DNA of 64,000 nt from Maritalea myrionectae DSM 19524 (GTDB lineage: Bacteria; Pseudomonadota; Alphaproteobacteria; Rhizobiales; Devosiaceae), in contig NZ_AUHV01000002.1 of assembly GCF_000423365.1 (NCBI RefSeq), positions 124,001 to 188,000 of the forward strand, read 5' to 3'. The notes under the pieces were generated by a model. It made no database searches. It worked only from the letters and a program-made list of their open reading frames with translations, and had not been told where the DNA came from. The translations under genes and the position numbers were made by a program. Each line of letters starts with the position of its first letter. Position 1 is the first letter of the stretch. Positions 1 through 64,000 of this stretch are shown here, piece after piece.

Positions 1-237
1 GGCGTAGGCGATGTGGCGGAAGAAATAAGGTGTTTCATAAAGGATCACCGGGTCCATGCGCGCTTGGCCATAGCCCCAAACGATCAGAGCAAGACCAATC
101 AGCGATTCAACCGCATAAAGGCCCTTCCACGTCATCTCACCGCGCTTGGCGATGAATTTTTCTCGGAAATCCGGCACCAACATGCGTGCCGAGTGAACGC
201 CTAAAAACAAAACAATGCCCAAAATTAGCCAAACCAT
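1..237 (-). CDS. NnrU family membrane protein (5' part only)
   Basis: The first 79 residues of a protein that runs off the left edge of the window. It starts with ATG at 237. The N-terminus is a hydrophobic segment (residues 1-15), then HSARMLVPDFREKFIAKRGE, then a second hydrophobic helix around residues 43-60. The short hydrophobic start followed by H-S-x-R and a WKGLY motif is the pattern of the NnrU family, integral membrane proteins named for a role near nitric oxide and nitrite reduction genes but found widely in alphaproteobacteria without denitrification. The role here cannot be set from the fragment. No denitrification gene lies in the window. The family assignment is from recalled pattern, not a search. 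Confidence 0.75.
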   Translation of the reverse strand, partial: MVWLILGIVLFLGVHSARMLVPDFREKFIAKRGEMTWKGLYAVESLIGLALIVWGYGQARMDPVILYETPYFFRHIAYA

Positions 238-391
238 CTTATCCCCCTTTGGTGATTTGCGCTCAATGTAGGAAGGTTCTTTCATGGATGCAACGACTAT
301 AAGCCGTGTACCAAGCACTTATCCCTGCCCTTGACCAAGGTGTAAGAAACTGCCAGCACTTGTTTTTTTAGTTGTTTTTTGCGAGGCACCT

Positions 392-1033
392 ATGTCTGAG
401 TTCATCATCACCACCTATGATTGGGTTCCCGAAGTGCCGCGGGGCTATGTGCGCGATTTGCGCTTGCGCTGGGCGGCGGAGGAAGGGCAACTGCCCTATC
501 GCGTGGAAAGCACCTCATTTCAAGATCGCGGGCCGGACCATTTTGCCAAACATCCTTTTGGTCAGGCACCAATGCTGACACACAAGGACCAGACAATTTT
601 TGAAAGCGGTGCCGCGCTTTTATATTTGGGCGAGCAAAGCGACAAGCTGATGCCAACAGATCAGGCGCGCCGCTACAATGTCACCCAATGGGTGTTCGCG
701 GCGCTTAACTCCATGGAAATGGCCAGCGTGCCCTGGTCACTGTTCAAATTCTCCGGCACGGACAATGATCAGTCCGGCTATCCCATGTTCGACAATTTCC
801 TCACCAGCCGCCTGACCAACTTGGAAAAAGCCCTCGCGGAGCGGGAGTGGTTGACCGATCAATTCTCGGTGGCCGATATTGCCATGGTGGATGTGCTGCG
901 CCTGATTGACCGGTTTGACGGCTTGGCCGGCTATCCGACTTGCCGCGCCCTGAAAGAGCGGGGCGAAGCCCGCCCTGCTTTTATCAAGGCGCATGCGGAT
1001 CAGCTGGCGCATTTCAAAAGAGGTGACGGTTAG
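392..1033 (+). CDS. Glutathione S-transferase family protein
   Basis: A 213-residue protein of usual GST length. The N-terminal thioredoxin-like half (about 1-85) ends with the glutathione-binding E-S pair in IFESGAALLYL, and the C-terminal helical half has the SVADIAMVDVLR motif (about residues 165-176), the conserved N-capping box of GST domain 2. It is probably a cytosolic enzyme adding glutathione to electrophiles or binding small ligands; the substrate cannot be read. It stands alone, five bases from the end of the convergent LysR gene. Longer overlapping frames in this stretch are shadows. A second GST gene lies at 23671. Confidence 0.85.
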   Translation: MSEFIITTYDWVPEVPRGYVRDLRLRWAAEEGQLPYRVESTSFQDRGPDHFAKHPFGQAPMLTHKDQTIFESGAALLYLGEQSDKLMPTDQARRYNVTQWVFAALNSMEMASVPWSLFKFSGTDNDQSGYPMFDNFLTSRLTNLEKALAEREWLTDQFSVADIAMVDVLRLIDRFDGLAGYPTCRALKERGEARPAFIKAHADQLAHFKRGDG

Positions 1034-1038
1034 CCATC

Positions 1039-1920
1039 TTAATGCGGCATGGCCTCGGCAGCGGACCCGTCAAACAAATCTTTCTCCGCCAAAATCAATT
1101 TGGTCAGAAATCGCGCAAAAGCCTGTAGTCGCGGTGTATGGCGCATATTCGGATTATAGAGCAACCAAAGATCGCGATCTTTTTCTGATTTGAAGGGCGC
1201 AATGCGCTGCAATATTGGGTCATCATCGCCAATGCGACAGGGCAACTGCGCCATGCCCAGCCCTGCGCGCACTGCTTGATGCAAGGCAACATTTGAGCTG
1301 ACGCGCACCGATGGCTGAGCATCCGGATAATAGTCTTTGACCCAGCTGGGTGTACGCTTGTCTCCCATGCGTCCGATCCATCTATGCACCGCGCCTGGTG
1401 CGGGCAAATAGTTTTTGGCGGCATAAAGTGCCAAATGCCGCGCCACCAGCTTTCGGCCCACCAAGCCTTCGGCTGGCGCGGCGGTCACCCGCAACGCGAT
1501 GTCTGCATCATGCTTTTGAATGCTCACAATATCGTCGGCACTGTCGAAATTGACGCAAATGTCTGGATATTGGGCTTTAAACGCGCCCATTTTGGGTAAG
1601 ATTACCGTTTGCAACAGATTTTCTGGTGCGGAGAAGGTCACCGCTCCCGTAAAGCTTTGATCATTTGCCCGCACGAGTTGATCTGCGTCTGCCAGCGCGT
1701 TCTGCATTGTTTTTGCGGCCGAAACCATGAGCAACCCCGCCTCGGTTAACTCATAACCTTCCGGCTTGCGCTCAAACAGGCGTGTACCAAGGCCTGCTTC
1801 AAGGGCCGCCAATCGGCGCGACACGGTGGCGTGGTTCACTTGCAGCTGTTTGGCCGCCCGCGAAATGTTCTGCGCCTCGTATATGGCAAGCAAAAAGCGA
1901 TAATCGTCCCAATCATGCAT
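1039..1920 (-). CDS. LysR family transcriptional regulator
   Basis: A 293-residue regulator. Residues 1-60 form the winged helix-turn-helix (ISRAAKQLQVNHATVSRRLA), and the rest a periplasmic-binding-like effector domain. The start is placed at the ATG at 1920 (MHDWDDYRF), because family members begin 3-8 residues before the first helix; a start nine codons upstream is possible but adds atypical residues. It is divergent from the secreted propeller gene at 2013, with 92 bases between, and the LysR rule makes that gene the likely target. A direct repeat overlapping its own start codon suggests autoregulation. The HATVSRRLAALE helix resembles the group of LysR regulators that control a single neighbouring enzyme, but the effector is unknown. 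Confidence 0.88.
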   Translation of the reverse strand: MHDWDDYRFLLAIYEAQNISRAAKQLQVNHATVSRRLAALEAGLGTRLFERKPEGYELTEAGLLMVSAAKTMQNALADADQLVRANDQSFTGAVTFSAPENLLQTVILPKMGAFKAQYPDICVNFDSADDIVSIQKHDADIALRVTAAPAEGLVGRKLVARHLALYAAKNYLPAPGAVHRWIGRMGDKRTPSWVKDYYPDAQPSVRVSSNVALHQAVRAGLGMAQLPCRIGDDDPILQRIAPFKSEKDRDLWLLYNPNMRHTPRLQAFARFLTKLILAEKDLFDGSAAEAMPH

Positions 1921-1966
1921 GATAATTTTCGCACTCCATATTTGCATATAATGATAATTTACGCAC
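1919..1966. promoter_or_regulatory. Direct-repeat operator between LysR gene and its divergent neighbour
   Basis: Two near-identical 16-base copies, ATGATAATTTTCGCAC (1919-1934) and ATGATAATTTACGCAC (1951-1966), differ at one base and are spaced 32 bases, about three helical turns. The first copy covers the start codon of the LysR gene. The layout suits cooperative binding by a tetrameric LysR protein that controls both divergent genes. Function is inferred. Confidence 0.5.
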
Positions 1967-2012
1967 GACCATAGAGCGCCTATTTCTGTTCTTCAACTTG
2001 AAAGGACAGAAC

Positions 2013-2960
2013 ATGAAGTCATTTATCCGTGCAAAATCTACGCTCATGACGCTCGGTTTAGCGTTGAGTACTGTCGCAACCCTTGCGACAACTGCCCCCG
2101 CACGCGACCAGATCGTGCTTCCCAAATCCGCCAGCTTTCCCGAAAGTATCGCCATCGACAGCGCCGGTGGCATCTATACGGGCAGCGTGACCTTGGGGAA
2201 CATTATCTATCTCCCAGCCGATGGCGGCGCGCAAAAAATCTTCGTTGAGGGCGGCACAAATGGCGCCATATCAATTGGCGGCCTCTTGCTCTCGCCGCAG
2301 CAGAGCATTCTTTACGCCTGTAGCTCAGACTTGGGGTTGAACAGCTTAAGCGGCTCCGCAGCTCCGGGCCTGCTTGCGTTTGACGTGGCGAGCGGCGCGT
2401 TGCAAAAGCGTTGGGACCTTCCCGGCGGCGGCCTGTGCAATGATTTGGCGCAAGGGGAAGACGGCACCATTTACGTCACCGACTCTTTTGTGCCGCGTAT
2501 CTTGTCACTCAAACCCGGCGCGGACGCATTTGAAACTCTGGTACAAGACGAGCGGTTCAGCGGCGAAGGCTTCAATCTGAGCGGCATTACAATTTTGGAC
2601 AATGCCCTGATCGTCGCCAAGTTCAACAGCGGCCAGTTCTTCCGTATTGATCTCACCAGCACCCCTACTGTGGCGCAAGAACTCCAGCTCAGCCAACCCA
2701 TCTATGCCCCTGATGGCATACGCGCCGTCGATGGCAACGGTATATTGGTGGCAGCCTCCAGTGGCCAAGTCGTGCACATCGAGATCGATGGGCTGGAGGC
2801 GAAGGTCACACCGCTCGATTATGCCTTTGATGCCCCAACATCGTTGGCTTTGCATGGCGAAAAAATCTACGTGTTGGAAGGCAAGCTCAACAAGCTGCCG
2901 GCGTTTGATCCGACAGCAGTCGCGCCAGAGCAGTTCACAATTTCAGTGTTACCTCGATAG
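2013..2960 (+). CDS. Secreted SMP-30/gluconolactonase-like beta-propeller protein
   Basis: A 315-residue protein beginning at ATG 2013, seven bases after AAAGGA; a TTG five codons upstream is rejected because the ribosome site fits the ATG. Residues 1-33 are a Sec signal peptide (basic start, hydrophobic core, cleavage near TTAPA-RD), so it is periplasmic. The body has repeating blades with the SMP-30-like signature NDLAQGEDGTIYVTDS (about residues 147-162) and IYAPDGIRAVDGNGILVA. SMP-30 relatives are metal-dependent lactonases or sugar and organophosphate hydrolases. Whether the metal ligands are all present is not established. The divergent LysR gene is its likely regulator. A terminator follows directly. 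Confidence 0.75.
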   Translation: MKSFIRAKSTLMTLGLALSTVATLATTAPARDQIVLPKSASFPESIAIDSAGGIYTGSVTLGNIIYLPADGGAQKIFVEGGTNGAISIGGLLLSPQQSILYACSSDLGLNSLSGSAAPGLLAFDVASGALQKRWDLPGGGLCNDLAQGEDGTIYVTDSFVPRILSLKPGADAFETLVQDERFSGEGFNLSGITILDNALIVAKFNSGQFFRIDLTSTPTVAQELQLSQPIYAPDGIRAVDGNGILVAASSGQVVHIEIDGLEAKVTPLDYAFDAPTSLALHGEKIYVLEGKLNKLPAFDPTAVAPEQFTISVLPR

Positions 2961-2968
2961 GTAAAAAG

Positions 2969-3005
2969 AAACGGCGCGTCGATTGATGCGCCGTTTGAAT
3001 TTTTG
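2969..3005 (+). terminator. Rho-independent terminator of the propeller gene
   Basis: A stem AAACGGCGC (2969-2977) pairs with GCGCCGTTT (2988-2996), loop of ten bases, followed by GAATTTTT. It lies nine bases after the stop codon. Confidence 0.8.
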
Positions 3006-3061
3006 AGGTGTTTGTCGCCGACTTCCGGCCCTACGCCGCGCTGCGCTGGCTTCGGGCGTTC

Positions 3062-3108
3062 GGACCTAAAATTGCTCCACCGGAGCAATTTTCCGCTACG
3101 CGTCGGTC
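3062..3108. repeat. Palindromic element and likely guaA terminator
   Basis: A perfect 11-base stem AAAATTGCTCC (3068-3078) and GGAGCAATTTT (3082-3092) with a three-base loop lies 17 bases past the guaA stop, with T runs on both strands, so it can end transcription in both directions. It sits inside an outer pair, GGACC (3062-3066) and GGTCC (3104-3108). The GC-rich flank (3010-3060) reads unlike a normal spacer and resembles the dispersed palindromic repeats of rhizobial genomes; only one copy is in this window. Confidence 0.55.
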
Positions 3109-3109
3109 C

Positions 3110-4678
3110 TCACTCCCATTCGATCGTGCCTGGGGGCTTTGAGGTCACGTCGTAGACGACGCGGTTGATGCCTTTGACTTCGTTAATGATGCGTGTGGCA
3201 GTGCGGCCGAGGAATTCCATATCGTAATGATAGAAATCGGCGGTCATGCCATCTACGGAGGTGACGGCCCGCAGGGCGCATACGAATTCGTAGGTACGGC
3301 CATCGCCCATCACGCCGACGGTTTGCACCGGGAGCAGCACGGCGAATGCCTGCCAGATCTTGTCATATTGGCCGGATTTGCGGATCTCATCGAGATAGAT
3401 CGCATCGGCCTTGCGCAAAATGTCGGCTTTCTCTTTGTTGATACCGCCGGGGCAGCGGATGGCCAGGCCCGGTCCGGGGAACGGGTGGCGGCCCACAAAG
3501 CTGTCGGGCAAACCAAGCTCGCGGCCCAGTTCGCGCACTTCGTCTTTGAAGAGTTCGCGGAGCGGCTCAACGAGCTTCAAATTCATCTTTTCCGGCAAGC
3601 CGCCCACATTGTGGTGGGATTTGATGGTCACGGAGGGACCGCCGGTAAAGCTGACGCTTTCAATCACGTCGGGATAAAGTGTGCCCTGCGCCAAAAACTC
3701 AGCACCGCCCACTTTTTTCGCTTCTTCTTCAAAGGTTTCGATGAACAAGCGGCCAATGATTTTGCGCTTTTCTTCCGGGTCAGACTTGCCGTCCAACTCG
3801 CCCATAAAGGTGTCTTCGGCATCCACATGCACCAGCGGAATATTGTAGTGGTCACGGAACAGGGTCACCACCTCTTCTGCTTCATTCATGCGCAACAGGC
3901 CATGATCCACAAAAATACAGGTCAGCTGATCGCCAATCGCTTCGTGGATCAAAACCGCGGCCACCGACGAATCCACGCCGCCGGACAGGCCGCAAATCAC
4001 TTTTGCGTCGCCCACTTCTTCGCGGATACGCTCAACTGCCATTTCGCGATAGGCGGCCATGGTCCATGAATTGTCGCATCCGCAGATTTTATGGACGAAA
4101 TTAGAAATCAGTTTCGCACCATCCGGGGTGTGCACCACTTCGGGGTGGAACTGCACCGCAAAGCGCTTTTTCGCTTCATGGGCAATCAGCGCAAAAGGTG
4201 CGCCGGGCGATTTGCCTTTCACCACAAACCCTTCGGGAATATCCACCACGCGGTCACCATGGCTCATCCAAACGGGGTATTTCTGCCCGACTTCCCACAC
4301 GCCTTCAAACAGCGGGCATGGCGCGATGATTTCCACATCAGCGCGGCCAAATTCGCGGTGGTCGCCGCCTTCAACTTTGCCGCCGAGGGACATGCACATG
4401 GCTTGCTGGCCATAGCAAATGCCAAACACTGGCACATCCAGCGCCCAGATGTCGGGATGGATTTCTGGCGCCATTTCATCGGTCACGCTTGCCGGGCCAC
4501 CGGAAAGGATCACGCCTTTGGGCTTGAGGGTTTCAAGCTTGTCGCCAAGATTGTTGAAGGGATGAACTTCGCAATAAACGCCCGCCTCGCGTACGCGACG
4601 TGCAATAAGCTGGGTCACTTGTGAACCGAAGTCCACAATGAGGATATTCTGGGTGGTGTCGTGGATGATGTCTGTCAT
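3110..4678 (-). CDS. guaA: GMP synthase (glutamine-hydrolysing)
   Basis: A 522-residue enzyme that amidates XMP to GMP with glutamine and ATP, the last step of guanine nucleotide synthesis in the cytosol. The N-terminal class I glutaminase domain (about 10-200) has the nucleophile C88 in FGICYGQQ and the partners H178 and E180 in FAVQFHPEV. The ATP-pyrophosphatase domain begins with the loop SGGVDSS (232-238), and the C-terminal dimerisation domain ends PPGTIEWE, the invariant terminus of the family. Length is normal and nothing is missing. It is a single gene, unlike guaB, which sits 8 kb away on the same strand with other genes. Confidence 0.98.
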
Positions 4679-4791
4679 GGCGACGCTTTACCCGCAATTG
4701 TGAGATTCCGCAACCGGGATTCACGCCGATTCTGGCAAAAAGTGAGTGCAATTGACGGTTTTATTTGCCCGGGCTGCCCGGCAACTTGAAT

Positions 4792-5250
4792 TTACCGCCA
4801 AATCACCAGCAACGCGCCGATAAAGACAAGTGTTGCGCCGAGCATCGCCTGCACATTCACCGGCCGTATTTTGTGATCAAACAGGCCGAAATGGTCATAA
4901 AGCAAGCTGGCGCAAATCTGCCCCACAATCACCACCAGAATAAAGGGCGCCACGCCCAGTCGCGGCACGGCAAAGATCGACACCAAGACTTGATAGACGC
5001 CGATCAGTGCGCCCAGCCACACCCAGGGTGGCATGGTGCGCACCGCCTGCACATCGGGCATCGGCACCCTTGTTAGGATGGCAACCAAACTGATGGCGCA
5101 GGTCGCAATCAGAAAAGCAATCAGTGTCGCAATGATGGGATTGCCCAGGCCTACAGCCATACGGGCATAGATGGGACCCTGCGCCGCGATCAATGCGCCG
5201 CCCAAAATGGCGGCGACCATCAGCCCGCCGATTAGCCAGCCTGTTGGCAT
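4792..5250 (-). CDS. Small YdcZ-type (DUF606) drug/metabolite transporter
   Basis: A 152-residue, very hydrophobic protein with about five membrane helices (roughly 5-25, 35-58, 73-92, 98-115 and 130-150). The size and the GALIAAQGPIYARMA start match the half-size DMT superfamily members called YdcZ or DUF606, which probably work as dimers at the inner membrane. The substrate is unknown. Its first 19 bases overlap the end of the acetyltransferase gene, so the two are translationally coupled, and both follow an XRE-cupin regulator in one minus-strand operon. This context suggests export or uptake of a small molecule that the GNAT enzyme modifies; that is inference. Confidence 0.75.
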   Translation of the reverse strand: MPTGWLIGGLMVAAILGGALIAAQGPIYARMAVGLGNPIIATLIAFLIATCAISLVAILTRVPMPDVQAVRTMPPWVWLGALIGVYQVLVSIFAVPRLGVAPFILVVIVGQICASLLYDHFGLFDHKIRPVNVQAMLGATLVFIGALLVIWR

Positions 5251-5777
5251 CGGCGCTCATCCAGCGTTTTGTACATATAGGTGGTGGCGTGGAATGCGTC
5301 GTCGGTGGCGTTTTTTCCAAAATTGGGAATGATCCCGGCCACCTTATAGCCCATGCGGTGATAGAACGGTTCTGCCCCGCCGCCTGTGCGTGTGTCCAGC
5401 GTGATCTGCCAGCGATGATGGGCCCTTGCCTCCTCTTCCAGCCGCGCGATCAAGTGATGGGCAATGCCTTTGCGGCGATGGTCAGGATGCACCATCATTT
5501 TAGAGACTTCCCCACGATGGGGCTGATTGTCGGGCATCCCTAATATCAATTGCGCCGTGCCCACGGCCCGCCCCTCTTCCAGCGCCAAAAACAAGGCCCG
5601 GTCGCCGCTTGCCACGGCGGGTCGGATCGACTCTTGCCAGAATTGACGCGCGCGCTCAGCGCTCAAGGGGGCGATAAAGCCAACCGCGGCGCCATTGTTC
5701 ACCGTTTGCTGCAAAATCTCGACAAGCTGATCGAGTTGCTCGTCAAACGCCTCCAGGGTTGCGCGAATAATCTTCAT
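5232..5777 (-). CDS. GNAT family N-acetyltransferase
   Basis: A 181-residue protein with the GNAT fold. The acetyl-CoA loop is MMVHPDHRRKGIAHHLIARL (about residues 93-112), with the Q/R-x-x-G-x-A signature as R-R-K-G-I-A, and a C-terminal strand TGGGAEPFYHRMGYKVAG, the usual Y-x-x-x-G-Y/F ending. It should transfer an acetyl group from acetyl-CoA to an amine; the substrate is unknown. It lies six bases after the XRE-cupin regulator and overlaps the downstream transporter by 19 bases. A small-molecule acceptor is more likely than a protein because of this partner, but that is inferred. Confidence 0.85.
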   Translation of the reverse strand: MKIIRATLEAFDEQLDQLVEILQQTVNNGAAVGFIAPLSAERARQFWQESIRPAVASGDRALFLALEEGRAVGTAQLILGMPDNQPHRGEVSKMMVHPDHRRKGIAHHLIARLEEEARAHHRWQITLDTRTGGGAEPFYHRMGYKVAGIIPNFGKNATDDAFHATTYMYKTLDERRCQQAG

Positions 5778-5783
5778 GGTGCC

Positions 5784-6335
5784 TCACACAAGAACAATAA
5801 AATAGTCCGCACCGCTATCCGGTGGGGTGATAAATTCCGAACTGGCGAACAATTGATAGCGCAGGCAATCGCCTGCCTTCAGGCTAAAGTGATGGTCATC
5901 GACGCGGATAAAGAGCGCGCCCTCCAGCATGATCAAATGATGCTCTAACCCCGCCAGCGACGGCTGGTCATAGATAATCTGCTTGCCCGGTTCCAACGTG
6001 CCGCGAATGACTTCGGCTTTGAGTTTTTCAGCGGGTGGCGACACTTTGGTGCGTGTAAACCCGGATTTGGCGTCGTGCCACACCTCTTGGTCAGCCTCGC
6101 GCACCAAGGGCACAAACTCGTCTTCCACCATCGCCATCAGCCGCGACATGGGCAGGCCATAAACCGCACACAATTTGCCCAACACTTCGGCGGTTGGACT
6201 CACCTCACCTTTTTCCAGACGTGACAGGGTGGCGCGACTAATGGCGCTTTGCTGCGCCAATTGATCGAGCGTCAAATCGGTGTCTAATCGCAATTGCTTC
6301 AGCCGTGCGGCCAGATTGGTTGAAAAACTGTCCAT
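5784..6335 (-). CDS. XRE-type helix-turn-helix regulator with cupin domain
   Basis: A 183-residue protein with two domains. Residues 8-62 are a Cro/XRE helix-turn-helix (LAQQSAISRATLSRLEKGEV), and residues about 105-180 form a small cupin barrel (LEHHLIMLEGALFIRV then DHHFSLKAGDCLRY) that usually binds a ligand. Such HTH-cupin proteins often control a neighbouring transporter or acetyltransferase in response to its substrate. It is the first gene of the operon with the GNAT and YdcZ-like genes. A clean inverted repeat 21 bases upstream of its start is a good candidate for autoregulation. Confidence 0.9.
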   Translation of the reverse strand: MDSFSTNLAARLKQLRLDTDLTLDQLAQQSAISRATLSRLEKGEVSPTAEVLGKLCAVYGLPMSRLMAMVEDEFVPLVREADQEVWHDAKSGFTRTKVSPPAEKLKAEVIRGTLEPGKQIIYDQPSLAGLEHHLIMLEGALFIRVDDHHFSLKAGDCLRYQLFASSEFITPPDSGADYFIVLV

Positions 6336-6355
6336 ATTGCCTCCATTTCTCTAAA

Positions 6356-6372
6356 ATGAGATATTTTCTCAT
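6356..6372. promoter_or_regulatory. Inverted-repeat operator of the XRE-cupin operon
   Basis: ATGAGA (6356-6361) and TCTCAT (6367-6372) form a perfect six-base inverted repeat with a five-base AT spacer, 21 bases before the start codon of the XRE gene on the minus strand. Half-site length and spacing fit an XRE dimer. Function is inferred from position. Confidence 0.5.
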
Positions 6373-6515
6373 AAATGGCAATAGCTAATTTGTGCCGGAA
6401 AACGGCGCAATCGGGCTTATTTCCTGAATTCGCTTGACTTTCATCGCGCTAAATGTTGAATGGGCGCATTATTGGACCGGCCCGAAAATGATTTTTTGGC
6501 CACGCGCTATCAGAA

Positions 6516-6552
6516 TGGCAATCAATGCCATATGCCGAGCAACGTGACTCGG
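6516..6552 (+). promoter_or_regulatory. Two small hairpins in the helicase leader
   Basis: TGGCA/TGCCA (6516-6530, loop five) and CCGAG/CTCGG (6535-6552, loop eight) lie in the 250-base spacer, ending 34 bases before the helicase start. The spacer holds no gene. Long structured leaders are common in front of cold-induced DEAD-box helicases, but these stems are short and no effect is proven. Confidence 0.25.
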
Positions 6553-6586
6553 ATGCTGCCGGCGCCAACAAACGAAAGATATCCCA

Positions 6587-7906
6587 TTGAGTTTTGAATT
6601 ATTCGGCTTAGCAAAGCCGATTCTTGCCGTTTTGCCTAAACTAGGCTTGAACGAGCCCACCCCTATTCAATCAAAAGCCATTCCGGCTGCGTTGGATGGG
6701 CGTGATATTGTGGGCCTCGCCCAAACAGGCACCGGCAAAACCGCGGCGTTCGCGCTGCCGATCGTGCATAAATTGCAAGCCCAGGGCGCGGTGCCAAAGA
6801 ACAAGCGTTTGCGCGCTTTGATCTTGTCACCAACCCGTGAGTTGGCTGCGCAGATTCACGAATCTGTACGCAACTATTCGGCCCGCACCAATTTGCGTGT
6901 GGCCACTATTGTTGGCGGCGTGTCTTATCGCGTGCAGAAAAACCAGTTGCAGCAGGGTGTCGACATTTTGATCGCCACACCAGGCCGTTTGCAGGACATG
7001 TTGAAGCAAAATGCGCTGACATTGGATGATGTGCAGATTGCCGTTCTCGACGAAGCCGACCAAATGCTTGATATTGGCTTCCTGCCTGCCATCAAAGAGA
7101 TTTTGAACCTGACACCAACTGAGCGTCAGACCCTTCTGTTCTCTGCTACTATGCCAAAAGAGATCCGCAAGCTGAGCAATTCACATTTGCACCAGCCGCT
7201 TGAGCTTTCTGTGCCATCGAACAAACCAACTGCCGACAAAGTCGAGCAAATGGTTATTTCCATGGGCAAAGGCGACAAGATTGAAGCGATCTCTGACGTA
7301 TTGTTGGAGCATGATGACAAAACAGCCATCGTATTCACCCGCACAAAGCGCGGTGCTGATAAAGTGACCAAGCGTCTTGGCGTGTCCGGCATCAAAGCCG
7401 CTGCGATCCACGGCAACAAGTCACACAATCAGCGCGAGCGTGCGCTCAAGCAATTCAAAAAAGGTGCCTGCAAAGTGTTGGTCGCGACTGACATTGCTGC
7501 GCGGGGCATTGACGTGCCTGGCGTTGGCTTGGTGATCAATTATGAATTGCCTGAAGTGGCTGAATCATATGTGCACCGTATTGGCCGTACGGCCCGTGCT
7601 GGTGCATCTGGCTTGGCGATTTCCTTCTGTGATGCTGAAGAGCGCCCCTATTTGGGCCTGATCCAGCGTTTGATCAAGTTGGATATTCCTGCAGTTGATT
7701 TGGAAGGCGAAAGCGTGGAAATCGAAATCCCACGTGGCGCCCCACCAAAACGCAACCAACGCCGCGGTCGCGGTGGCCCACCACGCGGTGGCCGTAACAA
7801 TGGCGGCGGCGGTCGTGACGGGCAGCACAAAAATTCTGCCCCAAAAAATGCCCCCCGCAAAGGCGGCAAGCCACGCAGCCGCAAGCCACGTCGCGACGCA
7901 GCGTAG
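6587..7906 (+). CDS. DEAD-box ATP-dependent RNA helicase, RhlE-like
   Basis: A 439-residue helicase. Motifs are in order: Q motif (TPIQSKAIP, about 26), motif I AQTGTGKT (about 46-53), the DEAD box in VLDEADQMLDIGF, SAT, and the C-terminal helicase motifs TDIAARGIDVP and HRIGRTARAG. The last 65 residues form a basic glycine- and arginine-rich tail that probably holds RNA. It should unwind short RNA duplexes in ribosome assembly or RNA decay. The start is a TTG at 6587 preceded by GAAAG; no in-frame ATG gives a family-like N-terminus. A terminator follows. Confidence 0.93.
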   Translation: MSFELFGLAKPILAVLPKLGLNEPTPIQSKAIPAALDGRDIVGLAQTGTGKTAAFALPIVHKLQAQGAVPKNKRLRALILSPTRELAAQIHESVRNYSARTNLRVATIVGGVSYRVQKNQLQQGVDILIATPGRLQDMLKQNALTLDDVQIAVLDEADQMLDIGFLPAIKEILNLTPTERQTLLFSATMPKEIRKLSNSHLHQPLELSVPSNKPTADKVEQMVISMGKGDKIEAISDVLLEHDDKTAIVFTRTKRGADKVTKRLGVSGIKAAAIHGNKSHNQRERALKQFKKGACKVLVATDIAARGIDVPGVGLVINYELPEVAESYVHRIGRTARAGASGLAISFCDAEERPYLGLIQRLIKLDIPAVDLEGESVEIEIPRGAPPKRNQRRGRGGPPRGGRNNGGGGRDGQHKNSAPKNAPRKGGKPRSRKPRRDAA

Positions 7907-7930
7907 TTTGGTTGACAGGTAAAAATTTGA

Positions 7931-7959
7931 AAGCCGCTGATTTTTCAGCGGCTTTTTTT
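7931..7959 (+). terminator. Rho-independent terminator of the helicase gene
   Basis: A perfect ten-base stem AAGCCGCTGA (7931-7940) and TCAGCGGCTT (7945-7954), loop TTTT, then TTTTTTA. It starts 25 bases after the stop codon. Confidence 0.9.
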
Positions 7960-8256
7960 ATGGGTGTGCTTTTGTGCGCGCACCCGCCGCCGGTAGTGTG
8001 CTCACGCCAAGTAGCGCCCCCGCAATCTTTGGGCGCAGCTACTCAGGCACACCTTCACTTCCACATCCCCATCGCTGCAAACCCCTTTTTTGGGATGGTG
8101 AAACATGTGGGTGGTGTCAATGCTAACAAAATGGGTGCAGTGGGGTGCGGAAACTCAAATGACACCAACAGAAATCGTAATCCACGGCCGGAGCATCCAT
8201 GCATAGCTTTGACCGAGATCAACACGACCTAACACGCCCATGCTAATCTTTTTGGC
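7960..8256. other. Spacer without a recognisable gene
   Basis: About 300 bases between the helicase terminator and the next gene. Short open frames cross it, but none has a good ribosome site or a familiar sequence. The stretch 7975-8060 is rich in C and G, the rest is mixed. I see no tRNA, SRP RNA or other known RNA. Confidence 0.5.
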
Positions 8257-9192
8257 ATGACCCAGGATGAAATCATCGATTGGCTTTTGGCGGGTGATCC
8301 GGCCATTCAATACCAAACCTACCGCGATTTGCTTGGCGAAGAACGGCCCGAAATTCGTGCGCGCATTGCAACGGAGGGGTGGGGCGCGCAGTATTTGGCG
8401 GCGCGGAAGCCCGACGGGGTGTGGGGCGATCGCTTCTATCAACCCAAATGGATCAGCTCGCATTATACGCTGCTGGATCTGAAATTGTTGAATATTGCCC
8501 CCGATCATGACCCTATCCGCGATAGCATCCGCAAGATTTTTGCTGAGCAAAAGGCCGATGATGGCGGGATTCGGTGCGGGTATTCCCACCCCCGCAGTGA
8601 TGTTTGCGTCAACGGCATGGTGCTGAACTATGCCAGCTATTTTGGCACCCCTGCCCCTGATGTGGCATCAATCATCGACTTTTTGCTCGGCCAACACATG
8701 CAAGATGGCGGTTTTAACTGTATGTCTAACCGTTCGGGCGCGCATCACAGCTCGTTGCATTCCACCATCTCTGTGCTGGAAGGCATCCACGAATATTTGC
8801 GCAATGGCTACACCTATCGCGCCGACGAATTAAAGGCCTGCGCAGCTGCGGCACGCGAGTTCATTTTGCTGCACCGTTTCTATAAGTCGGACCATACGGG
8901 TGAGATTATTCGCAAAGACTTCTTGCAACTCAGCTTTCCACCGCGCTGGTACTACAATATTTTGCGGGCCCTCGATTATTTTCAGGCGGCGCAGATCCCA
9001 TGGGATGATCGAATGCAAGATGCAATAGATGTCTTGCGCACCAAGCGGCGAAAGGATGGCCGCTGGCGCACCGAGGCTGCGCGCGCGGGACAAGTACATT
9101 TCAAAATGGAAAAAGGCCGCCAACCCAGCCGCTGGACCACTTTGATGGCGTTGCGGGTTCTTCACGCCTATGGGCAACAGGACGGCAAATGA
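8257..9192 (+). CDS. Terpenoid-cyclase/prenyltransferase-fold (alpha-alpha toroid) protein
   Basis: A 311-residue soluble protein with no signal peptide. It has repeated Q/D-G-G segments of the kind that build alpha-alpha barrels: ADDGGIRCGYSHPRSDVCVNG (about 97-117) and MQDGGFNCMSNRSGAHHSSL (about 149-168), then a helical repeat ending RRKDGRWRTEAARAG. These resemble squalene-hopene cyclase and prenyltransferase beta-subunit repeats, but it is half the cyclase length and I do not see the catalytic DXDD motif, so cyclase activity is not claimed. The cysteine/histidine-rich middle could bind a metal. It stands alone between a helicase and a minus-strand membrane gene. Function is unknown. Confidence 0.65.
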   Translation: MTQDEIIDWLLAGDPAIQYQTYRDLLGEERPEIRARIATEGWGAQYLAARKPDGVWGDRFYQPKWISSHYTLLDLKLLNIAPDHDPIRDSIRKIFAEQKADDGGIRCGYSHPRSDVCVNGMVLNYASYFGTPAPDVASIIDFLLGQHMQDGGFNCMSNRSGAHHSSLHSTISVLEGIHEYLRNGYTYRADELKACAAAAREFILLHRFYKSDHTGEIIRKDFLQLSFPPRWYYNILRALDYFQAAQIPWDDRMQDAIDVLRTKRRKDGRWRTEAARAGQVHFKMEKGRQPSRWTTLMALRVLHAYGQQDGK

Positions 9193-9204
9193 TTTGTGTG
9201 CTGA

Positions 9205-9585
9205 TCACGTGAGGCGCAAATAGGAACGTGCTTTGTTGAGCAGTTTCAGCATTAGAAAAGACAAGATGTAGGAACTGACGACCACCGCCATGAACTTTTT
9301 CGCATCTGTGCTCGGCCAAAGATAAATCATCACTGCGCCGTGCCCGACCAGCATCGCGATAAGTGCAATTTTGACATGGCGAAATGTCGAAATAAGCAGG
9401 CCGAGCGCCGTTATCGCGGCAAACAGCTGGTGCGTATAGTGAAGTGTAATGCCAAACCCTACGCCTCGCGATGTGCCAAAAACATTTATGATTGACGCGA
9501 TGATTTGGGACAATATCCCCCAGTCAATAGCCGCAAGCAATACAATCAAAAATGCGCTGAGAAGAATATTTTTCGACGTTGCCAT
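9205..9585 (-). CDS. Hypothetical four-helix membrane protein
   Basis: A 126-residue protein I do not recognise. It has about four membrane helices (roughly 8-30, 45-62, 66-82 and 88-112) and a basic C-terminus (KLLNKARSYLRLT). The start is set at the ATG at 9585; a longer frame reaching 9723 would run over the end of the HD-GYP gene and adds a non-family basic stretch. It follows the HD-GYP gene by 47 bases on the same strand and could be cotranscribed with it. No function can be given. Confidence 0.6.
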   Translation of the reverse strand: MATSKNILLSAFLIVLLAAIDWGILSQIIASIINVFGTSRGVGFGITLHYTHQLFAAITALGLLISTFRHVKIALIAMLVGHGAVMIYLWPSTDAKKFMAVVVSSYILSFLMLKLLNKARSYLRLT

Positions 9586-9632
9586 AAGTGCGATTTTCAA
9601 ACTTCTCTTAGAAGACGTCGAATATTCAGACG

Positions 9633-11030
9633 CTATACGGCCGCTTTCAGCTCGCCTGCATGGTTTTCTATCGTCGGCAATTGGTCGAATTTGGCAATCG
9701 CTGCGCAAAGGGCGGTGAAGCAATTGCGGTCAATGGCGTCATCCACCATTTCGCGCATAATGCCGAGTGCTTTTTCAACCGGCATGGCCGCGCGGTAAGG
9801 TCGATCCGCGGTCAAGGCGTCGAAAATGTCGGCAACGGTCACGATGCGCGTGTCCATATCGATCTGATCGCCCTTAAGACCGTTGGGATAGCCTTTGCCA
9901 TCCAAACGTTCATGGTGACCGCCAGCGACAGGTGCGATGTCGCCAAAAGCTTTGATGTTGGCCAATATCTCCATGGAAAAAACGGGGTGCTTTTTGATTT
10001 CTTTGAACTCATCCTCATCCAGCCGCCCTGGCTTATCGAGCACGGAGTTGGACACACCCAGCTTGCCAATATCGTGCAACAGGGCCGCACGGCGCAACCA
10101 GCGGCGTTTTTCTGCTGAATAGCCCATCTGCTCGGCAATCAGATCGGCGAATAATGTCACCCGTTCGGAATGGCCCGCTGTGAAGGGGCTTTTGCTGTCG
10201 ACCACCTGCGCAAAGGCTTGAGCAATGTCGTCCAAATAGTCTTCGTCGGCGATGCGTGCGCCCTGGCCGGGCTCAAATTCATAAATGACATTTGAAAGGT
10301 CATCTCGTGCCAAGGTTTTCCAATAGGCTTGGTCATCGGCCAACGCCAAAAAAGCATCGGCCACCTTTGGATCAAACCAACTGCCGGACCGCGATTGCAC
10401 GGCATTGATCGCTTCATCACGACCGTCATTCATATAATAAACGTCAACCACTTGCCCCAGCAGTGCGATTTGCGAATAAAGCGGGATTTCCGGGCCTTTC
10501 AGCTTGTCGGGCTGTCCCCGACCATCCCAATGTTCATCAAGATTCAAAATCCCCTGCTGCACATTGTCGTTGAAGTGCATTTGCCGGGCGATTTCTGCCC
10601 CGCGCTGACACCGTGTTTCCAGCAGTTCACGGGTGATCTCGCCACCATGGCGCAGCGTGCTGACAATCGAGCGGAATCGGTCGGCCATACTGGCTTTGAC
10701 CCCCGATTGGGTGATCACAAAATTTAAGACCTGCGGCAGGCTCCCATCAACCTTTTTAAACTCTCGTTTAAAGGTCAAATCGTCGGCCAGATAGTGCGCG
10801 CAGATGCGCGCTGCATTGCTGGAACAGCCCAAGTCTTTCAGCAAAATCGTGTAATAGAGGTCGGACAATTGCGCTTGGGTCAGCCCAAGTTTTTGCCCGA
10901 CATTGATGCCGGTCCAACACGCGCGGACGCAGTGGCCAACGGGCTGACCTTCAGTGATGTCCAGCGCATGGCTGAGCGCGGAAAGCAGTTCGGCCACGCG
11001 GATTTTGGTTTTTGGCTGCGCAGGTGCCAT
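9633..11030 (-). CDS. Tandem HD/HD-GYP phosphodiesterase-type protein
   Basis: A 465-residue cytosolic protein with no membrane segment. The C-terminal half (about 265-440) is an HD-GYP domain: HD at 319-320 in LLHDIGKLG, HHExxDGxGYP at 372-382, and DIFDALTADRPYR. These residues bind metals and predict cyclic di-GMP (or cGAMP) hydrolysis to GMP. The N-terminal half (about 25-235) looks like an older copy of the same fold in which the HD pair is K-D (LLKDLGCSS, about 64-72) and the later motif is LDEHWDGRGQPD (about 164-175), so it is probably regulatory. It lies 75 bases after the RsmB-like gene and its own promoter is likely. Confidence 0.88.
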   Translation of the reverse strand: MAPAQPKTKIRVAELLSALSHALDITEGQPVGHCVRACWTGINVGQKLGLTQAQLSDLYYTILLKDLGCSSNAARICAHYLADDLTFKREFKKVDGSLPQVLNFVITQSGVKASMADRFRSIVSTLRHGGEITRELLETRCQRGAEIARQMHFNDNVQQGILNLDEHWDGRGQPDKLKGPEIPLYSQIALLGQVVDVYYMNDGRDEAINAVQSRSGSWFDPKVADAFLALADDQAYWKTLARDDLSNVIYEFEPGQGARIADEDYLDDIAQAFAQVVDSKSPFTAGHSERVTLFADLIAEQMGYSAEKRRWLRRAALLHDIGKLGVSNSVLDKPGRLDEDEFKEIKKHPVFSMEILANIKAFGDIAPVAGGHHERLDGKGYPNGLKGDQIDMDTRIVTVADIFDALTADRPYRAAMPVEKALGIMREMVDDAIDRNCFTALCAAIAKFDQLPTIENHAGELKAAV

Positions 11031-11105
11031 CTTCGCCTCTGACGAAAGGGATTTTCGCCAAGTTAGGCTGTTTGCTTTAACGTTCCACTAAAGCAGGCAA
11101 TAATT

Positions 11106-12401
11106 TTAGGCGTTACGCTGCATCACGGCGAAGTAAAATCCATCCGTGCCGGTTGTGCCGGGCGTCAGGGTAATGGATTTGAGGTCTGATGACCAAGGTT
11201 GCGGCTTATCAAAGCCAAACAAATCCTGCCAAACCTCCCCTGCCGACACCAGTTCAAAGCTTGGATTTTCATCCAGAAACGCATAAATCTGGCCCTCATT
11301 TTCCTCTGGGAAAACGGAACAGGTGATGTAAACCAAAAAGCCGCCAACTTTGACAAAGGAAATGGCTTGCGAAAGCACTTCTTCTTGCTCTTGCAGGCGC
11401 ACATCGAGTTGTTCGCGGCTTAGGCGCCATTTGGCGTCGGGACGGCGGCGCCAGGTGCCGGATCCGGTGCACGGCGCATCAACCACAACTTTATCCATGC
11501 TGTCGAGCAGGTCGTCCAGCGAACCATCTTCGGGCTGGCGCACTTGAATATTGCGTGTGCCCGCGCGCTTGATGCGCTCAAAAATGGCCGACAGGCGCTT
11601 GCGGTCGCTGTCATAAGCAAAGATTTGGCCCTTGTTTTCCATCGCAGCAGACATGGCGAGGCTTTTGCCTCCCGCGCCGGCGCATAGGTCAAGCACCTTT
11701 TCCCCCGGACGGGCAAAGATGAGATCGGAAACGATCTGACTGCCTTCGTCCTGAATTTCATACCAGCCTTTTTGAAAGCCTTCTTCTGCCTGCACATTCG
11801 GCGTGCGCGAGTCGCGCGTGCCCGCGGGCATACGAACACCGCTTAAGGCGGTTTCAGTGGCCACCGGCTTGACGCGTTTTAAGGCTTTGAGCACCTTGTC
11901 GCGGTTCGATTTGAGCGTATTCACCCGCAAATCAACTGGCGGACGACTGGCCAGGGCAACGCCCTCATCAACCCATTCCTCATCAAAATTGCGCTCAAAC
12001 GAATTTTGGCACCATTCGGGAATGTCCGCCTGCACGTGCAGTGGCGCATCGGCCAGCGGATTGGCGCGCGTCAGCATCGCGGCCTCTTTTTCGCTCACAG
12101 GTTCGGGCGCAAACTTATCGCCCTCAAATTGAGCGTTGAGGCTTTCGGGCGTTTCGCCCCACTCGCGCACCAAGGTCGCCAGCGCCAAATGCCGCCCGGT
12201 GTTGCCACCCGCAATATGGGCATTGCTCAGTTTTTTGCGCAGGGCATCATACACAATGTTGCCAATGGCGGCGCGGTCGCCCGACCCGGCAAAGCGATGC
12301 GACAAGCCCCAATCTTTCAGGGCATCGGCCACAGGCCGCTTGCGCTGTTCAATATCATTGAGCACTTCAATCGCTGCACTTAATCTGCCCGGTAAACGCA
12401 T
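11106..12401 (-). CDS. RsmB-like rRNA (cytosine-5) methyltransferase, NOL1/NOP2/Sun family
   Basis: A 431-residue SAM-dependent enzyme. The N-terminal NusB-like helical part (1-130) is followed by the Rossmann domain: SAM loop LDLCAGAGGKS (237-247), the first catalytic cysteine C311 in DAPCTGSGTWRRRPD, and the nucleophile C361 in ITCSVFPEENEG. Both cysteines needed for C5 methylation are present. It probably methylates 16S rRNA C967, but could act on another rRNA or tRNA site. It is the third gene after guaB and the MAPEG gene, separated by seven bases, so cotranscribed. Confidence 0.9.
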   Translation of the reverse strand: MRLPGRLSAAIEVLNDIEQRKRPVADALKDWGLSHRFAGSGDRAAIGNIVYDALRKKLSNAHIAGGNTGRHLALATLVREWGETPESLNAQFEGDKFAPEPVSEKEAAMLTRANPLADAPLHVQADIPEWCQNSFERNFDEEWVDEGVALASRPPVDLRVNTLKSNRDKVLKALKRVKPVATETALSGVRMPAGTRDSRTPNVQAEEGFQKGWYEIQDEGSQIVSDLIFARPGEKVLDLCAGAGGKSLAMSAAMENKGQIFAYDSDRKRLSAIFERIKRAGTRNIQVRQPEDGSLDDLLDSMDKVVVDAPCTGSGTWRRRPDAKWRLSREQLDVRLQEQEEVLSQAISFVKVGGFLVYITCSVFPEENEGQIYAFLDENPSFELVSAGEVWQDLFGFDKPQPWSSDLKSITLTPGTTGTDGFYFAVMQRNA

Positions 12402-12408
12402 TCTCGCC

Positions 12409-12836
12409 TCACAAAACCCAAATTAGCTCAATCACGAGGTCAATCCAGCCGATGGTCAACAAGGAAAGGCCCGCAAAATAAGCGTAGAACCGGCGATATA
12501 CACGGTTTGTGGTGCAATGGATATAGGCATGCACATATCGCGTGATCACAAAGCCAATCGCACACAGCAAAAAGATGCCCGGCACAAACCGCACCGCAAG
12601 GCAAATCGCCACGCCGGCATAAAACAGCACCGGCAATTGGAATTGGTTGTTGAAATTATTGGCCACCTGTTGCGACTGTTCCGGCCAATTGCCGTCATTC
12701 AGCGCGATGTCCGCCACTTTCACTTCGCCCGATTGCACCAAGGGCAGCCGCAGCCGCCCCAGGTAAAATAGAACCCCAAGCGTTAGAGCCACTTGTGCAA
12801 AGGTGGTCAGCAAAAGCAGCTTTTCAAAACCTGTCA

Positions 12837-12837
<1 letters not shown>
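12409..12837 (-). CDS. MAPEG family membrane protein
   Basis: A 142-residue protein with four predicted helices (about 5-26, 66-84, 87-105 and 118-140). The middle has the MAPEG-like segment NNFNNQFQLPVLFYAGVAIC (about 60-79) and RYVHAYIHCTTNRVYRRF, typical of bacterial MAPEG relatives. Eukaryotic MAPEG enzymes use glutathione on membrane lipids; bacterial ones are mostly uncharacterised. Its ATG overlaps the guaB stop by one base (TAATG), so translation is coupled to guaB. The guaB-MAPEG-RsmB order recurs, as I recall, in other Hyphomicrobiales. Confidence 0.85.
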
Positions 12838-14654
<1,817 letters not shown>

Positions 14655-15197
14655 ATGTCTTTATTTAAAACATCAATTCTGATCACCACATCAACTTTGC
14701 TGATGAGCGGCGCGGCACTTGCAGCCGATCCGGTTGAGTATCCACCATTGCCTGAAGAATATGAATCAAACGGCTTTGATTGGGATGGGTTCTATGCTGG
14801 TATTGGTTTAAGCGGAAGTTCACTGAGCAACGATACCAACACAGTTAATCGGGCTTATGTTGATGCTATTATTGGTTTTAATGCCACTTACAATGATTTC
14901 CTTGTTGGTGTCGAGGGCTGGGCAAATGTCCATGACGCTATCAATATTGCCGACTACGGTTATGGCATCGGCGTCGAAGGCCGAATGGGTTATCTAGTGA
15001 CTGATAGTGTGCTTGTATACGGCGGAATTGGCCAATATCTTTTTGACGGCGGCGCACTATATTCAACAGCGGGTATTGGCACAGAGTTTGCCATTTCTGA
15101 CGAAATGTCCTTGGATCTCGAATACAAATATTGGTATACACAAGCAAATGATTATTCCGGCCACAGTTTAGGCGCTTCTGCCCTCTGGCACTTCTAA
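14655..15197 (+). CDS. Small outer membrane beta-barrel protein
   Basis: A 180-residue protein. A 23-residue signal peptide ends at AALA-ADPVEY. The rest has alternating polar and aromatic strands (DWDGFYAGIGLSGSS, VYGGIGQYLF, LDLEYKYWYTQAND) and ends in a C-terminal phenylalanine (ALWHF), the signal for outer membrane assembly. The FYAGIGLSG start strand is the pattern of the Omp25/Omp31-like eight-stranded barrels of Hyphomicrobiales, but it is shorter than usual (about 200-240). It has a strong ribosome site and a strong terminator, which suggest an abundant protein. No enzyme function is implied. Confidence 0.8.
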   Translation: MSLFKTSILITTSTLLMSGAALAADPVEYPPLPEEYESNGFDWDGFYAGIGLSGSSLSNDTNTVNRAYVDAIIGFNATYNDFLVGVEGWANVHDAINIADYGYGIGVEGRMGYLVTDSVLVYGGIGQYLFDGGALYSTAGIGTEFAISDEMSLDLEYKYWYTQANDYSGHSLGASALWHF

Positions 15198-15220
15198 TCT
15201 ACGCTACAGCAGCATTTTTT

Positions 15221-15251
15221 AAATCCCCGGCCGTTGGTCGGGGATTTTTTG
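15221..15251 (+). terminator. Rho-independent terminator of the barrel gene
   Basis: AAATCCCCG (15221-15229) pairs with CGGGGATTT (15239-15247), loop nine bases, followed by TTTG. It begins 23 bases after the stop codon. Confidence 0.85.
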
Positions 15252-15867
15252 TTTGTAAAATTAGACGTAGATTGAAATTCCAACTTTAAATTCGGTTCTC
15301 CTTTGGTCATTGCTCGGCTTGATTTCGGCGTCCAAATTACGCCCGATCACTGCACAACAGATAAGGCCAAACGCCAACAATTTCTAAACCTTGAGTTGTG
15401 ATTCTCAATCATTGGTCCATTTCCGCATGCAAGAAACCTCAGGCTAAATATCTTTTATTAAACAACAAAACTGAGCAGAGCCAGCTCATCTAGAGCCACA
15501 TATTGTACTTCCATCAAGAAAACTTATCCCCGCCCCTCTGGACCATGATAAAATCAAACTCATCTCCTGCCCCAAGCGGATTGTTGACGGATGATCGGGG
15601 TATATGCGGCCAGCTGGCCGCGCGAAGGGAGAGACGGTGGGTTTGCCGGACGCGGTGGCCGCGCCGCCATGTTGGTTTTTCCCGACACCGAGGGCGTTCT
15701 TCTTAGGATGGGGATATTGGGTCAGCACCCCGAACCAGATTGGCTTAGCGAAAAATGCCGTTGGCGCGAGATGGGAATAGGCTCAATTTCTAGCGCAACA
15801 TTGCGAGTTTTGCACCATCTCGTGCCCCGCAAACTGACGGATATTGTCCGGCAGCCTAAAGTGCTGC
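15252..15867. other. 616-base gene-poor region with a GC-rich island
   Basis: No convincing gene. The left part (15252-15570) is AT-rich. A GC-rich island (about 15585-15740) holds the perfect 16-base palindrome GCGGCCAGCTGGCCGC (15607-15622). Open frames cross it on both strands (15486-15728 minus; 15591-15953 plus) but neither has a good ribosome site and both lack a recognisable domain. It could be a decayed gene, a dispersed repeat or an unknown RNA. The last part overlaps the end of the GFA gene. Confidence 0.45.
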
Positions 15868-16281
15868 CTATTCGTTTTGATAGGAGCCGAATGCATGGGG
15901 ATGCTGTTTGCCATTGTCGCCAATTTCATCCCACGCCGCGCGGGACGCGGTGAAAATATGGTGCGCGACGCGCAGATTTTCACCGCCTTCGGTGATCAGG
16001 CCGACGGGCACATAGAGTTTCGTGTCATCGTTCCGGCCGGGCAAGGTGGAGCCGCAAATTTGGCAGAACCAGCCTTCCCAATCCGCATCGGGCTTTTTCC
16101 AATATTGGATATGCTCCTGCCCCCGCAGCCAGGAAAATTCCTCATTCATGGCGAGCACAAGCGCCATGCCATTATTGCCTGTCGCCTTGCGGCAAATCGA
16201 GCAATGGCAAATAATAACGTCTTGAATGGGCTTATGAATTTCAAACGCCACCGCGCCGCAATTGCATTCACCTTTGGCCAT
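15868..16281 (-). CDS. GFA family protein (CENP-V/Gfa-like zinc protein)
   Basis: A 137-residue protein of the Gfa family (formaldehyde-activating enzyme-like). It has the zinc ligands C7-x-C9 in GECNCGAVAFEI, CHCSICRKATG (about 25-35) and CQICGSTLPG (about 73-82), the full set of cysteines for structural and catalytic zinc. The founding member adds glutathione to formaldehyde, but most members have unknown substrates. It stands alone between the gene-poor region and a plus-strand MFS pump; a second GFA gene is at 38074. The substrate is unknown. Confidence 0.85.
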   Translation of the reverse strand: MAKGECNCGAVAFEIHKPIQDVIICHCSICRKATGNNGMALVLAMNEEFSWLRGQEHIQYWKKPDADWEGWFCQICGSTLPGRNDDTKLYVPVGLITEGGENLRVAHHIFTASRAAWDEIGDNGKQHPHAFGSYQNE

Positions 16282-16437
16282 AAATCTCTCCCTGAGCTTT
16301 TCTCACTATAAGATGGTGCACATGAATTTCAACGGGATTGGCCAATGCCTAAACACGTAAAATAAGTCATCCGGGGTGACAGGAAGAAATAAGACCGATA
16401 GACTGGTTGGACCACTGAATCAAAAAGCAACAATCGT

Positions 16438-17835
16438 ATGTCAGATCGCATCACGCCACTTATTTTGGCGGTGGCGCTGTTTATGGAGTTGATGGATGCC
16501 ACCGTCATCGCCACAGCCCTGCCCGCCATCGCTGCCGACATTGGCACAGACCCCATTTCGCTGAAACTTGCGCTTGCCTCCTATCTGGTGGCGCTGGCGA
16601 TTTTCATTCCCATCAGCGGGTGGATGGCCGACCGTTATGGCGCGCGCAACGTGTTTCGCGGGGCGATTGTGGTGTTTATGCTAGGTTCGATTGCCTGCGC
16701 CTTCGCAGACTCCTTGTTCTCCTTTGTGGCGGCCCGGTTCCTGCAAGGTATGGGTGGCTCGATGATGACGCCGCTGTCGCGGTTGATCCTTATTCGCAAT
16801 ACGCCGAAAAAGGATCTGGTCAATGCGTGGGCGTGGCTCACCATGCCCGCCCTGTTCGGCCCGCTGGCTGGACCACCGATTGGCGGGTTTTTGACCACAT
16901 ATTTCTCCTGGCACTGGATTTTCTACATCAACATTCCCATCGGCCTGATCGGGCTTGTGTTGGTGACAAAATATATGGGCGGCACAGGTTACCGCGAGCG
17001 CCGCAAGCTGGATGTGATCGGCTTTCTGCTCACCGGCACGGCCTTCTCCGGCATCATTTTTGGTCTGTCGGTCATCTCCATGCCCGCGCTGCCGCCGTGG
17101 TTTGGGGCGTCCGTTGCCCTGCTCGGCTCGCTGTCCGGCATCGCCTATTATTTCCACGCGCGTCGCACCGAAAATGCGGTGCTGGACCTCAAAGTGTTTG
17201 AGGAGCCGATATACCGCACGTCGATCATTGCTGGCTTTATCTATCGCGTGGCGGGCGGTGCGTTTCCGTTCCTGTTCCCGCTGATGCTGCAAGTGGGCTT
17301 TGGTTATAGCCCGTTTGAGTCCGGCATGATTTCGTTTATCGGCGCCGGCGGCGCGATCTTGATGAAGTTCTTCCTCAAGCCTGCGTTGCAAGTGTTTGGA
17401 TTTAGAATCCTTTTGATCGTTGGCGTCGCCATGTCCGCATTGCTGGCAGTCACCCATGGCTTCTTCACGGCGCAAACGCCGATCTGGTTGATCATGTCGA
17501 TTCTGCTGTTTATGGGCTTCTTCCGGTCGATGTATTACACCTCATTGAACACCCTCACCTTCGCTGAAACGCCGGAAAACCAATCCGGCTCAGCCACTGT
17601 GATCAGCTCCGTGAGCATTCAGTTGGCGTTCGCGCTGGGCGTGGCCTTTGCGGCCTTGTTGCTGGATGTGTTCTCACTGATCAACGGCACTGAAGTGGGA
17701 GTGCGTGAAATGCAACTGGCGTTCTTCATTCTCGCCGCCATCACTGCTCTGGCGATGATCCCAATTTTGGGGCTGTCAAAGCAGGTTGGTGATGACGTTG
17801 CCGGGCATAAGGCCAAGGTGAAACCTTTGGCCTAG
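16438..17835 (+). CDS. MFS transporter, DHA2 (14-helix drug efflux) family
   Basis: A 465-residue inner membrane transporter. Residues 1-30 include the first helix and the D-A-T motif MELMDATVIATALPAIA. Motif A is GWMADRYGARNVFR (about 61-74), and the later AWLTMPALFGPLAGPPIGGF (about 136-155) is the antiporter motif C of DHA1/DHA2 proteins. The helix count looks like about 14, as in EmrB, though length is a bit short. It probably exports drugs or toxic metabolites with protons. No membrane fusion partner adjoins it. It ends two bases before the end of the convergent rlmE gene. Confidence 0.88.
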   Translation: MSDRITPLILAVALFMELMDATVIATALPAIAADIGTDPISLKLALASYLVALAIFIPISGWMADRYGARNVFRGAIVVFMLGSIACAFADSLFSFVAARFLQGMGGSMMTPLSRLILIRNTPKKDLVNAWAWLTMPALFGPLAGPPIGGFLTTYFSWHWIFYINIPIGLIGLVLVTKYMGGTGYRERRKLDVIGFLLTGTAFSGIIFGLSVISMPALPPWFGASVALLGSLSGIAYYFHARRTENAVLDLKVFEEPIYRTSIIAGFIYRVAGGAFPFLFPLMLQVGFGYSPFESGMISFIGAGGAILMKFFLKPALQVFGFRILLIVGVAMSALLAVTHGFFTAQTPIWLIMSILLFMGFFRSMYYTSLNTLTFAETPENQSGSATVISSVSIQLAFALGVAFAALLLDVFSLINGTEVGVREMQLAFFILAAITALAMIPILGLSKQVGDDVAGHKAKVKPLA

Positions 17836-17837
17836 CG

Positions 17838-18596
17838 TCAGCCTTTGAAGCCTTTGGCGATCAGGTAGCTTTCGGAGGAATCCTGACGCGATGCTGGGGG
17901 CTTGGCGTGGAAGGTCGATTTAAAGTGGCGCTTGAGGTGGGCGAGCAACTCGTTTTCGGTGCCGCCTTGGAAAACCTTGGCCACGAAAGCGCCGTCCGGC
18001 TTTAAGATTTGGATGGCGAAATCAGATGCCAGCTCCACCAGCGCCATAATGCGCAAATGGTCTGTGGCTTTGTGGCCGGTGGTCGGCGCCGCCATATCGG
18101 AAAGCACCAGATCAACTTTGTGGCCGCCCAGCGCATCGATCAGCATGTCGGGCGCGTCGTCATCGTTAAAATCTTTCTGGAGGAAGATGACACCGGGCAT
18201 GGGTTCCATTTCCAAATAGTCGATGCCCACGATTTTGGGATCATCGGCGTCCGCGCCCATAATCTCTGTGGCCACTTCGCACCAGCCGCCGGGCGCACAA
18301 CCAAGGTCCACCACCCGCATGCCGGGGCGCAAAATATTGTGCTTTTCGTTCAGCTCAATCAGCTTATACGCAGCACGAGAGCGTCGCCCCTCTTTATTGG
18401 CGCGCAGCACGTAGGGATCATTCAGTTGGCGTTGCAGCCAGAGCGTTGATGAAATCTTGCGGCCCTTGGCCGTTTTCACCCGCGTCTTCAACCCGCGATC
18501 GGAGGCTTTCGAATTTGCTTTACCTGCTGCTTTCGCAATGGCCTTGCCACGGGCTTTCTTGCCGCCACCGCCGACTTTACTTGGCTTCTTGCTCAT
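17838..18596 (-). CDS. rlmE: 23S rRNA (uridine-2'-O-)-methyltransferase RlmE
   Basis: A 252-residue FtsJ-type methyltransferase that modifies U2552 in the A loop of 23S rRNA. The fold is [13 protein letters not shown] (catalytic lysine), the SAM loop [26 protein letters not shown] (catalytic aspartate), [15 protein letters not shown] (second lysine) and [11 protein letters not shown] (glutamate), so the K-D-K-E set is complete. The first 50 residues are a lysine-, alanine- and glycine-rich extension absent from E. coli RlmE but usual in alphaproteobacteria. The ATG at 18596 overlaps the stop of the upstream phosphatase gene (ATGA), so the two are translationally coupled. Confidence 0.95.
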
Positions 18597-19843
18597 GCTT
18601 TCGCCCCTTTTTCGCGCCGCCGATAGGCTTTTTTGCCAAATTGGGCGCCATGTCCCTTGCCGGGCCGTTTGGACCATACACGGTCCTCCGACATCAGGGA
18701 AATCAGAATACCTTCGCGCAACCCCCGGTCGGCCACGCGGATGCGGTCGCAGGGCCATTCGCGGCGGATGGCTTCAAAAATAGCACAGCCGGGAATCACC
18801 AAATCGGCGCGTTCTCGGCCAATGCACGCATTGGCAACACGGCGGTCATAATCCATATTCAGCAACACACGCATGGTGTCTATTACGTGCTGCTCACCCA
18901 TCCAAAGCCCATCGACTTTGGATCGGTCATAGCGTTCAAGACCCAAATGCAGGCCCGCCAATGTCGTGACCGTGCCCGAGGTGCCCACCAGATGCATCTT
19001 GCTTTCAGCAATGGCGCGTTTCAGCTTTTCGCGACCTTTAAAGCGTTTGAGATGCTCGCGCACATAGTCGATCATGTCTTCAAAGCTTTCAGGGGTAACA
19101 TTTACCCCGTCAAACTTTTCAGCAATGGAGACCACCCCCACCGGCAGGGATTGCCAAGACCGGATCGACGCTGCCATTTTGCCGCGGGCCTTGGGGCGTC
19201 CGCCCCGAAAATCAAGCCACGCCAATTCAGACGACCCACCACCAATATCAAAGATCACCGCGCCGCTGGCCCCTTGATCCACCAGATCGGCGCAGCCGTT
19301 TACAGCCAATTGCGCCTCGGTTTTCCGATCAACAACTTCAAGCTCAATCCCGGTTTCCGATTGAATGCGCTGCAAAAACTCAGTGGCGTTGCTGGCCGAC
19401 CGACACGCCTCGGTGGCGATAAGCCGCAGCTTGGCAATCTTATGATTGCCAATCTTTGTTTTGCATTGTTTGAGGGCATCAATGGTGCGGTTCATTGCAG
19501 CTGGCGACAGCGCGCCGGTGGTCGACATCCCCTCGCCCAATCGCACAATTTTGGAAAAACCGTCCACAACTTTGAAGCCGCTATCGGTGGGACGCGCCAG
19601 CAACAGCCGACAATTGTTGGTGCCCAAGTCCAAGGCCCCATAAATATTGGGTTTAGTGGAACCGCGCGCGCTTGTGTGGCGTTGGCCATTTCGTTTATGG
19701 GTCCGCGAATGGCCAGGAGATCGCCCATGGCCACCTCTGGCGCCTTGGTCCTCAGGACCAGTTGCCAAATGCCCTTCACCTGTGCCCTTTATAGGGGGCT
19801 GTGATGGGCGTTTCTGGTTTGCGGACCGATTCTTATCGGTCAC
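18593..19843 (-). CDS. Ppx/GppA phosphatase family protein
   Basis: A 416-residue member of the exopolyphosphatase/guanosine pentaphosphatase family. Actin-like nucleotide loops are [15 protein letters not shown] (about 69-83), [12 protein letters not shown] (about 140-151), [13 protein letters not shown] and [12 protein letters not shown]. Family members split polyphosphate or convert pppGpp to ppGpp; sequence alone does not separate the two. The start is GTG at 19843 with GGAG eight bases upstream. The first 65 residues are a basic, probably unfolded extension ([17 protein letters not shown]) and part of it may be untranslated if a later start is used. It precedes rlmE with a four-base overlap. 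Confidence 0.88.
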
Positions 19844-20074
19844 TTTAATTGCTCCATCCAGTCCGGGTCGCTACGCTTCTGCGGCGCCCCAATGACGATG
19901 TGTTACGTGTTGAAATTAAATCTAAAGCAAAGGCCAGCGATGCGCAATGGTGAAAGATATTCAGAATTTGGGAAAAAACTTAACTTTTTAAAGAAGAATA
20001 TATTCTAAATTCTCGATATAAGAACAATTTCATTACTGGCGTCACGTATCGTCCAATTCTATGTTGGTGATCAT

Positions 20075-22426
20075 ATGTTTAAAAGACTAATAGAGACCAT
20101 TCGATCCGAGAAAAACCTATCCGCGACCATCCGGGCGCAGCTTGTTGATGGGCTTTTTCACCCGTTTGCCTCCCTTATTTCCGGCGCAGTTGCCGGTCTT
20201 TTTATCGCGACGGTTCTGTCCTTCACCGCGAATGATGCGCTGGTGGAGAACATGGCGTATGCCGTTGTTATTATTGCATTGGGCCGCATCGCGCTTGGCG
20301 TTTACTATTTGCGCTCTGGCCAACCTGTTACACCGCAAAATGTCAATCAATGGGAATGGGCCTACGCCATTGGCGGCACCGCGTTCTCATTGTGCTTGGG
20401 CATGGTGACATTCTTTGCGGTATTGCGCATCGACAATGGTGCCATCCATTTGATGCTGACCACGACCACAGCGGCCTATGCGGCCTCTATTGCCGGTCGA
20501 AATGCCAGCCGCCCTTGGGTGGCGCTGGGTCAGCTTTACTTTGCATCCGTGCCTATGGGCCTGGGCTTGGTGCTGCACGATACTGTGTTTTATGAGGTTG
20601 TGGGTGCCGCGTTGCTGATTTTCATGTTCGGCATGACGGACATTACCTTGGCCGTGCGCAAAACCATTATCAATGCGCTTGAAACTCGTGAACTGAACAA
20701 GGAATTGGCTGACTCCTTCGAACAACAAGCAAATCTGTTCGACGGGGCGCTGAAAAACATGTCACACGGCCTTTGCATGTTTGACCGGGATAATAAGCTC
20801 TTGGTTTGGAACCCCATCTTATGTGAAATTTTAGGGTGCCCACCTGATCGATTGCGCAAGGGTGAATCATTTCAAGAAGTGCTCACGCTGATCCATCCGG
20901 CAGACCGGGATCATTTTGCCTTCAATGGCAATGTTGAAACGGACAAGGCCAAGGCGAACTTTGAGCAAACGGTTCAGCTAGAGGATGAGCGGTTTGTTGA
21001 TGTGTCCTCGCGACAAACTTCAACGGGCAACCGCGTGTTGGTGTTTGCTGACGTCACCGAGCAGAAAAAAGCCGAGGCGAAAATCAGAAGCCTGGCTTTG
21101 GTCGACCAGCTGACGGGCTTGATGAACCGCACCTCCTTGCAAACTGCGTTTCGCGACGTGTTGGAGAACAACACCACTGATCAAGAAGTTGCTGTTTACT
21201 TCATCGACCTTGATCACTTCAAAAATGTGAATGACACATTGGGCCACCCTGTGGGCGATGATTTGCTGCAGCAAGTGGCCAAGCGCATTTGCGATGTCTG
21301 CATGGATGAGTGTGACGTTGGCCGGATGGCTGGCGACGAGTTTTTGGTGATCCAAAAACTCTCCCCTCACGCGCGCACCCCTGAAATTTTGTCCAGCCAG
21401 ATTATTGATGCGCTCAAGCAACCGTTCAATGTTGCCTCTCACTATGTTCGTATTGGCGCTTCGATCGGCATTGCGATTTCACCGAAGGACGGCACAGATT
21501 CGGGCCTCTTGTTAAAACGTGCCGATATGGCGCTTTATGCCGCTAAGAACTTTGGCCGGAACCGTTTTGAGTTCTTTGAACCTAAAATGGACCAAAAGGC
21601 ACAACAAGTCCGCGCGATGGAATTGGACATCAAATATGCGCTGGAAGCGAACCAATTCCGCCTGGCCTTTCAGCCTATTGTTGACGCGAACACATTTGAA
21701 ATTTCGGGATTAGAAACGCTCATTCGCTGGACACACGAAAAACGTGGCCGCGTTGCCCCGTCCGTGTTTATTCAGGTGGCCGAACAGACTGGCCAGGTGA
21801 TTGAGATTGGTCGTTGGGTTTTGCGCGAAGCGATACGCCAAGCCTCAAAATGGCCAACGGACACGCCAATTGCAGTCAATTTCAGTGCCGTGCAATTCCA
21901 AGACACTGACTTTCCTAAATATCTGAAATCGCAATTGCGTCGCTATAAACTGGCGCCGGAGCGGGTGGAACTGGAAATCACAGAAACAGCGTTTTTCCAA
22001 GATGAGGTTGCCACACTGGATATTTTGAATCAGTTCCAAGCGATCGGCGTCAAAATCTCGCTGGATGACTTTGGCACAGGTTTCTCCTCACTGTCTCAGC
22101 TGCGCACGTTCCCCTATCACAAGATCAAAATTGATGGGTCCTTTGTGCGGGACCTGGAAACAAATGCCAGCTCCAAAGCAGTGGCAACGGCCGTGGCCCA
22201 TATCGGCCAAGCGCTCAATATCCGCGTGGTGGCAGAATGTGTTGAATCGAAAGAGCAGCTTGAATATTTGCGCGACGCAGGCGTTAGCGAAATTCAAGGT
22301 TTCCATTTATGTCGTCCATTGAACAATGAAGACATTGTCAGCCTATTGGAAATTGGCAAAGGGAAGTTTGACCGCGATTTTTTGAAAGAGATCGCTGAGC
22401 GCAGCGATAAAACCGCCGCGCAATAG
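20075..22426 (+). CDS. Membrane-anchored PAS-GGDEF-EAL protein (c-di-GMP turnover)
   Basis: A 783-residue inner membrane protein. Residues about 30-195 hold five or six helices with short loops, a membrane sensor of no named type that I can identify. A PAS domain of the FDGALKNMSHGLCMFD type covers about 220-335. The GGDEF domain (about 340-500) has the A-GDEF signature at 419-423 and no RxxD inhibitory site. The EAL domain (510-755) reads E547-T-L, N602, E634/E637, D664-D665 in LDDFGTGFS, K685, E721 and Q741, so the phosphodiesterase residues are present although E-A-L is E-T-L. Both synthesis and hydrolysis are possible. It faces the RpfF-like crotonase gene with only 36 bases between their ends. 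Confidence 0.9.
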   Translation: MFKRLIETIRSEKNLSATIRAQLVDGLFHPFASLISGAVAGLFIATVLSFTANDALVENMAYAVVIIALGRIALGVYYLRSGQPVTPQNVNQWEWAYAIGGTAFSLCLGMVTFFAVLRIDNGAIHLMLTTTTAAYAASIAGRNASRPWVALGQLYFASVPMGLGLVLHDTVFYEVVGAALLIFMFGMTDITLAVRKTIINALETRELNKELADSFEQQANLFDGALKNMSHGLCMFDRDNKLLVWNPILCEILGCPPDRLRKGESFQEVLTLIHPADRDHFAFNGNVETDKAKANFEQTVQLEDERFVDVSSRQTSTGNRVLVFADVTEQKKAEAKIRSLALVDQLTGLMNRTSLQTAFRDVLENNTTDQEVAVYFIDLDHFKNVNDTLGHPVGDDLLQQVAKRICDVCMDECDVGRMAGDEFLVIQKLSPHARTPEILSSQIIDALKQPFNVASHYVRIGASIGIAISPKDGTDSGLLLKRADMALYAAKNFGRNRFEFFEPKMDQKAQQVRAMELDIKYALEANQFRLAFQPIVDANTFEISGLETLIRWTHEKRGRVAPSVFIQVAEQTGQVIEIGRWVLREAIRQASKWPTDTPIAVNFSAVQFQDTDFPKYLKSQLRRYKLAPERVELEITETAFFQDEVATLDILNQFQAIGVKISLDDFGTGFSSLSQLRTFPYHKIKIDGSFVRDLETNASSKAVATAVAHIGQALNIRVVAECVESKEQLEYLRDAGVSEIQGFHLCRPLNNEDIVSLLEIGKGKFDRDFLKEIAERSDKTAAQ

Positions 22427-22455
22427 CTTTCAATTTGCATAGCTTATGAATTACC

Positions 22456-22490
22456 GCGCCCGCTACTCTGCAGCGGGCGCAGCTTTTTTA
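22456..22490 (+). terminator. Rho-independent terminator overlapping the end of the crotonase gene
   Basis: GCGCCCGCT (22456-22464) pairs with AGCGGGCGC (22472-22480), loop seven bases, followed by AGCTTTTTT. It serves the plus-strand GGDEF-EAL gene but the stem covers the stop codon and the last codons of the convergent crotonase gene. Confidence 0.85.
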
Positions 22491-23416
22491 GACTGGGCAG
22501 CAACAAGTCGCTGCATCACTTTTAGCTCTCGGGAAGAAATACGCATACCGGCATCCGCCCACAGCGAGACCACGTCATCCAACTCTTCAAATGGAATTGG
22601 ATTGGCCCGCTTCACGGCCTTACGGTAGGTGCAAAGGGCAGCTTGCTTTTGCTCGTTCTTGGCAATGAAACGCTGAACCGTTTTCAGCCCCTCACCCTTT
22701 TCTGCCAAAATATGCACAACGCCCATTTCGTATAGCTCTTCTGCGCTGAGCGTGCGGCCCGTGCGCACCAATTGCTCGGCTTTGGCAAAGCCCAAGGACC
22801 GCCCCAGGAAGGTGAGCGCGCCCATGCCGGGGAACAGGCCAAACATTTGCTCAGGAAACCCAAACTTGGTGCCCTTCTCGGCGCAAATATAGTCAAACGA
22901 CAATAGGGATTCAAAGCCACCGCCAAGCGCATCGCCCTGCACCAAACCAATGGTCAGGAGTTCGCTATCAATGCTGCGCCAGTTCTTGTGCAATATTTCG
23001 ACGCAGGATCGACCATAGGCATAGAGCCCGTCGCGATCCTTTGAGTTGATACAGTGGGAGAAATAGTCAAGATCGCCGCCCAAACAGAAGAAATCTGGAT
23101 GCCGAGACCCGAGCACAACAAATTTGAAGTGCTCGCCCATTTCCTCTTTCAATGACCGAATATTGTAATGCCAGCCATGGAAATCATCGAGCAAAGCCGG
23201 ATTATAAGCGGCCCGCCCCTCGAAATTCATGAAGCTCCACAAGGTGCTGTGGGAGATATCAAATGCATTCTCCAGTTGACCAAGCTCTGGCCAAAACCGG
23301 TTTGAAAGATTTGAAGGTGCTGCTGATCGCGGCATCAGCACCGTGTTTTCATTTTTTGGATTTTGTTCGCCTACAAAGTCGGAACTCGGCAGGCTGAAAG
23401 CTGCATTATCTGACAT
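22463..23416 (-). CDS. RpfF-like crotonase, candidate DSF (fatty-acid signal) synthase
   Basis: A 317-residue crotonase that matches the RpfF family rather than ordinary enoyl-CoA hydratases. It has KFVVLGSRHPDFFCLGGDL (about 98-116), SKDRDGLYAYGRSCVEIL (125-142), LVQGDALGGGFESLLS (158-173), GFPEQMFGLFPGMGALTFLG (186-205), then AEELYEMGVVHILAEKGEGL and PIPFEELDDVVSLWADA. The two catalytic glutamates are E169 and E189, 20 residues apart as in Xanthomonas RpfF (E141 and E161). RpfF makes cis-2-unsaturated fatty acids from acyl-ACP for cell-cell signalling. The N-terminal 45 residues are a variable extension. It is convergent with a membrane PAS-GGDEF-EAL gene. The product was not tested. Confidence 0.78.
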   Translation of the reverse strand: MSDNAAFSLPSSDFVGEQNPKNENTVLMPRSAAPSNLSNRFWPELGQLENAFDISHSTLWSFMNFEGRAAYNPALLDDFHGWHYNIRSLKEEMGEHFKFVVLGSRHPDFFCLGGDLDYFSHCINSKDRDGLYAYGRSCVEILHKNWRSIDSELLTIGLVQGDALGGGFESLLSFDYICAEKGTKFGFPEQMFGLFPGMGALTFLGRSLGFAKAEQLVRTGRTLSAEELYEMGVVHILAEKGEGLKTVQRFIAKNEQKQAALCTYRKAVKRANPIPFEELDDVVSLWADAGMRISSRELKVMQRLVAAQSKKAAPAAE

Positions 23417-23670
23417 GATACTAAATACTAAAACATTTTTAAAAATAGGGGTTCAGTTAACAACATATTAACGGAATTTTCAATCAATTTTATTTAAATA
23501 GCAATATGCAACAATTAACCATGATTGTGTCAAAATTGTTACCAATCAACGTGTTAAACAAAACAATTAAAGAAAAATAGTAAATTTACCCACAGTTTAA
23601 TGCCGATTTTTGCATGTGAAGTGCTGTTTTTCGTGTTGCTGCAGTTGGTTAGGTTTGTCATAAGCAAGAG

Positions 23671-24315
23671 ATGACCCGACCAATCCTTTATAGCTTTCGT
23701 CGCTGTCCCTATGCCATGCGTGGGCGGCTGGGCATTCAAGCCGCGCAATTAGAGGTTGAATTGCGCGAAATCTTGCTGCGGGACAAGCCTGAGACGTTTT
23801 TGCAGACATCCCCCAAGGGCACCGTTCCCGTGTTAGATTTGGGCGATCAAGTGATTGAAGAAAGCCACGACATTCTGAAATGGGCGTTGGCGCAAAGCGA
23901 TCCGGAAGATTTGCAGCATGGTGGGCAGGATCTCGATGAGATGCACGCTCTGATTGAGCAATCGGACAAAGAGTTCAAGCCCCTGCTCGACCGCTATAAA
24001 TATCCAACACGATATGAGCTTGACGGCGGTGCGACAGCCCGCGATCGCGCCCTTCCCTTTCTCGACATGCTTGATGCCCGCCTTGCGGATGATGGCTTTC
24101 TGTTTCACGGTCGAATCAGTGTCGCAGACTTAGGCATTTGGCCATTTATCCGCCAATTCGCGCATGTCGATCGTGACTGGTTTTGGGCGCAAGACCGTCC
24201 CCATTTGATCGCTTGGCTCGACTATTTTTTGAATAGTGACCGCTTCGGTCAAATTATGCCCAAGTTCACGCCATGGAAAATTGGCGATGAGCCGGTACTA
24301 TTTCCTATAAAATAG
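23671..24315 (+). CDS. Glutathione S-transferase family protein (Grx2-like)
   Basis: A 214-residue protein. The start PILYSFRRCPYAMRGRLGI carries a thioredoxin-like C-P-Y-A active site at about residues 12-15, with SPKGTVPVLDLGDQVIEES (about 47-65, the cis-proline and glutathione-binding E-S). The C-terminal half is helical with FHGRISVADLGIWPF, the domain 2 capping box. The R-C-P-Y-A-M-R type is the GST/glutaredoxin-2-like group that is common beside stress genes. It probably reduces or conjugates with glutathione; the target is unknown. The spacer before it (23417-23670) is AT-rich and holds no gene. Confidence 0.85.
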   Translation: MTRPILYSFRRCPYAMRGRLGIQAAQLEVELREILLRDKPETFLQTSPKGTVPVLDLGDQVIEESHDILKWALAQSDPEDLQHGGQDLDEMHALIEQSDKEFKPLLDRYKYPTRYELDGGATARDRALPFLDMLDARLADDGFLFHGRISVADLGIWPFIRQFAHVDRDWFWAQDRPHLIAWLDYFLNSDRFGQIMPKFTPWKIGDEPVLFPIK

Positions 24316-24399
24316 TCCCTAAAGAGCACCTGTTTGCTTGATTATGGTGTAGGGCATGGCTAAAGCTACCTCCCATAAAATGCAAAAGGATAGTTGATC

Positions 24400-25278
24400 T
24401 TGGCTTCTCATCAGATTTTACCTGCCCAACTTGCGCAGCCGCTCATTCGGCGCGCAGTGGACAATGCTTTGCTGGAGGATTTGGGGCAAGCTGGGGACAT
24501 AACCACGCAAGCAACCCTCTCCCCTGACGCCACAGCCGTCGCGGTGATGAATGTGCGCGAAGCTGGCATCATTAGCGGCATCGAGCTGGCCCGAGCCGCC
24601 TTTGCGCAAATTGGCGATGGGCTGAAGTTTGAAGCGCATGTCACAGACGGCGATGCGGTGCTGCCCGGTCAAGACATTGCCACAATATCCGGCAACGCTC
24701 GCCTTATCATGTCGGCCGAGCGCGTTGCGCTGAACTTCATGTGCCATATGAGCGGCATTTCCACCTTCACCAAACGTTACGTGGATGAAGTTGCCGGCAC
24801 TGGGGCCAAGATTTGCTGCACCCGCAAAACAACACCCGGCCTACGGGCGTTTGAAAAGTTTGCTGTGAAGTGCGGCGGCGGTGCCAATCACCGATTTGGC
24901 TTGGATGACGCGATCCTGATCAAGGACAATCATATTGCGGTAGCGGGCGGCGTAAAGCAGGCTGTGCTCGCTGCTAAAGCTTTTGCTGGCCATATGATTG
25001 CGATTGAAGTTGAAGTGGACACGCTGGAGCAATTTGCCGACGCGTTGGACGCAGGGGCAACCGCAGTGTTGCTCGACAATATGAGCCCGAAGCAATTGCG
25101 CGAAGCGGTGCACGCTTGCAAAGGGGCAGCCCGCCTTGAAGCCTCTGGCGGCATCAATCTGGATAGTGTGCGCAAAGTGGCAGAAACGGGCGTTGAGTTC
25201 ATCTCCACCAGTCAAATCACGATGGCGGCCTCGCCGCTTGATATTGGCCTTGATATCAAGATCAACGACCAGGAATAG
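24400..25278 (+). CDS. nadC: Nicotinate-nucleotide pyrophosphorylase (carboxylating)
   Basis: A 292-residue quinolinate phosphoribosyltransferase, which makes nicotinate mononucleotide from quinolinate and PRPP for NAD synthesis. The type II phosphoribosyltransferase core has ICCTRKTTPGLRAFEKFAVK and GGGANHRFGLDDAILIKDNH (about 130-170), both the substrate arginines and lysines. The start is a TTG at 24400 (MASHQILPAQ) nine bases after AAAAGGA; a TTG two codons earlier is too close to that site. A CysQ-like gene follows by eight bases, so they share a transcript. nadE, the last step of the same pathway, is 20 kb away. Confidence 0.96.
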   Translation: MASHQILPAQLAQPLIRRAVDNALLEDLGQAGDITTQATLSPDATAVAVMNVREAGIISGIELARAAFAQIGDGLKFEAHVTDGDAVLPGQDIATISGNARLIMSAERVALNFMCHMSGISTFTKRYVDEVAGTGAKICCTRKTTPGLRAFEKFAVKCGGGANHRFGLDDAILIKDNHIAVAGGVKQAVLAAKAFAGHMIAIEVEVDTLEQFADALDAGATAVLLDNMSPKQLREAVHACKGAARLEASGGINLDSVRKVAETGVEFISTSQITMAASPLDIGLDIKINDQE

Positions 25279-25285
25279 CAGTTTC

Positions 25286-26107
25286 ATGCCCCAATTTGAT
25301 GCGATCGCCACGCAAATGCTTGAGGCGGCTCTCGCAGCGAGCCATGTCATTCTCAAGCATTATCAGGGGCATATTGCGGTGGAACGCAAAGATGATGGTT
25401 CGCCCGTGACCGCTGCGGATGCTGCGGGGGAAGACATCATCATCAGTAAGCTGGCAGCGCTCGACATTCCGATTTTGGGCGAAGAGAGCGTGGCAGAAGG
25501 CAACATCCCAACATTGGGTGAGCGTTTTTTTGTGGTCGACCCGCTGGATGGCACGAAAGAGTTTATCAAGCGCAATGGCGAGTTCACGGTGAACATCGCT
25601 TTGGTGGAGCACGGTGTGCCGACCTATGGCGTCATTATCGCACCCGCCAAGGACACGGCCTATATCGGCACGCCTGGCGGCGCGTTTAAATCCACACTTG
25701 AGGGTGACAAACCCATCAATTGGCAACAAATTCACGCCGACCCAAATATGAAGTGCAAGATCGTCGCCAGCCGCTCTCATGCCCATGGCGCCATCAAGCA
25801 CTTTTTGGATGAAGCTGGCCCTTGCGAAGATGTCTCGGTTGGGTCTTCGCTCAAATTCTGTTTGGTGGCTGAGGGCACGGCCCTTCATTACCCCCGGTTC
25901 ACGCCCACTTGTGAGTGGGATATCGCCGCGGGCCATGCGATCTTGTGCCATGCCGGTGGGGCTTTGATTGAAGCCACAGGCGGGAAAATGCGCTACGGCA
26001 AAACCGAGACGGACTTTCTCAATCCGTTTTTTGCGGCTGCCGCTTCCCCTGCGCTGGCGGAAAAATGTGCTGACATTATGCGCCGGGCTATTGAAAAGGT
26101 CCGGTAA
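25286..26107 (+). CDS. cysQ: Inositol monophosphatase-fold phosphatase, CysQ-like 3'(2'),5'-bisphosphate nucleotidase
   Basis: A 273-residue metal-dependent phosphatase. It has the fold motifs DGSPVTAADAAGEDII (about 31-46), LGEES (metal glutamates), VDPLDGTKEFIKRNGEF (about 89-105) and CEWDIAAGHAILCHAGG (about 210-226). The K-R-N-G-E-F after DGTKEF is typical of CysQ, which converts PAP from sulfate assimilation to AMP. A general inositol phosphatase is the alternative. The start ATG at 25286 follows AGGA by 11 bases; a longer frame from 25136 runs back into nadC and is rejected. It is cotranscribed with nadC. Confidence 0.85.
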   Translation: MPQFDAIATQMLEAALAASHVILKHYQGHIAVERKDDGSPVTAADAAGEDIIISKLAALDIPILGEESVAEGNIPTLGERFFVVDPLDGTKEFIKRNGEFTVNIALVEHGVPTYGVIIAPAKDTAYIGTPGGAFKSTLEGDKPINWQQIHADPNMKCKIVASRSHAHGAIKHFLDEAGPCEDVSVGSSLKFCLVAEGTALHYPRFTPTCEWDIAAGHAILCHAGGALIEATGGKMRYGKTETDFLNPFFAAAASPALAEKCADIMRRAIEKVR

Positions 26108-26167
26108 GACCTTATTTACGCTGTATTCTAATCCAATCGAAACGCATTCGCGTTATGAAAAGGAACA

Positions 26168-26236
26168 ATGGGTGCGCTCATTTACCTTTTGTTGCCCTTT
26201 TACAAAAAAGTGAAGTCAAGTCTCTTGTCATTATGA
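26168..26236 (+). CDS. Possible 22-residue small hydrophobic peptide
   Basis: An ATG at 26168 preceded by AGGA (26161-26164) opens a 22-codon frame ending TGA at 26236, with a hydrophobic front (IYLLLPFY), a basic middle (KKVK) and a leucine-rich end. It could be a membrane microprotein, but short frames of this kind occur by chance. It ends before the predicted start of the PadR transcript, so it would need its own transcript. Confidence 0.2.
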   Translation: MGALIYLLLPFYKKVKSSLLSL

Positions 26237-26252
26237 TTTTCCGTCATATATA
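26225..26252 (+). promoter_or_regulatory. Sigma-70-like promoter of the PadR-RND operon
   Basis: TTGTCA (26225-26230) and TATATA (26247-26252) are separated by 16 bases and lie about 45 bases before the PadR start codon. The adjacent palindrome at 26256-26269 would cover the transcription start, fitting repression. Predicted by eye only. Confidence 0.4.
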
Positions 26253-26255
26253 GAG

Positions 26256-26269
26256 TTGATATATATCGA
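26256..26269 (+). promoter_or_regulatory. PadR operator candidate
   Basis: TTGATATATATCGA (26256-26269) is a near-perfect inverted repeat: its core GATATATATC is a perfect ten-base palindrome and the outer bases match at one of two positions. It lies just after the predicted -10 box and 25 bases before the PadR gene, where a repressor would block the start of transcription. Confidence 0.4.
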
Positions 26270-26293
26270 TCCTATATGAGGCGACTATTTATA

Positions 26294-26842
26294 ATGAATG
26301 TAAAAACCATCTGTCTCGCCATTTTGACTCAAGGCGAAACCACCGGATATGACATTCGCAAGCGCTCTACAGAGGGCGACTATGCCTATTTCATGGAAGC
26401 CAGTTTTGGTTCCATATACCCTGCTTTGTCCAAATTGGAGGAAGAGGCATATGTCACCAGCCGCACCGTGGCACAAGAGGGAAAACCCTCTAAACGTGTC
26501 TATAAGATCACGCCAACCGGGCGCGAGTTTTTCATCAATTCGCTTTATGACGAATTGAATGATGATGTCTTCCGCTCCGAGTTTTTGCTTTTCCTCCGCT
26601 TTGTTGAAGACCTGCCCCGCTCGTTGGTGGAAAAACGCGTCAATGAACGCATCGCCAAATGCAACGACGCGATTGAGAACGTCAAAAAGCTGGAAGAAGA
26701 ATTTACCAAGCCCTCAGAACGCTGGGTTTTGAATTTCGGGCAGCACTGCATGCGCAGTGCCCGCCAATATCTAATTGACAATAAACAAGAAATAATCGCG
26801 CTGGCCAAGCAAGAAGATGTGCCTGCCCGCGCGGCCGAATAG
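26294..26842 (+). CDS. PadR family transcriptional regulator
   Basis: A 182-residue repressor-type protein. Residues 1-85 form a PadR winged helix (LAILTQGETTGYDIRKRS, SFGSIYPALSKLEEEAYVTS, RVYKITPTGREFF), the usual family signature. Residues 90-180 are a helical C-terminal domain with coiled-coil character (NERIAKCNDAIENVKKLEEE). The start is ATG 26294; one six codons upstream adds a basic tail and lies in the operator. PadR proteins bind phenolics or drugs and usually repress a neighbouring pump. It lies 11 bases upstream of the RND genes, probably in one operon, with a candidate operator before it. Confidence 0.9.
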   Translation: MNVKTICLAILTQGETTGYDIRKRSTEGDYAYFMEASFGSIYPALSKLEEEAYVTSRTVAQEGKPSKRVYKITPTGREFFINSLYDELNDDVFRSEFLLFLRFVEDLPRSLVEKRVNERIAKCNDAIENVKKLEEEFTKPSERWVLNFGQHCMRSARQYLIDNKQEIIALAKQEDVPARAAE

Positions 26843-26853
26843 GGACGAGATTT

Positions 26854-28065
26854 ATGCGATTTCTAATGTCATATGGCGTTGCATTCCTGCTGTTGGTGGG
26901 TATCGGCGGTTGGATGGCCTCTGGTTACCTGGTGCAAGGCGGGCAAGGCCCCGGCAATGGCGAAACACAAGCGCTTGATGCGGTCGACTTGCCCGGCGCG
27001 GACAAAGCCAAAGACTTAATGACAGAGTTTGGCTTGATCAAAAGCGACGAAGAACAAGCTGCTGAAGATGAAGTGGCCCAAGCAGAAGCTGAAGCCGAAA
27101 CAGCCGCTGCCGAAGAATTGCAGGCGGTGCGCACCCGCACATTCACAATTCAGCCTTTGCCGCTGGAAGTGACCCTTCGCGGCAACACGGCGGCAAAAGC
27201 CACCCTCTCCATTCGGGCCGAGACCACCGGCATTTTGGAGAGCCGCCACGTTGATAAAGGCGATGTTGTGAAGGCAGGCGATCTGCTGTGCTCGATCGAT
27301 GCGGGCACGAGACAAGCACGCCTGGCGCAAGCTGAGGCAAGCTACGAACAAGCGAAAGCCGATTTCGAGACCAACAAAAAGCTGCGTGAAAAGGAATTTG
27401 CCCCGACAAACTCAGCCGCGGCTTATGAGTCCAGCTTGAAAGCAGCTAAGGCGCAGTTGGATGAAGCCAAGGCAGAATTGGCCCGCACTGAAATTTACGC
27501 GGAAGCCGGTGGCATTGTGCAGGAGCCAATGGCACAGCCGGGTGACATGTTGTCCGCTGGTGGCCCTTGCGTGACGCTGGTGCAGATGGACCCGTTGATC
27601 TTTGTTGGTGATGTCGCAGAAAGCAATATTGATGCGGTGCGCATTGGCTTGCCTGTGACAGTTAAAACCATCACTGGACGGGTAATTGAAGGCAAAGTGG
27701 CCTATATTAGCCCCACAGCCAACACAGCGACACGCGCTTTCCCAGTGGAAGTTGAATTGCCGAACCCCAATCATTCGGTTCGCGCAGGACTTACCGCTGA
27801 AGCAAGTGCTGTTTTGGGCACTGTGCCGGCGCATTTGATCCCCCAATCTGTGCTGACATTGGACAATGACGGCACCTTGGGCGTGCGCGCGGTGAAGGAC
27901 GGTGAAGTCAGCTTTCATCCGATTGAAATCGTCCAAGACAGCCAACAAGGCATTTGGGTGACCGGATTGCCCGAAAGCATCAACATCATCACCGTTGGGC
28001 AGGAATATGTTGTCGCTGGCCAACAAGTGTTGGCCGACAATGAAACTGAGGAGACAACATCATGA
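26854..28065 (+). CDS. RND efflux membrane fusion protein
   Basis: A 403-residue periplasmic adaptor. One N-terminal membrane anchor (about 5-27) rather than a clean signal peptide, then an acidic stretch with D-E repeats (60-85), the lipoyl/hairpin region (TLSIRAETTGILESRHVDKG to LLCSIDAGTRQARLAQAEAS, about 110-165), a coiled-coil hairpin and beta-barrel (FVGDVAESNIDAVRIG). It would join the inner membrane pump with an outer membrane channel. No TolC gene is in the window. It overlaps the RND gene by four bases (ATGA), coupling translation. The negatively charged linker after the anchor is unusual. Confidence 0.9.
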   Translation: MRFLMSYGVAFLLLVGIGGWMASGYLVQGGQGPGNGETQALDAVDLPGADKAKDLMTEFGLIKSDEEQAAEDEVAQAEAEAETAAAEELQAVRTRTFTIQPLPLEVTLRGNTAAKATLSIRAETTGILESRHVDKGDVVKAGDLLCSIDAGTRQARLAQAEASYEQAKADFETNKKLREKEFAPTNSAAAYESSLKAAKAQLDEAKAELARTEIYAEAGGIVQEPMAQPGDMLSAGGPCVTLVQMDPLIFVGDVAESNIDAVRIGLPVTVKTITGRVIEGKVAYISPTANTATRAFPVEVELPNPNHSVRAGLTAEASAVLGTVPAHLIPQSVLTLDNDGTLGVRAVKDGEVSFHPIEIVQDSQQGIWVTGLPESINIITVGQEYVVAGQQVLADNETEETTS

Positions 28066-31000
28066 TTGGTGCCCTCGAGAACATTCTTCGGCGTCCCAAA
28101 ACCGTCATTGTTGTGATGCTGGTGATGCTGATGGCAGGTATCTCCGCCTATATTAATCTGCCAAAGGAAAGCCAGCCCGATGTGGATGTGCCTTACCTTT
28201 ATGTATCTGTTTCGCAGACGGGTGTGTCTCCATCGGATGCGGAGCGGCTATTGGCACGTCCGTTGGAAAACGAGTTGCGCAACCTTGATGGGTTGAAATC
28301 AATTTCATCGACCTCAAGCACCGGCCACGCGTCTGTGTTTTTGGAGTTTGACATTAATTTTGACAAAGATCAGGCGCTGGTCGATACCCGCGAAAAAGTC
28401 GACACTGCCAAGTCGAAGCTGCCTGACGATGCCAACGAACCGACCATCCATGAGATTTCTGCAAATGGTTTTGCCACCATTACAGTTGCGCTTTCAGGCG
28501 ATGTGCCAGAGCGCACTTTGTTGCGCGTGGCGCAGGACTTGCAAGAAGATTTGGAAGGCATTTCCACGGTACGTGACGTCAATATGGCGGGTGACCGCGA
28601 AGAAGTGTTGGACGTTGTTGTCGATTTGCTGAAGCTGGAAAGCTACAATTTGACGACCAATCAGCTCTTTGATGCGTTGGCCCGGAACAACCTTGTTGTG
28701 CCTGCTGGTACATTGGACACCGGCCAAGGCAAATTCGCCTTGGAAGTGCCTGGTTTGATTGAGAATGCGGCTGACGTGTTCACCCTCCCCTTGAAAACTG
28801 ATGGCAGCACCATCGTCACTTTTGGCGATGTAGCGTCCATTCAGCGTACATTTAAAGATGCGACAGACTTCACCCGCGTGAACGGTGAACCTGCGATTAT
28901 TCTTGAGGTGAACAAGCGCCTCGGTTCGAACATCATCGACACATCTGATAATGTGCATAAGGTTGTGGAAGCCGCCAAGGCCGAATGGCCGACGACGATC
29001 CACGCCTCCTTTATGCTGGACCAAGCCAAGTTCTCGAAAGATATGCTGGATTCGCTGCAATCTGCTGTGTTGACGGCGATTGCATTGGTGATGATTGTCA
29101 CCATCGCCATGCTGGGCATTCGCCCTGCGATCATGGTGGGTGTTGCCATTCCAACCAGCTTTATGATGGCGTTCTTCTTCCTGCAATTGCTGGGTTACAC
29201 CGTCAACATGATGATCATGTTCGGCCTTGTGCTGACCGTGGGCATGTTGGTGGATGGGGCCATTGTGATTGTGGAATATGCTGACCGAAAAATCTCGGAA
29301 GGCATGGAGCGACGCGAAGCCTTTATCCGCGCGGCAAAGCTGATGTTCTGGCCCGTTGTGTCCTCCACGGCGACCACATTGGCAGCCTTCACGCCGATGT
29401 TGTTGTGGCCGGGGATCATCGGTAAATTTATGAGCTATTTGCCGATCATGGTGATCATTACCCTGATCTCCTCCTTGATCACGGCGATGATTTTCTTGCC
29501 CGTCATTGGCGGTTTGGTCGCGCGTAAACGCGTGAGCGAAAAAGAAATCGCCGCGGCAAAATCATTGTCAGTGCACAACCATTTCGACCCGAAAAAAGTG
29601 CCGGGCCTGACGGGGCTTTACATTCGATTTATGAATATGATTATCCGTCGCCCCTTGTTCGTTCTTATTGTGGGACTGGGCGTTATTGGCGGCGTGTTCT
29701 ACACATTTGCCAACAACCCAACGGGCGTTGAAGCGTTTCCCAAGATCGAGCCGGAATATGCCACAGTGGCGGTTACGGGCCGGGGCAACTATTCGCCGGT
29801 GGAAATCCGCGATCTGCTGATTGAGGTTGAGCAGCAAGTGCTCAAAGTTGAAGGCATTGAAGATACTGTACTCAACTTTGGCTCAACCGGTGCGGTGACT
29901 TCAACACCACCAGACACCATCGGCAATTTGCAGCTGGAGTTTGAACCCTTCCGCGACCGTCGTTATGCGACCGAAATCTTTGCGGACATCCGCGCCAATG
30001 TGGCGGATATTTCCGGGATTGGCGTCGAACTGTTGGAAGCCGAAGAAGGCCCCCCAACGGGTAAAGACGTGAATATGCGTGTTGTGGCCCAAAGCTATGA
30101 TGAATTGGCACCTGTTGTGGCCAAGATCCGCAATTATATCGAAAACGATATGGGCGACATGATCGAGGTTGAAGACGGGCGTCCCCTGCCCGGCATTGAC
30201 TGGGAAATCAAGGTTGACCGCGAAAAGGCTGCCCTGTTTGGACTTGGTGTGCGTGAATTGTCACCTTATGTGCAATTGGTCACGTCAGGCGTCGCCATTG
30301 GCAGCTATCGTCCTGATGATGCCAATGACGAGTTGGATATTCAGGTTCGTTTGCCGAAAGAACAGCGCACATTCGACGCGCTAGACAGTTTGCGGATCAT
30401 CACCAACCAAGGTTTGGTGCCAGTCTCCAACTTTATCGAGCGTAAAGCGGTGCCAAAAGTGGCGAACATTGAACGCCGCAATGAGAAGTACACCATGAGT
30501 GTGCGGGGCAATGTGGCAGAAGCTGAAAATGAAGATGGCTCACCTGTGACTGCCGCGCAAAAAGTGGATCAACTGAAAGAGTGGATTGACGGGCAAAGCT
30601 GGCCATCAACCGTAGACTTCGAGTTTGCGGGTGCTGATGAGCAAACCCAGGAAACCAACGCCTTTATGCAACAGGCTGGTTTGGGCGCCATGTTCTTGAT
30701 GTTCTTGATCTTGTTGACCCAGTTTAACAGCTTCTATCAGGTGTTTATCACCCTTTCGACGGTGGTTATGTCTGTTGCAGGCGTGTTGCTGGGCATGATG
30801 ATCACGGGTCAGGCATTTTCTGCCATCATGACTGGTGTGGGTATCGTGTCGCTGGCCGGTATTGTGGTGAACAACTCAATTGTGTTGATCGACACCTATA
30901 ACCGTTTCCGCAAGGAAGACGGCGTTGACCCGATCACCGCATCTTTGATGACCGCATCGCAGCGATTGCGCCCGGTCTTGTTGACCACCATTACGACCGT

Positions 31001-31475
31001 CTTCGGCCTGATCCCGATGGCGATGGGTGTTTCAATTGACTTTTTCGCCCGCGAAATCGTTATTGGTGACCCATCCGGTGCGTGGTGGATTCAATTGGCC
31101 ACAGCCGTGATTGCCGGGTTGAGCTTCTCAACGCTGCTGACCTTGATCATGGTGCCCGTGATGTTGTCTGCCCCAGCTGTTTGGAAAGACTTCTTCGTTT
31201 GGGTCTGGACATCAACAGTGGGCCGCAAAGCCGCTGCTGCCAAGGCCGAGGAAAACGTTGACGCTGAACAGGCTGAAGATGGTGAAGTCGATGCAGACCA
31301 AGTTGCAGCGCAGCAAGACGCGGCGCCCCAGGATCAGCCTTCCGACGCGACCATCCCCGGCGATACGGATAGTGCCAAGCAATATATCCGCAGGCCGGTG
31401 GAAGGCGCCTTGCTGGCTGAAGAAAAGAATGGCGTGACCATCGTGTCGCGCCCGACCCCGGAAGCGGCTGAATAG
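28062..31475 (+). CDS. RND efflux pump inner membrane subunit (HAE/AcrB-like)
   Basis: A 1137-residue proton-driven pump with 12 predicted helices and two large periplasmic loops. The first helix is followed by LPKESQPDVDVPYLYVSVSQ, typical of the family. In helix 4, where AcrB has D-D, it reads VDGAIVIVEY with D398-G399, so only one of the two aspartates is present. This D-G form occurs in a large proteobacterial clade and in heavy-metal pumps. Helix 10 region has AGIVVNNSIVLIDTYNR. The last 100 residues are a charged hydrophilic tail (VDAEQAEDGEVDADQ). It is operonic with the adaptor and PadR. Substrate unknown. Confidence 0.93.
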   Translation: MIGALENILRRPKTVIVVMLVMLMAGISAYINLPKESQPDVDVPYLYVSVSQTGVSPSDAERLLARPLENELRNLDGLKSISSTSSTGHASVFLEFDINFDKDQALVDTREKVDTAKSKLPDDANEPTIHEISANGFATITVALSGDVPERTLLRVAQDLQEDLEGISTVRDVNMAGDREEVLDVVVDLLKLESYNLTTNQLFDALARNNLVVPAGTLDTGQGKFALEVPGLIENAADVFTLPLKTDGSTIVTFGDVASIQRTFKDATDFTRVNGEPAIILEVNKRLGSNIIDTSDNVHKVVEAAKAEWPTTIHASFMLDQAKFSKDMLDSLQSAVLTAIALVMIVTIAMLGIRPAIMVGVAIPTSFMMAFFFLQLLGYTVNMMIMFGLVLTVGMLVDGAIVIVEYADRKISEGMERREAFIRAAKLMFWPVVSSTATTLAAFTPMLLWPGIIGKFMSYLPIMVIITLISSLITAMIFLPVIGGLVARKRVSEKEIAAAKSLSVHNHFDPKKVPGLTGLYIRFMNMIIRRPLFVLIVGLGVIGGVFYTFANNPTGVEAFPKIEPEYATVAVTGRGNYSPVEIRDLLIEVEQQVLKVEGIEDTVLNFGSTGAVTSTPPDTIGNLQLEFEPFRDRRYATEIFADIRANVADISGIGVELLEAEEGPPTGKDVNMRVVAQSYDELAPVVAKIRNYIENDMGDMIEVEDGRPLPGIDWEIKVDREKAALFGLGVRELSPYVQLVTSGVAIGSYRPDDANDELDIQVRLPKEQRTFDALDSLRIITNQGLVPVSNFIERKAVPKVANIERRNEKYTMSVRGNVAEAENEDGSPVTAAQKVDQLKEWIDGQSWPSTVDFEFAGADEQTQETNAFMQQAGLGAMFLMFLILLTQFNSFYQVFITLSTVVMSVAGVLLGMMITGQAFSAIMTGVGIVSLAGIVVNNSIVLIDTYNRFRKEDGVDPITASLMTASQRLRPVLLTTITTVFGLIPMAMGVSIDFFAREIVIGDPSGAWWIQLATAVIAGLSFSTLLTLIMVPVMLSAPAVWKDFFVWVWTSTVGRKAAAAKAEENVDAEQAEDGEVDADQVAAQQDAAPQDQPSDATIPGDTDSAKQYIRRPVEGALLAEEKNGVTIVSRPTPEAAE

Positions 31476-31500
31476 GTTCAGCCTTTTCAACCTCCAAAGC

Positions 31501-31529
31501 AAAACGGCCCCTTGCGGGGCCGTTTTTTT
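31501..31529 (+). terminator. Rho-independent terminator of the RND operon
   Basis: An 11-base stem AAAACGGCCCC (31501-31511) and GGGGCCGTTTT (31516-31526), loop TTGC, followed by TTT. It lies 25 bases after the RND stop and just before the end of the convergent ABC gene; it may work in both directions. Confidence 0.9.
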
Positions 31530-31547
31530 GTGTCGTGCGAGATGAGG

Positions 31548-33464
31548 CTATTGCGATGGTTCTTTATCTTTGTCGATCGAGATAAAGCCTTCGCTGCCAG
31601 CGGTTTCACGCGCCTTGCGCAAACGTTCGCCCGCCTCGTCAACTTCACGCTGGCGGTTCCACATTTGAGCATATAGCCCGTCTTGCGCCAGCAAGCCTTC
31701 ATGATTGCCCCGCTCGGCGATCTTGCCATCGCGCAGCACAATGATTTCATCGGCATTGACCACGGTGGACAGACGGTGGGCGATCACCAATGTTGTGCGA
31801 TCTTGCGCCACGGCATCCAGCGCTGACTGGATTTCCTGTTCGGTTTGAGTGTCGAGCGCCGAGGTGGCCTCGTCCAAGATCAGGATTGGCGGGCTTTTCA
31901 GAATGGTTCGTGCAATCGCCACACGTTGCTTTTCACCACCGGAGAGCTTGAGACCACGTTCACCCACTTGCGTATTGAAGCCGTCGGGCAGGCTTTCGAT
32001 AAAGTCAGAGATTTGCGCCAAGCGTGCTGCCTCGCGCACTTCCTCATCCGATGCATCGGGGCGGCCATAACGAATGTTATATTCGATGGTGTCATTAAAC
32101 AGCACGGTATCCTGCGGCACCATGCCCACAGCCGTCCGCAATGACTTTTGCGTCACGTCACGCACATCCTGCCCATCGATTTCGACGCTGCCTTCAATCA
32201 CGTCATAGAAACGATAGATCAGCCGTGAAATGGTGGACTTGCCTGCGCCGGACGGCCCCACGACCGCAATCGTTTTGCCCGCAGGCACCTCAAAATCAAT
32301 GCCTTTCAGGATTTCGCGATTGGAATCATAGTGAAATTTCACATTGTTGAATTTCAGGACCGGGCCGGTCACCTTGATTGGCTTGGCGTTGGGCTTATCC
32401 TCGATTTCCGCGTCTTGATCCAAAAGCTGGAACATTTGCTCGATATCGGTCAGGCCCTGGCGAATTTCGCGATAAACGAACCCGATAAAGTTCAACGGAC
32501 GATAGATTTGCATCATGTACATGTTGATCAGCACAAAGTCGCCAACGCTCATATCGCCGGACATGACACCGTTTACCGACATCATGGAGATGACGATCAT
32601 CCCCACCCAGAAAATGACGCCTTGGCCAAAGTTCAAAAAGCCGAGCGAGGTCCACATGCGGGTGGCGGCGCGCTCATATTTGCCCATGGCCCCATCAAAG
32701 CGGCGGGCTTCCATCTCTTCGTTGCCGAAATATTTGACCGTTTCGAAATTGAGCAGGCTATCAACCGCTTTGGAGTTTGCGTCCGTGTCGCTCTCGTTCA
32801 TGGCCCGGCGAATACCGATCCGCCAGTTTGACGCCTTGATGGTGAAATAGAGGTAGCCCCAAATGGTCACCACCAATACCGCAAGAAAGGTCAACCCGAA
32901 GGCGAAGGTGAAGATGGTGGAGATGATCAAAAACTGCACCAGCGTAGGTGCCGTGTTCAGCATTGTGAAGCGCACAATGGTCTCGATCCCCTTGGTCCCC
33001 CGTTCAATGACGCGGGAAAGGCCGCCAGTGCGCCGCTGCAGGTGATAGCGGAGACTTAATGCATGGAGGTGCTGGAATGTACGGTGCGCCAACTGGCGCA
33101 CAGCGTGTTGCCCCACGGAGGCAAACAGCACGTCGCGCAATTGCATAAAGCCACTTTCGAGGATGGAGCCGACGCCATAGCCGATCACCAGCAATATGGG
33201 CAGGGATATGCCCAGCCACATGGCCGTTTCCATGCCATCTGGTTGCCCGAGAATATCAACGATCCCTTTATAGGCGAGCGGCACGAGCGCCTCTGCACCC
33301 TTTGCAGCCAATAGAGCCAGGATGGCCCATACGACGCGCAATTTAAGCTCAGGGCGGTCGCTTGGCCACATATAGGGCCAAAGGTTTTTCACTGTCGAAA
33401 GTACGTCACCTTCTTCGGCGCTGACAGTCTGCTTTTTATTTTTATCGGCTTGATTGTCTGCCAT
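31548..33464 (-). CDS. ATM1/HMT1-like ABC exporter (ATPase fused to permease)
   Basis: A 638-residue half-transporter. An N-terminal six-helix membrane domain (about 35-330) is followed by the ATPase domain: Walker A VGPSGAGKSTISRL (about 418-431), signature LSGGEKQRVAIAR, and Walker B ILILDEATSALDTQTE. The membrane domain's SLRYHLQRRTGGLSRVIERG is the ATM1 (ABCB7-type) signature. Such exporters move glutathione-linked metal or sulfur compounds from the cytosol. The ArsR gene directly upstream overlaps its start by one base, so expression is likely metal- or thiol-controlled. It probably acts in metal detoxification or Fe/S-related export; the substrate is inferred. Confidence 0.92.
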   Translation of the reverse strand: MADNQADKNKKQTVSAEEGDVLSTVKNLWPYMWPSDRPELKLRVVWAILALLAAKGAEALVPLAYKGIVDILGQPDGMETAMWLGISLPILLVIGYGVGSILESGFMQLRDVLFASVGQHAVRQLAHRTFQHLHALSLRYHLQRRTGGLSRVIERGTKGIETIVRFTMLNTAPTLVQFLIISTIFTFAFGLTFLAVLVVTIWGYLYFTIKASNWRIGIRRAMNESDTDANSKAVDSLLNFETVKYFGNEEMEARRFDGAMGKYERAATRMWTSLGFLNFGQGVIFWVGMIVISMMSVNGVMSGDMSVGDFVLINMYMMQIYRPLNFIGFVYREIRQGLTDIEQMFQLLDQDAEIEDKPNAKPIKVTGPVLKFNNVKFHYDSNREILKGIDFEVPAGKTIAVVGPSGAGKSTISRLIYRFYDVIEGSVEIDGQDVRDVTQKSLRTAVGMVPQDTVLFNDTIEYNIRYGRPDASDEEVREAARLAQISDFIESLPDGFNTQVGERGLKLSGGEKQRVAIARTILKSPPILILDEATSALDTQTEQEIQSALDAVAQDRTTLVIAHRLSTVVNADEIIVLRDGKIAERGNHEGLLAQDGLYAQMWNRQREVDEAGERLRKARETAGSEGFISIDKDKEPSQ

Positions 33465-33793
33465 TAGCTATTTGTACTCGCTTTTAGTTTTTCTGTGCTG
33501 GCCGCATCGTCGACCAAAATCTGTTCTATATTTGCGATAAGCCGCTCTAGGGGCGCTGCGCAGATGGAATAGCAGTTCTTTGTGCCCTGTCCTTTGCGCT
33601 CTATTATCCCGGCTTCCAAAAGCACTTTTAAATGCTGAGAGATTGTTGACTGGGCCAAGTCTATACAGGTGGTCAAATCCCCACAGCAGGGTGTTTTTTG
33701 CTGTGTCAAATAACGCAATATCGCCACACGTGCCGGATGCCCGACAGCGCGGGTGAGTTTGGCCAATTCTTCATCTTGAGGATCAGATAGCAT
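33464..33793 (-). CDS. ArsR/SmtB family metalloregulator
   Basis: A 109-residue winged-helix protein: [23 protein letters not shown] (about 18-40) and [20 protein letters not shown] (about 47-66, the recognition helix), then [16 protein letters not shown]. It has cysteines in pairs (C35-C36 and C42 near helix 3, C74 and C78 near the C-terminus) where ArsR proteins bind As, Cd, Zn or reactive sulfur. The exact ligand cannot be read. It is a repressor in the family and controls its operon. Its stop shares one base with the ABC exporter's ATG (TAATG), so it is almost surely that exporter's regulator. Confidence 0.9.
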
Positions 33794-33910
33794 ACGCTAA
33801 CTCCATAATGCGGAAGACAATTGAAAGCTGAGCAGGCGCAAATGGCCCCGTATCTTGGTGGTATTTCATTTCAAGTGAGGGCGGAACTGATGCCCAGCCG
33901 TCAAAATGAA

Positions 33911-33944
33911 AAACCCTTCATCGTATTTTTACGATAAAGGGTTT
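33911..33944 (-). terminator. Rho-independent terminator of the LysM gene
   Basis: A long hairpin on the minus strand: AAACCCTT and ATCGTA (33911-33925) pair with TACGAT and AAGGGTTT (33930-33944), loop TTTT and one mismatch. On the minus strand it is followed by a T run. It lies 25 bases after the LysM gene's stop codon. Confidence 0.75.
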
Positions 33945-33968
33945 AACACCAAACTGCAAGGGGCAATT

Positions 33969-36428
33969 TTATTCGCTACGTTCCACATCGTCAGGTAGAT
34001 CAAATACCTGCCCGGGGAAAATCAAGTTCGGGTTGCTGATCTCATTGGCATTGGCTTCATAAATCGTGGTGTAACGAATGCCTCGACCATAGACCCGGCG
34101 GGCAATGGTCCACAAATTATCGCCCTTGCGGATGATGGCTTTGCCAGACACGAAACGACCTTCGACATCGTCCACGGCGACCGCGGTGATGGTTGGAATT
34201 TCAGCTTCCGCTGATGTCGTTTCTTCGTCCATCTCAGCATCGTCCGCCGCAACCATCTCTTGCTCAGCTGAAGCGGTGCTGGCATCCGAGCTTGCGGACG
34301 CTTCAGGCGCTTCTGCCATATCGGTTGCATCTTCCGCCGGTGCTTCGTCGGCCATATCCGGTTCAGACGCCGGAGCCGCCTCTTCACTATCAGCCACATC
34401 CATCGCTGCATCCGATTCAGCAGGTTCTTCAATTGGCATCGCACCGTCTTCAGAGGTGGTTTCTTCACCTTCGGTGGCATCCATGACCGCCTCTTGTGTC
34501 GACGTCGCGTCGGCTGGCGTGTCTATCACAGTTTCAGCCGTAGCCGGTTCGTCACCAGCTTCCATCTCGACTTCCGTTTCAGCAGATGCCGACGGCGTTT
34601 CCGCCACAGAAGGCGCTTCCGTTTCCTCTGTCATATCCGCGTCAGTAGACGTCTCGGTCGCGTCCGCGACAACCATATCGTTGGTGTCAGCAGGCGCTGT
34701 TTCCTCAGCCACGTCTGCCAGCGTGTCAGATTCTGCAGTCGCCATCGGAGCAGTTTCTTCCTCCGATTCAGCAGTTGTCACCTCGTCACTCGAGGCGACA
34801 GATGCATCATTGGTCGCCACGTCCTTAGTGCTTTCATCTGAAGCACTCTCATCGGTTGTGGTTTCCTCCACAGCAGTTTCTGCATCAGCCTCAGGCTCCG
34901 CTTCAGCTGTTTCGACACGTTCAACAACGAAGTTGACCTCCGCCCGCGCAATCACGCTGGCCGTGTTGGGGTCAATTAGGTCAGCTCGTACACGTTGGCT
35001 TGGTTCCGTCAGAACATCATCGGTTTCCACCAGCCAGCGACCATCCTGCACTTCGGCATCGGCCACATATTCATTTTCAACATAGAGCCGGACAATGCCA
35101 CCTTCCGGGCCACCACCCGCGATGAAGTTCTGTTGCCCGTCAATTTCAATTGCATCAATTGTCGGCTGTACGAACGCTTCAACGGCCTCAAGCACGTCTG
35201 CTGCGCTATCCGGCTCGGCGGCGGCGGTGCTATCGCGATCATCTGTTTCCAGCGCCGCCACGTCCATGTCGTCACTGGTCGCCTCTTCGCTAGGTGCAGC
35301 GTCGTCAGTTGCGGCTTCGGGCTCAGGTGTATCGGCTGGCGCGTTTGCTGCTTCCGTTTCTTCGGCTTCCGCCACCTGAACATCGTCGGCTTCACTCGCA
35401 TTTTCCGAGTCATTTGAATCGGTTGGAGCAGGCTCTTCGCTTGTTGAGTCAGCAACTTCAACTTCTGATTCAACTTCCGTTTCTTCTGTGAAGGTTGCCT
35501 CTTCGGTGGCTTGAGCGTCGGCATTCACCTCCGCTTCGGCAACCTGCTCAACCTCTGCGGCTTCGGCGGCTGGTTCGGCTTCAGTTGCCTGCTCTGCGTC
35601 CGCATTGTTCATTTCTGCGCTATCGTCGCTTGGCGCTTCTGCAACCTCAATGTCCTCAGCACCTTCAGTTTCAGAAGTCGCCGTTTCCTCTGTCATATCG
35701 GTGGACGATTCTGTGGCCGCAGGCGTATCGCTTGTCGTCTCGGCAGGTGCCTCAGTTTGGGCATCAGCTGTTTCGATCGGCGCTTCGGTCGCGTCGTCGG
35801 GCTGTTCATCAAGCCCTTGAATAATCTCGCTGGCTTCGCCAGGTACGGCGGCGATCACGATGGGCTCTTTATCCCGCGCCTCATCAATCAACACAATTTC
35901 CGACTTCGCGGATTTGATGATGCCGCCCGCTGGGGTTGCCGCTTGCACAGTGATTTCAACACCGCCAGAAGCCAATGGCTGTTCAGGGACAAATACCCAC
36001 TCACCTGTGCGTTCCGGCTCGGTTTTGCCCAATATCTCGCCATCTGCCAAAACAGAGACTTCATGCTCAGGATCGGCGGTACCAACAATGACAACCATAC
36101 CGTCTGGCGCCGCGCGGGCGATGGTGAAGTCTGGCACGACAGGCTCTGTGGCCTCGGCCATATCAGTATCAGCGTCTGGCGCGGGATCTGCTGCCAAACG
36201 CTCATCTTCTGTCTCAACGGCATCATTGGCTTCAGTGGCCACATTTGCTGACTGGTCCGGTGAAGACCGCCCCATAACCTGCGACGCAACGCAGCTTAGA
36301 AATGGTCCGTCTTTTTCCGAACATGAGTTGATGGCCGGCGCCACAACGACGCCACCAACAATCAATGTAGTGGCCGCTGTAAAGCCCAAAGCAACGTAAA
36401 GATTAGATTTTGATGCCGTATCCGCCAG
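33969..36428 (-). CDS. Long acidic low-complexity LysM-domain envelope protein (probable CTG start)
   Basis: An 819-residue protein from a CTG at 36428, five bases after a perfect GGGGAGG; the first ATG/GTG/TTG gives the same frame from a TTG at 36389 without a ribosome site. The N-terminus has one membrane helix (about residues 10-34) followed by cysteine-containing SCSEKDGPFLSC. A bacterial Ig-like domain (about 90-190, with PDGMVVIVGTADPEHEVSVL) comes next, then some 230 residues of Ala/Glu/Thr/Asp repeats, a second Ig-like domain (about 430-490, VQPTIDAIEIDGQQNFIAGG), another 250 acidic residues, and a C-terminal LysM (KGDNLWTIARRVYGRG, about 765-780) that should bind peptidoglycan. Function unknown; cell envelope. 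Confidence 0.78.
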   Translation of the reverse strand: MADTASKSNLYVALGFTAATTLIVGGVVVAPAINSCSEKDGPFLSCVASQVMGRSSPDQSANVATEANDAVETEDERLAADPAPDADTDMAEATEPVVPDFTIARAAPDGMVVIVGTADPEHEVSVLADGEILGKTEPERTGEWVFVPEQPLASGGVEITVQAATPAGGIIKSAKSEIVLIDEARDKEPIVIAAVPGEASEIIQGLDEQPDDATEAPIETADAQTEAPAETTSDTPAATESSTDMTEETATSETEGAEDIEVAEAPSDDSAEMNNADAEQATEAEPAAEAAEVEQVAEAEVNADAQATEEATFTEETEVESEVEVADSTSEEPAPTDSNDSENASEADDVQVAEAEETEAANAPADTPEPEAATDDAAPSEEATSDDMDVAALETDDRDSTAAAEPDSAADVLEAVEAFVQPTIDAIEIDGQQNFIAGGGPEGGIVRLYVENEYVADAEVQDGRWLVETDDVLTEPSQRVRADLIDPNTASVIARAEVNFVVERVETAEAEPEADAETAVEETTTDESASDESTKDVATNDASVASSDEVTTAESEEETAPMATAESDTLADVAEETAPADTNDMVVADATETSTDADMTEETEAPSVAETPSASAETEVEMEAGDEPATAETVIDTPADATSTQEAVMDATEGEETTSEDGAMPIEEPAESDAAMDVADSEEAAPASEPDMADEAPAEDATDMAEAPEASASSDASTASAEQEMVAADDAEMDEETTSAEAEIPTITAVAVDDVEGRFVSGKAIIRKGDNLWTIARRVYGRGIRYTTIYEANANEISNPNLIFPGQVFDLPDDVERSE

Positions 36429-36481
36429 TTTCGCCTCCCCTTAGTCTTAAAACTACCCTGCACTTCGGGCAAATTACTCCA

Positions 36482-38071
36482 TTAAGACTCGGTTTTCATA
36501 AGTTTATAAGTCACTGATTCATACAGCGCCTCGAACGATGCATCAATGATATTTGGAGAAACACCTACGGTAAACCAGCGTTCGCCAGTATTATCTCTCG
36601 ATTCAACCAATACACGGGTGACCGCGCCCGTGCCGCCGTTTAAGATACGCACCTTAAAATCAACCAATTCAAGGTCATCAATGCGGTCCGAATATTTGCC
36701 CAAATCTTTACGCATGGCCAAATCGAGCGCATTGACCGGACCGTTACCTTCGGCCACAGACATGAGCATTTCACCATTCACCTCGATCTTTACAATCGCT
36801 TCGGACATGGTGATCAAATCGCCATTGGCGTTGTAGCGTCGCTCAACTGAGGTGCGGAAGCTTTCCACCCGGAAAAACTCAGGCAGTTGGCCAAATGTGC
36901 GACGGGCGAGCAAAGCAAATGACGCATCAGCGCCATCATATGAATAGCCGCGTGCCTCACGTTCTTTCACCTTGCGCAACAGCTGATCAAGGCGCGGCTC
37001 ATCTTTTTCAACCTTCAGGCCCACGCGCTCTAAAACAGTCAGTAGATTAGACTTTCCGGCTTGCTGCGACACCATCACATTGCGCTCATTGCCCACCAAG
37101 GCGGGATCAATATGCTCATATGACGATGGGTCCTTGAGGATTGCTGATGCGTGAATGCCTGCCTTGGTGGCAAAGGCAGTCGCGCCCACATAAGGCGCTT
37201 GCCGCGCCGGGGCACGGTTGAGCAACTCATCAAACTGCCGCGATAAGGAAGTCAGCCCCTCGAGTTCCTTCTGCCCAACGCCAATTTCCAGCTCATCACA
37301 GAATGGCTTTTTAAGCGCAAAAGTTGGGATCAAGGAGATCATATTGGCGTTGCCGCATCGTTCGCCAATGCCATTCAAGGTGCCTTGCACATGGCGCACC
37401 CCTGCCCGCACAGCAGCCAATGTGTTGGCCACGGCTTGCTCCGTGTCGTTGTGCACATGGATGCCAAGATGGCTGCCTGGCACAGATTGCTGCACATGGG
37501 TGACGATGGCTTCAATCTCATCAGGCATGGTGCCGCCATTTGTGTCGCATAAGACGACCCAACGGGCACCTGCATCATAGGCTGCTTTGGCGCAGGAGAT
37601 CGCATAATCCGGATTGGACTTGTAACCATCAAAGAAATGCTCGCAGTCGACGATGCATTCCTTTTGTGCGCTAAGCGTTGCTTCAACGCTGGACTGGATT
37701 GCTTCGATATTCTCGGCCTGCGAAATGCCCATGGCCATTTCGATCTGCTTGTCCCACGCCTTGGCCACAAAACAGATGGCTTTGGCCGCCGAGTTGAGCA
37801 AGCCCTGCACACCGGGGTCATTTTCTACGGAGCGGCCCGCACGTTTGGTCATGCCGAAGGCGGTGAACGTAGCGTTTTTGGTGCGGTCTTTTTCGAAAAA
37901 TTCGGTGTCGACCACATTGGCACCCGGATAACCGCCTTCAATATAATCAACGCCTAAATTATCGAGCAATTTGGTGATGGTAATTTTGTCTTCAACTGAA
38001 AACTCTACGCCCGCTGTTTGGGCACCATCGCGCAATGTTGTGTCGAATAAATATAGGCGTTCTTTGGTCAT
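36482..38071 (-). CDS. cimA: (R)-citramalate synthase
   Basis: A 529-residue enzyme of the isopropylmalate synthase family. It condenses pyruvate with acetyl-CoA to citramalate, the pyruvate route to 2-oxobutyrate and isoleucine. The TIM barrel starts LYLFDTTLRDGAQTAGVEFS with the metal-binding D, has HVHNDTEQAVANT (about 199-211, H-x-H metal ligands) and GERCGNANM, and the C-terminal regulatory domain (from about 395) includes EVNGEMLMSVAEGNGPVNAL. The family assignment as citramalate rather than isopropylmalate synthase rests on the LYLFDTTLRDGAQT start and the 530-residue length. It is 2 bases downstream of a GFA gene, in an operon with cysS. Confidence 0.9.
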   Translation of the reverse strand: MTKERLYLFDTTLRDGAQTAGVEFSVEDKITITKLLDNLGVDYIEGGYPGANVVDTEFFEKDRTKNATFTAFGMTKRAGRSVENDPGVQGLLNSAAKAICFVAKAWDKQIEMAMGISQAENIEAIQSSVEATLSAQKECIVDCEHFFDGYKSNPDYAISCAKAAYDAGARWVVLCDTNGGTMPDEIEAIVTHVQQSVPGSHLGIHVHNDTEQAVANTLAAVRAGVRHVQGTLNGIGERCGNANMISLIPTFALKKPFCDELEIGVGQKELEGLTSLSRQFDELLNRAPARQAPYVGATAFATKAGIHASAILKDPSSYEHIDPALVGNERNVMVSQQAGKSNLLTVLERVGLKVEKDEPRLDQLLRKVKEREARGYSYDGADASFALLARRTFGQLPEFFRVESFRTSVERRYNANGDLITMSEAIVKIEVNGEMLMSVAEGNGPVNALDLAMRKDLGKYSDRIDDLELVDFKVRILNGGTGAVTRVLVESRDNTGERWFTVGVSPNIIDASFEALYESVTYKLMKTES

Positions 38072-38073
38072 GT

Positions 38074-38550
38074 TCAGTCCTGACTATCGGGCCATTCGGC
38101 TGTGTCGTGATCGGGGTGCTGGAAGTTTTTCATGGCAGAAAGCTGAGCTTGGAACTCAGGGTCTTCCGGGCGGATGGGCAATTCGTGCAGATCATCAAAA
38201 CTTTTGATGCGTGCTGCATAATCGAGCTGCTTTGTGGGGGCGACTTTGTTTGGATCGTCAAAGCTGCCGATGGACAAAGAAATACCATCGCGGTCCCACT
38301 CATAGGTAAGCGGGGTGCCGCAATCTTTGCAAAAGCCGCGCTTGGCGACTGTGGAGCTTTGAAAATAGCTTGGCTGTCCCCGCGTCCAGGTCACCTTATC
38401 GTTGCTGAAGGTGGCGAATGCGCCAAAATAGCTGCCAGACTGTTTTTGGCACATGCGGCAATGGCAGATGGACCCGCCAAAATCATCGCCCAGCGCTTTG
38501 TAGCGCACTGCGCCGCACTGGCAGCCCCCGGTGTGAATTGATTCGGACAT
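38074..38550 (-). CDS. GFA family protein (CENP-V/Gfa-like zinc protein)
   Basis: A 158-residue zinc protein. The ligands are HTGGCQCGAVRYKA (C9, C11), ICHCRMCQKQSGSYFG (about 29-44) and FCKDCGTPLTYEW (about 72-84). Like the GFA gene at 15868 it belongs to the Gfa family, in which one member activates formaldehyde with glutathione; the substrate here is unknown. It is packed between cysS (stop and start abut) and cimA (2 bases), so all three are one operon, but the functional link to isoleucine or tRNA charging is unclear. Confidence 0.85.
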   Translation of the reverse strand: MSESIHTGGCQCGAVRYKALGDDFGGSICHCRMCQKQSGSYFGAFATFSNDKVTWTRGQPSYFQSSTVAKRGFCKDCGTPLTYEWDRDGISLSIGSFDDPNKVAPTKQLDYAARIKSFDDLHELPIRPEDPEFQAQLSAMKNFQHPDHDTAEWPDSQD

Positions 38551-39993
38551 TTATGCGACCTCCCAATTGGTGATGCGGTTGCCCGCCTCGTCTTTTCCGT
38601 CTTTCAGTTTGATGCCCATGGCGGTCAGTTCATCGCGGATCGCGTCTGCTTCGCCCCATTCTTTGGCGTTCAGATGATCCAAACGCGCTTGAATTTTGGC
38701 TTCGATCTGATCGGCCTGCTCATGCTCTGGCCCCGCATTTTGGGCCGCTTGATAGGCCAACATGTCATCAAAGGTGATGAGACCCAAAAGTTGCATCGAG
38801 CCAAACAAGCGCCGCGCATTATGCTCACGATCACCGCCCGCGTGGCGATGCAGCTCGGCCAGCACACCGGACATGTTCATATCGTTGGCCAAATGCGCCA
38901 ACAGCTTTGAACATGGGCCAAGCGCCTCATATTCGGCGCGGTTTTCCTCCACAAAATCCAACCCCAACTTCAACATGGTCGCTTTCCAGCGATTAAGGTT
39001 TTTCTCCGCCTCTTCAAGCCGTTTCAGGGTGAAATCGATCGGCTCGCGATAATTTGTCATGATCAAACCAAGGCGCAAAACGTCGCCCGGCCATTTGCGG
39101 TTGCCGAAGCTTTCGGTCTCCAGCAAGTCAGCAATAGTGTAAAAATTGCCCAGGCTCTTGGACATTTTTTCACCTTCGATCTGCAAAAAGCCGTTATGCA
39201 GCCAATAGTTGGCCATGCGGTCTGTCCCATGAGAGCAGCGCGATTGGGCAATCTCGTTTTCATGGTGCGGGAACACCAGATCAATGCCGCCGGCATGGAT
39301 GTCAAAAATCTGACCAAAATAGCGCTCGGTCATGGCCGAGCATTCCAAATGCCAGCCCGGGCGGCCTTTGCCCCAAGGGCTATCCCATCCCGGCTGGTTT
39401 TCATCTGAGAGTTTCCAGAGCACGAAATCGCCTGGGCTTTTCTTATGTTCTTCCACCTCGATGCGCGCGCCTGCCTGCTGCTCATCAAGATTGCGGTTGG
39501 AGAATTTGCCATAGTCGGCCATGGAGGTAACATCGAACAGCACTTCGCCGCCCGCTTGATAGGCATGGCCCTTGTCGATCAACGTTTCGATCATGGTGAT
39601 CATTTGCGCAATATTATCGGTGGCGCGGGGTTGCAAATCCGGGTCCAGATTGCCTAGCGCGTGCATATCGGACTGATATTGCGCGGCGGTGCGCTCGGTG
39701 ACCTCGCGAATGGCTTGGTTCAGCTCCATGCCCGGATGCTCTTTTGCGGCGCGGGCGTTGATCTTGTCGTCAACGTCCGTGATGTTGCGCGCATAGGTGA
39801 CATGTTCAGCGCCATAAACATGGCGCAGCAGCCGATAAAGCAAATCGAAGGCCACGGCGGAGCGTCCATTGCCGATATGGGCATAATCATAAACGGTGGG
39901 GCCACACACATACATGCGCACATTGTTGGGATCGATCGGATCGAAGCGCTCTTTTTGGCGTGTCAGTGTGTTGTACAGTTGAATTTCAGTCAT
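38551..39993 (-). CDS. cysS: Cysteinyl-tRNA synthetase
   Basis: A 480-residue class I synthetase that charges tRNA-Cys. The HIGH motif is [13 protein letters not shown] (about 37-49), the zinc ligands are C in [19 protein letters not shown] and FPHHENE, and the KMSKS motif is [11 protein letters not shown] (about 270-280). The C-terminal anticodon-binding part is complete. The start is the ATG at 39993 ([14 protein letters not shown]) as in homologues; the frame continues 12 codons upstream but that extension has no support. GFA and cimA genes follow directly. A 276-base upstream gap separates it from a cytochrome gene on the same strand. Confidence 0.96.
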
Positions 39994-40222
39994 GTCCCTC
40001 AGCCCAATATTGATTTTGCGGCCAGCCATAATCGGCCGTCAGCGGCGAGGATTTTGCAATGTCATGGAATTAGGAAATACAAAACCGCGCCGCTAAGATT
40101 TAGCGGATAATAATGCAGCCAATAATACAGATTTGGTTACGGTTTTGCTTCATGGGCGCACTTTGAGCGAAAAGTGCCAAGAAAATCAAGCCGAAATAGA
40201 TTTTTTTAGCGCAAAACCAAAA

Positions 40223-40246
40223 AAGGGGAGCCAGACGGCTCCCCTT
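40223..40246 (-). terminator. Rho-independent terminator of the cytochrome gene
   Basis: A ten-base perfect stem AAGGGGAGCC (40223-40232) and GGCTCCCCTT (40237-40246), loop AGAC. Read on the minus strand it is followed by TTTTTGG. It lies 23 bases past the cytochrome stop. Confidence 0.9.
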
Positions 40247-40269
40247 AAATTCTTATCATTCAGATGATT

Positions 40270-40635
40270 TTAGCTTTTTTTCTCACGATATGTGTCGTGG
40301 CACTCTTTGCATGTGCCGCCCAAATCACGCGGACTTGCACCTGCATTCGACGCGGCTTCCAGCTTGTCGAACAAAGCGACAAACTGATCCCATTCTTCCC
40401 AAATCAATGGTGTCGCTTCTGAATCAGCGCTTGTTGAGCCTTCAGGGAACAGCATTTTCAGCTTTGCGGCCAATGGCGCAATATCGCCAGGCTTGCCCGC
40501 TTTGAGTGCAGCACCCATGTCTTTCATGGTTTGCTGACGCTCAGCAATTACGTCTTCTTGGGCGCTGATACCAGATACAGCCCCCATGGCGAGTGCGATT
40601 GAAGTGGCAGCCACCGCGATCATCTTGAATTTCAT
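40270..40635 (-). CDS. Periplasmic cytochrome c'/c556-like haem protein
   Basis: A 121-residue protein. A signal peptide covers about residues 1-26 (MKFKMIAVAATSIALAMGAV to SAQ-ED), starting at ATG 40635, since an upstream frame adds a cysteine-bearing stretch of no family likeness. The mature part is a four-helix bundle with the haem site C109-K-E-C112-H113 near the C-terminus. This is the cytochrome c' type, with helix-rich AALKAGKPGDIAPLAAKLKM. Members bind NO or carry electrons in the periplasm. No other cytochrome gene is nearby, so the partner is unknown. Confidence 0.85.
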   Translation of the reverse strand: MKFKMIAVAATSIALAMGAVSGISAQEDVIAERQQTMKDMGAALKAGKPGDIAPLAAKLKMLFPEGSTSADSEATPLIWEEWDQFVALFDKLEAASNAGASPRDLGGTCKECHDTYREKKS

Positions 40636-40722
40636 TGTCTTCTCCCTATCACTTGCAAGTATGCGATTGCACAAAACTTATCGAAGTATGCCATTACAAA
40701 GTTACATTTGCATCAATGAAAA

Positions 40723-40745
40723 CGCGCATCGCAGTGCGATGCGCG
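40723..40745 (-). terminator. Rho-independent terminator of the VOC gene
   Basis: A ten-base perfect stem CGCGCATCGC (40723-40732) and GCGATGCGCG (40736-40745), loop of three bases. On the minus strand it is followed by TTTTCATT. It lies 39 bases past the VOC stop. Confidence 0.75.
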
Positions 40746-40784
40746 CTCACATTTACGTGATAGAAGGCGACAAAAATCTGGCTT

Positions 40785-41330
40785 TTATGAGACTTCAGCC
40801 AATTCCTTTTGGTGCAGCCAGTCTGCATGCTTTGGTGCTTTTTTGGTGCGGGACCATTCTTCAAGCATATCCCACTTCACCTCATCAAGCCGCTTCAACA
40901 GCTTCTCTTCTTCGGGATCTGGACAGGCCAATTCAACGCGGTGACCGTTGGGATCAAAGAAATAGATGGAGTGGAAAATTGAGTGATCTGTGACGCCCAA
41001 TACGTCCACACCATTCTTTTCCAAGTGCTCTTTGAACTCGATCAATTCATCACGGTCTTTCACTTTGAAAGCGATATGCTGCACCCAAACCGGGGTGTTT
41101 TCATCACGGCCCATTTCCGGTTTTGTGGGCAATTCAAAAAAGGCCAACACGTTGCCGTTCCCTGCATCCAGGAACAAATGCATATAGGGATCAGGCTCAT
41201 GGGTTGAGGGCACATGATCCTCAGCGATCGCGAGCACAAAATCCATATTGAGCATTTTTGTATACCACTCGACGGTCTCTTTAGCGTCTTTACAGCGATA
41301 GGCAACGTGGTGAATTTGTTCGATCTTCAT
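40785..41330 (-). CDS. VOC superfamily (glyoxalase/extradiol-dioxygenase fold) protein
   Basis: A 181-residue protein of the vicinal oxygen chelate superfamily, with two paired beta-alpha-beta modules: IEQIHHVAYRCKDAKETVEW (about 3-22) and PVWVQHIAFKVKDRDEL (about 81-97), then FFDPNGHRVELACPD. The H, H and E of the usual metal triad are seen (H7/H8, H86 region, E137 region). The C-terminal 40 residues (RLDEVKWDMLEEWSRTK) are an extra amphipathic stretch not in glyoxalase I. The start ATG 41330 lies seven bases after GGAGG. Upstream is a promoter with two operator copies; the FAH-like gene lies before it. The reaction is unknown; a part in aromatic or keto acid breakdown is likely. Confidence 0.82.
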   Translation of the reverse strand: MKIEQIHHVAYRCKDAKETVEWYTKMLNMDFVLAIAEDHVPSTHEPDPYMHLFLDAGNGNVLAFFELPTKPEMGRDENTPVWVQHIAFKVKDRDELIEFKEHLEKNGVDVLGVTDHSIFHSIYFFDPNGHRVELACPDPEEEKLLKRLDEVKWDMLEEWSRTKKAPKHADWLHQKELAEVS

Positions 41331-41343
41331 TCTTTCCTCCAAT

Positions 41344-41397
41344 TAGTTACAACGGTAACTATATCGACATAATAGTTACGCGCGAAACTAATTGCAA
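41344..41397 (-). promoter_or_regulatory. Promoter with two operator copies in front of the VOC gene
   Basis: On the minus strand TTGCAA (41397-41392) and TATTAT (41374-41369) are spaced 17 bases, a near-ideal sigma-70 promoter. One 18-base palindrome, TAGTTACAACGGTAACTA (41344-41361), is perfect with a four-base spacer; a second weaker copy (41373-41390) lies between the -35 and -10 boxes. Their centres are 29 bases apart. A MarR-like dimer could repress here; no such regulator is in the window. Confidence 0.6.
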
Positions 41398-41459
41398 CCG
41401 CAAATTTGCGGCTGCCCTTTTGACTTTAGTTGAAGGACAAAATGGGTTTGCGGCGAAGC

Positions 41460-42470
41460 CTAATCGGGCTTGTTCAAAAGCCGAACCGTTTGCTTGATTT
41501 CACCAAATGGTGCATCGCCATTGTCGGTCAAAAACTGAATCGAAACCTGATCGCCAGACTTTAAAAAGGGCGTACGCTGCTCGGCATCGGCTGCTTTTTC
41601 CGCCATGCGCGCTTCCACAATGCAAGAAAAGCCGATTCCATCGCTGGAAATGGGCAAGATTTGATCATGCGTGTTGGCGACCGTACCGCCGCCCAAAATG
41701 GTCCCGGCGCTCAAGCTGCGGGTTTGCGCTGCGGTCTTGATCAGTTGATAGAAGTCGAACACCATTTCTTTTTCCGTGCGTGGCTGGCCATAGAGCAATC
41801 CATTGACGCGGCTTTGCAACTGGCCCGTGACGCGCCCCTCGCCCCATGCGGCGCCCAGCTCGTCAGGCGTGACCACAACTGGGCCAAAGGCTGAAGCGGG
41901 TTTCGAATGAAAAAAACCAAACCCTTCCTGCAAATCACCCGCCACAAGCCGACGCAAGGACACATCGTTACACTGGGTGATCAATCGCACGGCGTTGCGG
42001 GCATCATCATCGCTTGGATTAAGCGGTACATCGCCCAAAATCACCGCGATTTCAGCTTCATAATCCAGCGCCAAATCATCGTCAGTGACTTCAATATCCT
42101 TTTCGGCCCCCAACAAATGATCTGATCCGCCCTGATACATAATGGGCTTTTCATCTTGCGGGTCCTGCAACGAGCCCTTTGCGGCGCGTACACGCTGCAA
42201 ATGCGGTAAATAGGCTGAGGCATCAATCCACTGGTAGGCGCGCGGCAACGGCGCCAAGGTGAGATGCGGCTCAAACGCCTTACCAGCAATGTCGCCCTCA
42301 TTGAGCTTGTGATAAAGCGCATCCAGCGCAGCATAAACATCCGACCAATTGTCCAGCGCCGATTGCAAGTTTGGCGAAATGGCAGAGGCAGAGGTGCATC
42401 GCTTCAAATCTTTGCTGACGATCGCCAACTGTCCGTCGCGTGTGCCATTGTCCAATGTTGCCAGTTTCAT
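41460..42470 (-). CDS. Fumarylacetoacetate hydrolase family protein
   Basis: A 336-residue FAH-fold enzyme. It has an N-terminal part of the two-domain kind found in fumarylacetoacetase relatives, with metal-binding DYEAEIAVILGDVPLN (about 134-149), and GTILGGGTVANT and FHSKPASAFGPVVVT. It hydrolyses or decarboxylates a beta-keto or dicarbonyl acid, typically in aromatic degradation such as the homogentisate path. Length matches fumarylacetoacetase-like proteins but no homogentisate gene is near. It lies 130 bases upstream of the VOC gene on the same strand, but that gene has its own promoter. Confidence 0.85.
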   Translation of the reverse strand: MKLATLDNGTRDGQLAIVSKDLKRCTSASAISPNLQSALDNWSDVYAALDALYHKLNEGDIAGKAFEPHLTLAPLPRAYQWIDASAYLPHLQRVRAAKGSLQDPQDEKPIMYQGGSDHLLGAEKDIEVTDDDLALDYEAEIAVILGDVPLNPSDDDARNAVRLITQCNDVSLRRLVAGDLQEGFGFFHSKPASAFGPVVVTPDELGAAWGEGRVTGQLQSRVNGLLYGQPRTEKEMVFDFYQLIKTAAQTRSLSAGTILGGGTVANTHDQILPISSDGIGFSCIVEARMAEKAADAEQRTPFLKSGDQVSIQFLTDNGDAPFGEIKQTVRLLNKPD

Positions 42471-42627
42471 AAAGCCCCCTTGCTGGTGCCGGTTTGTCTA
42501 GAGTGCATTTGGGTCTAGACCCTGAGAATCAGAATTAATATGTTTTTGCCACAATAATTTGCCAGTGACGGATAGTTTTTGCCACCAAATCGTCTTAAAG
42601 AGCAGTCAGTGTGGCCCGATAAATCAA

Positions 42628-43731
42628 ATGAATGGTCTTATGCTTCGCTTTGCAACCCTCGTGGTCTTATGTTTTTCAGTTTTTCTGCCGCAGTCGATTG
42701 CCTTTGCGCAAGCTGATAGCTGCCGTGGTTTGCAACGCGAAATCCGTTCATTCGAACGCAATCGCAATTTCCGCAATTATCGCGACAACTATAACGCATT
42801 GCGCGAGGCGCAAAAAGAAGTGAAGGCTTGGGAAAGCGAATTTGTGCGCCGCGGGTGCCAAAAGGCGCTCAACGCCGGCAAGCGCTTGGATTCCACCTGT
42901 CGCTCCATTGGCCGCAAAATTCAGAGCGAACGCAGGGACTACTCAAGTTTGGCAGCGCGCGTGCAAGAAGGGGCAGAAGTGGCCAAGGCCCGTGAACAAG
43001 CCCTACAACAATATGCGCGGTTTGGATGTGGCAACAATGACAGCGGCAACCGGACCATAAATAATCGCCAGCCCGAGCGTAAATCATTGTTTGAACGGAT
43101 CTTCGGATCGAACGATGACAATGATATTATCGAGGAAGACTATTACGACCTCTATAATCGCGAGACCTATCGCACCGTTTGTGCGCGCAGTTGCGATGGC
43201 TTTTATTGGCCCGTGAGCTTTTCCACCCTTCCCGAATACATCCCGGACGATCAAGCCGTTTGCAAAGGCAATTTCCGGCAGGGTGATGTGAAGCTCTATT
43301 ATTATTCCAATTCGGATGGGTCGCCCGAAACAATGATCGACCTTAACGGTACCCCCTATAGTCAAAGTCCGAATGCCTTCCGGTATCGTCAAGTTTATGA
43401 TGAAACCTGCCAGCCGCAAGATGCTGCAAGCTATGGCAAAATTGAATTGGCTGCGGGTGGAAACTCATCGAATGCCGTGATCACCTTCGGCGACTTGAGC
43501 TTTCCCCTGCCTCGTCGCGATCCGCGCAAAAGACTGGAAATTGAGGTCGCAGCGGCCAGCTTTATTCCATTGCCGCGCCCCGACCCCAGACTTGAAAATG
43601 GCGGCAACAACGTTCAAGTTACTGCCGCCAGCTCTTATTCCGGACTTCGCCTTGTGAATTTCGGCGACAAAACCGTTAGGATAGTCGGTCCAGACACGCC
43701 GTACGTCCCAGAAGTGGCAGAAGGGTCTTAA
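42628..43731 (+). CDS. DUF2865 family secreted protein
   Basis: A 367-residue protein exported by a signal peptide (residues about 1-28, [16 protein letters not shown]). The mature N-terminus is charged and helical with C-residues ([20 protein letters not shown]), and the core has [20 protein letters not shown] and [20 protein letters not shown], the cysteine- and tryptophan-containing DUF2865 signature found in Hyphomicrobiales. The end has proline-rich [12 protein letters not shown] and [13 protein letters not shown]. Function is unknown; it is likely periplasmic. The start is ATG 42628 ([11 protein letters not shown]). The last 56 bases overlap the end of gltX on the other strand. Confidence 0.82.
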
Positions 43732-45007
43732 GCTCTGGTCCATGGCTTTGACCTGTGAGCGCCAAGCGCAAAGGCATAAACAATTGCTTGCCTTTGCGGC
43801 CTGTTTCGGCCTTCAAATCATTCGTCCATTCTGACCATGTGTTCTCGTCCCACGGCTCTTGTGGCAACCGCTCGGCAGCGGTGGCGATAAAGTCTTTATC
43901 CTCATCAGCAACCACAGTTTCAACCGGGCCTGAGACCAGCTTTTGCCAGTCGCGAATATCGTGAACCTTTTGCAGATTTTCATGCACCGCGTTCCAAAGC
44001 TGTTCGGCATCGTCAACGCCCAGTTCAGCCAAGCGATCCTTCACGTCATCATAGCTCAAGCCATGCACCATGCGCGCATTGAAGCCATCCAATTCGGCAG
44101 GATCAAAGCGTGCGGCGCTACGCGACACCATGGAGATGTCAAAGCTCTGTGCCAACTCGTCCAGGCTTTCATGCGGTGCAACCGGCTGGCTGGTGCCGGT
44201 TAGAATAGCGATCAACGCAACTGCCAGCGCTTCATAGCCCTCTTCCCGCAAATTGGTGATCGACAACGATCCCTTGCGCTTGGAGAAGCCTTCGCCTGTG
44301 GCGTCGGTGAGCAAATTGTGGTGGCCAAAGGTTGGGGGCGTTGCGCCCAGGGCTTCGAACAGCTCAATCTGTGCACCCGTGTTGGTGACGTGGTCTTCAC
44401 CGCGGATCACGTGGGTAACGCCCATATCGATATCGTCCACCACGGACGGCAACGTATAAAGATAAGAGCCATCTGCACGGATCAAGACTGGATCGGACAT
44501 TGTGTCTGTGTTCACGACCTGATCGCCGCGGACCACATCATCAAAATGCACTTCTTTGCCTTCCAGCTTAAAGCGCCAGTGGGGCTTGCGGCCTTCGGCT
44601 TCAAAAGCGGCTTTTTCTTCGTCGGTCAGCTTGAGTGCGGCGCGATCATAGATCGGCGGGCGGCCCATGGCGCGGGCGCGCTTGCGGCGGCGGTCCAGCT
44701 CGTCCGCGGTTTCATAGCACGGATATAGACGACCATCAGCAATCAGCTTGTCTCGGGCAGCATCATGCGCGGCTTTACGCTCTGACTGACGCTCCAAGCG
44801 ATGGGGTTTGATGCCGAGCCAGGCGAGGTCTTTTTCGATGGCGTCAGCATATTCTTTTTTCGAGCGCTCCAGATCCGTATCGTCAAAGCGCAGAATGAAT
44901 TGGCCACCTGTTTTCAGCGCAAACATCCAGTTCATCAAAGCTGGGCGCGCATTACCGAGGTGAATATATCCCGTTGGGGATGGTGCAAATCGCACGACTG
45001 TAGACAT
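43676..45007 (-). CDS. gltX: Glutamyl-tRNA synthetase
   Basis: A 443-residue class I synthetase that charges tRNA-Glu (and maybe tRNA-Gln). The HIGH-like motif is [20 protein letters not shown] (residues 5-24), and the KMSKS-like motif is [13 protein letters not shown] (about 236-248). The length and form match the shorter alphaproteobacterial GltX copy, of which two are usual in Hyphomicrobiales, one acting in tRNA-Gln mischarging; which one this is cannot be said. It is nine bases from nadE and convergent with the DUF2865 gene, whose 3' end it overlaps by 56 bases. Confidence 0.95.
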
Positions 45008-45015
45008 AATTTTTC

Positions 45016-46680
45016 CTAATTTCCTTCGTCGCGAAAACCGTTTGTGATGGGGTATTTGCGGCCCAGGCCGAACGCTTTTTGCGTCAATTTCGGCCCAGGC
45101 GCGGCCTGTCGACGTTTGTACTCGGCGATATAAAGCAATTTTTGCACTTTGGCGACCACTTCCGGGTCATGCCCCTCGCCTACGATTTCATTAAAGCTCT
45201 TTTCGCCTTCCACAAAGCCTTCCAAAATCGCATCCAGCACTGGATAAGGCGGCAGACTATCCTGATCTTTTTGATCTGGTGCCAACTCTGCGCTTGGCGC
45301 TTTTTCAATGATGGATTGCGGAATCACCCGCCCCTCAGGGCCAAGGCAGTTTTTCGGCATGTTGTGGTTGCGCCAGTCGGCCAGATGATAGACCTGCATT
45401 TTATAAAGGTCTTTAATCGGGTTGAACCCGCCGTTCATGTCGCCATAGATCGTGGCGTAACCCACAGCCATTTCGGACTTGTTGCCGGTGGTGATGAGCA
45501 TGGAGCCAAGTTTATTGGAGACGCCCATCAAATAGGTGCCGCGCATACGCGATTGTAGATTTTCTTCCGCCAGCCCTGGCTTGAGACCTTCAAACAGAGG
45601 AGCCAGCGCATCGGTCGCGGCCTCCACTGCATCGCCAATGGCGACGACATCATAGCGCACGCCCAATGCTTCAGCGCAGTCTTTGGCGTCTTTCAGACTG
45701 TCTTCCGAGGTGTATTTGTAAGGCAGCATAATGCAGTGCACATTTTCTGCGCCGATGGCATCCACCGCGATGGCCGCCACAACGGCAGAATCGATACCGC
45801 CTGAGAGGCCCAACACCACTTTTTGGAAATGGTTTTTGTGCAAATAATCGCGCAAACCCAAAACGCAGGCGCGCCATGGAGCGCCATCATTTGAGGCCAG
45901 CGGTTCAACCTTGTCGGTGTCGCACACCCAGCCGGTTTCGGCGCGGTGCCAATCGGTAATGATCAGTTCTTCTTCAAAGCTTTTGCCAATAAAGGCCAAG
46001 GATCGATCTGCATTCACCCCGAAGGACGCACCATCAAAGATAAGCTCGTCTTGGCCGCCAATCTGGTTGAGATAGAGCATCGGCAGGCCGCTTTCGACCA
46101 CACGCTCTACCACCACATTCATGCGCAAATCATGCTTGTTGCGCCAATAGGGTGAGCCATTGGGGCAAAGCAAAAGTTCTGCGCCGGTTTCGGCCAAACA
46201 TTCCACCACTTCCTTGCGCCACACATCTTCACAGATCGGCACGCCAACGCGCACATTTTGAATGTTGAAGGGGCCGGGCAAATTGCCGGGCGTGAAATAA
46301 CGCTTTTCGTAAAACACGTCATCATTGGGCAGATCGTGCTTGGCGCGCCAATCGACAATGTCGCCGCCTTCTGCCAACAAGACGGCGTTGTAAAGTTGGA
46401 AATTATCCACCCAAATCGATGGGATCAGAAGTGAAATGTTTTTATCGCGCCCATGCGCGGCCAATTCCTTGGCGGCTTCCATTGCCTTTTTGACAAATTG
46501 GGGTTTGAACAACAAATCCTCAGGGAAATAGCCTGTGGGGAAAAGTTCGGGGAACATCAATATGTTCGCGCCTGCGGCCACCGCATCGTCGATCGCGGCT
46601 TTGCCTTTTTCTACATTTTTGGAAAGTGCGCCAACTGTAGGGTTAAGTTGCGCCAATGCAATTCGCAATTTATCAGCCAC
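45016..46680 (-). CDS. nadE: Glutamine-dependent NAD+ synthetase
   Basis: A 554-residue fusion enzyme making NAD from deamido-NAD, ATP and glutamine. The N-terminal nitrilase-type glutaminase (about 1-260) has the E-K-C triad: E in [13 protein letters not shown] in AKHDLPNDD and C in [11 protein letters not shown]. The C-terminal ATP-pyrophosphatase domain has [19 protein letters not shown] (about 290-308). Length is normal. It is eight bases upstream of gltX, in the same operon. Together with nadC (24400) it covers the last two of the de novo NAD steps seen here. Confidence 0.96.
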
Positions 46681-46761
46681 GCGGCCCGTCCATCATGAAG
46701 GTTCAAAACAGCCCATGCTTTAACGCTTTGCCCCTTTAAGGGCAAGGGCTCACATATAAAT

Positions 46762-46784
46762 AAGGCCGGGGGAAACCCGGCCTT
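46762..46784 (-). terminator. Hairpin after the outer membrane protein gene
   Basis: A nine-base perfect stem AAGGCCGGG (46762-46770) and CCCGGCCTT (46776-46784) lies 24 bases past the barrel gene's stop. Read on the minus strand it is followed by ATTTATAT, a weak T tract. Confidence 0.65.
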
Positions 46785-46807
46785 GAACAGTGTGTTTGGT
46801 GAGGATG

Positions 46808-47851
46808 TTAGAACGAGTAGGACAGTTCCGCCAAAATACCGTAGCGCCACATTGAGAAGGCCTGCAAATCGGTGACATAATTTTGCAGGGCAACTGTGCC
46901 ATCGGTCTCGTAGGTGCCGTCTGGCTCACTGTCCACCCCGTCGGTAACGGTAGCGACTTCGTAGCGGGCTTCGCCACGTGCTTCCAAATACCATGCACGG
47001 CCGCCGACATTGAAATTCCAATTGTCAATGCTGGTGCCGACCATCACTTGCGCGGTGCCACCATAACCATTGCCGCTAAACTCAGTCGGGCCGGATTGAG
47101 TGACTTGATAAGTACCAAAATCAGTGGTTGGCACGATCCGTGCTGCCAACGTGCCATTGACTTGCGCATAAGGAATTGCTGCGGCCTCAGCAGAGATGTG
47201 GAATGCCCCCATATCAGCCTCACCCACTACGCCCAAGCGCAACGCATTGACGTCGAGATTATTGACAGTGCTGTCACCGCCATAAATGGGCTCGCCTGTG
47301 CCGACATCCCAAGACACGTCCGCAGCGCTATCGATGGTCGCGAAGTTGCCCCGGCCCATATCTGGCGAGTCGTTCCAATACTGATAGCCAGCGATCAAAC
47401 CCAAACCGCCAGAATTGTCGCCATCCTCAAAGTGAATGGGCATATAGCCAAAGTCACCCATAAAATAGGCGACCTTGCCATCAGTTATTGCGGCGTCGGT
47501 TACGCCATCAGCACTGTTTGAATAAGTACCATTGATCAATGCGGAGTAACCGCCAACCAAGTTCACGAATGACTTGGTATAATCATCGTCAACACGCAAA
47601 TAGAGCTCGCCGAAATGCGTTGTGTCGTTTGACGTGAAGCTTTCACCAAAGCTTTCCACATTTTGCCCGCCTTGTGCATACCAATATCGAACACCGGTTG
47701 TGAGGCCGACCCCTTCAAACGAGGAATCTTCCCACCCCTGCTCCGTGTAGCCGCCGCGCAAATCTGATGGAAAATCTGCTGCCAAGGCCGATTGCCCTGC
47801 AGTTAATCCGACAAGAGCTGATAAAATATAGCAAACTGATGTGTGCCGCAT
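46808..47851 (-). CDS. Outer membrane beta-barrel protein
   Basis: A 347-residue protein. The signal peptide covers 1-24 (cleaved near SALA-ADFP), from ATG 47851 six bases after GGAG. The mature protein alternates aromatic and polar residues in strands (VGLTTGVRYWYAQGGQN, GYMPIHFEDG, GYGGTAQVMVGTSIDNWNFN, ARGEARYEVATV) and ends ILAELSYSF with a terminal phenylalanine, the sign of an outer membrane barrel. It is longer than the Omp25-like protein at 14655 and I cannot name a family. It may be a porin or an adhesin-like barrel. It stands alone with its own terminator. Confidence 0.78.
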   Translation of the reverse strand: MRHTSVCYILSALVGLTAGQSALAADFPSDLRGGYTEQGWEDSSFEGVGLTTGVRYWYAQGGQNVESFGESFTSNDTTHFGELYLRVDDDYTKSFVNLVGGYSALINGTYSNSADGVTDAAITDGKVAYFMGDFGYMPIHFEDGDNSGGLGLIAGYQYWNDSPDMGRGNFATIDSAADVSWDVGTGEPIYGGDSTVNNLDVNALRLGVVGEADMGAFHISAEAAAIPYAQVNGTLAARIVPTTDFGTYQVTQSGPTEFSGNGYGGTAQVMVGTSIDNWNFNVGGRAWYLEARGEARYEVATVTDGVDSEPDGTYETDGTVALQNYVTDLQAFSMWRYGILAELSYSF

Positions 47852-47936
47852 GATGCACTCCGAACTCAAAACAATTGTGCATATTTATGGGCTATTAAGG
47901 TTAATGTGCGGCTAAGTTTGTCTTAACAAAATAATA

Positions 47937-47964
47937 AGGGCGCCACAAAATTTGTGACGCCCCT
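47937..47964 (-). terminator. Rho-independent terminator of the DAHP synthase gene
   Basis: AGGGCG and CACAAA pair with TTTGTG and CGCCCT (47937-47964) with one mismatch, making a long stem. On the minus strand it ends in a TTATTATTTTG run. It is 25 bases past the DAHP synthase stop. Confidence 0.75.
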
Positions 47965-47989
47965 ATATCATTTCTAGCGTGTGTTTGCT

Positions 47990-49366
47990 TTAGATCGCAG
48001 CCAGTTCACGTGGACGCTCGGTCCGTTGTGTTTTCATTTCCTCGGCCACCAAGAAGGCCAACTCAATAGATTGAGAGGCATTCAAGCGCGGATCACAATA
48101 GGTGTGATACCGGCTGGACAATTCAGCTTCAGTAACCGCAGACGCGCCGCCAACACATTCAGTGACGTCCTTGCCTGTCATCTCCACATGCACACCGCCT
48201 GCATAGGTGCCCATTTGACGATGAATTTCAAAGAAGCTCTTCACTTCGGACAAGATCCGATCAAACGGACGGGTTTTATACCCAGTCGATGCTTTGACCA
48301 CATTGCCGTGCATTGGATCGCAAGACCACACCACTGTGCGCCCTTCTTTTTCCACCGCCTCGATAAGGCGCGGCAAGTGCTCTTCAACTTTGTCGGATCC
48401 AAAACGGGTGATCAGCGTCAGGCGCCCTGCTTCATCTTCTGGATTCAGCTTGTCGATCAAACGCAACAGATCGTCCGCTTCCATTGTTGGACCGCACTTC
48501 ATGCCAATTGGGTTTTTGATGCCAGCAAAATATTCCACATGTGCTTCATTGATGTCGCGGGTGCGATCACCAATCCAAAGCATATGGCCTGATGTGGCAT
48601 ACCAATCATTGGTGATTGAGTCACGACGGGTCAACGACTGTTCATAGCCCAACAACAATGCTTCGTGGCTGGTATAGAATTTGGTCTCACGCAATTGCGG
48701 TGTGTTATCCGCATTGATGCCCAAGGCGCGCATAAAGTCGATCGCGTCATCAATTTTTTGCGCCACGCCCTCATACTTTTCGTAAGAGTTGGTGCCCTTA
48801 ATGAACTCCATAGTCCAATCGTGATTGCGCTCCAAATTGGCATAGCCACCAGAGGCAAAGGCACGGATCAGGTTCAATGTCGCTGCGGATTGGCGGTAGG
48901 CCATGATCATACGTTGCGGATCGGGCACCCGAGACGCCTCGTTGAACTCGATATCGTTGATGATGTCACCGCGGTAGCTTGGCAGCGTTACGCCGTCGAT
49001 TGTTTCATTGTCTGATGAACGCGGCTTGGCAAACTGCCCGGCAACACGGCCAACTTTAACAACCGGCTTGGACCCTCCATGGGTCAACACTACGGCCATT
49101 TGCAAGAAGACACGGAAAAAATCCCGAATATGGTCGGCATGGTGCTCGGCAAAACTTTCGGCACAATCGCCACCTTGCAGCAAAAAGGCCTTGCCTTTTG
49201 CCACGTCTGCCAATTGATCCTTTAAACCGCGCGTTTCGCCTGCAAATACGAGCGGCGGAAAGTTTGAAAGGCGCTCTTCAACAGCAGCCAGCTCCGCCTT
49301 ATCTGGATAAGCCGGAACCTGGCGGATGTCTTTCGATCTCCAACTATCAGGTGTCCAGTTATGCAT
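47990..49366 (-). CDS. Class II 3-deoxy-7-phosphoheptulonate synthase
   Basis: A 458-residue enzyme that joins phosphoenolpyruvate and erythrose 4-phosphate, the first step of the shikimate route. The plant-type (class II) fold shows [20 protein letters not shown] (about 62-81, metal-binding C), [12 protein letters not shown] (105-116), [14 protein letters not shown] (about 274) and [11 protein letters not shown] (about 340, metal histidine), then [15 protein letters not shown]. It is alone and has its own terminator. Symbols vary (aroF, aroG), so none is given. It could be feedback-controlled by aromatic amino acids. Confidence 0.95.
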
Positions 49367-49543
49367 AATTTTTACTCGCTTTCACATTTTCTAGTTACAT
49401 AACCCGTAGGATTTACCAGAATTTCCCGACAGAAACCAGTTATTAAGGCCAATTTGGGTTCGGCAATCGCGAAAAAATGTCGCTTTGCTTTTGCCTGACA
49501 ATATCGGTATGAACCAAACTGTTTCCCAACGCCGGAGTTGAAC

Positions 49544-50272
49544 ATGCGCGACCTCAACCATTCTCATAAGTTTACCGACATTCATTCGCGGTTGAGCGTT
49601 GGCCCGAAAATCAGCTATTTGCGCGACTGGATTTATGGCGGGATTGACGGCGCTGTAACGACATTTGCCATTGTGGCGGGCGTTGTCGGCGCAGAACTAT
49701 CCGCAGGCGTTGTTGTGGTGTTGGGCATTGCCAATTTGCTCGCTGACGGTTTTTCCATGGCAGCCTCGAACTATTCTGGCACAAAAGCTGAAATCGACGA
49801 CTATAACCGCGTGCTCGAAGTGGAAAAGCGTCATATACGCCAACATCCAGAAGGCGAGCGCGAGGAAGTGCGGCAAATTTTTGCCAATAAAGGCTATTCT
49901 GGCGAAGAGCTTGAGGAAATTGTCAATCTGATCACAACGCACGAAGATATGTGGCTGGAAACCATGATGGCTGAGGAATATGGCCTATCAAACGTTCAGC
50001 GCTCCCCTATTCGGGCGGCGCTGGCTACTTTTTGGGCCTTCCTTTTGTGTGGTGCTGTGCCTCTCGTTCCCTATTTCCTTGGCCTGCCCGCCGGCGCAAT
50101 TGTTGCCGCGACCATGACTGGTGTTGTGTTTTTGGCCATCGGCGCTGTGAAGTCGTTGTGGTCAACTTGGAGCTGGTGGACAAGTGCATTGGAAACATTT
50201 GCCATTGGCATGTCTGCAGCTGGCCTTGCCTATCTGGTCGGCGCGGCATTGCGCGGCTTGGTTGGCGCATAG
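49544..50272 (+). CDS. VIT1/CCC1 family metal transporter
   Basis: A 242-residue protein. The signature is YLRDWIYGGIDGAVTTFAIV (about 25-44), the first helix of the VIT1/CCC1 family, with VVVVLGIANLLADGFSMAAS (about 56-75) as helix two. A hydrophilic metal-binding loop (about 85-150, KRHIRQHPEGEREEVRQIFA and HEDMWLETMMAEEYGL) precedes the last three helices. It would move Fe or Mn across the inner membrane. The start is ATG 49544, six bases after GGAG. The flavodoxin-like gene eight bases downstream is in the same operon. Confidence 0.88.
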   Translation: MRDLNHSHKFTDIHSRLSVGPKISYLRDWIYGGIDGAVTTFAIVAGVVGAELSAGVVVVLGIANLLADGFSMAASNYSGTKAEIDDYNRVLEVEKRHIRQHPEGEREEVRQIFANKGYSGEELEEIVNLITTHEDMWLETMMAEEYGLSNVQRSPIRAALATFWAFLLCGAVPLVPYFLGLPAGAIVAATMTGVVFLAIGAVKSLWSTWSWWTSALETFAIGMSAAGLAYLVGAALRGLVGA

Positions 50273-50280
50273 GAGACAAA

Positions 50281-50877
50281 ATGTCGAATGTGCTCGTGAT
50301 TTCCGCTCACCCGTTAAAAGACAGTCTTTGTGCTCATCTCACCGAGCAGATCAAGGCCGGGTTGGCGACACGGGATGCGATGGTGGCGCATCGCGACCTC
50401 TATGATCAGCATTTCGACCCGCGTTTACGGCCGGAGGAAAGAGCCAGCTTCTACAAGACCTATGATCAATCGCGCCTCAAAGAGGAAATTGCCGAGCTTG
50501 AGGCCGCGAACATATTGATCCTGGTTTTCCCAACTTGGTGGTTTGGTTTTCCGGCCATTTTGAAGGGCTGGTTTGATCGGGTATGGGCGCCAGGCGTGGC
50601 TTTTGATCACGCCGCGGACCTGTCTACGCTGCATCCTAAACTGGACAACCTCAAGCATGTGATTGCTGTTACAACGATGGGTTCACCCTGGTGGGTTGAT
50701 CGACTTATCCTATGGCGTCCGGTGCGCCGGATACTAAAGACCGCGCTTGTCGGCGTGTGTGCCCCAAAGGCCAAGTTCGACTTTATCGTTCAATATCAGG
50801 CGGAGAAGATGGATCCTCGTAAGTTAGATCGCCTCTTGCATCGCATCCAAACGACACTGGCCCGCGCCATTGGTTAG
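50281..50877 (+). CDS. NAD(P)H-dependent quinone/flavin oxidoreductase (flavodoxin fold)
   Basis: A 198-residue flavoprotein of the MdaB/KefF type. The Rossmann-like start is NVLVISAHPLKDSLCAHLTE (2-21), the flavin-binding motif FPTWWFGFPAILKGWFDRVW (about 81-100) and TTMGSPWWV (about 130). It reduces quinones by two electrons or modulates a potassium/proton exporter. The ATG at 50281 follows AGGAG eight bases upstream; a longer frame from 50032 that runs back through the VIT gene is a shadow. It is next to a VIT1-like transporter, so a redox or metal stress role is possible. Confidence 0.85.
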   Translation: MSNVLVISAHPLKDSLCAHLTEQIKAGLATRDAMVAHRDLYDQHFDPRLRPEERASFYKTYDQSRLKEEIAELEAANILILVFPTWWFGFPAILKGWFDRVWAPGVAFDHAADLSTLHPKLDNLKHVIAVTTMGSPWWVDRLILWRPVRRILKTALVGVCAPKAKFDFIVQYQAEKMDPRKLDRLLHRIQTTLARAIG

Positions 50878-50943
50878 AGGTATGTGGATCGGTGCGGTCC
50901 TTCGTTGCCGATTTGACCGTCGTCTAGCCCGAAGGGTGGTCAT

Positions 50944-51306
50944 TTAGTCTTCTGGCAGTTCTCCTGCGGGCGGCTCCCACAATTCAATAGCGTTGCCTGC
51001 CGGATCAAGGAAGCGGAAAAACCGGCCATATTCCTCGTCGTCCGCACCAATTTCCTGTACGCCACGCGCACGCAATTCTTGGATGAAATCATCAATATTT
51101 TCCACCCGCAAATTGATCATGAACTGATTGGTCTTGGGGCCAAAATATTCGGTATCGGGCTTAAATGGCGCGATCACCGATGGCCCAGCCTCCTGATGAA
51201 GCCAAGCGCCCAAATTTATGTCGAACATTTCTTGGTAAAATGTGGTGAGTTCATCGCCTGCATCGCTGCGGAAAAACACACCGCCAATTCCGGAAACCTT
51301 ACCCAT
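50944..51306 (-). CDS. VOC/glyoxalase-fold protein
   Basis: A 120-residue single-domain VOC protein. VSGIGGVFFRSDAGDELTTF (about 3-22) and QFMINLRVENIDDFIQELRA (about 61-80) are the two beta-alpha units, and FRFLDPAGNAIELWEPP (about 97-113) is the family's terminal metal motif. Enzymatic function is unknown; it could bind or detoxify a small electrophile. It lies upstream of the gor gene's terminator on the same strand, with gor's end and the hairpin at 51362 between. Confidence 0.82.
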   Translation of the reverse strand: MGKVSGIGGVFFRSDAGDELTTFYQEMFDINLGAWLHQEAGPSVIAPFKPDTEYFGPKTNQFMINLRVENIDDFIQELRARGVQEIGADDEEYGRFFRFLDPAGNAIELWEPPAGELPED

Positions 51307-51361
51307 TTCTGCCTCCCTGATTGGGCAGATTAAAGCGGCATGTTCGGATCAAGGCAAGGTA

Positions 51362-51391
51362 AAAGGCGTCGGGCCGAAGCCCGGCGCCTTT
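51362..51391 (-). terminator. Rho-independent terminator of the gor gene
   Basis: A 13-base stem (51362-51374 with 51379-51391) with one T-G wobble, loop CGAA. On the minus strand it is followed by a T run. It begins five bases past the gor stop. Confidence 0.85.
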
Positions 51392-51396
51392 CAAAA

Positions 51397-52782
51397 CTAT
51401 TCGACCTTTTTGCCATATTCCAGCACATAGCTGGGTTGTTTCATGGTCACCAACTCTTCCGCCGCCGTTGGATGCACTGCAATGGTGCGATCAAAGTCTG
51501 CTTTGGTGGCCCCCATGGTGACCGCAATACCCGCCATTTGAATGATTTCGCCCGCCGCGTGACCAACGATGTGCACGCCCAAAACCTTGTCCGTATCCGC
51601 ATCAGTAATCAGCTTATAGATTTCTTTTGCGGGTTTGTCGGTCAACGTGTTCATCATCGGGCGAAACGCGGCTTTATAAACATTGACCTTGTGGTAGCGA
51701 TTACCAGCCTGGGTTTCTGTCATGCCGATGGTGCCCACCTCCGGTTCAGAAAATACGGCTGTGGGGATCAAGTCATGGTGCACGAATGTGGGATTATCAT
51801 TGTAGAACGTTTCTGCAAACGCGGCCCCTTCCCGGATCGCAACCGGCGTCAGGGCAGCGCGGTCGGTCACGTCACCCACAGCAAATACAGTGGGGCATGA
51901 TGTGCGTGATTGCTCATCAACGATGATCTCTTCACGCGCGCCGACTTCAATGTCGGTGTATTCAAGGCCCAACCCTTTGGTGTTCGGCGTGCGGCCCGTG
52001 GCAAACATCACCTCGCCGAAGGATTGCGATTTCCCGGTATTATAATTGACTTTGATCGCCCCTTGCTTCGACTTTTCCAAAGACTCAAGATCGGTGTTTG
52101 TCAAAATCTCAATGCCGCGCTCTTGCATTTGCGAAGCAACTGCGTCGCGCACGTCCTGATCAAAACCACGTAGGATTTGCGGCCCGCGATAAGCCAATGT
52201 CGTCTTCACACCAAAGCCAGCGAAAATACCGGCAAACTCGACCGCGATATAACCGCCGCCAACAATCAAGATTTCTTCCGGCAAATTTTCAAGGTGGAAC
52301 GCTTCATTTGAGGTAATGCCCAATTCCGCGCCCGGAATGTTTGGCACAAAGGGGGTGCCGCCCGTGGCGATCAAGATGCGATCTGCCGTTAGTTCTTCGC
52401 CATCCTTTTGCAGCTTCACTGAAGTGCCACTGGTCAACTCCGCCCGATCTCGAAACAGCGTGACGCCCGCATTATCAAGGATATTGCCATAGATACCCTC
52501 AAGCCGTTTGATTTCTTTATCTTTATTGTCGCGCAGGGTTGCCCAATCAAATTGCACGTCTTTCATGGACCATCCGAAGCTTTTGGCCACTTCAAATTGC
52601 TCCGGAAACCGCGAGGCATAAACAAAGTGCTTTTTCGGCACGCAACCGCGAATAACGCAGGTTCCGCCCAAGCGATATTCTTCGATGACCGCAACTTTCG
52701 CGCCATAGCTTGACGCCAAACGCCCAGCGCGCACGCCGCCAGAGCCAGCACCAATCACTATCAAATCAAAATGACGTCCCAT
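51397..52782 (-). CDS. gor: Glutathione-disulfide reductase
   Basis: A 461-residue flavoenzyme that reduces glutathione disulfide with NADPH. FAD-binding IVIGAGSGGVRAGRLASSYG (about 9-28), the redox disulfide GGTCVIRGCVPKK (C42 and C47), the NAD(P) loop VGGGYIAVEFAGIFAGFG (about 173-190), and the catalytic HPTAAEEL (about 437-444). All needed residues are present. The CVIRGC form is the alphaproteobacterial one. Both GST genes and the GFA genes in the window depend on glutathione, which this enzyme recycles. It is a single gene with a terminator. Confidence 0.96.
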   Translation of the reverse strand: MGRHFDLIVIGAGSGGVRAGRLASSYGAKVAVIEEYRLGGTCVIRGCVPKKHFVYASRFPEQFEVAKSFGWSMKDVQFDWATLRDNKDKEIKRLEGIYGNILDNAGVTLFRDRAELTSGTSVKLQKDGEELTADRILIATGGTPFVPNIPGAELGITSNEAFHLENLPEEILIVGGGYIAVEFAGIFAGFGVKTTLAYRGPQILRGFDQDVRDAVASQMQERGIEILTNTDLESLEKSKQGAIKVNYNTGKSQSFGEVMFATGRTPNTKGLGLEYTDIEVGAREEIIVDEQSRTSCPTVFAVGDVTDRAALTPVAIREGAAFAETFYNDNPTFVHHDLIPTAVFSEPEVGTIGMTETQAGNRYHKVNVYKAAFRPMMNTLTDKPAKEIYKLITDADTDKVLGVHIVGHAAGEIIQMAGIAVTMGATKADFDRTIAVHPTAAEELVTMKQPSYVLEYGKKVE

Positions 52783-52823
52783 GAAATAACTCCATATTTA
52801 ATTGCCTGTGATTGACCACAAAA

Positions 52824-52850
52824 AAGCCCCTTGGGCAACCCAAGAGGCTT
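52824..52850 (-). terminator. Rho-independent terminator of the rpiA-DUF2059 operon
   Basis: AAGCC and TTGGG pair with CCCAA and GGCTT (52824-52850), with a two-base internal loop. Read on the minus strand the hairpin is followed by TTTTTTG. It is 24 bases past the DUF2059 stop. Confidence 0.8.
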
Positions 52851-52874
52851 CACATAATTGTGCTGATGGAAGGA

Positions 52875-53372
52875 CTAGTTAAGTTCAACACCTTCTTCAG
52901 CCAAAGCTGATTTCACTTTACGCTCATATTCAACCAAAAAGTTGTTTTCCCAAACTTCTACGGCAGCTTTCAAATCGCTATTAATGCTGACATTGTTGTT
53001 CAGGAGTTTTTGGCCCGTGTCACTCTTGTAAAATTCTACAATTTCACCAAGTTCTTCAGGCGTAAACCGAATGGCGTAAATCCGGGCAAATTGCTTATAA
53101 AGGGGGTTGCCTGCGTCGATATACTCCTGCGCAACCTCCCGTGCCGTTTTTACGATCGTTTCAGTCATCTCTGGATCTTGTTGTGCAAGTGCTTGAGCCA
53201 CGCGGCGTATGGAGTTGAGAAGAGACACTTCATAGACTTTGCCTGTGTCTGTCATTTCGACATACTCTTCCGCCACCGCCAGATGTTCGGGGGTTATCTC
53301 TTGTGAAGATGCTGTGGCCGATGTGGCGATTGACAAGAGACCTGCGACCAAAAGTGCAATTATTTTGTTCAT
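52875..53372 (-). CDS. DUF2059 periplasmic protein
   Basis: A 165-residue protein. The signal peptide is residues 1-22 (MNKIIALLVAGLLSIATSAT, cleaved near ATA-SS). The mature part has the DUF2059 fold (alpha-helical, with FARIYAIRFTPEELGEIVEF and YKSDTGQKLLNNN), which is widespread in Gram-negative bacteria and of unknown role. The ATG at 53372 is preferred over one two codons earlier because GGGGAG is then nine bases away. It is 21 bases past rpiA on the same strand, so in one operon. Confidence 0.85.
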   Translation of the reverse strand: MNKIIALLVAGLLSIATSATASSQEITPEHLAVAEEYVEMTDTGKVYEVSLLNSIRRVAQALAQQDPEMTETIVKTAREVAQEYIDAGNPLYKQFARIYAIRFTPEELGEIVEFYKSDTGQKLLNNNVSINSDLKAAVEVWENNFLVEYERKVKSALAEEGVELN

Positions 53373-53393
53373 ATCCATTTACTCCCCGCTTGC

Positions 53394-54080
53394 TTATCCA
53401 AGCTGTTTTACCCCTGTCGCGTCAGCCAAATAAGCTTTTGCACAAAGGCCCAAAAACAAGCCATGTTGCACGACACCGGGAACATTCAATAGTTTTTCTG
53501 ACACTGTTTGTGCATTGGAAATACGGCCAAAAGATGCATCAAGAATAAAATGCCCGCCGTCGGTTTCAAACGGTTTGTCACCACTTTGACGCAAAACCAA
53601 CCCGCCCTCAGCACCAGTTTGTTGCATCACATCAGAGACAGCATTTTGCGTAGCGCCCAGACCAAACTTGTTCACTTCAATGGGCAAAGCAAATTTGCCA
53701 AGCGTTTCGACCAGTTTTGATGTATCAGCGATTACCACCATTTTGTCAGAGGCCGCTGCAACGATCTTTTCGCGCAGCAATGCACCACCGCCACCCTTGA
53801 TCAGTTGCATCTGTTCGTCGATCTCGTCAGCGCCATCAACCGTCACGTCCAGTCGATCGATTTCATCCAATGTCGTCAGCGGAATATTGAGCGCTTGCGC
53901 CTGTTGCATCGTGGCAATAGAGGTTGGAACACAAAGGCACTCAAACCCTTTGGCCACCTCTGCCCCCAAATAATCAACAAAGTGCTTTGCGGTTGAGCCG
54001 GTGCCCAGTCCGATTCTCATGCCAGATTTCACTTCGGACATGGCGGCGAGTGCTGCTTGTTTTTTTAGTTCGTCAGACAA
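53394..54080 (-). CDS. rpiA: Ribose-5-phosphate isomerase A
   Basis: A 228-residue enzyme that interconverts ribose 5-phosphate and ribulose 5-phosphate. It has IGLGTGSTAKHFVDYLG (about 23-39), VDGADEIDEQMQLIKGGGGA (about 81-100, catalytic D and K) and LREKIVAAASDKMVVIADTSK (about 101-121). The start is TTG at 54080 (MSDELKKQAALAA), which gives the usual length; the frame extends 35 codons upstream but those residues match nothing in the family. A weak ribosome site precedes the TTG. It is the first gene of rpiA-DUF2059. Confidence 0.93.
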   Translation of the reverse strand: MSDELKKQAALAAMSEVKSGMRIGLGTGSTAKHFVDYLGAEVAKGFECLCVPTSIATMQQAQALNIPLTTLDEIDRLDVTVDGADEIDEQMQLIKGGGGALLREKIVAAASDKMVVIADTSKLVETLGKFALPIEVNKFGLGATQNAVSDVMQQTGAEGGLVLRQSGDKPFETDGGHFILDASFGRISNAQTVSEKLLNVPGVVQHGLFLGLCAKAYLADATGVKQLG

Positions 54081-54302
54081 GATAATCTCACAATAATTGT
54101 AAAAGCCGATGATTTGCTCTCGACTTAACAAAGAACGGCGCAAATTCACAATAAATTTATTGCTTTGCCAAATTATTTTGGACAAGAACAGTTAAGTTTC
54201 ATATTGTTTTAACCTAAAACTTGCTTTTTAGGAGGGGTGCCGTTCGGACGAGGGCTTTGCCGAACACAGCACATTTTGAATTCATTTGGAGATGATGGGG
54301 CT

Positions 54303-54896
54303 ATGAAATTGCTCAAACGCACAATTATGCTTTTGCTCAGCGTGGCATTGGTTGGAGGCACTGTTCTTGAGGCGTCCGCGGACCGCGTTTATGACTCACG
54401 AAATAACCGCTGGGTCGATGCCAGTGAGATGCAATCCTCAGGTCGGCGCGGTTCTAGCGTTCGGCGCACGACAGTAGATTACGAAACCAAGCTTGCCAAA
54501 GGCACGATCGTCGTCGAAACTTCAGAGCGTCGCCTTTATTACGTTCTTGGCGACGGGAAAGCTGTAAAGTATGGTGTTGGCGTTGGGCGTGACGGTTTCC
54601 GCTGGTCTGGCACACACCGCATTACCCGCAAAGCAGAATGGCCCGGCTGGACACCTCCACCAGCCATGCGCAAGCGTGTACCTGGTCTGCCTGCTTATAT
54701 GCCAGGTGGCCCGAAAAACCCACTGGGCGCCCGTGCGCTCTATATTGGCAGCACAATTTACCGATTGCACGGCACATCTGAGCCTTGGACAATTGGCCAA
54801 GCTGTTTCATCTGGCTGTATTCGACTGACCAATGACGACATTATTGATCTATATAATCGTTCAAAAGTGGGCGCACGCGTGATCGTTCGCCACTAA
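54303..54896 (+). CDS. L,D-transpeptidase (YkuD family)
   Basis: A 197-residue periplasmic enzyme that makes 3-3 cross-links or attaches proteins to peptidoglycan. The signal peptide covers about 1-26 (LLKRTIMLLLSVALVGG). The YkuD domain is residues about 65-197 (GTIVVETSERRLYYVLGDGK to GARVIVRH), with the catalytic H in YRLHGTSEP (about 157) and the nucleophile C in AVSSGCIRL (about 173-176). The S-S-G-C-I-R order is the family's S/T-H/S-G-C. The start is ATG 54303. A terminator follows it. It is alone. Confidence 0.93.
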   Translation: MKLLKRTIMLLLSVALVGGTVLEASADRVYDSRNNRWVDASEMQSSGRRGSSVRRTTVDYETKLAKGTIVVETSERRLYYVLGDGKAVKYGVGVGRDGFRWSGTHRITRKAEWPGWTPPPAMRKRVPGLPAYMPGGPKNPLGARALYIGSTIYRLHGTSEPWTIGQAVSSGCIRLTNDDIIDLYNRSKVGARVIVRH

Positions 54897-54922
54897 GGTC
54901 AATTGCTGATCAACAAGAATTG

Positions 54923-54953
54923 AACCGGGTTTTGCAAAAAGCCCGGTTTTTTC
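54923..54953 (+). terminator. Rho-independent terminator of the L,D-transpeptidase gene
   Basis: AACCGGG (54923-54929) pairs with CCCGGTT (54942-54948) with a TTTTGC-AAAA inner stem, followed by TTTTTC. It is 26 bases past the stop. Confidence 0.8.
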
Positions 54954-55001
54954 GTGCGCTTTTGATTGAACCGCAAACCCTTTGAAGTTAGCTTTCACAA
55001 C

Positions 55002-56015
55002 ATGAGTGATAATTCTTCCAGTAGACCGCTGATCGATCAGTTTGGTCGCGCAGTTACATATTTACGCATTTCGGTGACTGATCGCTGCGATTTCCGCTGC
55101 ACCTATTGCATGGCGGAAAACATGACGTTTTTGCCAAAGTCAGAAGTGCTGAGCTTGGAAGAGATAGAGCAAATCGCTTCGATTTTTGTCGCCCGTGGCG
55201 TGACGAAGCTGCGCCTGACAGGCGGTGAGCCGCTGGTGCGGCGCGACATCATGACGTTGATTGAGCGATTGGGGCAGCAAAAGAATGATGGCCCGCTTGA
55301 TGAACTGACCTTGACCACCAATGGAAGCCAGCTCAAACGCTTTTCCAGCCAGTTGGTGGCGAGTGGAGTTGAGCGGATCAATGTTTCTCTGGACACTTTG
55401 GACGCAGACAAGTTTGCCAAGATCACCCGCTGGGGCCGCTTGCAGCAGGTGTTGGACGGCATCGAATGCGCGCTTGAAGCCGGTTTGAAGATCAAGATCA
55501 ATATGGTGGCGCTGCGCGGCGACAATGATCATGAAATTGTGCCGATGATGGAATGGGCGCACAGCAAGGGCATGGATTTAACCCTGATCGAAACCATGCC
55601 CATGGGCGCGGTGGACATTGATCGTCAAGATCAATATTTGCCGCTGACCGAGGTGATCGATAATATTGGTGCGCGCTATACCCTTGAGGATTTGCCGTTA
55701 GATACTGGCGGTCCAGCACGGTATAAACGCGTCAGTGAAACAGGCGGGCGTATTGGCTTTATCCGCCCCCTCACCCATAATTTTTGTGAGAGCTGCAATC
55801 GGGTGCGCCTGACGGCGACGGGCGAGCTTTATTTGTGCCTTGGACAAAATGACAAAGTGAATTTGCGCGACGCGTTGCGCCAGGATGGGCCACAAGCTGT
55901 TGCCGATCTGTTGGATCACGCCATGGCGATCAAACCCAAAGGGCATGATTTTGAAATTGACCGGCTAAAGCCCCAGCGCCATGTGGGCCGCCACATGTCA
56001 GTGACCGGCGGCTAA
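55002..56015 (+). CDS. moaA: GTP 3',8-cyclase (molybdopterin synthesis)
   Basis: A 337-residue radical SAM enzyme, the first step of molybdenum cofactor synthesis from GTP. The N-terminal iron-sulfur site is [15 protein letters not shown] (C31, C35 and C38) and the C-terminal one is [20 protein letters not shown], both complete, with [14 protein letters not shown] (the GGEP motif). The start is ATG 55002 ([12 protein letters not shown]); a frame 12 codons earlier lies in the terminator region. The other moa genes are elsewhere. It ends four bases before the convergent Lrp gene. Its product would serve molybdoenzymes not in this window. Confidence 0.95.
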
Positions 56016-56018
56016 GCC

Positions 56019-56501
56019 CTATTTCTTTTGTTTATCGAATTCGGAAAAGTCTAAGGGCAGCGCCGTTGTGTATTTGATTTGCTCCATGGCAAAAGCTGAG
56101 CTCACGTCACTCATGGACATTTCAGAAATCAGCTTTTGATAGAAGCGATCATAATGCGCGATATCTGGCACCACAACGCGTAGAACATAATCGACATCGC
56201 CGCTCATACGATAGAACTCGACGACTTCGTCATGGGCTTCGACCACGCTGGCAAATTTCTTCAGCCAAGCGTCGTTGTGCTGATTGGTCCGCACAGAGAC
56301 AAAAACGGTGACGCCCGCATTGACTTTTGCGGGATCGAGCACGGCCACACGGCGCTTGATCACGCCATCTTCTTCCATCTTTTGAATGCGCCGCCAGCAA
56401 GGCGTTGTCGACAAGCCAACTTTGCGCCCAATCTCGGCCACAGGCATCGTGGCGTCTTTTTGCAATAGGGCGAGAATTTTACGATCAATCTTATCAAGCA
56501 T
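56019..56501 (-). CDS. Lrp/AsnC family transcriptional regulator
   Basis: A 160-residue regulator. The N-terminal helix-turn-helix (KILALLQKDATMPVAEIGRK and LSTTPCWRRIQKMEEDGVIK, about 6-50) is followed by the RAM ligand-binding domain (about 60-150, with MSGDVDYVLRVVVPDIAHYD). The effector, typically an amino acid, is not known. It is convergent with moaA and not clearly tied to a target. The next upstream minus gene is the SNase-like nuclease 94 bases away. Lrp members often act globally or on amino acid genes. Confidence 0.93.
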   Translation of the reverse strand: MLDKIDRKILALLQKDATMPVAEIGRKVGLSTTPCWRRIQKMEEDGVIKRRVAVLDPAKVNAGVTVFVSVRTNQHNDAWLKKFASVVEAHDEVVEFYRMSGDVDYVLRVVVPDIAHYDRFYQKLISEMSMSDVSSAFAMEQIKYTTALPLDFSEFDKQKK

Positions 56502-56595
56502 AGCGCACCAATGGAAAAATCTTCTATTCGGAGATGTTTAAATACGCCAAATCGCAAAAGAGGGCAATATTAATTCAACAAATCGACATAAAATT

Positions 56596-57141
56596 CTAAA
56601 ACGGCCAAAATTGCGTCAGCCAGCCAAGGCTTGAGCTTTCTGCAGCGCCGCGGATAGCCCGCCATTTATGCGGCGATTCAAACTCGCTATCCCAAATGCC
56701 GCGACGGTCCCGGCGCGCCAGTACTTCATCAATGGCATAATCATTGTAAGACACCGCCCATCCCTCGCGCACCAACCACGCATTGAGATCTTCGCGCCCC
56801 AAATAACAGACGGCCAGCAAACGGCGATATTGATCCCGCCGATCACCCGTACAGGTGATCTCTTGCGCCGCAATTTTTGACTTTAACGCGGAGCGCGCCG
56901 CTTCACCGCATGCCCAGTCTTTGCCATTACGTTGGCAATTCTGTTTCAACTCAGGTGCGTCTATACCCACGAGGCGTACGCGCTGATTTTGCAGCCGAAC
57001 ACTGTCGCCATCACTCACCCTAGCGACTCCATAGAGCGACTGATTGGACGGCGTCTGCGTACCGACCACCATTGCAACGAGCAGCCCCGCAATTATGACA
57101 AAAGTGGCAGCCCGCCGAAGGGAAAAAAATCTGCGCTTCAT
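56596..57141 (-). CDS. Secreted staphylococcal-nuclease-like (thermonuclease) protein
   Basis: A 181-residue protein with an N-terminal membrane anchor or signal (about 10-30, ATFVIIAGLLVAMVVG). The SNase fold has VSDGDSVRLQNQRVRLVGID (about 42-61), DAPELKQNC (metal-binding D, about 61-69) and GDRRDQYRRLLAVCYLGRED (about 99-118), with the catalytic arginine and glutamate pattern partly visible. It has two cysteines near residues 69 and 77 that could form a disulfide. It would be an extracytoplasmic nuclease. The role is unknown; possibly nucleotide scavenging. Divergent histidine kinase gene starts 96 bases away. Confidence 0.85.
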   Translation of the reverse strand: MKRRFFSLRRAATFVIIAGLLVAMVVGTQTPSNQSLYGVARVSDGDSVRLQNQRVRLVGIDAPELKQNCQRNGKDWACGEAARSALKSKIAAQEITCTGDRRDQYRRLLAVCYLGREDLNAWLVREGWAVSYNDYAIDEVLARRDRRGIWDSEFESPHKWRAIRGAAESSSLGWLTQFWPF

Positions 57142-57237
57142 GCTTATCCTAAGTTTTTTCGTAACGGGGAGTTAACCATCACCCGTTAGAGTAATTTTAA
57201 CCGTAGTTTTCGGACAATTTGTGAGTATTGCGTTCTA

Positions 57238-58770
57238 ATGTCCATAGACTCTTCACCAGAGGCAAAAAAAGCTGTGCGCTCTGATCGCGGAAAATCGCAT
57301 CAGCGTGCAGTGAGCGATGCGCGTCAGCGCCTGACCTCCAGTTCAGGCACAATGGCGTCCTATGACTATGAACTGCTGCGCGATTATGCTGGCACTCGCC
57401 TGTCCGGCAAATATGCCATGCCCATTTTGGTTATTGCCATCGCGCTTTTGACCTCAGTTTGGGTGCCGCTGATTTATTTGGCCACTTGGGCCGCGATTGT
57501 GATGGTCGGCCACACCGCTGTTATGGTTTCTTGCAAACAGTTTTTGAAGGCAGGTCAATCGCGCTTTAATGCACGGCGGCAGACCACGACATTTGTGATT
57601 GTCGAGATCGTTTATGGGGTGAGCTGGGCAACGATCGCCTTTTTGCCGATCACCGCGGCAGCACAAGAAGTTGCTGTCATTCAGTGGGCAATATTGCTCG
57701 TTGGCGTTGCGGCAAATGCCATCTCTTCTCGCGCAGTGCCTTCAGCGACATTGGCCAATTCTGTCCCAGGGATTTTGACCGTGGGCGGTATGTTGGTGCT
57801 GTCAGGCAGCATGTTGAACTATGCATTGGCCGTTCTCGCTGTCGGGGCTGGGGTTTTCTTCAACTTTCTGGCGCGCACCTTGCACAAATCTGCCATCAAA
57901 TCGCTGGAGCATCGGGCTGAAAAAGACATGCTGATTTTTGAGCTTGAAGAAGCCAAAAGCATGTCTGACGAAGCGCGACGCGAGGCCGAACAGGCCAATA
58001 TCGCCAAGTCGCGCTTTCTGGCGACCATGAGCCATGAATTGCGCACGCCGCTAAACGCCATTATCGGCTTTTCCGAGGTCATGTCATCGGAGGTATTGGG
58101 GCCAATTGAAAACCCCAATTACAAAGAATATGCAGCAGACATACACGCCTCTGGGCAGCATTTGCTGAACCTGATCAATGAGTTGCTTGATCTTTCGCGG
58201 ATTGAAGCGGGCAAGTATGAGCTGAACGAAGAAGCTATTTCTCTGGTCAATATCGCAGAAGATTGTCGGCGCATGCTGGAGATTCGCGCGCGCTCAAAAG
58301 GCATTGAGCTGGTGGCCGAATTTGATGAGAAACTGCCAAAATTGTGGGGCGATGAACGCGCGATTCGTCAGGTATGTTTGAATCTCTTGTCTAACGCCAT
58401 CAAGTTCACGCCGCAGTCTGGCCGAATTATCTTTAAGGTCGCGGCTGGCGACAATAACTGCCAAATGATTTCTGTTCGCGACAATGGCCCAGGCATTCCA
58501 GAAAGCGAAATCGCGACGGTTCTCTCGTCATTTGGCCAAGGCTCTTTGGCACAAAAAACAGCAGAGCAAGGCGCCGGCCTCGGCTTGCCGATTGTTCAGA
58601 AAATCATGGATCTGCACGGTGGCCGCTTCGACCTTTTCTCAAAGCTGCGGTTTGGCACCGAAGTGATCGCTACCTTCCCCCGCTCACGCGTGATGGAAGC
58701 GATGGCGCCCGTACGTGCCGAGCGCCGCAAGTTGCAAATCTATAAATCAGGTGCCGAACAGCAAGCCTAA
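57238..58770 (+). CDS. PleC/DivJ-type sensor histidine kinase
   Basis: A 510-residue inner membrane kinase. Residues about 60-210 hold several helices (MPILVIAIALLTSVWVPLIY, VIQWAILLVGVAA, LNYALAVLAVGAG). A coiled coil (about 225-260) leads to the dimerisation domain with the phosphorylated H266 in TMSHELRTPLNAIIGFSEVM. The ATPase domain has N-box LLSNAIKFT, G1 RDNGPGIPE and G2 GAGLGLPIV. The MSHELRTPLNAIIGFSEVM sequence is of the alphaproteobacterial PleC/DivJ/PdhS type that act on DivK and PleD-like cell-cycle regulators, but this assignment is from the H box only. No response regulator gene is adjacent. Confidence 0.88.
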   Translation: MSIDSSPEAKKAVRSDRGKSHQRAVSDARQRLTSSSGTMASYDYELLRDYAGTRLSGKYAMPILVIAIALLTSVWVPLIYLATWAAIVMVGHTAVMVSCKQFLKAGQSRFNARRQTTTFVIVEIVYGVSWATIAFLPITAAAQEVAVIQWAILLVGVAANAISSRAVPSATLANSVPGILTVGGMLVLSGSMLNYALAVLAVGAGVFFNFLARTLHKSAIKSLEHRAEKDMLIFELEEAKSMSDEARREAEQANIAKSRFLATMSHELRTPLNAIIGFSEVMSSEVLGPIENPNYKEYAADIHASGQHLLNLINELLDLSRIEAGKYELNEEAISLVNIAEDCRRMLEIRARSKGIELVAEFDEKLPKLWGDERAIRQVCLNLLSNAIKFTPQSGRIIFKVAAGDNNCQMISVRDNGPGIPESEIATVLSSFGQGSLAQKTAEQGAGLGLPIVQKIMDLHGGRFDLFSKLRFGTEVIATFPRSRVMEAMAPVRAERRKLQIYKSGAEQQA

Positions 58771-58780
58771 AGGGCTGAGC

Positions 58781-59815
58781 CTAATGGGTTGACTGCTTGC
58801 CTGCCACAGCGGCCTCTTCAAAGGTGGCCATATTTTTGTGCAGATGCAGCGCGGTTTGCACCATTGAAGCTGCCAACGCGGCCCCCGAACCTTCGCCTAG
58901 ACGCATGCCAAAATCAAACAATGGCTTCTTGCCCATTTTGCTCAACACGTCGCTGTGCGCTGCTTCGGCTGATTGGTGCGCAAAGATGCAGTGATCTAGC
59001 GACATGGGGTTTGCTGCGTGCAACACGGCGGCGGCAGAAGTCGCCACGAACCCATCAACAATAACCGGCAGTTTATTGTGACGCGCCGCGATGATCGCGC
59101 CCGCCATTGCCGCAATTTCGCGCCCGCCGAGACGGGCCAAAATTTTCAATGGTGTATCCAAATCATCCTGGTGCAACTCAAGGCCACGATTCACGGCGTC
59201 GGCCTTGCGCTTAACCCCCGCATCATCGACGCCGGAGCCGCGGCCGACCCAATCTTCACCCGTGCCGCCAAACAGCGCGGCATAGATTGCTGCTGCGGGC
59301 GTGGTGTTGCCAATGCCCATTTCACCGATGCACAGCAGGTCCGGCTTGCCCGCAATGGCCTCCATGCCATAGGCAATGGTGGCGGCGCAGGTGCGATCAT
59401 CCATGGCTGCGGTTTGGGTAAAATCGCCTGTCGGCATTTCCAACGCCAATTCAAACACGCGCAAATTGATTTCGTGCTTGGCACAAATTTGAGAAATCGC
59501 CGCGCCACCATTGGTGAAGTTGGCCACCATTTGCTGCGTCACTTCCGGTGGGAACGCCGAAACGCCCTGATTCACCACGCCGTGATTGCCCGCAAAAATG
59601 GCCACCATAGGATTGTCCAAGGTGGGGCTTTTCTTTTCCTGCCAACGGGCGAGCCATTCAACCATTTTTTCCAATTCGCCCAACGATCCTGCAGGCTTGG
59701 TCAGCTGCGCATCGCGCGCTTGCACTGCCTCAACAGCTTCCTCGCTGCCATTCGGCAACAGCATCAGCAATTCTTTGAAATCGTCAAAAGGGCTTTTCTG
59801 GTCTTGTTCGGTCAT
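58781..59815 (-). CDS. cobT: Nicotinate-nucleotide:dimethylbenzimidazole phosphoribosyltransferase
   Basis: A 344-residue enzyme that activates the lower ligand of cobalamin (called cobU in Pseudomonas nomenclature). It has LTKPAGSLGELEKMVEWLAR (about 38-57), FAGNHGVVNQGVSAFPPEVT (74-93), CIGEMGIGNTTPAAAI and RLGEGSGAALAASM with the catalytic E308. The start at 59815 (MTEQDQK) is chosen; ATG at 59830 is also possible. It is divergent from cobS with 62 bases between starts. No B12 riboswitch fits in that gap. Confidence 0.94.
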   Translation of the reverse strand: MTEQDQKSPFDDFKELLMLLPNGSEEAVEAVQARDAQLTKPAGSLGELEKMVEWLARWQEKKSPTLDNPMVAIFAGNHGVVNQGVSAFPPEVTQQMVANFTNGGAAISQICAKHEINLRVFELALEMPTGDFTQTAAMDDRTCAATIAYGMEAIAGKPDLLCIGEMGIGNTTPAAAIYAALFGGTGEDWVGRGSGVDDAGVKRKADAVNRGLELHQDDLDTPLKILARLGGREIAAMAGAIIAARHNKLPVIVDGFVATSAAAVLHAANPMSLDHCIFAHQSAEAAHSDVLSKMGKKPLFDFGMRLGEGSGAALAASMVQTALHLHKNMATFEEAAVAGKQSTH

Positions 59816-59877
59816 GGTATCGACTCGCATATGGTTAAATGGACGTCCCCTTTTATCCAACATTTAAGGAAAAGCAA

Positions 59878-60717
59878 TTGACCAGCACGCCGCCCCCTCA
59901 TGCGAACCCGATCAATGACAATGATGACGGGGCAGCGCCACCGCCGCCAAAACGGCTTTCAGCGGCGGATGCGATTGTGATGGGCATGCGGTTTTATTCC
60001 CGTCTGCCTACAGGTGACAGCCCACATTTGCCGCTGAATTTTGGCAAAATGATTCAATTTTTGCCCATAAGCAGTTTGATAATTGGCGTTTTCCCGGCAT
60101 TGACGATCTTGTTGCTCGGCGCCTTTGGCGTGCAATCCTTGTTTGTGGCTACACTTGCGATTGCCATGAGTGCCGTGATCACCGGGGCGATGGCCGAAGA
60201 TGCCTTTGGCGATGCGATGGACGGCTTGTTTGGCGGGCATGATGTGGCGCGACGCTTGGAGATCATGAAAGATTCGCGGCACGGCACCTATGGCGTGTTG
60301 GGGTTGATCGCCCCTTTCATGCTGCGCGTGATCACGTTGGGCACATTAATCGCCATGAGCCCGGTTGCGGCGGCTCTTTTGTGGTTGGCGAGCGCCATGA
60401 TCGCGCGACAAACGGCGCCTATAGTGGCGGTCATCTTGCCCCCTGCCCGCAGCGACGGCGCGTCGGCGGGGGCGGGCATTTTATCAAAGCGCGATTTTAT
60501 CAGCGGCCTTGTGCCCGCGTTGATTTTGTTCTGCTTACTCGTGTGGCTGTTTGCCGGGCCAATTGCCTTGTTTCTGGCGCTTATTTTAGGGGCTGGCCTG
60601 AGCGCATTCTGGGTCAATCTGCTGAAGCGATTTTTGGGCGGTCAAACCGGCGACACAATTGGTGCGTTACAATTGCTTCTTGAAATTGCCGCATTGAGTG
60701 CCTTTATCTTGATGTAG
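59878..60717 (+). CDS. cobS: Adenosylcobinamide-GDP ribazoletransferase
   Basis: A 279-residue inner membrane enzyme that joins adenosylcobinamide-GDP with ribazole to give adenosylcobalamin (cobV in Pseudomonas naming). It has RFYSRLPTGD (about 38), the metal-binding AEDAFGDAMDGLFGGHDVAR (about 105-124) and RRLEIMKDSRHGTYG (124-138), and six or more helices. The first 30 residues are a proline-rich tail. The start is TTG 59878 with AAGGA seven bases before; a frame to 59839 is less good. It pairs functionally with divergent cobT. Confidence 0.92.
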   Translation: MTSTPPPHANPINDNDDGAAPPPPKRLSAADAIVMGMRFYSRLPTGDSPHLPLNFGKMIQFLPISSLIIGVFPALTILLLGAFGVQSLFVATLAIAMSAVITGAMAEDAFGDAMDGLFGGHDVARRLEIMKDSRHGTYGVLGLIAPFMLRVITLGTLIAMSPVAAALLWLASAMIARQTAPIVAVILPPARSDGASAGAGILSKRDFISGLVPALILFCLLVWLFAGPIALFLALILGAGLSAFWVNLLKRFLGGQTGDTIGALQLLLEIAALSAFILM

Positions 60718-60747
60718 GTTTTGGCCACACTTTGAAAGGATGTCCTT

Positions 60748-61434
60748 TTGCTTTTTATCGGCATCGCGCTGCTGGTGGCGTTTGCACTTGCTTTTCTGAT
60801 CTCCTCAAACGCAGGGGCCGCCATAGGCTTGGCCGAGCAGGATTTCGGGCAATTGATCATTTTGATCGCCGTGCTGGTGCTGGTCGCAGGTGGTGCCTTT
60901 GGGCGACGCATCCGGCTGGGTGAAATGTTCACCGGCATGGTGATGTGGGGCGCGATCTTTGTGGCGATTATTGTCGGCTACAGTTTCCGTACCGATTTTG
61001 AGCGCTTTGGCGCACGCATTTGGACACAATTATCGCCGGGCACGGGCTTTACGGACAGCGAAACAGGCACGGTGATGTTCACCCGAAACGCCGATGATCA
61101 CTTTGTGATCAATGCCAAGGTCAACGGCAACAATGAGCGCTTTTTGTTCGACACTGGCGCAACCACCATTGTGTTGACGGCCGACAGCGCCCGCGCTGCC
61201 GGATATGATCCGGCACGATTGATCTATTCCATCCCCGTGCAAACGGCAAACGGCCAGACCGAAGCTGCTTTAATCAAACTCGATCGCATTGAGGTTGGCG
61301 GCATTGTGCGCGAAAACATTGATGCCATGGTAGCGCGACCAGAGGCGTTAAACGCCAATCTATTGGGCATGAATTATATGCAAACGCTGCAAGGGTTCAG
61401 CGTTGAAGGTGACCGCCTCACATTAACCGATTAG
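60748..61434 (+). CDS. Membrane-anchored retropepsin-like aspartic protease (TIGR02281 type)
   Basis: A 228-residue protein with two or three N-terminal helices (about 1-20, 32-50 and 62-78) and a soluble retropepsin domain. The active site is FLFDTGATTIVLTADSARAA (about 133-152, D-T-G), and the later LGMNYMQTLQGFSVEGDRLT (about 206-225) closes the fold. This clan AA family is common in alphaproteobacteria, lies beside cob or tRNA genes, and its substrate is unknown. The start is TTG at 60748 with AAAGGA seven bases before. It follows cobS by 30 bases. Its end overlaps dusA by four bases on the other strand. Confidence 0.85.
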   Translation: MLFIGIALLVAFALAFLISSNAGAAIGLAEQDFGQLIILIAVLVLVAGGAFGRRIRLGEMFTGMVMWGAIFVAIIVGYSFRTDFERFGARIWTQLSPGTGFTDSETGTVMFTRNADDHFVINAKVNGNNERFLFDTGATTIVLTADSARAAGYDPARLIYSIPVQTANGQTEAALIKLDRIEVGGIVRENIDAMVARPEALNANLLGMNYMQTLQGFSVEGDRLTLTD

Positions 61435-62423
61435 GCCGCTTGTCGTGCGGCGATCAGCAGGCCAAACGCCTCTTCAATCAGCTCCACGCCGCGCTCCGAT
61501 TTTACCGCTTCGACGGTGAGCAATTGGCGGTAGCGACGTGCGCCGGGCTTGCCAAATCCAAGGCCGAGCATGTGGCGCACAATTTGATTCAATCTCGCGC
61601 CCTTAGTCATTTGAATTTCAGCATAATTTGTCATCACTTCACAAAGTGATTCAAGGGAGATGGGCGGTGTGTCGTCGCCGAAAATCTCGGCATCCACGCC
61701 CCATAAAAGGCCAGGATTGTGATAGGCGGCGCGGCCCAACATTACGCCATCCACATGCTGCAAATGGGCTTTGGATTGCGCCAAATCTTCGATGCCCCCA
61801 TTGATCATCAAGGGCAGATCGCCGACATGATTTTTCAATCGATAAACGCGCTCATAATCCAACGGCGGCACTTCGCGGTTTTGCTTTGGTGAGAGGCCCT
61901 TCAGCCATGCCTTGCGGGCGTGGACATAAAGCGCATCCACTTTTGCTTCAAGCATATGATCCACAAAAGTGCGCAGATCTTCTTCGCTATCCTGATCATC
62001 AATGCCGATGCGGCATTTGACCGTGACCGGCGTATCCGTTGCGTCACGCATGGCGCGGACGCACTCGGCCACCAGCGCTGGCTCGGCCATCAAGCAAGCG
62101 CCGAAGCGGCCTGACTGCACGCGATCTGACGGGCAACCAACATTGAGGTTGATCTCGTCATAGCCGAACTGATCGCAAAGCTTGGTGGCCGCCGCCAGCT
62201 CCTCTGGATCAGAGCCCCCGAGTTGAACAGCGATGGGATGTTCCACATCGTCATTATAGTTGAGGAGCCAATCAGCACCGCCACGAATAAGCGCGGCGCT
62301 TGTCACCATTTCCGTAAACAACAAGGCATGACGCGACAAATGCCGATGGAAAAATCGGCAATGGCGATCTGTCCAATCCATCATCGGGGCCACAGAAAAT
62401 TTGCGCGCTTGCTGGATGCTCAT
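61431..62423 (-). CDS. dusA: tRNA-dihydrouridine(20/20a) synthase
   Basis: A 330-residue flavoenzyme that reduces U20 and U20a in the D loop of tRNA. The TIM barrel starts FSVAPMMDWTDRHCRFFHRH (9-28), the DusA-type start, with NLNVGCPSDRVQSGRFGACL (about 92-111; catalytic C in GACL), and NGGIEDLAQSKAHL (about 208-221). Length is normal. It is convergent with the aspartic protease gene, overlapping by four bases, and alone on its strand. Confidence 0.95.
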   Translation of the reverse strand: MSIQQARKFSVAPMMDWTDRHCRFFHRHLSRHALLFTEMVTSAALIRGGADWLLNYNDDVEHPIAVQLGGSDPEELAAATKLCDQFGYDEINLNVGCPSDRVQSGRFGACLMAEPALVAECVRAMRDATDTPVTVKCRIGIDDQDSEEDLRTFVDHMLEAKVDALYVHARKAWLKGLSPKQNREVPPLDYERVYRLKNHVGDLPLMINGGIEDLAQSKAHLQHVDGVMLGRAAYHNPGLLWGVDAEIFGDDTPPISLESLCEVMTNYAEIQMTKGARLNQIVRHMLGLGFGKPGARRYRQLLTVEAVKSERGVELIEEAFGLLIAARQAA

Positions 62424-62539
62424 GCTGCTTTATTCACAATAGTTGAGTTTGAGTGGGCGCTAGTACCATAAAAATATGGCTTTGTCGCCTATTTGAACCA
62501 AAAGCGGGGTTCATGCGTTGTTGTTGTTAGGAGGTATTT

Positions 62540-62767
62540 ATGCAAGACCAAAAAAATGAACAACCTGAGACAGTAACAAAAACCGAAGCCCGCCAGGGGC
62601 AACGTGGCTTTAGCACGCGGGTTTTGGCAATTTCGTTGGCCGTAATCGTTGTGGCGTTTGCCGCCATTTACATCTATGCGGAATCGAATGACAGCGAGAC
62701 CCCAAACTTGGTTGATACACCAAGCTTGGACACCAGCCAGCTGACCACCACGGGCTGGTTTGCCTAA
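62540..62767 (+). CDS. Hypothetical small single-helix membrane protein
   Basis: A 75-residue protein with a perfect ribosome site AGGAGG (62529-62534) five bases before ATG 62540. Residues 1-26 are charged (QKNEQPETVTKTEARQGQRG), 27-47 are a membrane helix (VLAISLAVIVVAFAAIYIYA), and the rest is acidic and threonine-rich. I recognise no family. The signal and spacing make it a real gene. It may act at the inner membrane. It is 111 bases from the sugar kinase gene and could be cotranscribed. Confidence 0.7.
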   Translation: MQDQKNEQPETVTKTEARQGQRGFSTRVLAISLAVIVVAFAAIYIYAESNDSETPNLVDTPSLDTSQLTTTGWFA

Positions 62768-62878
62768 CTGAAGCGTACCGCATTAGATATTCAGGGCCTT
62801 GCACGATGCTGGGTCTTAAGGATAAAAGCGGCACCGTCCCCCTCGCTTTAGGTAGCGCAAATTTGTTGGAGAGCCCTG

Positions 62879-63790
62879 ATGACAAAGCTGATTTCCATTG
62901 GCGAATGCATGATCGAAATGAGTGCGTTGGAAGATGGGCTCTACAAAAAGGGATATGCGGGCGACAGCCTTAATATGGCTTATTATGCCCGTAGCTTCTT
63001 GCCTCAATCGTTTGATGTCGACTATTTCACCGCCCTTGGTGATGACGTTGAAAGCGAGGCTTTGGCCAAGAGCCTCGAACGCCACGGTATCGGCACCGAT
63101 TTGATCAAATATCTGCCGGGGAAATCACCTGGCCTCTATATGATCTCGTTGGACAATGGCGAGCGGATGTTCAGCTATTGGCGCTCGGCTTCGGCGGCCA
63201 AGGAAATGGCGCAGGACATCGGTTTTCTAGAGCGCACATTGCTTGGGGACCACGCGCTGTTTTTCTCCGGCATCAGCTTGGCCATTTTGCAGCCAGATAC
63301 ACGCGCCCAGTTTCTTGACGTGCTCAACACGGCAAAGGAAAATGGGCAACAGGTGATTTTTGACAGCAATTTGCGCCCTTCCCTATGGCAAAATCGCCAG
63401 GAGATGGCCGATTGGACAGCAAAGGCCTCAGCGGTGTGCACGATGGCCCTACCGACCGTGCCGGACGAATATGTATTGTTTGACGAAAAATCGTCTGAGC
63501 AGGTGGCGGAACGGTATTTACGTGCCGGATGCACCGAAATTGTGGTGAAGGCGGGGCCAGAAGACGCATTGTTGACCGATGGTCAGCAAAAAGAATGGGT
63601 TGGCCCCGGCCAATCTATACAACCTGTCGACACCACAGGTGCCGGCGACAGTTTTAACGGCGGCTATATTGCGGCGCGTTTGTCGGGCAAAAATATGGTC
63701 GACGCTGCGCAGTTTGCGCACAAGGTGGCCGGACAAGTTATCCAGCACCGTGGCGCACTTGTCGCGGACATTAAATCACTGGTGAAGTAG
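62879..63790 (+). CDS. kdgK: 2-dehydro-3-deoxygluconokinase (PfkB family sugar kinase)
   Basis: A 303-residue PfkB/ribokinase enzyme. It starts LISIGECMIEMSALEDGLYK (residues 4-23), has GYAGDSLNMAYYARSFLPQS (about 25-44, substrate-binding G-G-D/N loop) and VDTTGAGDSFNGGYIAARL (about 249-267, with the catalytic D in GAGD). The G-E-C-M-I-E-M start and A-G-D-S-L-N-M is the KdgK pattern, phosphorylating 2-keto-3-deoxygluconate in the Entner-Doudoroff or uronate route. Other sugar kinases are the alternative. Neither aldolase nor a sugar transporter is next to it in this window. Confidence 0.88.
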   Translation: MTKLISIGECMIEMSALEDGLYKKGYAGDSLNMAYYARSFLPQSFDVDYFTALGDDVESEALAKSLERHGIGTDLIKYLPGKSPGLYMISLDNGERMFSYWRSASAAKEMAQDIGFLERTLLGDHALFFSGISLAILQPDTRAQFLDVLNTAKENGQQVIFDSNLRPSLWQNRQEMADWTAKASAVCTMALPTVPDEYVLFDEKSSEQVAERYLRAGCTEIVVKAGPEDALLTDGQQKEWVGPGQSIQPVDTTGAGDSFNGGYIAARLSGKNMVDAAQFAHKVAGQVIQHRGALVADIKSLVK

Positions 63791-63841
63791 CCCAGTTTTT
63801 TCAAGCACAAGCGATTTTTGTGCTGTTGTTCAAGGGCCTTG

Positions 63842-63877
63842 GCACAGATCCCTCTTTTAGCGGCACCTGATCTGTGC
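63842..63877. other. Hairpin with a nine-base stem in the last spacer
   Basis: GCACAGATC (63842-63850) and GATCTGTGC (63869-63877) form a perfect stem with an 18-base loop, 52 bases after kdgK. No T run follows, so it is a poor terminator; it could be an mRNA end structure or a binding site. Confidence 0.35.
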
Positions 63878-63989
63878 AATGCTACACCTTAACTGCTTTA
63901 TGACGCGCGTCGCGCGAAAAAGATGCGTGCAAACGTACAACTGCATAAAGCGCGAAACATTCACAGGAAACGTCTTACTTGAGGTCCTT

Positions 63990-64000
63990 ATGAGAATTGC
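63990..64000 (+). CDS. First codons of a gene cut by the right edge
   Basis: ATG at 63990 follows GAGG by five bases (63981-63984) and reads M-R-I-A before the window ends. The product cannot be told. The start is consistent with a gene whose promoter is in the 200-base spacer 63791-63989. Confidence 0.4.

Follow-up and report, generated by a model that had tools for sequence, protein, structure and literature searches.

A gene for an RpfF-family crotonase and a gene for a membrane PAS-GGDEF-EAL protein lie tail-to-tail in the window (the whole stretch of 64,000 nucleotides of Maritalea myrionectae DNA analyzed here), and together they probably form a module for cis-2-fatty-acid signaling in which a single membrane protein serves as receptor and acts mainly as a c-di-GMP phosphodiesterase. 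The pair resembles a known circuit for signaling between cells, in what seems to be an undescribed version. An earlier note on this DNA had reported the two genes in this arrangement, and two ORFs were indeed found at its coordinates, with stop codons 36 bp apart. The features of the locus are as follows.

20075..22426, + strand: 783-aa membrane protein with PAS, GGDEF, and EAL domains, putative receptor of the signal and c-di-GMP phosphodiesterase (ORF, Pfam, conserved partner)
20075..20719, + strand: N-terminal membrane module, residues 1–215, its six long helices lying within 32–215 (alignment; model, pLDDT 91.8)
20750..21076, + strand: PAS_7 domain, residues 226–334 (Pfam PF12860, 60.9 bits)
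21095..21565, + strand: GGDEF domain, residues 341–497, motif AGDEF (Pfam PF00990, alignment)
21626..22318, + strand: EAL domain, residues 518–748, motif ETL (Pfam PF00563, 232 bits; alignment)
22456..22480, + strand: terminator-like hairpin in the convergent junction, nine pairs, eight of them G-C, then a T-run (pattern match only)
22463..23416, − strand: 317-aa crotonase of the RpfF family, putative synthase of a cis-2-fatty-acid signal (ORF, NCBIfam, PDB match, alignment, tree)
22850..22852, − strand: codon of catalytic E189, equivalent to E161 of Xanthomonas RpfF (alignment to 3m6m)
22910..22912, − strand: codon of catalytic E169, equivalent to E141 of Xanthomonas RpfF (alignment to 3m6m)

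The hairpin extends into the last bases of the crotonase gene; by pattern match, the region holds 16 terminator-like sites against 5.9 expected. With 14 EAL genes in the source genome and a gene count estimated at roughly 3,400, an EAL gene would lie convergent and downstream of a given gene in ~0.2% of cases.

We infer both the chemistry of the crotonase and the sensing by its neighbor. The crotonase would set free a cis-2-unsaturated fatty acid by dehydrating a 3-hydroxyacyl-ACP and cleaving its thioester. The neighboring membrane protein may sense this signal via the 6-TM module, via the PAS domain, or via the two together, and sensing would change the activity of the EAL phosphodiesterase and lower c-di-GMP. 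A single membrane protein would then occupy the role played by RpfC plus RpfG in Xanthomonas or by the soluble RpfR in Burkholderia.

The RpfF-specific blocks listed for the crotonase in the earlier note are all present in the translation, and the two catalytic glutamates it had placed 20 residues apart, E169 and E189, align with their equivalents in RpfF chain 3m6m. Among 28 aligned crotonase sequences, one of them the window's, E189 and W286 never vary and E169 hardly does. The top four PDB sequence matches are 6dgn and 3m6m (both named RpfF), 5fus (named a putative enoyl CoA hydratase, its sequence nearly identical to 6dgn in the alignments), and 7zq7 (crotonase family); other hydratases follow at about 57 bits and less. 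In NCBIfam the protein passes the cut-off of the curated family PRK08788 (NF006452; 317 bits versus 177) and falls below that of the RpfF equivalog NF053515 (179 bits versus 550), a cut-off reached by none of eight other family members scanned as trimmed sequences. NF053515 scores were 546 and 329 bits for two crotonases beside RpfC/HD-GYP genes, 216–237 bits for four alphaproteobacterial crotonases, and 181 and 182 bits for two beside RpfR-type genes; because of these last two scores, the miss does not set the window's crotonase apart from RpfR-linked ones. Three comparisons of the crotonase within the window's genus gave dN of 0.07–0.08 and dS of 1.3–3.1. Judged from its family and active site, the product of the enzyme would be a cis-2-unsaturated fatty acid.

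A tree check against ordinary hydratases had been set beforehand, and in it the RpfF-family crotonases split off: our careful tree separates 66 of them from the seven ordinary hydratases of the source genome with support of 100/99. These 66 remained of 103 crotonases after eight near-duplicates were dropped and then 29 more: further near-duplicates, rows at contig ends (L131, L179, and L182, for example), L106 with its odd composition, and six divergent rows (L123, L147, L154, L183, L201, and L202). RpfR-linked crotonases form a clade of their own, apart from that of the window's crotonase, and this separation suggests that the PAS-GGDEF-EAL partners of crotonases were probably recruited independently. 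The 13-member crotonase clade has support of just 88/89; the crotonases of L170 and L203, basal to it, are without a sensory partner.

The neighbor has the composition claimed for it, a membrane sensor followed by PAS, GGDEF, and EAL domains, with all three Pfam domains over cut-off and an N-terminus in which the model shows six long helices bundled together. Eight EAL residues (E547, N602, E634, D664, D665, K685, E721, and Q741) are invariant among 16 aligned sequences, the window's included, and we take them to be the catalytic set of known EAL enzymes. With this complete active-site set, the phosphodiesterase would be expected to lower c-di-GMP. For the window member, the membrane module has no Pfam match at cut-off (the best of many weak matches, E 0.015, came from one member), a sequence profile search found no solved homologue (best E 0.11, a calcium-channel subunit), and a Foldseek fold search returned nothing at E ≤ 0.001. 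The highest TM-score among the 50 fold matches listed, 0.58 by query length, belongs to ImcA of Pseudomonas aeruginosa (PDB 8wcn). Since its Foldseek E-value of 1.3 is not significant and it is absent from the matches listed by the sequence profile search, we regard this weak likeness as a hint only.

Comparison with known systems places the partner as neither RpfR nor RpfC by its sequence features. In the available text of the reports on known convergent layouts, Xanthomonas rpfF/rpfGHC and Burkholderia rpfF/rpfR, the sensor is encoded by the operon or gene that lies tail-to-tail with rpfF (PMC4504480, PMC6361424). The RpfF/RpfR system (BDSF; Burkholderia, Cronobacter, and others) likewise sets a crotonase convergent with a PAS-GGDEF-EAL protein whose expected output is c-di-GMP hydrolysis. 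However, RpfR is soluble with an N-terminal FI domain, whereas the window's partner is membrane-bound with a 6-TM N-terminus and has, as proposed earlier, a membrane module in place of the FI domain, which was not found. The five RpfR signal-binding residues (S169, N172, Y183, R187, and N202) are present in none of the PAS domains of 13 linked receptors, the window's PAS_7 among them, in contrast to 5/5 in six RpfR-type controls, with alignment of such distant PAS domains being uncertain. The absent FI domain, the PAS residues, and the separate crotonase clades together rule out RpfR as the partner. RpfF/RpfC/RpfG (DSF; Xanthomonas and relatives) likewise combines a crotonase convergent with a membrane sensor and a c-di-GMP phosphodiesterase output, but uses two proteins, and the window's single partner lacks the histidine kinase, the receiver, the Hpt domain, and the HD-GYP domain. 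RpfC-type membrane sensing was rejected because the module does not match 18 RpfC-like N-termini (hhalign probability 0.4%). Because the PAS domain lacks the RpfR residues and the membrane module is unlike that of RpfC, a fatty-acid site is identified in neither by these sequence comparisons.

In a second check set beforehand, the linkage of the two genes, which the earlier note had drawn from adjacency, recurs in other genomes: of 103 crotonase loci, 13 have the two genes tail-to-tail, and these span five family codes. Six of the 13 belong to the window's genus and have common flanks. The other seven (L107, L108, L110, L118, L119, L124, and L143) have no flanking cluster in common with the genus, and among themselves only L118 and L119 have one; automated gene picking for flanks overlooked the crotonase at 17 loci, and no pair locus is among these. 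More broadly, a tail-to-tail sensory gene is found at 75 of the 103 loci, mostly an RpfC-like kinase; it is RpfC-like plus HD-GYP at nine loci and RpfR-type at six, and 11 loci have no sensory partner in a counted layout. RpfC-like kinases face the same crotonase family tail-to-tail in many other alphaproteobacterial loci, accompanied by REC-PAS-GGDEF-EAL or REC-kinase genes and often with an EAL output; these are two-component relays, whereas the window has a single membrane protein. By comparison, none of the seven ordinary hydratases of the source genome has a GGDEF, EAL, kinase, or receiver match (E ≤ 1e-5) within 1.5 kb.

On the receptor side, the nine best matches in 397 order genomes all fall in crotonase carriers. 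A match at E ≤ 1e-20 occurs in 57 order genomes, 39 of them without the crotonase, so this receptor architecture is not confined to the pair. The match in G371 (2e-36) is inside the range of the same-strand linked type. In a quick tree, the 13 tail-linked receptors lie on one side of a branch with SH-aLRT 97, apart from paralogues in crotonase-less genomes; L037 and L039, whose branch lengths of 10 probably reflect wrong reading frames, fall outside the linked clade, as does the long L038. Synthase and receptor distances correlate at 0.94, uncorrected for species relatedness. The conserved tail-to-tail pairing supports a functional link between the two genes.

We consider it very improbable that the crotonase serves beta-oxidation as an ordinary fatty-acid enzyme and has its neighborhood by accident. 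Its fold is that of crotonases and its curated family name is merely crotonase/enoyl-CoA hydratase; adjacency within the genus alone also proves little, because the flanks are syntenic there. Against this stand the tree split from the seven ordinary hydratases, retention of the pair across differing flanks, and the occurrence of the same crotonase family beside RpfC-like or RpfR-type genes elsewhere. A functional pair could also be linked by lipid state or by contact between the proteins: acting as a thioesterase, the crotonase would free fatty acids, and the membrane protein would respond to intracellular membrane lipid composition with no diffusible signal. The large membrane module with no known signal site would suit this, as would the suggestion, in the available text of PMC4517397, that Stenotrophomonas RpfF could, like Burkholderia RpfF, have unspecific thioesterase activity. 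We consider it unlikely, since both core systems in which rpfF has a convergent partner serve cell-cell signaling, according to the available part of PMC4504480.

It is also conceivable, at rather long odds, that the crotonase makes the signal, another protein senses it, and the neighbor is a c-di-GMP enzyme co-selected for output. The fourteen EAL proteins of the source genome leave room for this, and unlinked homologues with the same N-terminal part occur in crotonase-less genomes, so the receptor architecture is not signal-specific. The position of the sensor in both known convergent layouts argues the other way, as does a search of the source genome for RpfC-like membrane domains, limited to that type, which found none (best E 0.39). 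A signal module formed by the synthase and its membrane neighbor remains our preferred reading.

DSF signaling has been described in gamma- and betaproteobacteria and some acidophiles, with RpfC and RpfR as its two core receptors, in the available text of PMC4504480, PMC6361424, PMC9040811, PMC13220807, and PMC4517397. Among the matches listed by a search of the open-access literature, outside which most subscription papers fall, none described an rpfF from alphaproteobacteria or a membrane-bound partner of the PAS-GGDEF-EAL type. More tentatively, RpfF-family synthases may be a portable module that acquired unrelated receptors independently, the majority of which feed into c-di-GMP phosphodiesterases; the window would then represent a lineage with a new receptor class, a one-component integral-membrane 6-TM/PAS/GGDEF/EAL protein reading the signal in or at the membrane. 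Our survey suggests that related modules occur in a notable share of the window's order, 55 of 397 sampled genomes, and also in a wider class sample, 24 of 385, and that at least one partner type differs from both RpfC and RpfR. Should the chemistry be borne out, a fatty-acid language open to testing would be added for a large group of environmental bacteria, and one synthase family paired repeatedly with varied c-di-GMP phosphodiesterases would offer a natural experiment on receptor swapping.

The crotonase gene and the gene for its membrane partner converge in a 3.54-Mb genome, with 36 bp between their stop codons:

20075-22426, + strand, membrane PAS-GGDEF-EAL gene (ORF, Pfam)
22463-23416, - strand, crotonase gene (ORF)
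22456-22480, terminator-like hairpin (pattern match only)

The eight surrounding genes scanned are of unrelated kinds (MFS, FtsJ, Ppx-GppA, GST, quinolinate phosphoribosyltransferase, inositol-phosphatase family, PadR, and HlyD); the PadR-type regulator and, directly after it, the HlyD-type membrane fusion gene together occupy 26276-28065. Judged by this crotonase, the closest named genomes are those of three Maritalea species, M. mobilis (88%), M. mediterranea (87%), and M. porphyrae (66%), followed by a Devosia MAG (63%); on this placement the order is Hyphomicrobiales.

The crotonase belongs to the RpfF family, scoring 317 bits on the PRK08788 model (cut-off 177) and 179 bits on the RpfF equivalog, below its cut-off of 550. 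Eight other family members, of which just the matched portions were scanned, all stay below 550 (RpfR-type-linked, 181 and 182; RpfC/HD-GYP-linked, 546 and 329; four alphaproteobacterial, 216-237), so the missed cut-off is no argument against RpfF-like function. Its best four PDB structure matches are RpfF or RpfF family. The active site is intact: in the alignment to 3m6m, residues E169, E189, and W286 are the counterparts of E141, E161, and W258 in Xanthomonas RpfF (chain numbers minus 16), and the two RpfF glutamates are described as critical in the portions consulted of PMC9040811 and PMC4504480.

The earlier note had named a tree position among ordinary hydratases as a refuting result; in a careful tree of 66 crotonases and seven ordinary hydratases, the hydratases split off at support 100/99. 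The window crotonase falls in a 13-row clade (88/89) whose every row has a tail-to-tail GGDEF-EAL gene (12 complete, L137 cut), and this clade joins two partnerless rows at 100/99. These two sister crotonases (L170 and L203, family f64) have no sensory neighbour that we could see. The five RpfR-linked rows form a single clade (100/100) nested in a 13-row clade of other classes (99/98). The divergent crotonases of L147 and L154 adjoin a membrane GGDEF-EAL gene; that of L147 is 28% identical to the window crotonase and has an aspartate aligned at the first catalytic glutamate.

Adjacency of the two genes is conserved. Among 41 relatives, nine carry the crotonase (E <= 1e-30), and the best eight partner matches (E <= 1.6e-66) lie in eight of these, each adjoining the crotonase; an RpfC-like gene is close by in the ninth carrier, G033. 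Partner homologues in a further 17 relatives, none of them crotonase carriers, are weaker (E 2e-19 to 4e-11). In the order sample, where 55 of 397 genomes carry the family, the best nine partner matches (E <= 1.7e-58) are all in carriers, eight with the genes adjacent; in G201 they are on separate contigs, that of the crotonase ending 585 bp downstream. In G243 (L137), which brings the clade's carriers to ten, a contig end truncates the partner. Next in rank are five same-strand f28 pairs (E 3e-40 to 2.5e-36) and one non-carrier, G371 (2e-36). At E <= 1e-20, 57 order genomes have a partner match, 18 of them carriers and 39 non-carriers; hence the architecture is widespread, and only the close lineage of the partner travels with the crotonase. 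Flanking clusters are common to all six pair loci of the window's genus, and seven of the 13 pair loci have none in common with these six (L118 and L119 have one in common with each other). A lack of conserved linkage in other genomes was another refuting result named in the earlier note.

We surveyed the neighbourhoods of a non-random sample of 103 loci. Besides the window, it takes in every order carrier (55), every class carrier (24, at 25 places, two of the genomes being shared with the order sample), another five relatives, and 20 of 64 phylum places (8 were already included and 36, mostly family f231, left out). Domain calls come from single-query phmmer searches, with a sequence motif for HD-GYP, and ten partner proteins were checked by Pfam. 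The membrane PAS-GGDEF-EAL gene is tail-to-tail with the crotonase at 13 loci and an RpfC-like kinase at 54, where the second gene is REC-GGDEF-EAL (29), HD-GYP (9), REC/kinase (14), or not seen (2). Seven loci have another tail-to-tail GGDEF-EAL gene (six RpfR-type, and L137, cut by a contig end), one another tail-to-tail kinase, ten a same-strand GGDEF-EAL gene, and three an RpfC-like gene in a different layout; four reach a contig or stretch end and 11 have no partner in any of these layouts. Of these 11, L189 has RpfR one gene further along and L164 has a REC-kinase gene upstream.

Twenty-eight loci of the window's order (e.g., L113, L115, L125, L152) and one locus from outside it, L180, have a tail-to-tail RpfC-like hybrid kinase followed by a GGDEF-EAL gene (REC-PAS-GGDEF-EAL by Pfam at L115) in the place of the HD-GYP regulator RpfG of Xanthomonas, EAL replacing the HD-GYP phosphodiesterase. 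At 14 loci of other alphaproteobacterial families (L163, L165-L169, L171-L178) a REC/kinase gene follows the RpfC-like kinase (REC-PAS-histidine kinase by Pfam at L163, L169, and L171, the three checked), so that no c-di-GMP enzyme is expected as the output at the locus itself. Besides its tail-to-tail kinase, L178 has another RpfC-like hybrid kinase, at 8142-10490, upstream of its crotonase.

In a receptor tree (48 rows, quick method), a branch with support 97 has all 13 tail-linked receptors on the same side, and homologues from crotonase-less genomes are placed elsewhere. At five f28 loci (L112, L121, L126, L128, L133), the crotonase is preceded on its own strand by a membrane PAS-GGDEF-EAL gene. 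These partners cluster among homologues from crotonase-less genomes (support 91, not starred), suggesting that a partner was recruited independently once more.

PAS_7, GGDEF, and EAL of the partner each exceed the Pfam cut-off. Its EAL active site is intact: E547, N602, E634, D664, D665, K685, E721, and Q741, which we take to be the EAL catalytic set, with spacing presumably matching RocR, are kept throughout 16 aligned sequences (11 tail-linked, the window's included, and five same-strand). In the GGDEF domain, the motif reads AGDEF in the window's genus (four sequences) and GGDEF in the remaining 12. The protein is likely phosphodiesterase-biased. The whole-partner model has pLDDT 85.3 and pTM 0.51; the N-terminal module, modelled at pLDDT 91.8, has six long helices between residues 32 and 215. 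This module matched no Pfam family, no sequence homologue in the PDB, and no fold significantly (ImcA, 8wcn, had the highest TM-score of 50 matches listed, 0.58, E 1.3).

Convergent gene order is described for Xanthomonas and Burkholderia in the part of PMC4504480 consulted. Excerpts of PMC6361424 give S169, N172, Y183, R187, and N202 as RpfR PAS residues; they occur at exactly these numbers in L192 and are conserved in all six RpfR-type controls aligned, which we call RpfR for that reason. RpfF is restrained by RpfR through its FI domain (same excerpts) and by RpfC through its REC domain (sections of PMC13220807). The window partner has neither domain, so any restraint of the synthase must use another contact. 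No RpfC-like membrane domain was found in the window's genome (best E 0.39). In the scheme we propose, the crotonase would produce a cis-2 fatty acid, the membrane partner would sense it, and c-di-GMP would be lowered. In a bacterial order for which no such module was found in the literature searched, the locus is a conserved RpfF-type module carrying a third kind of partner.
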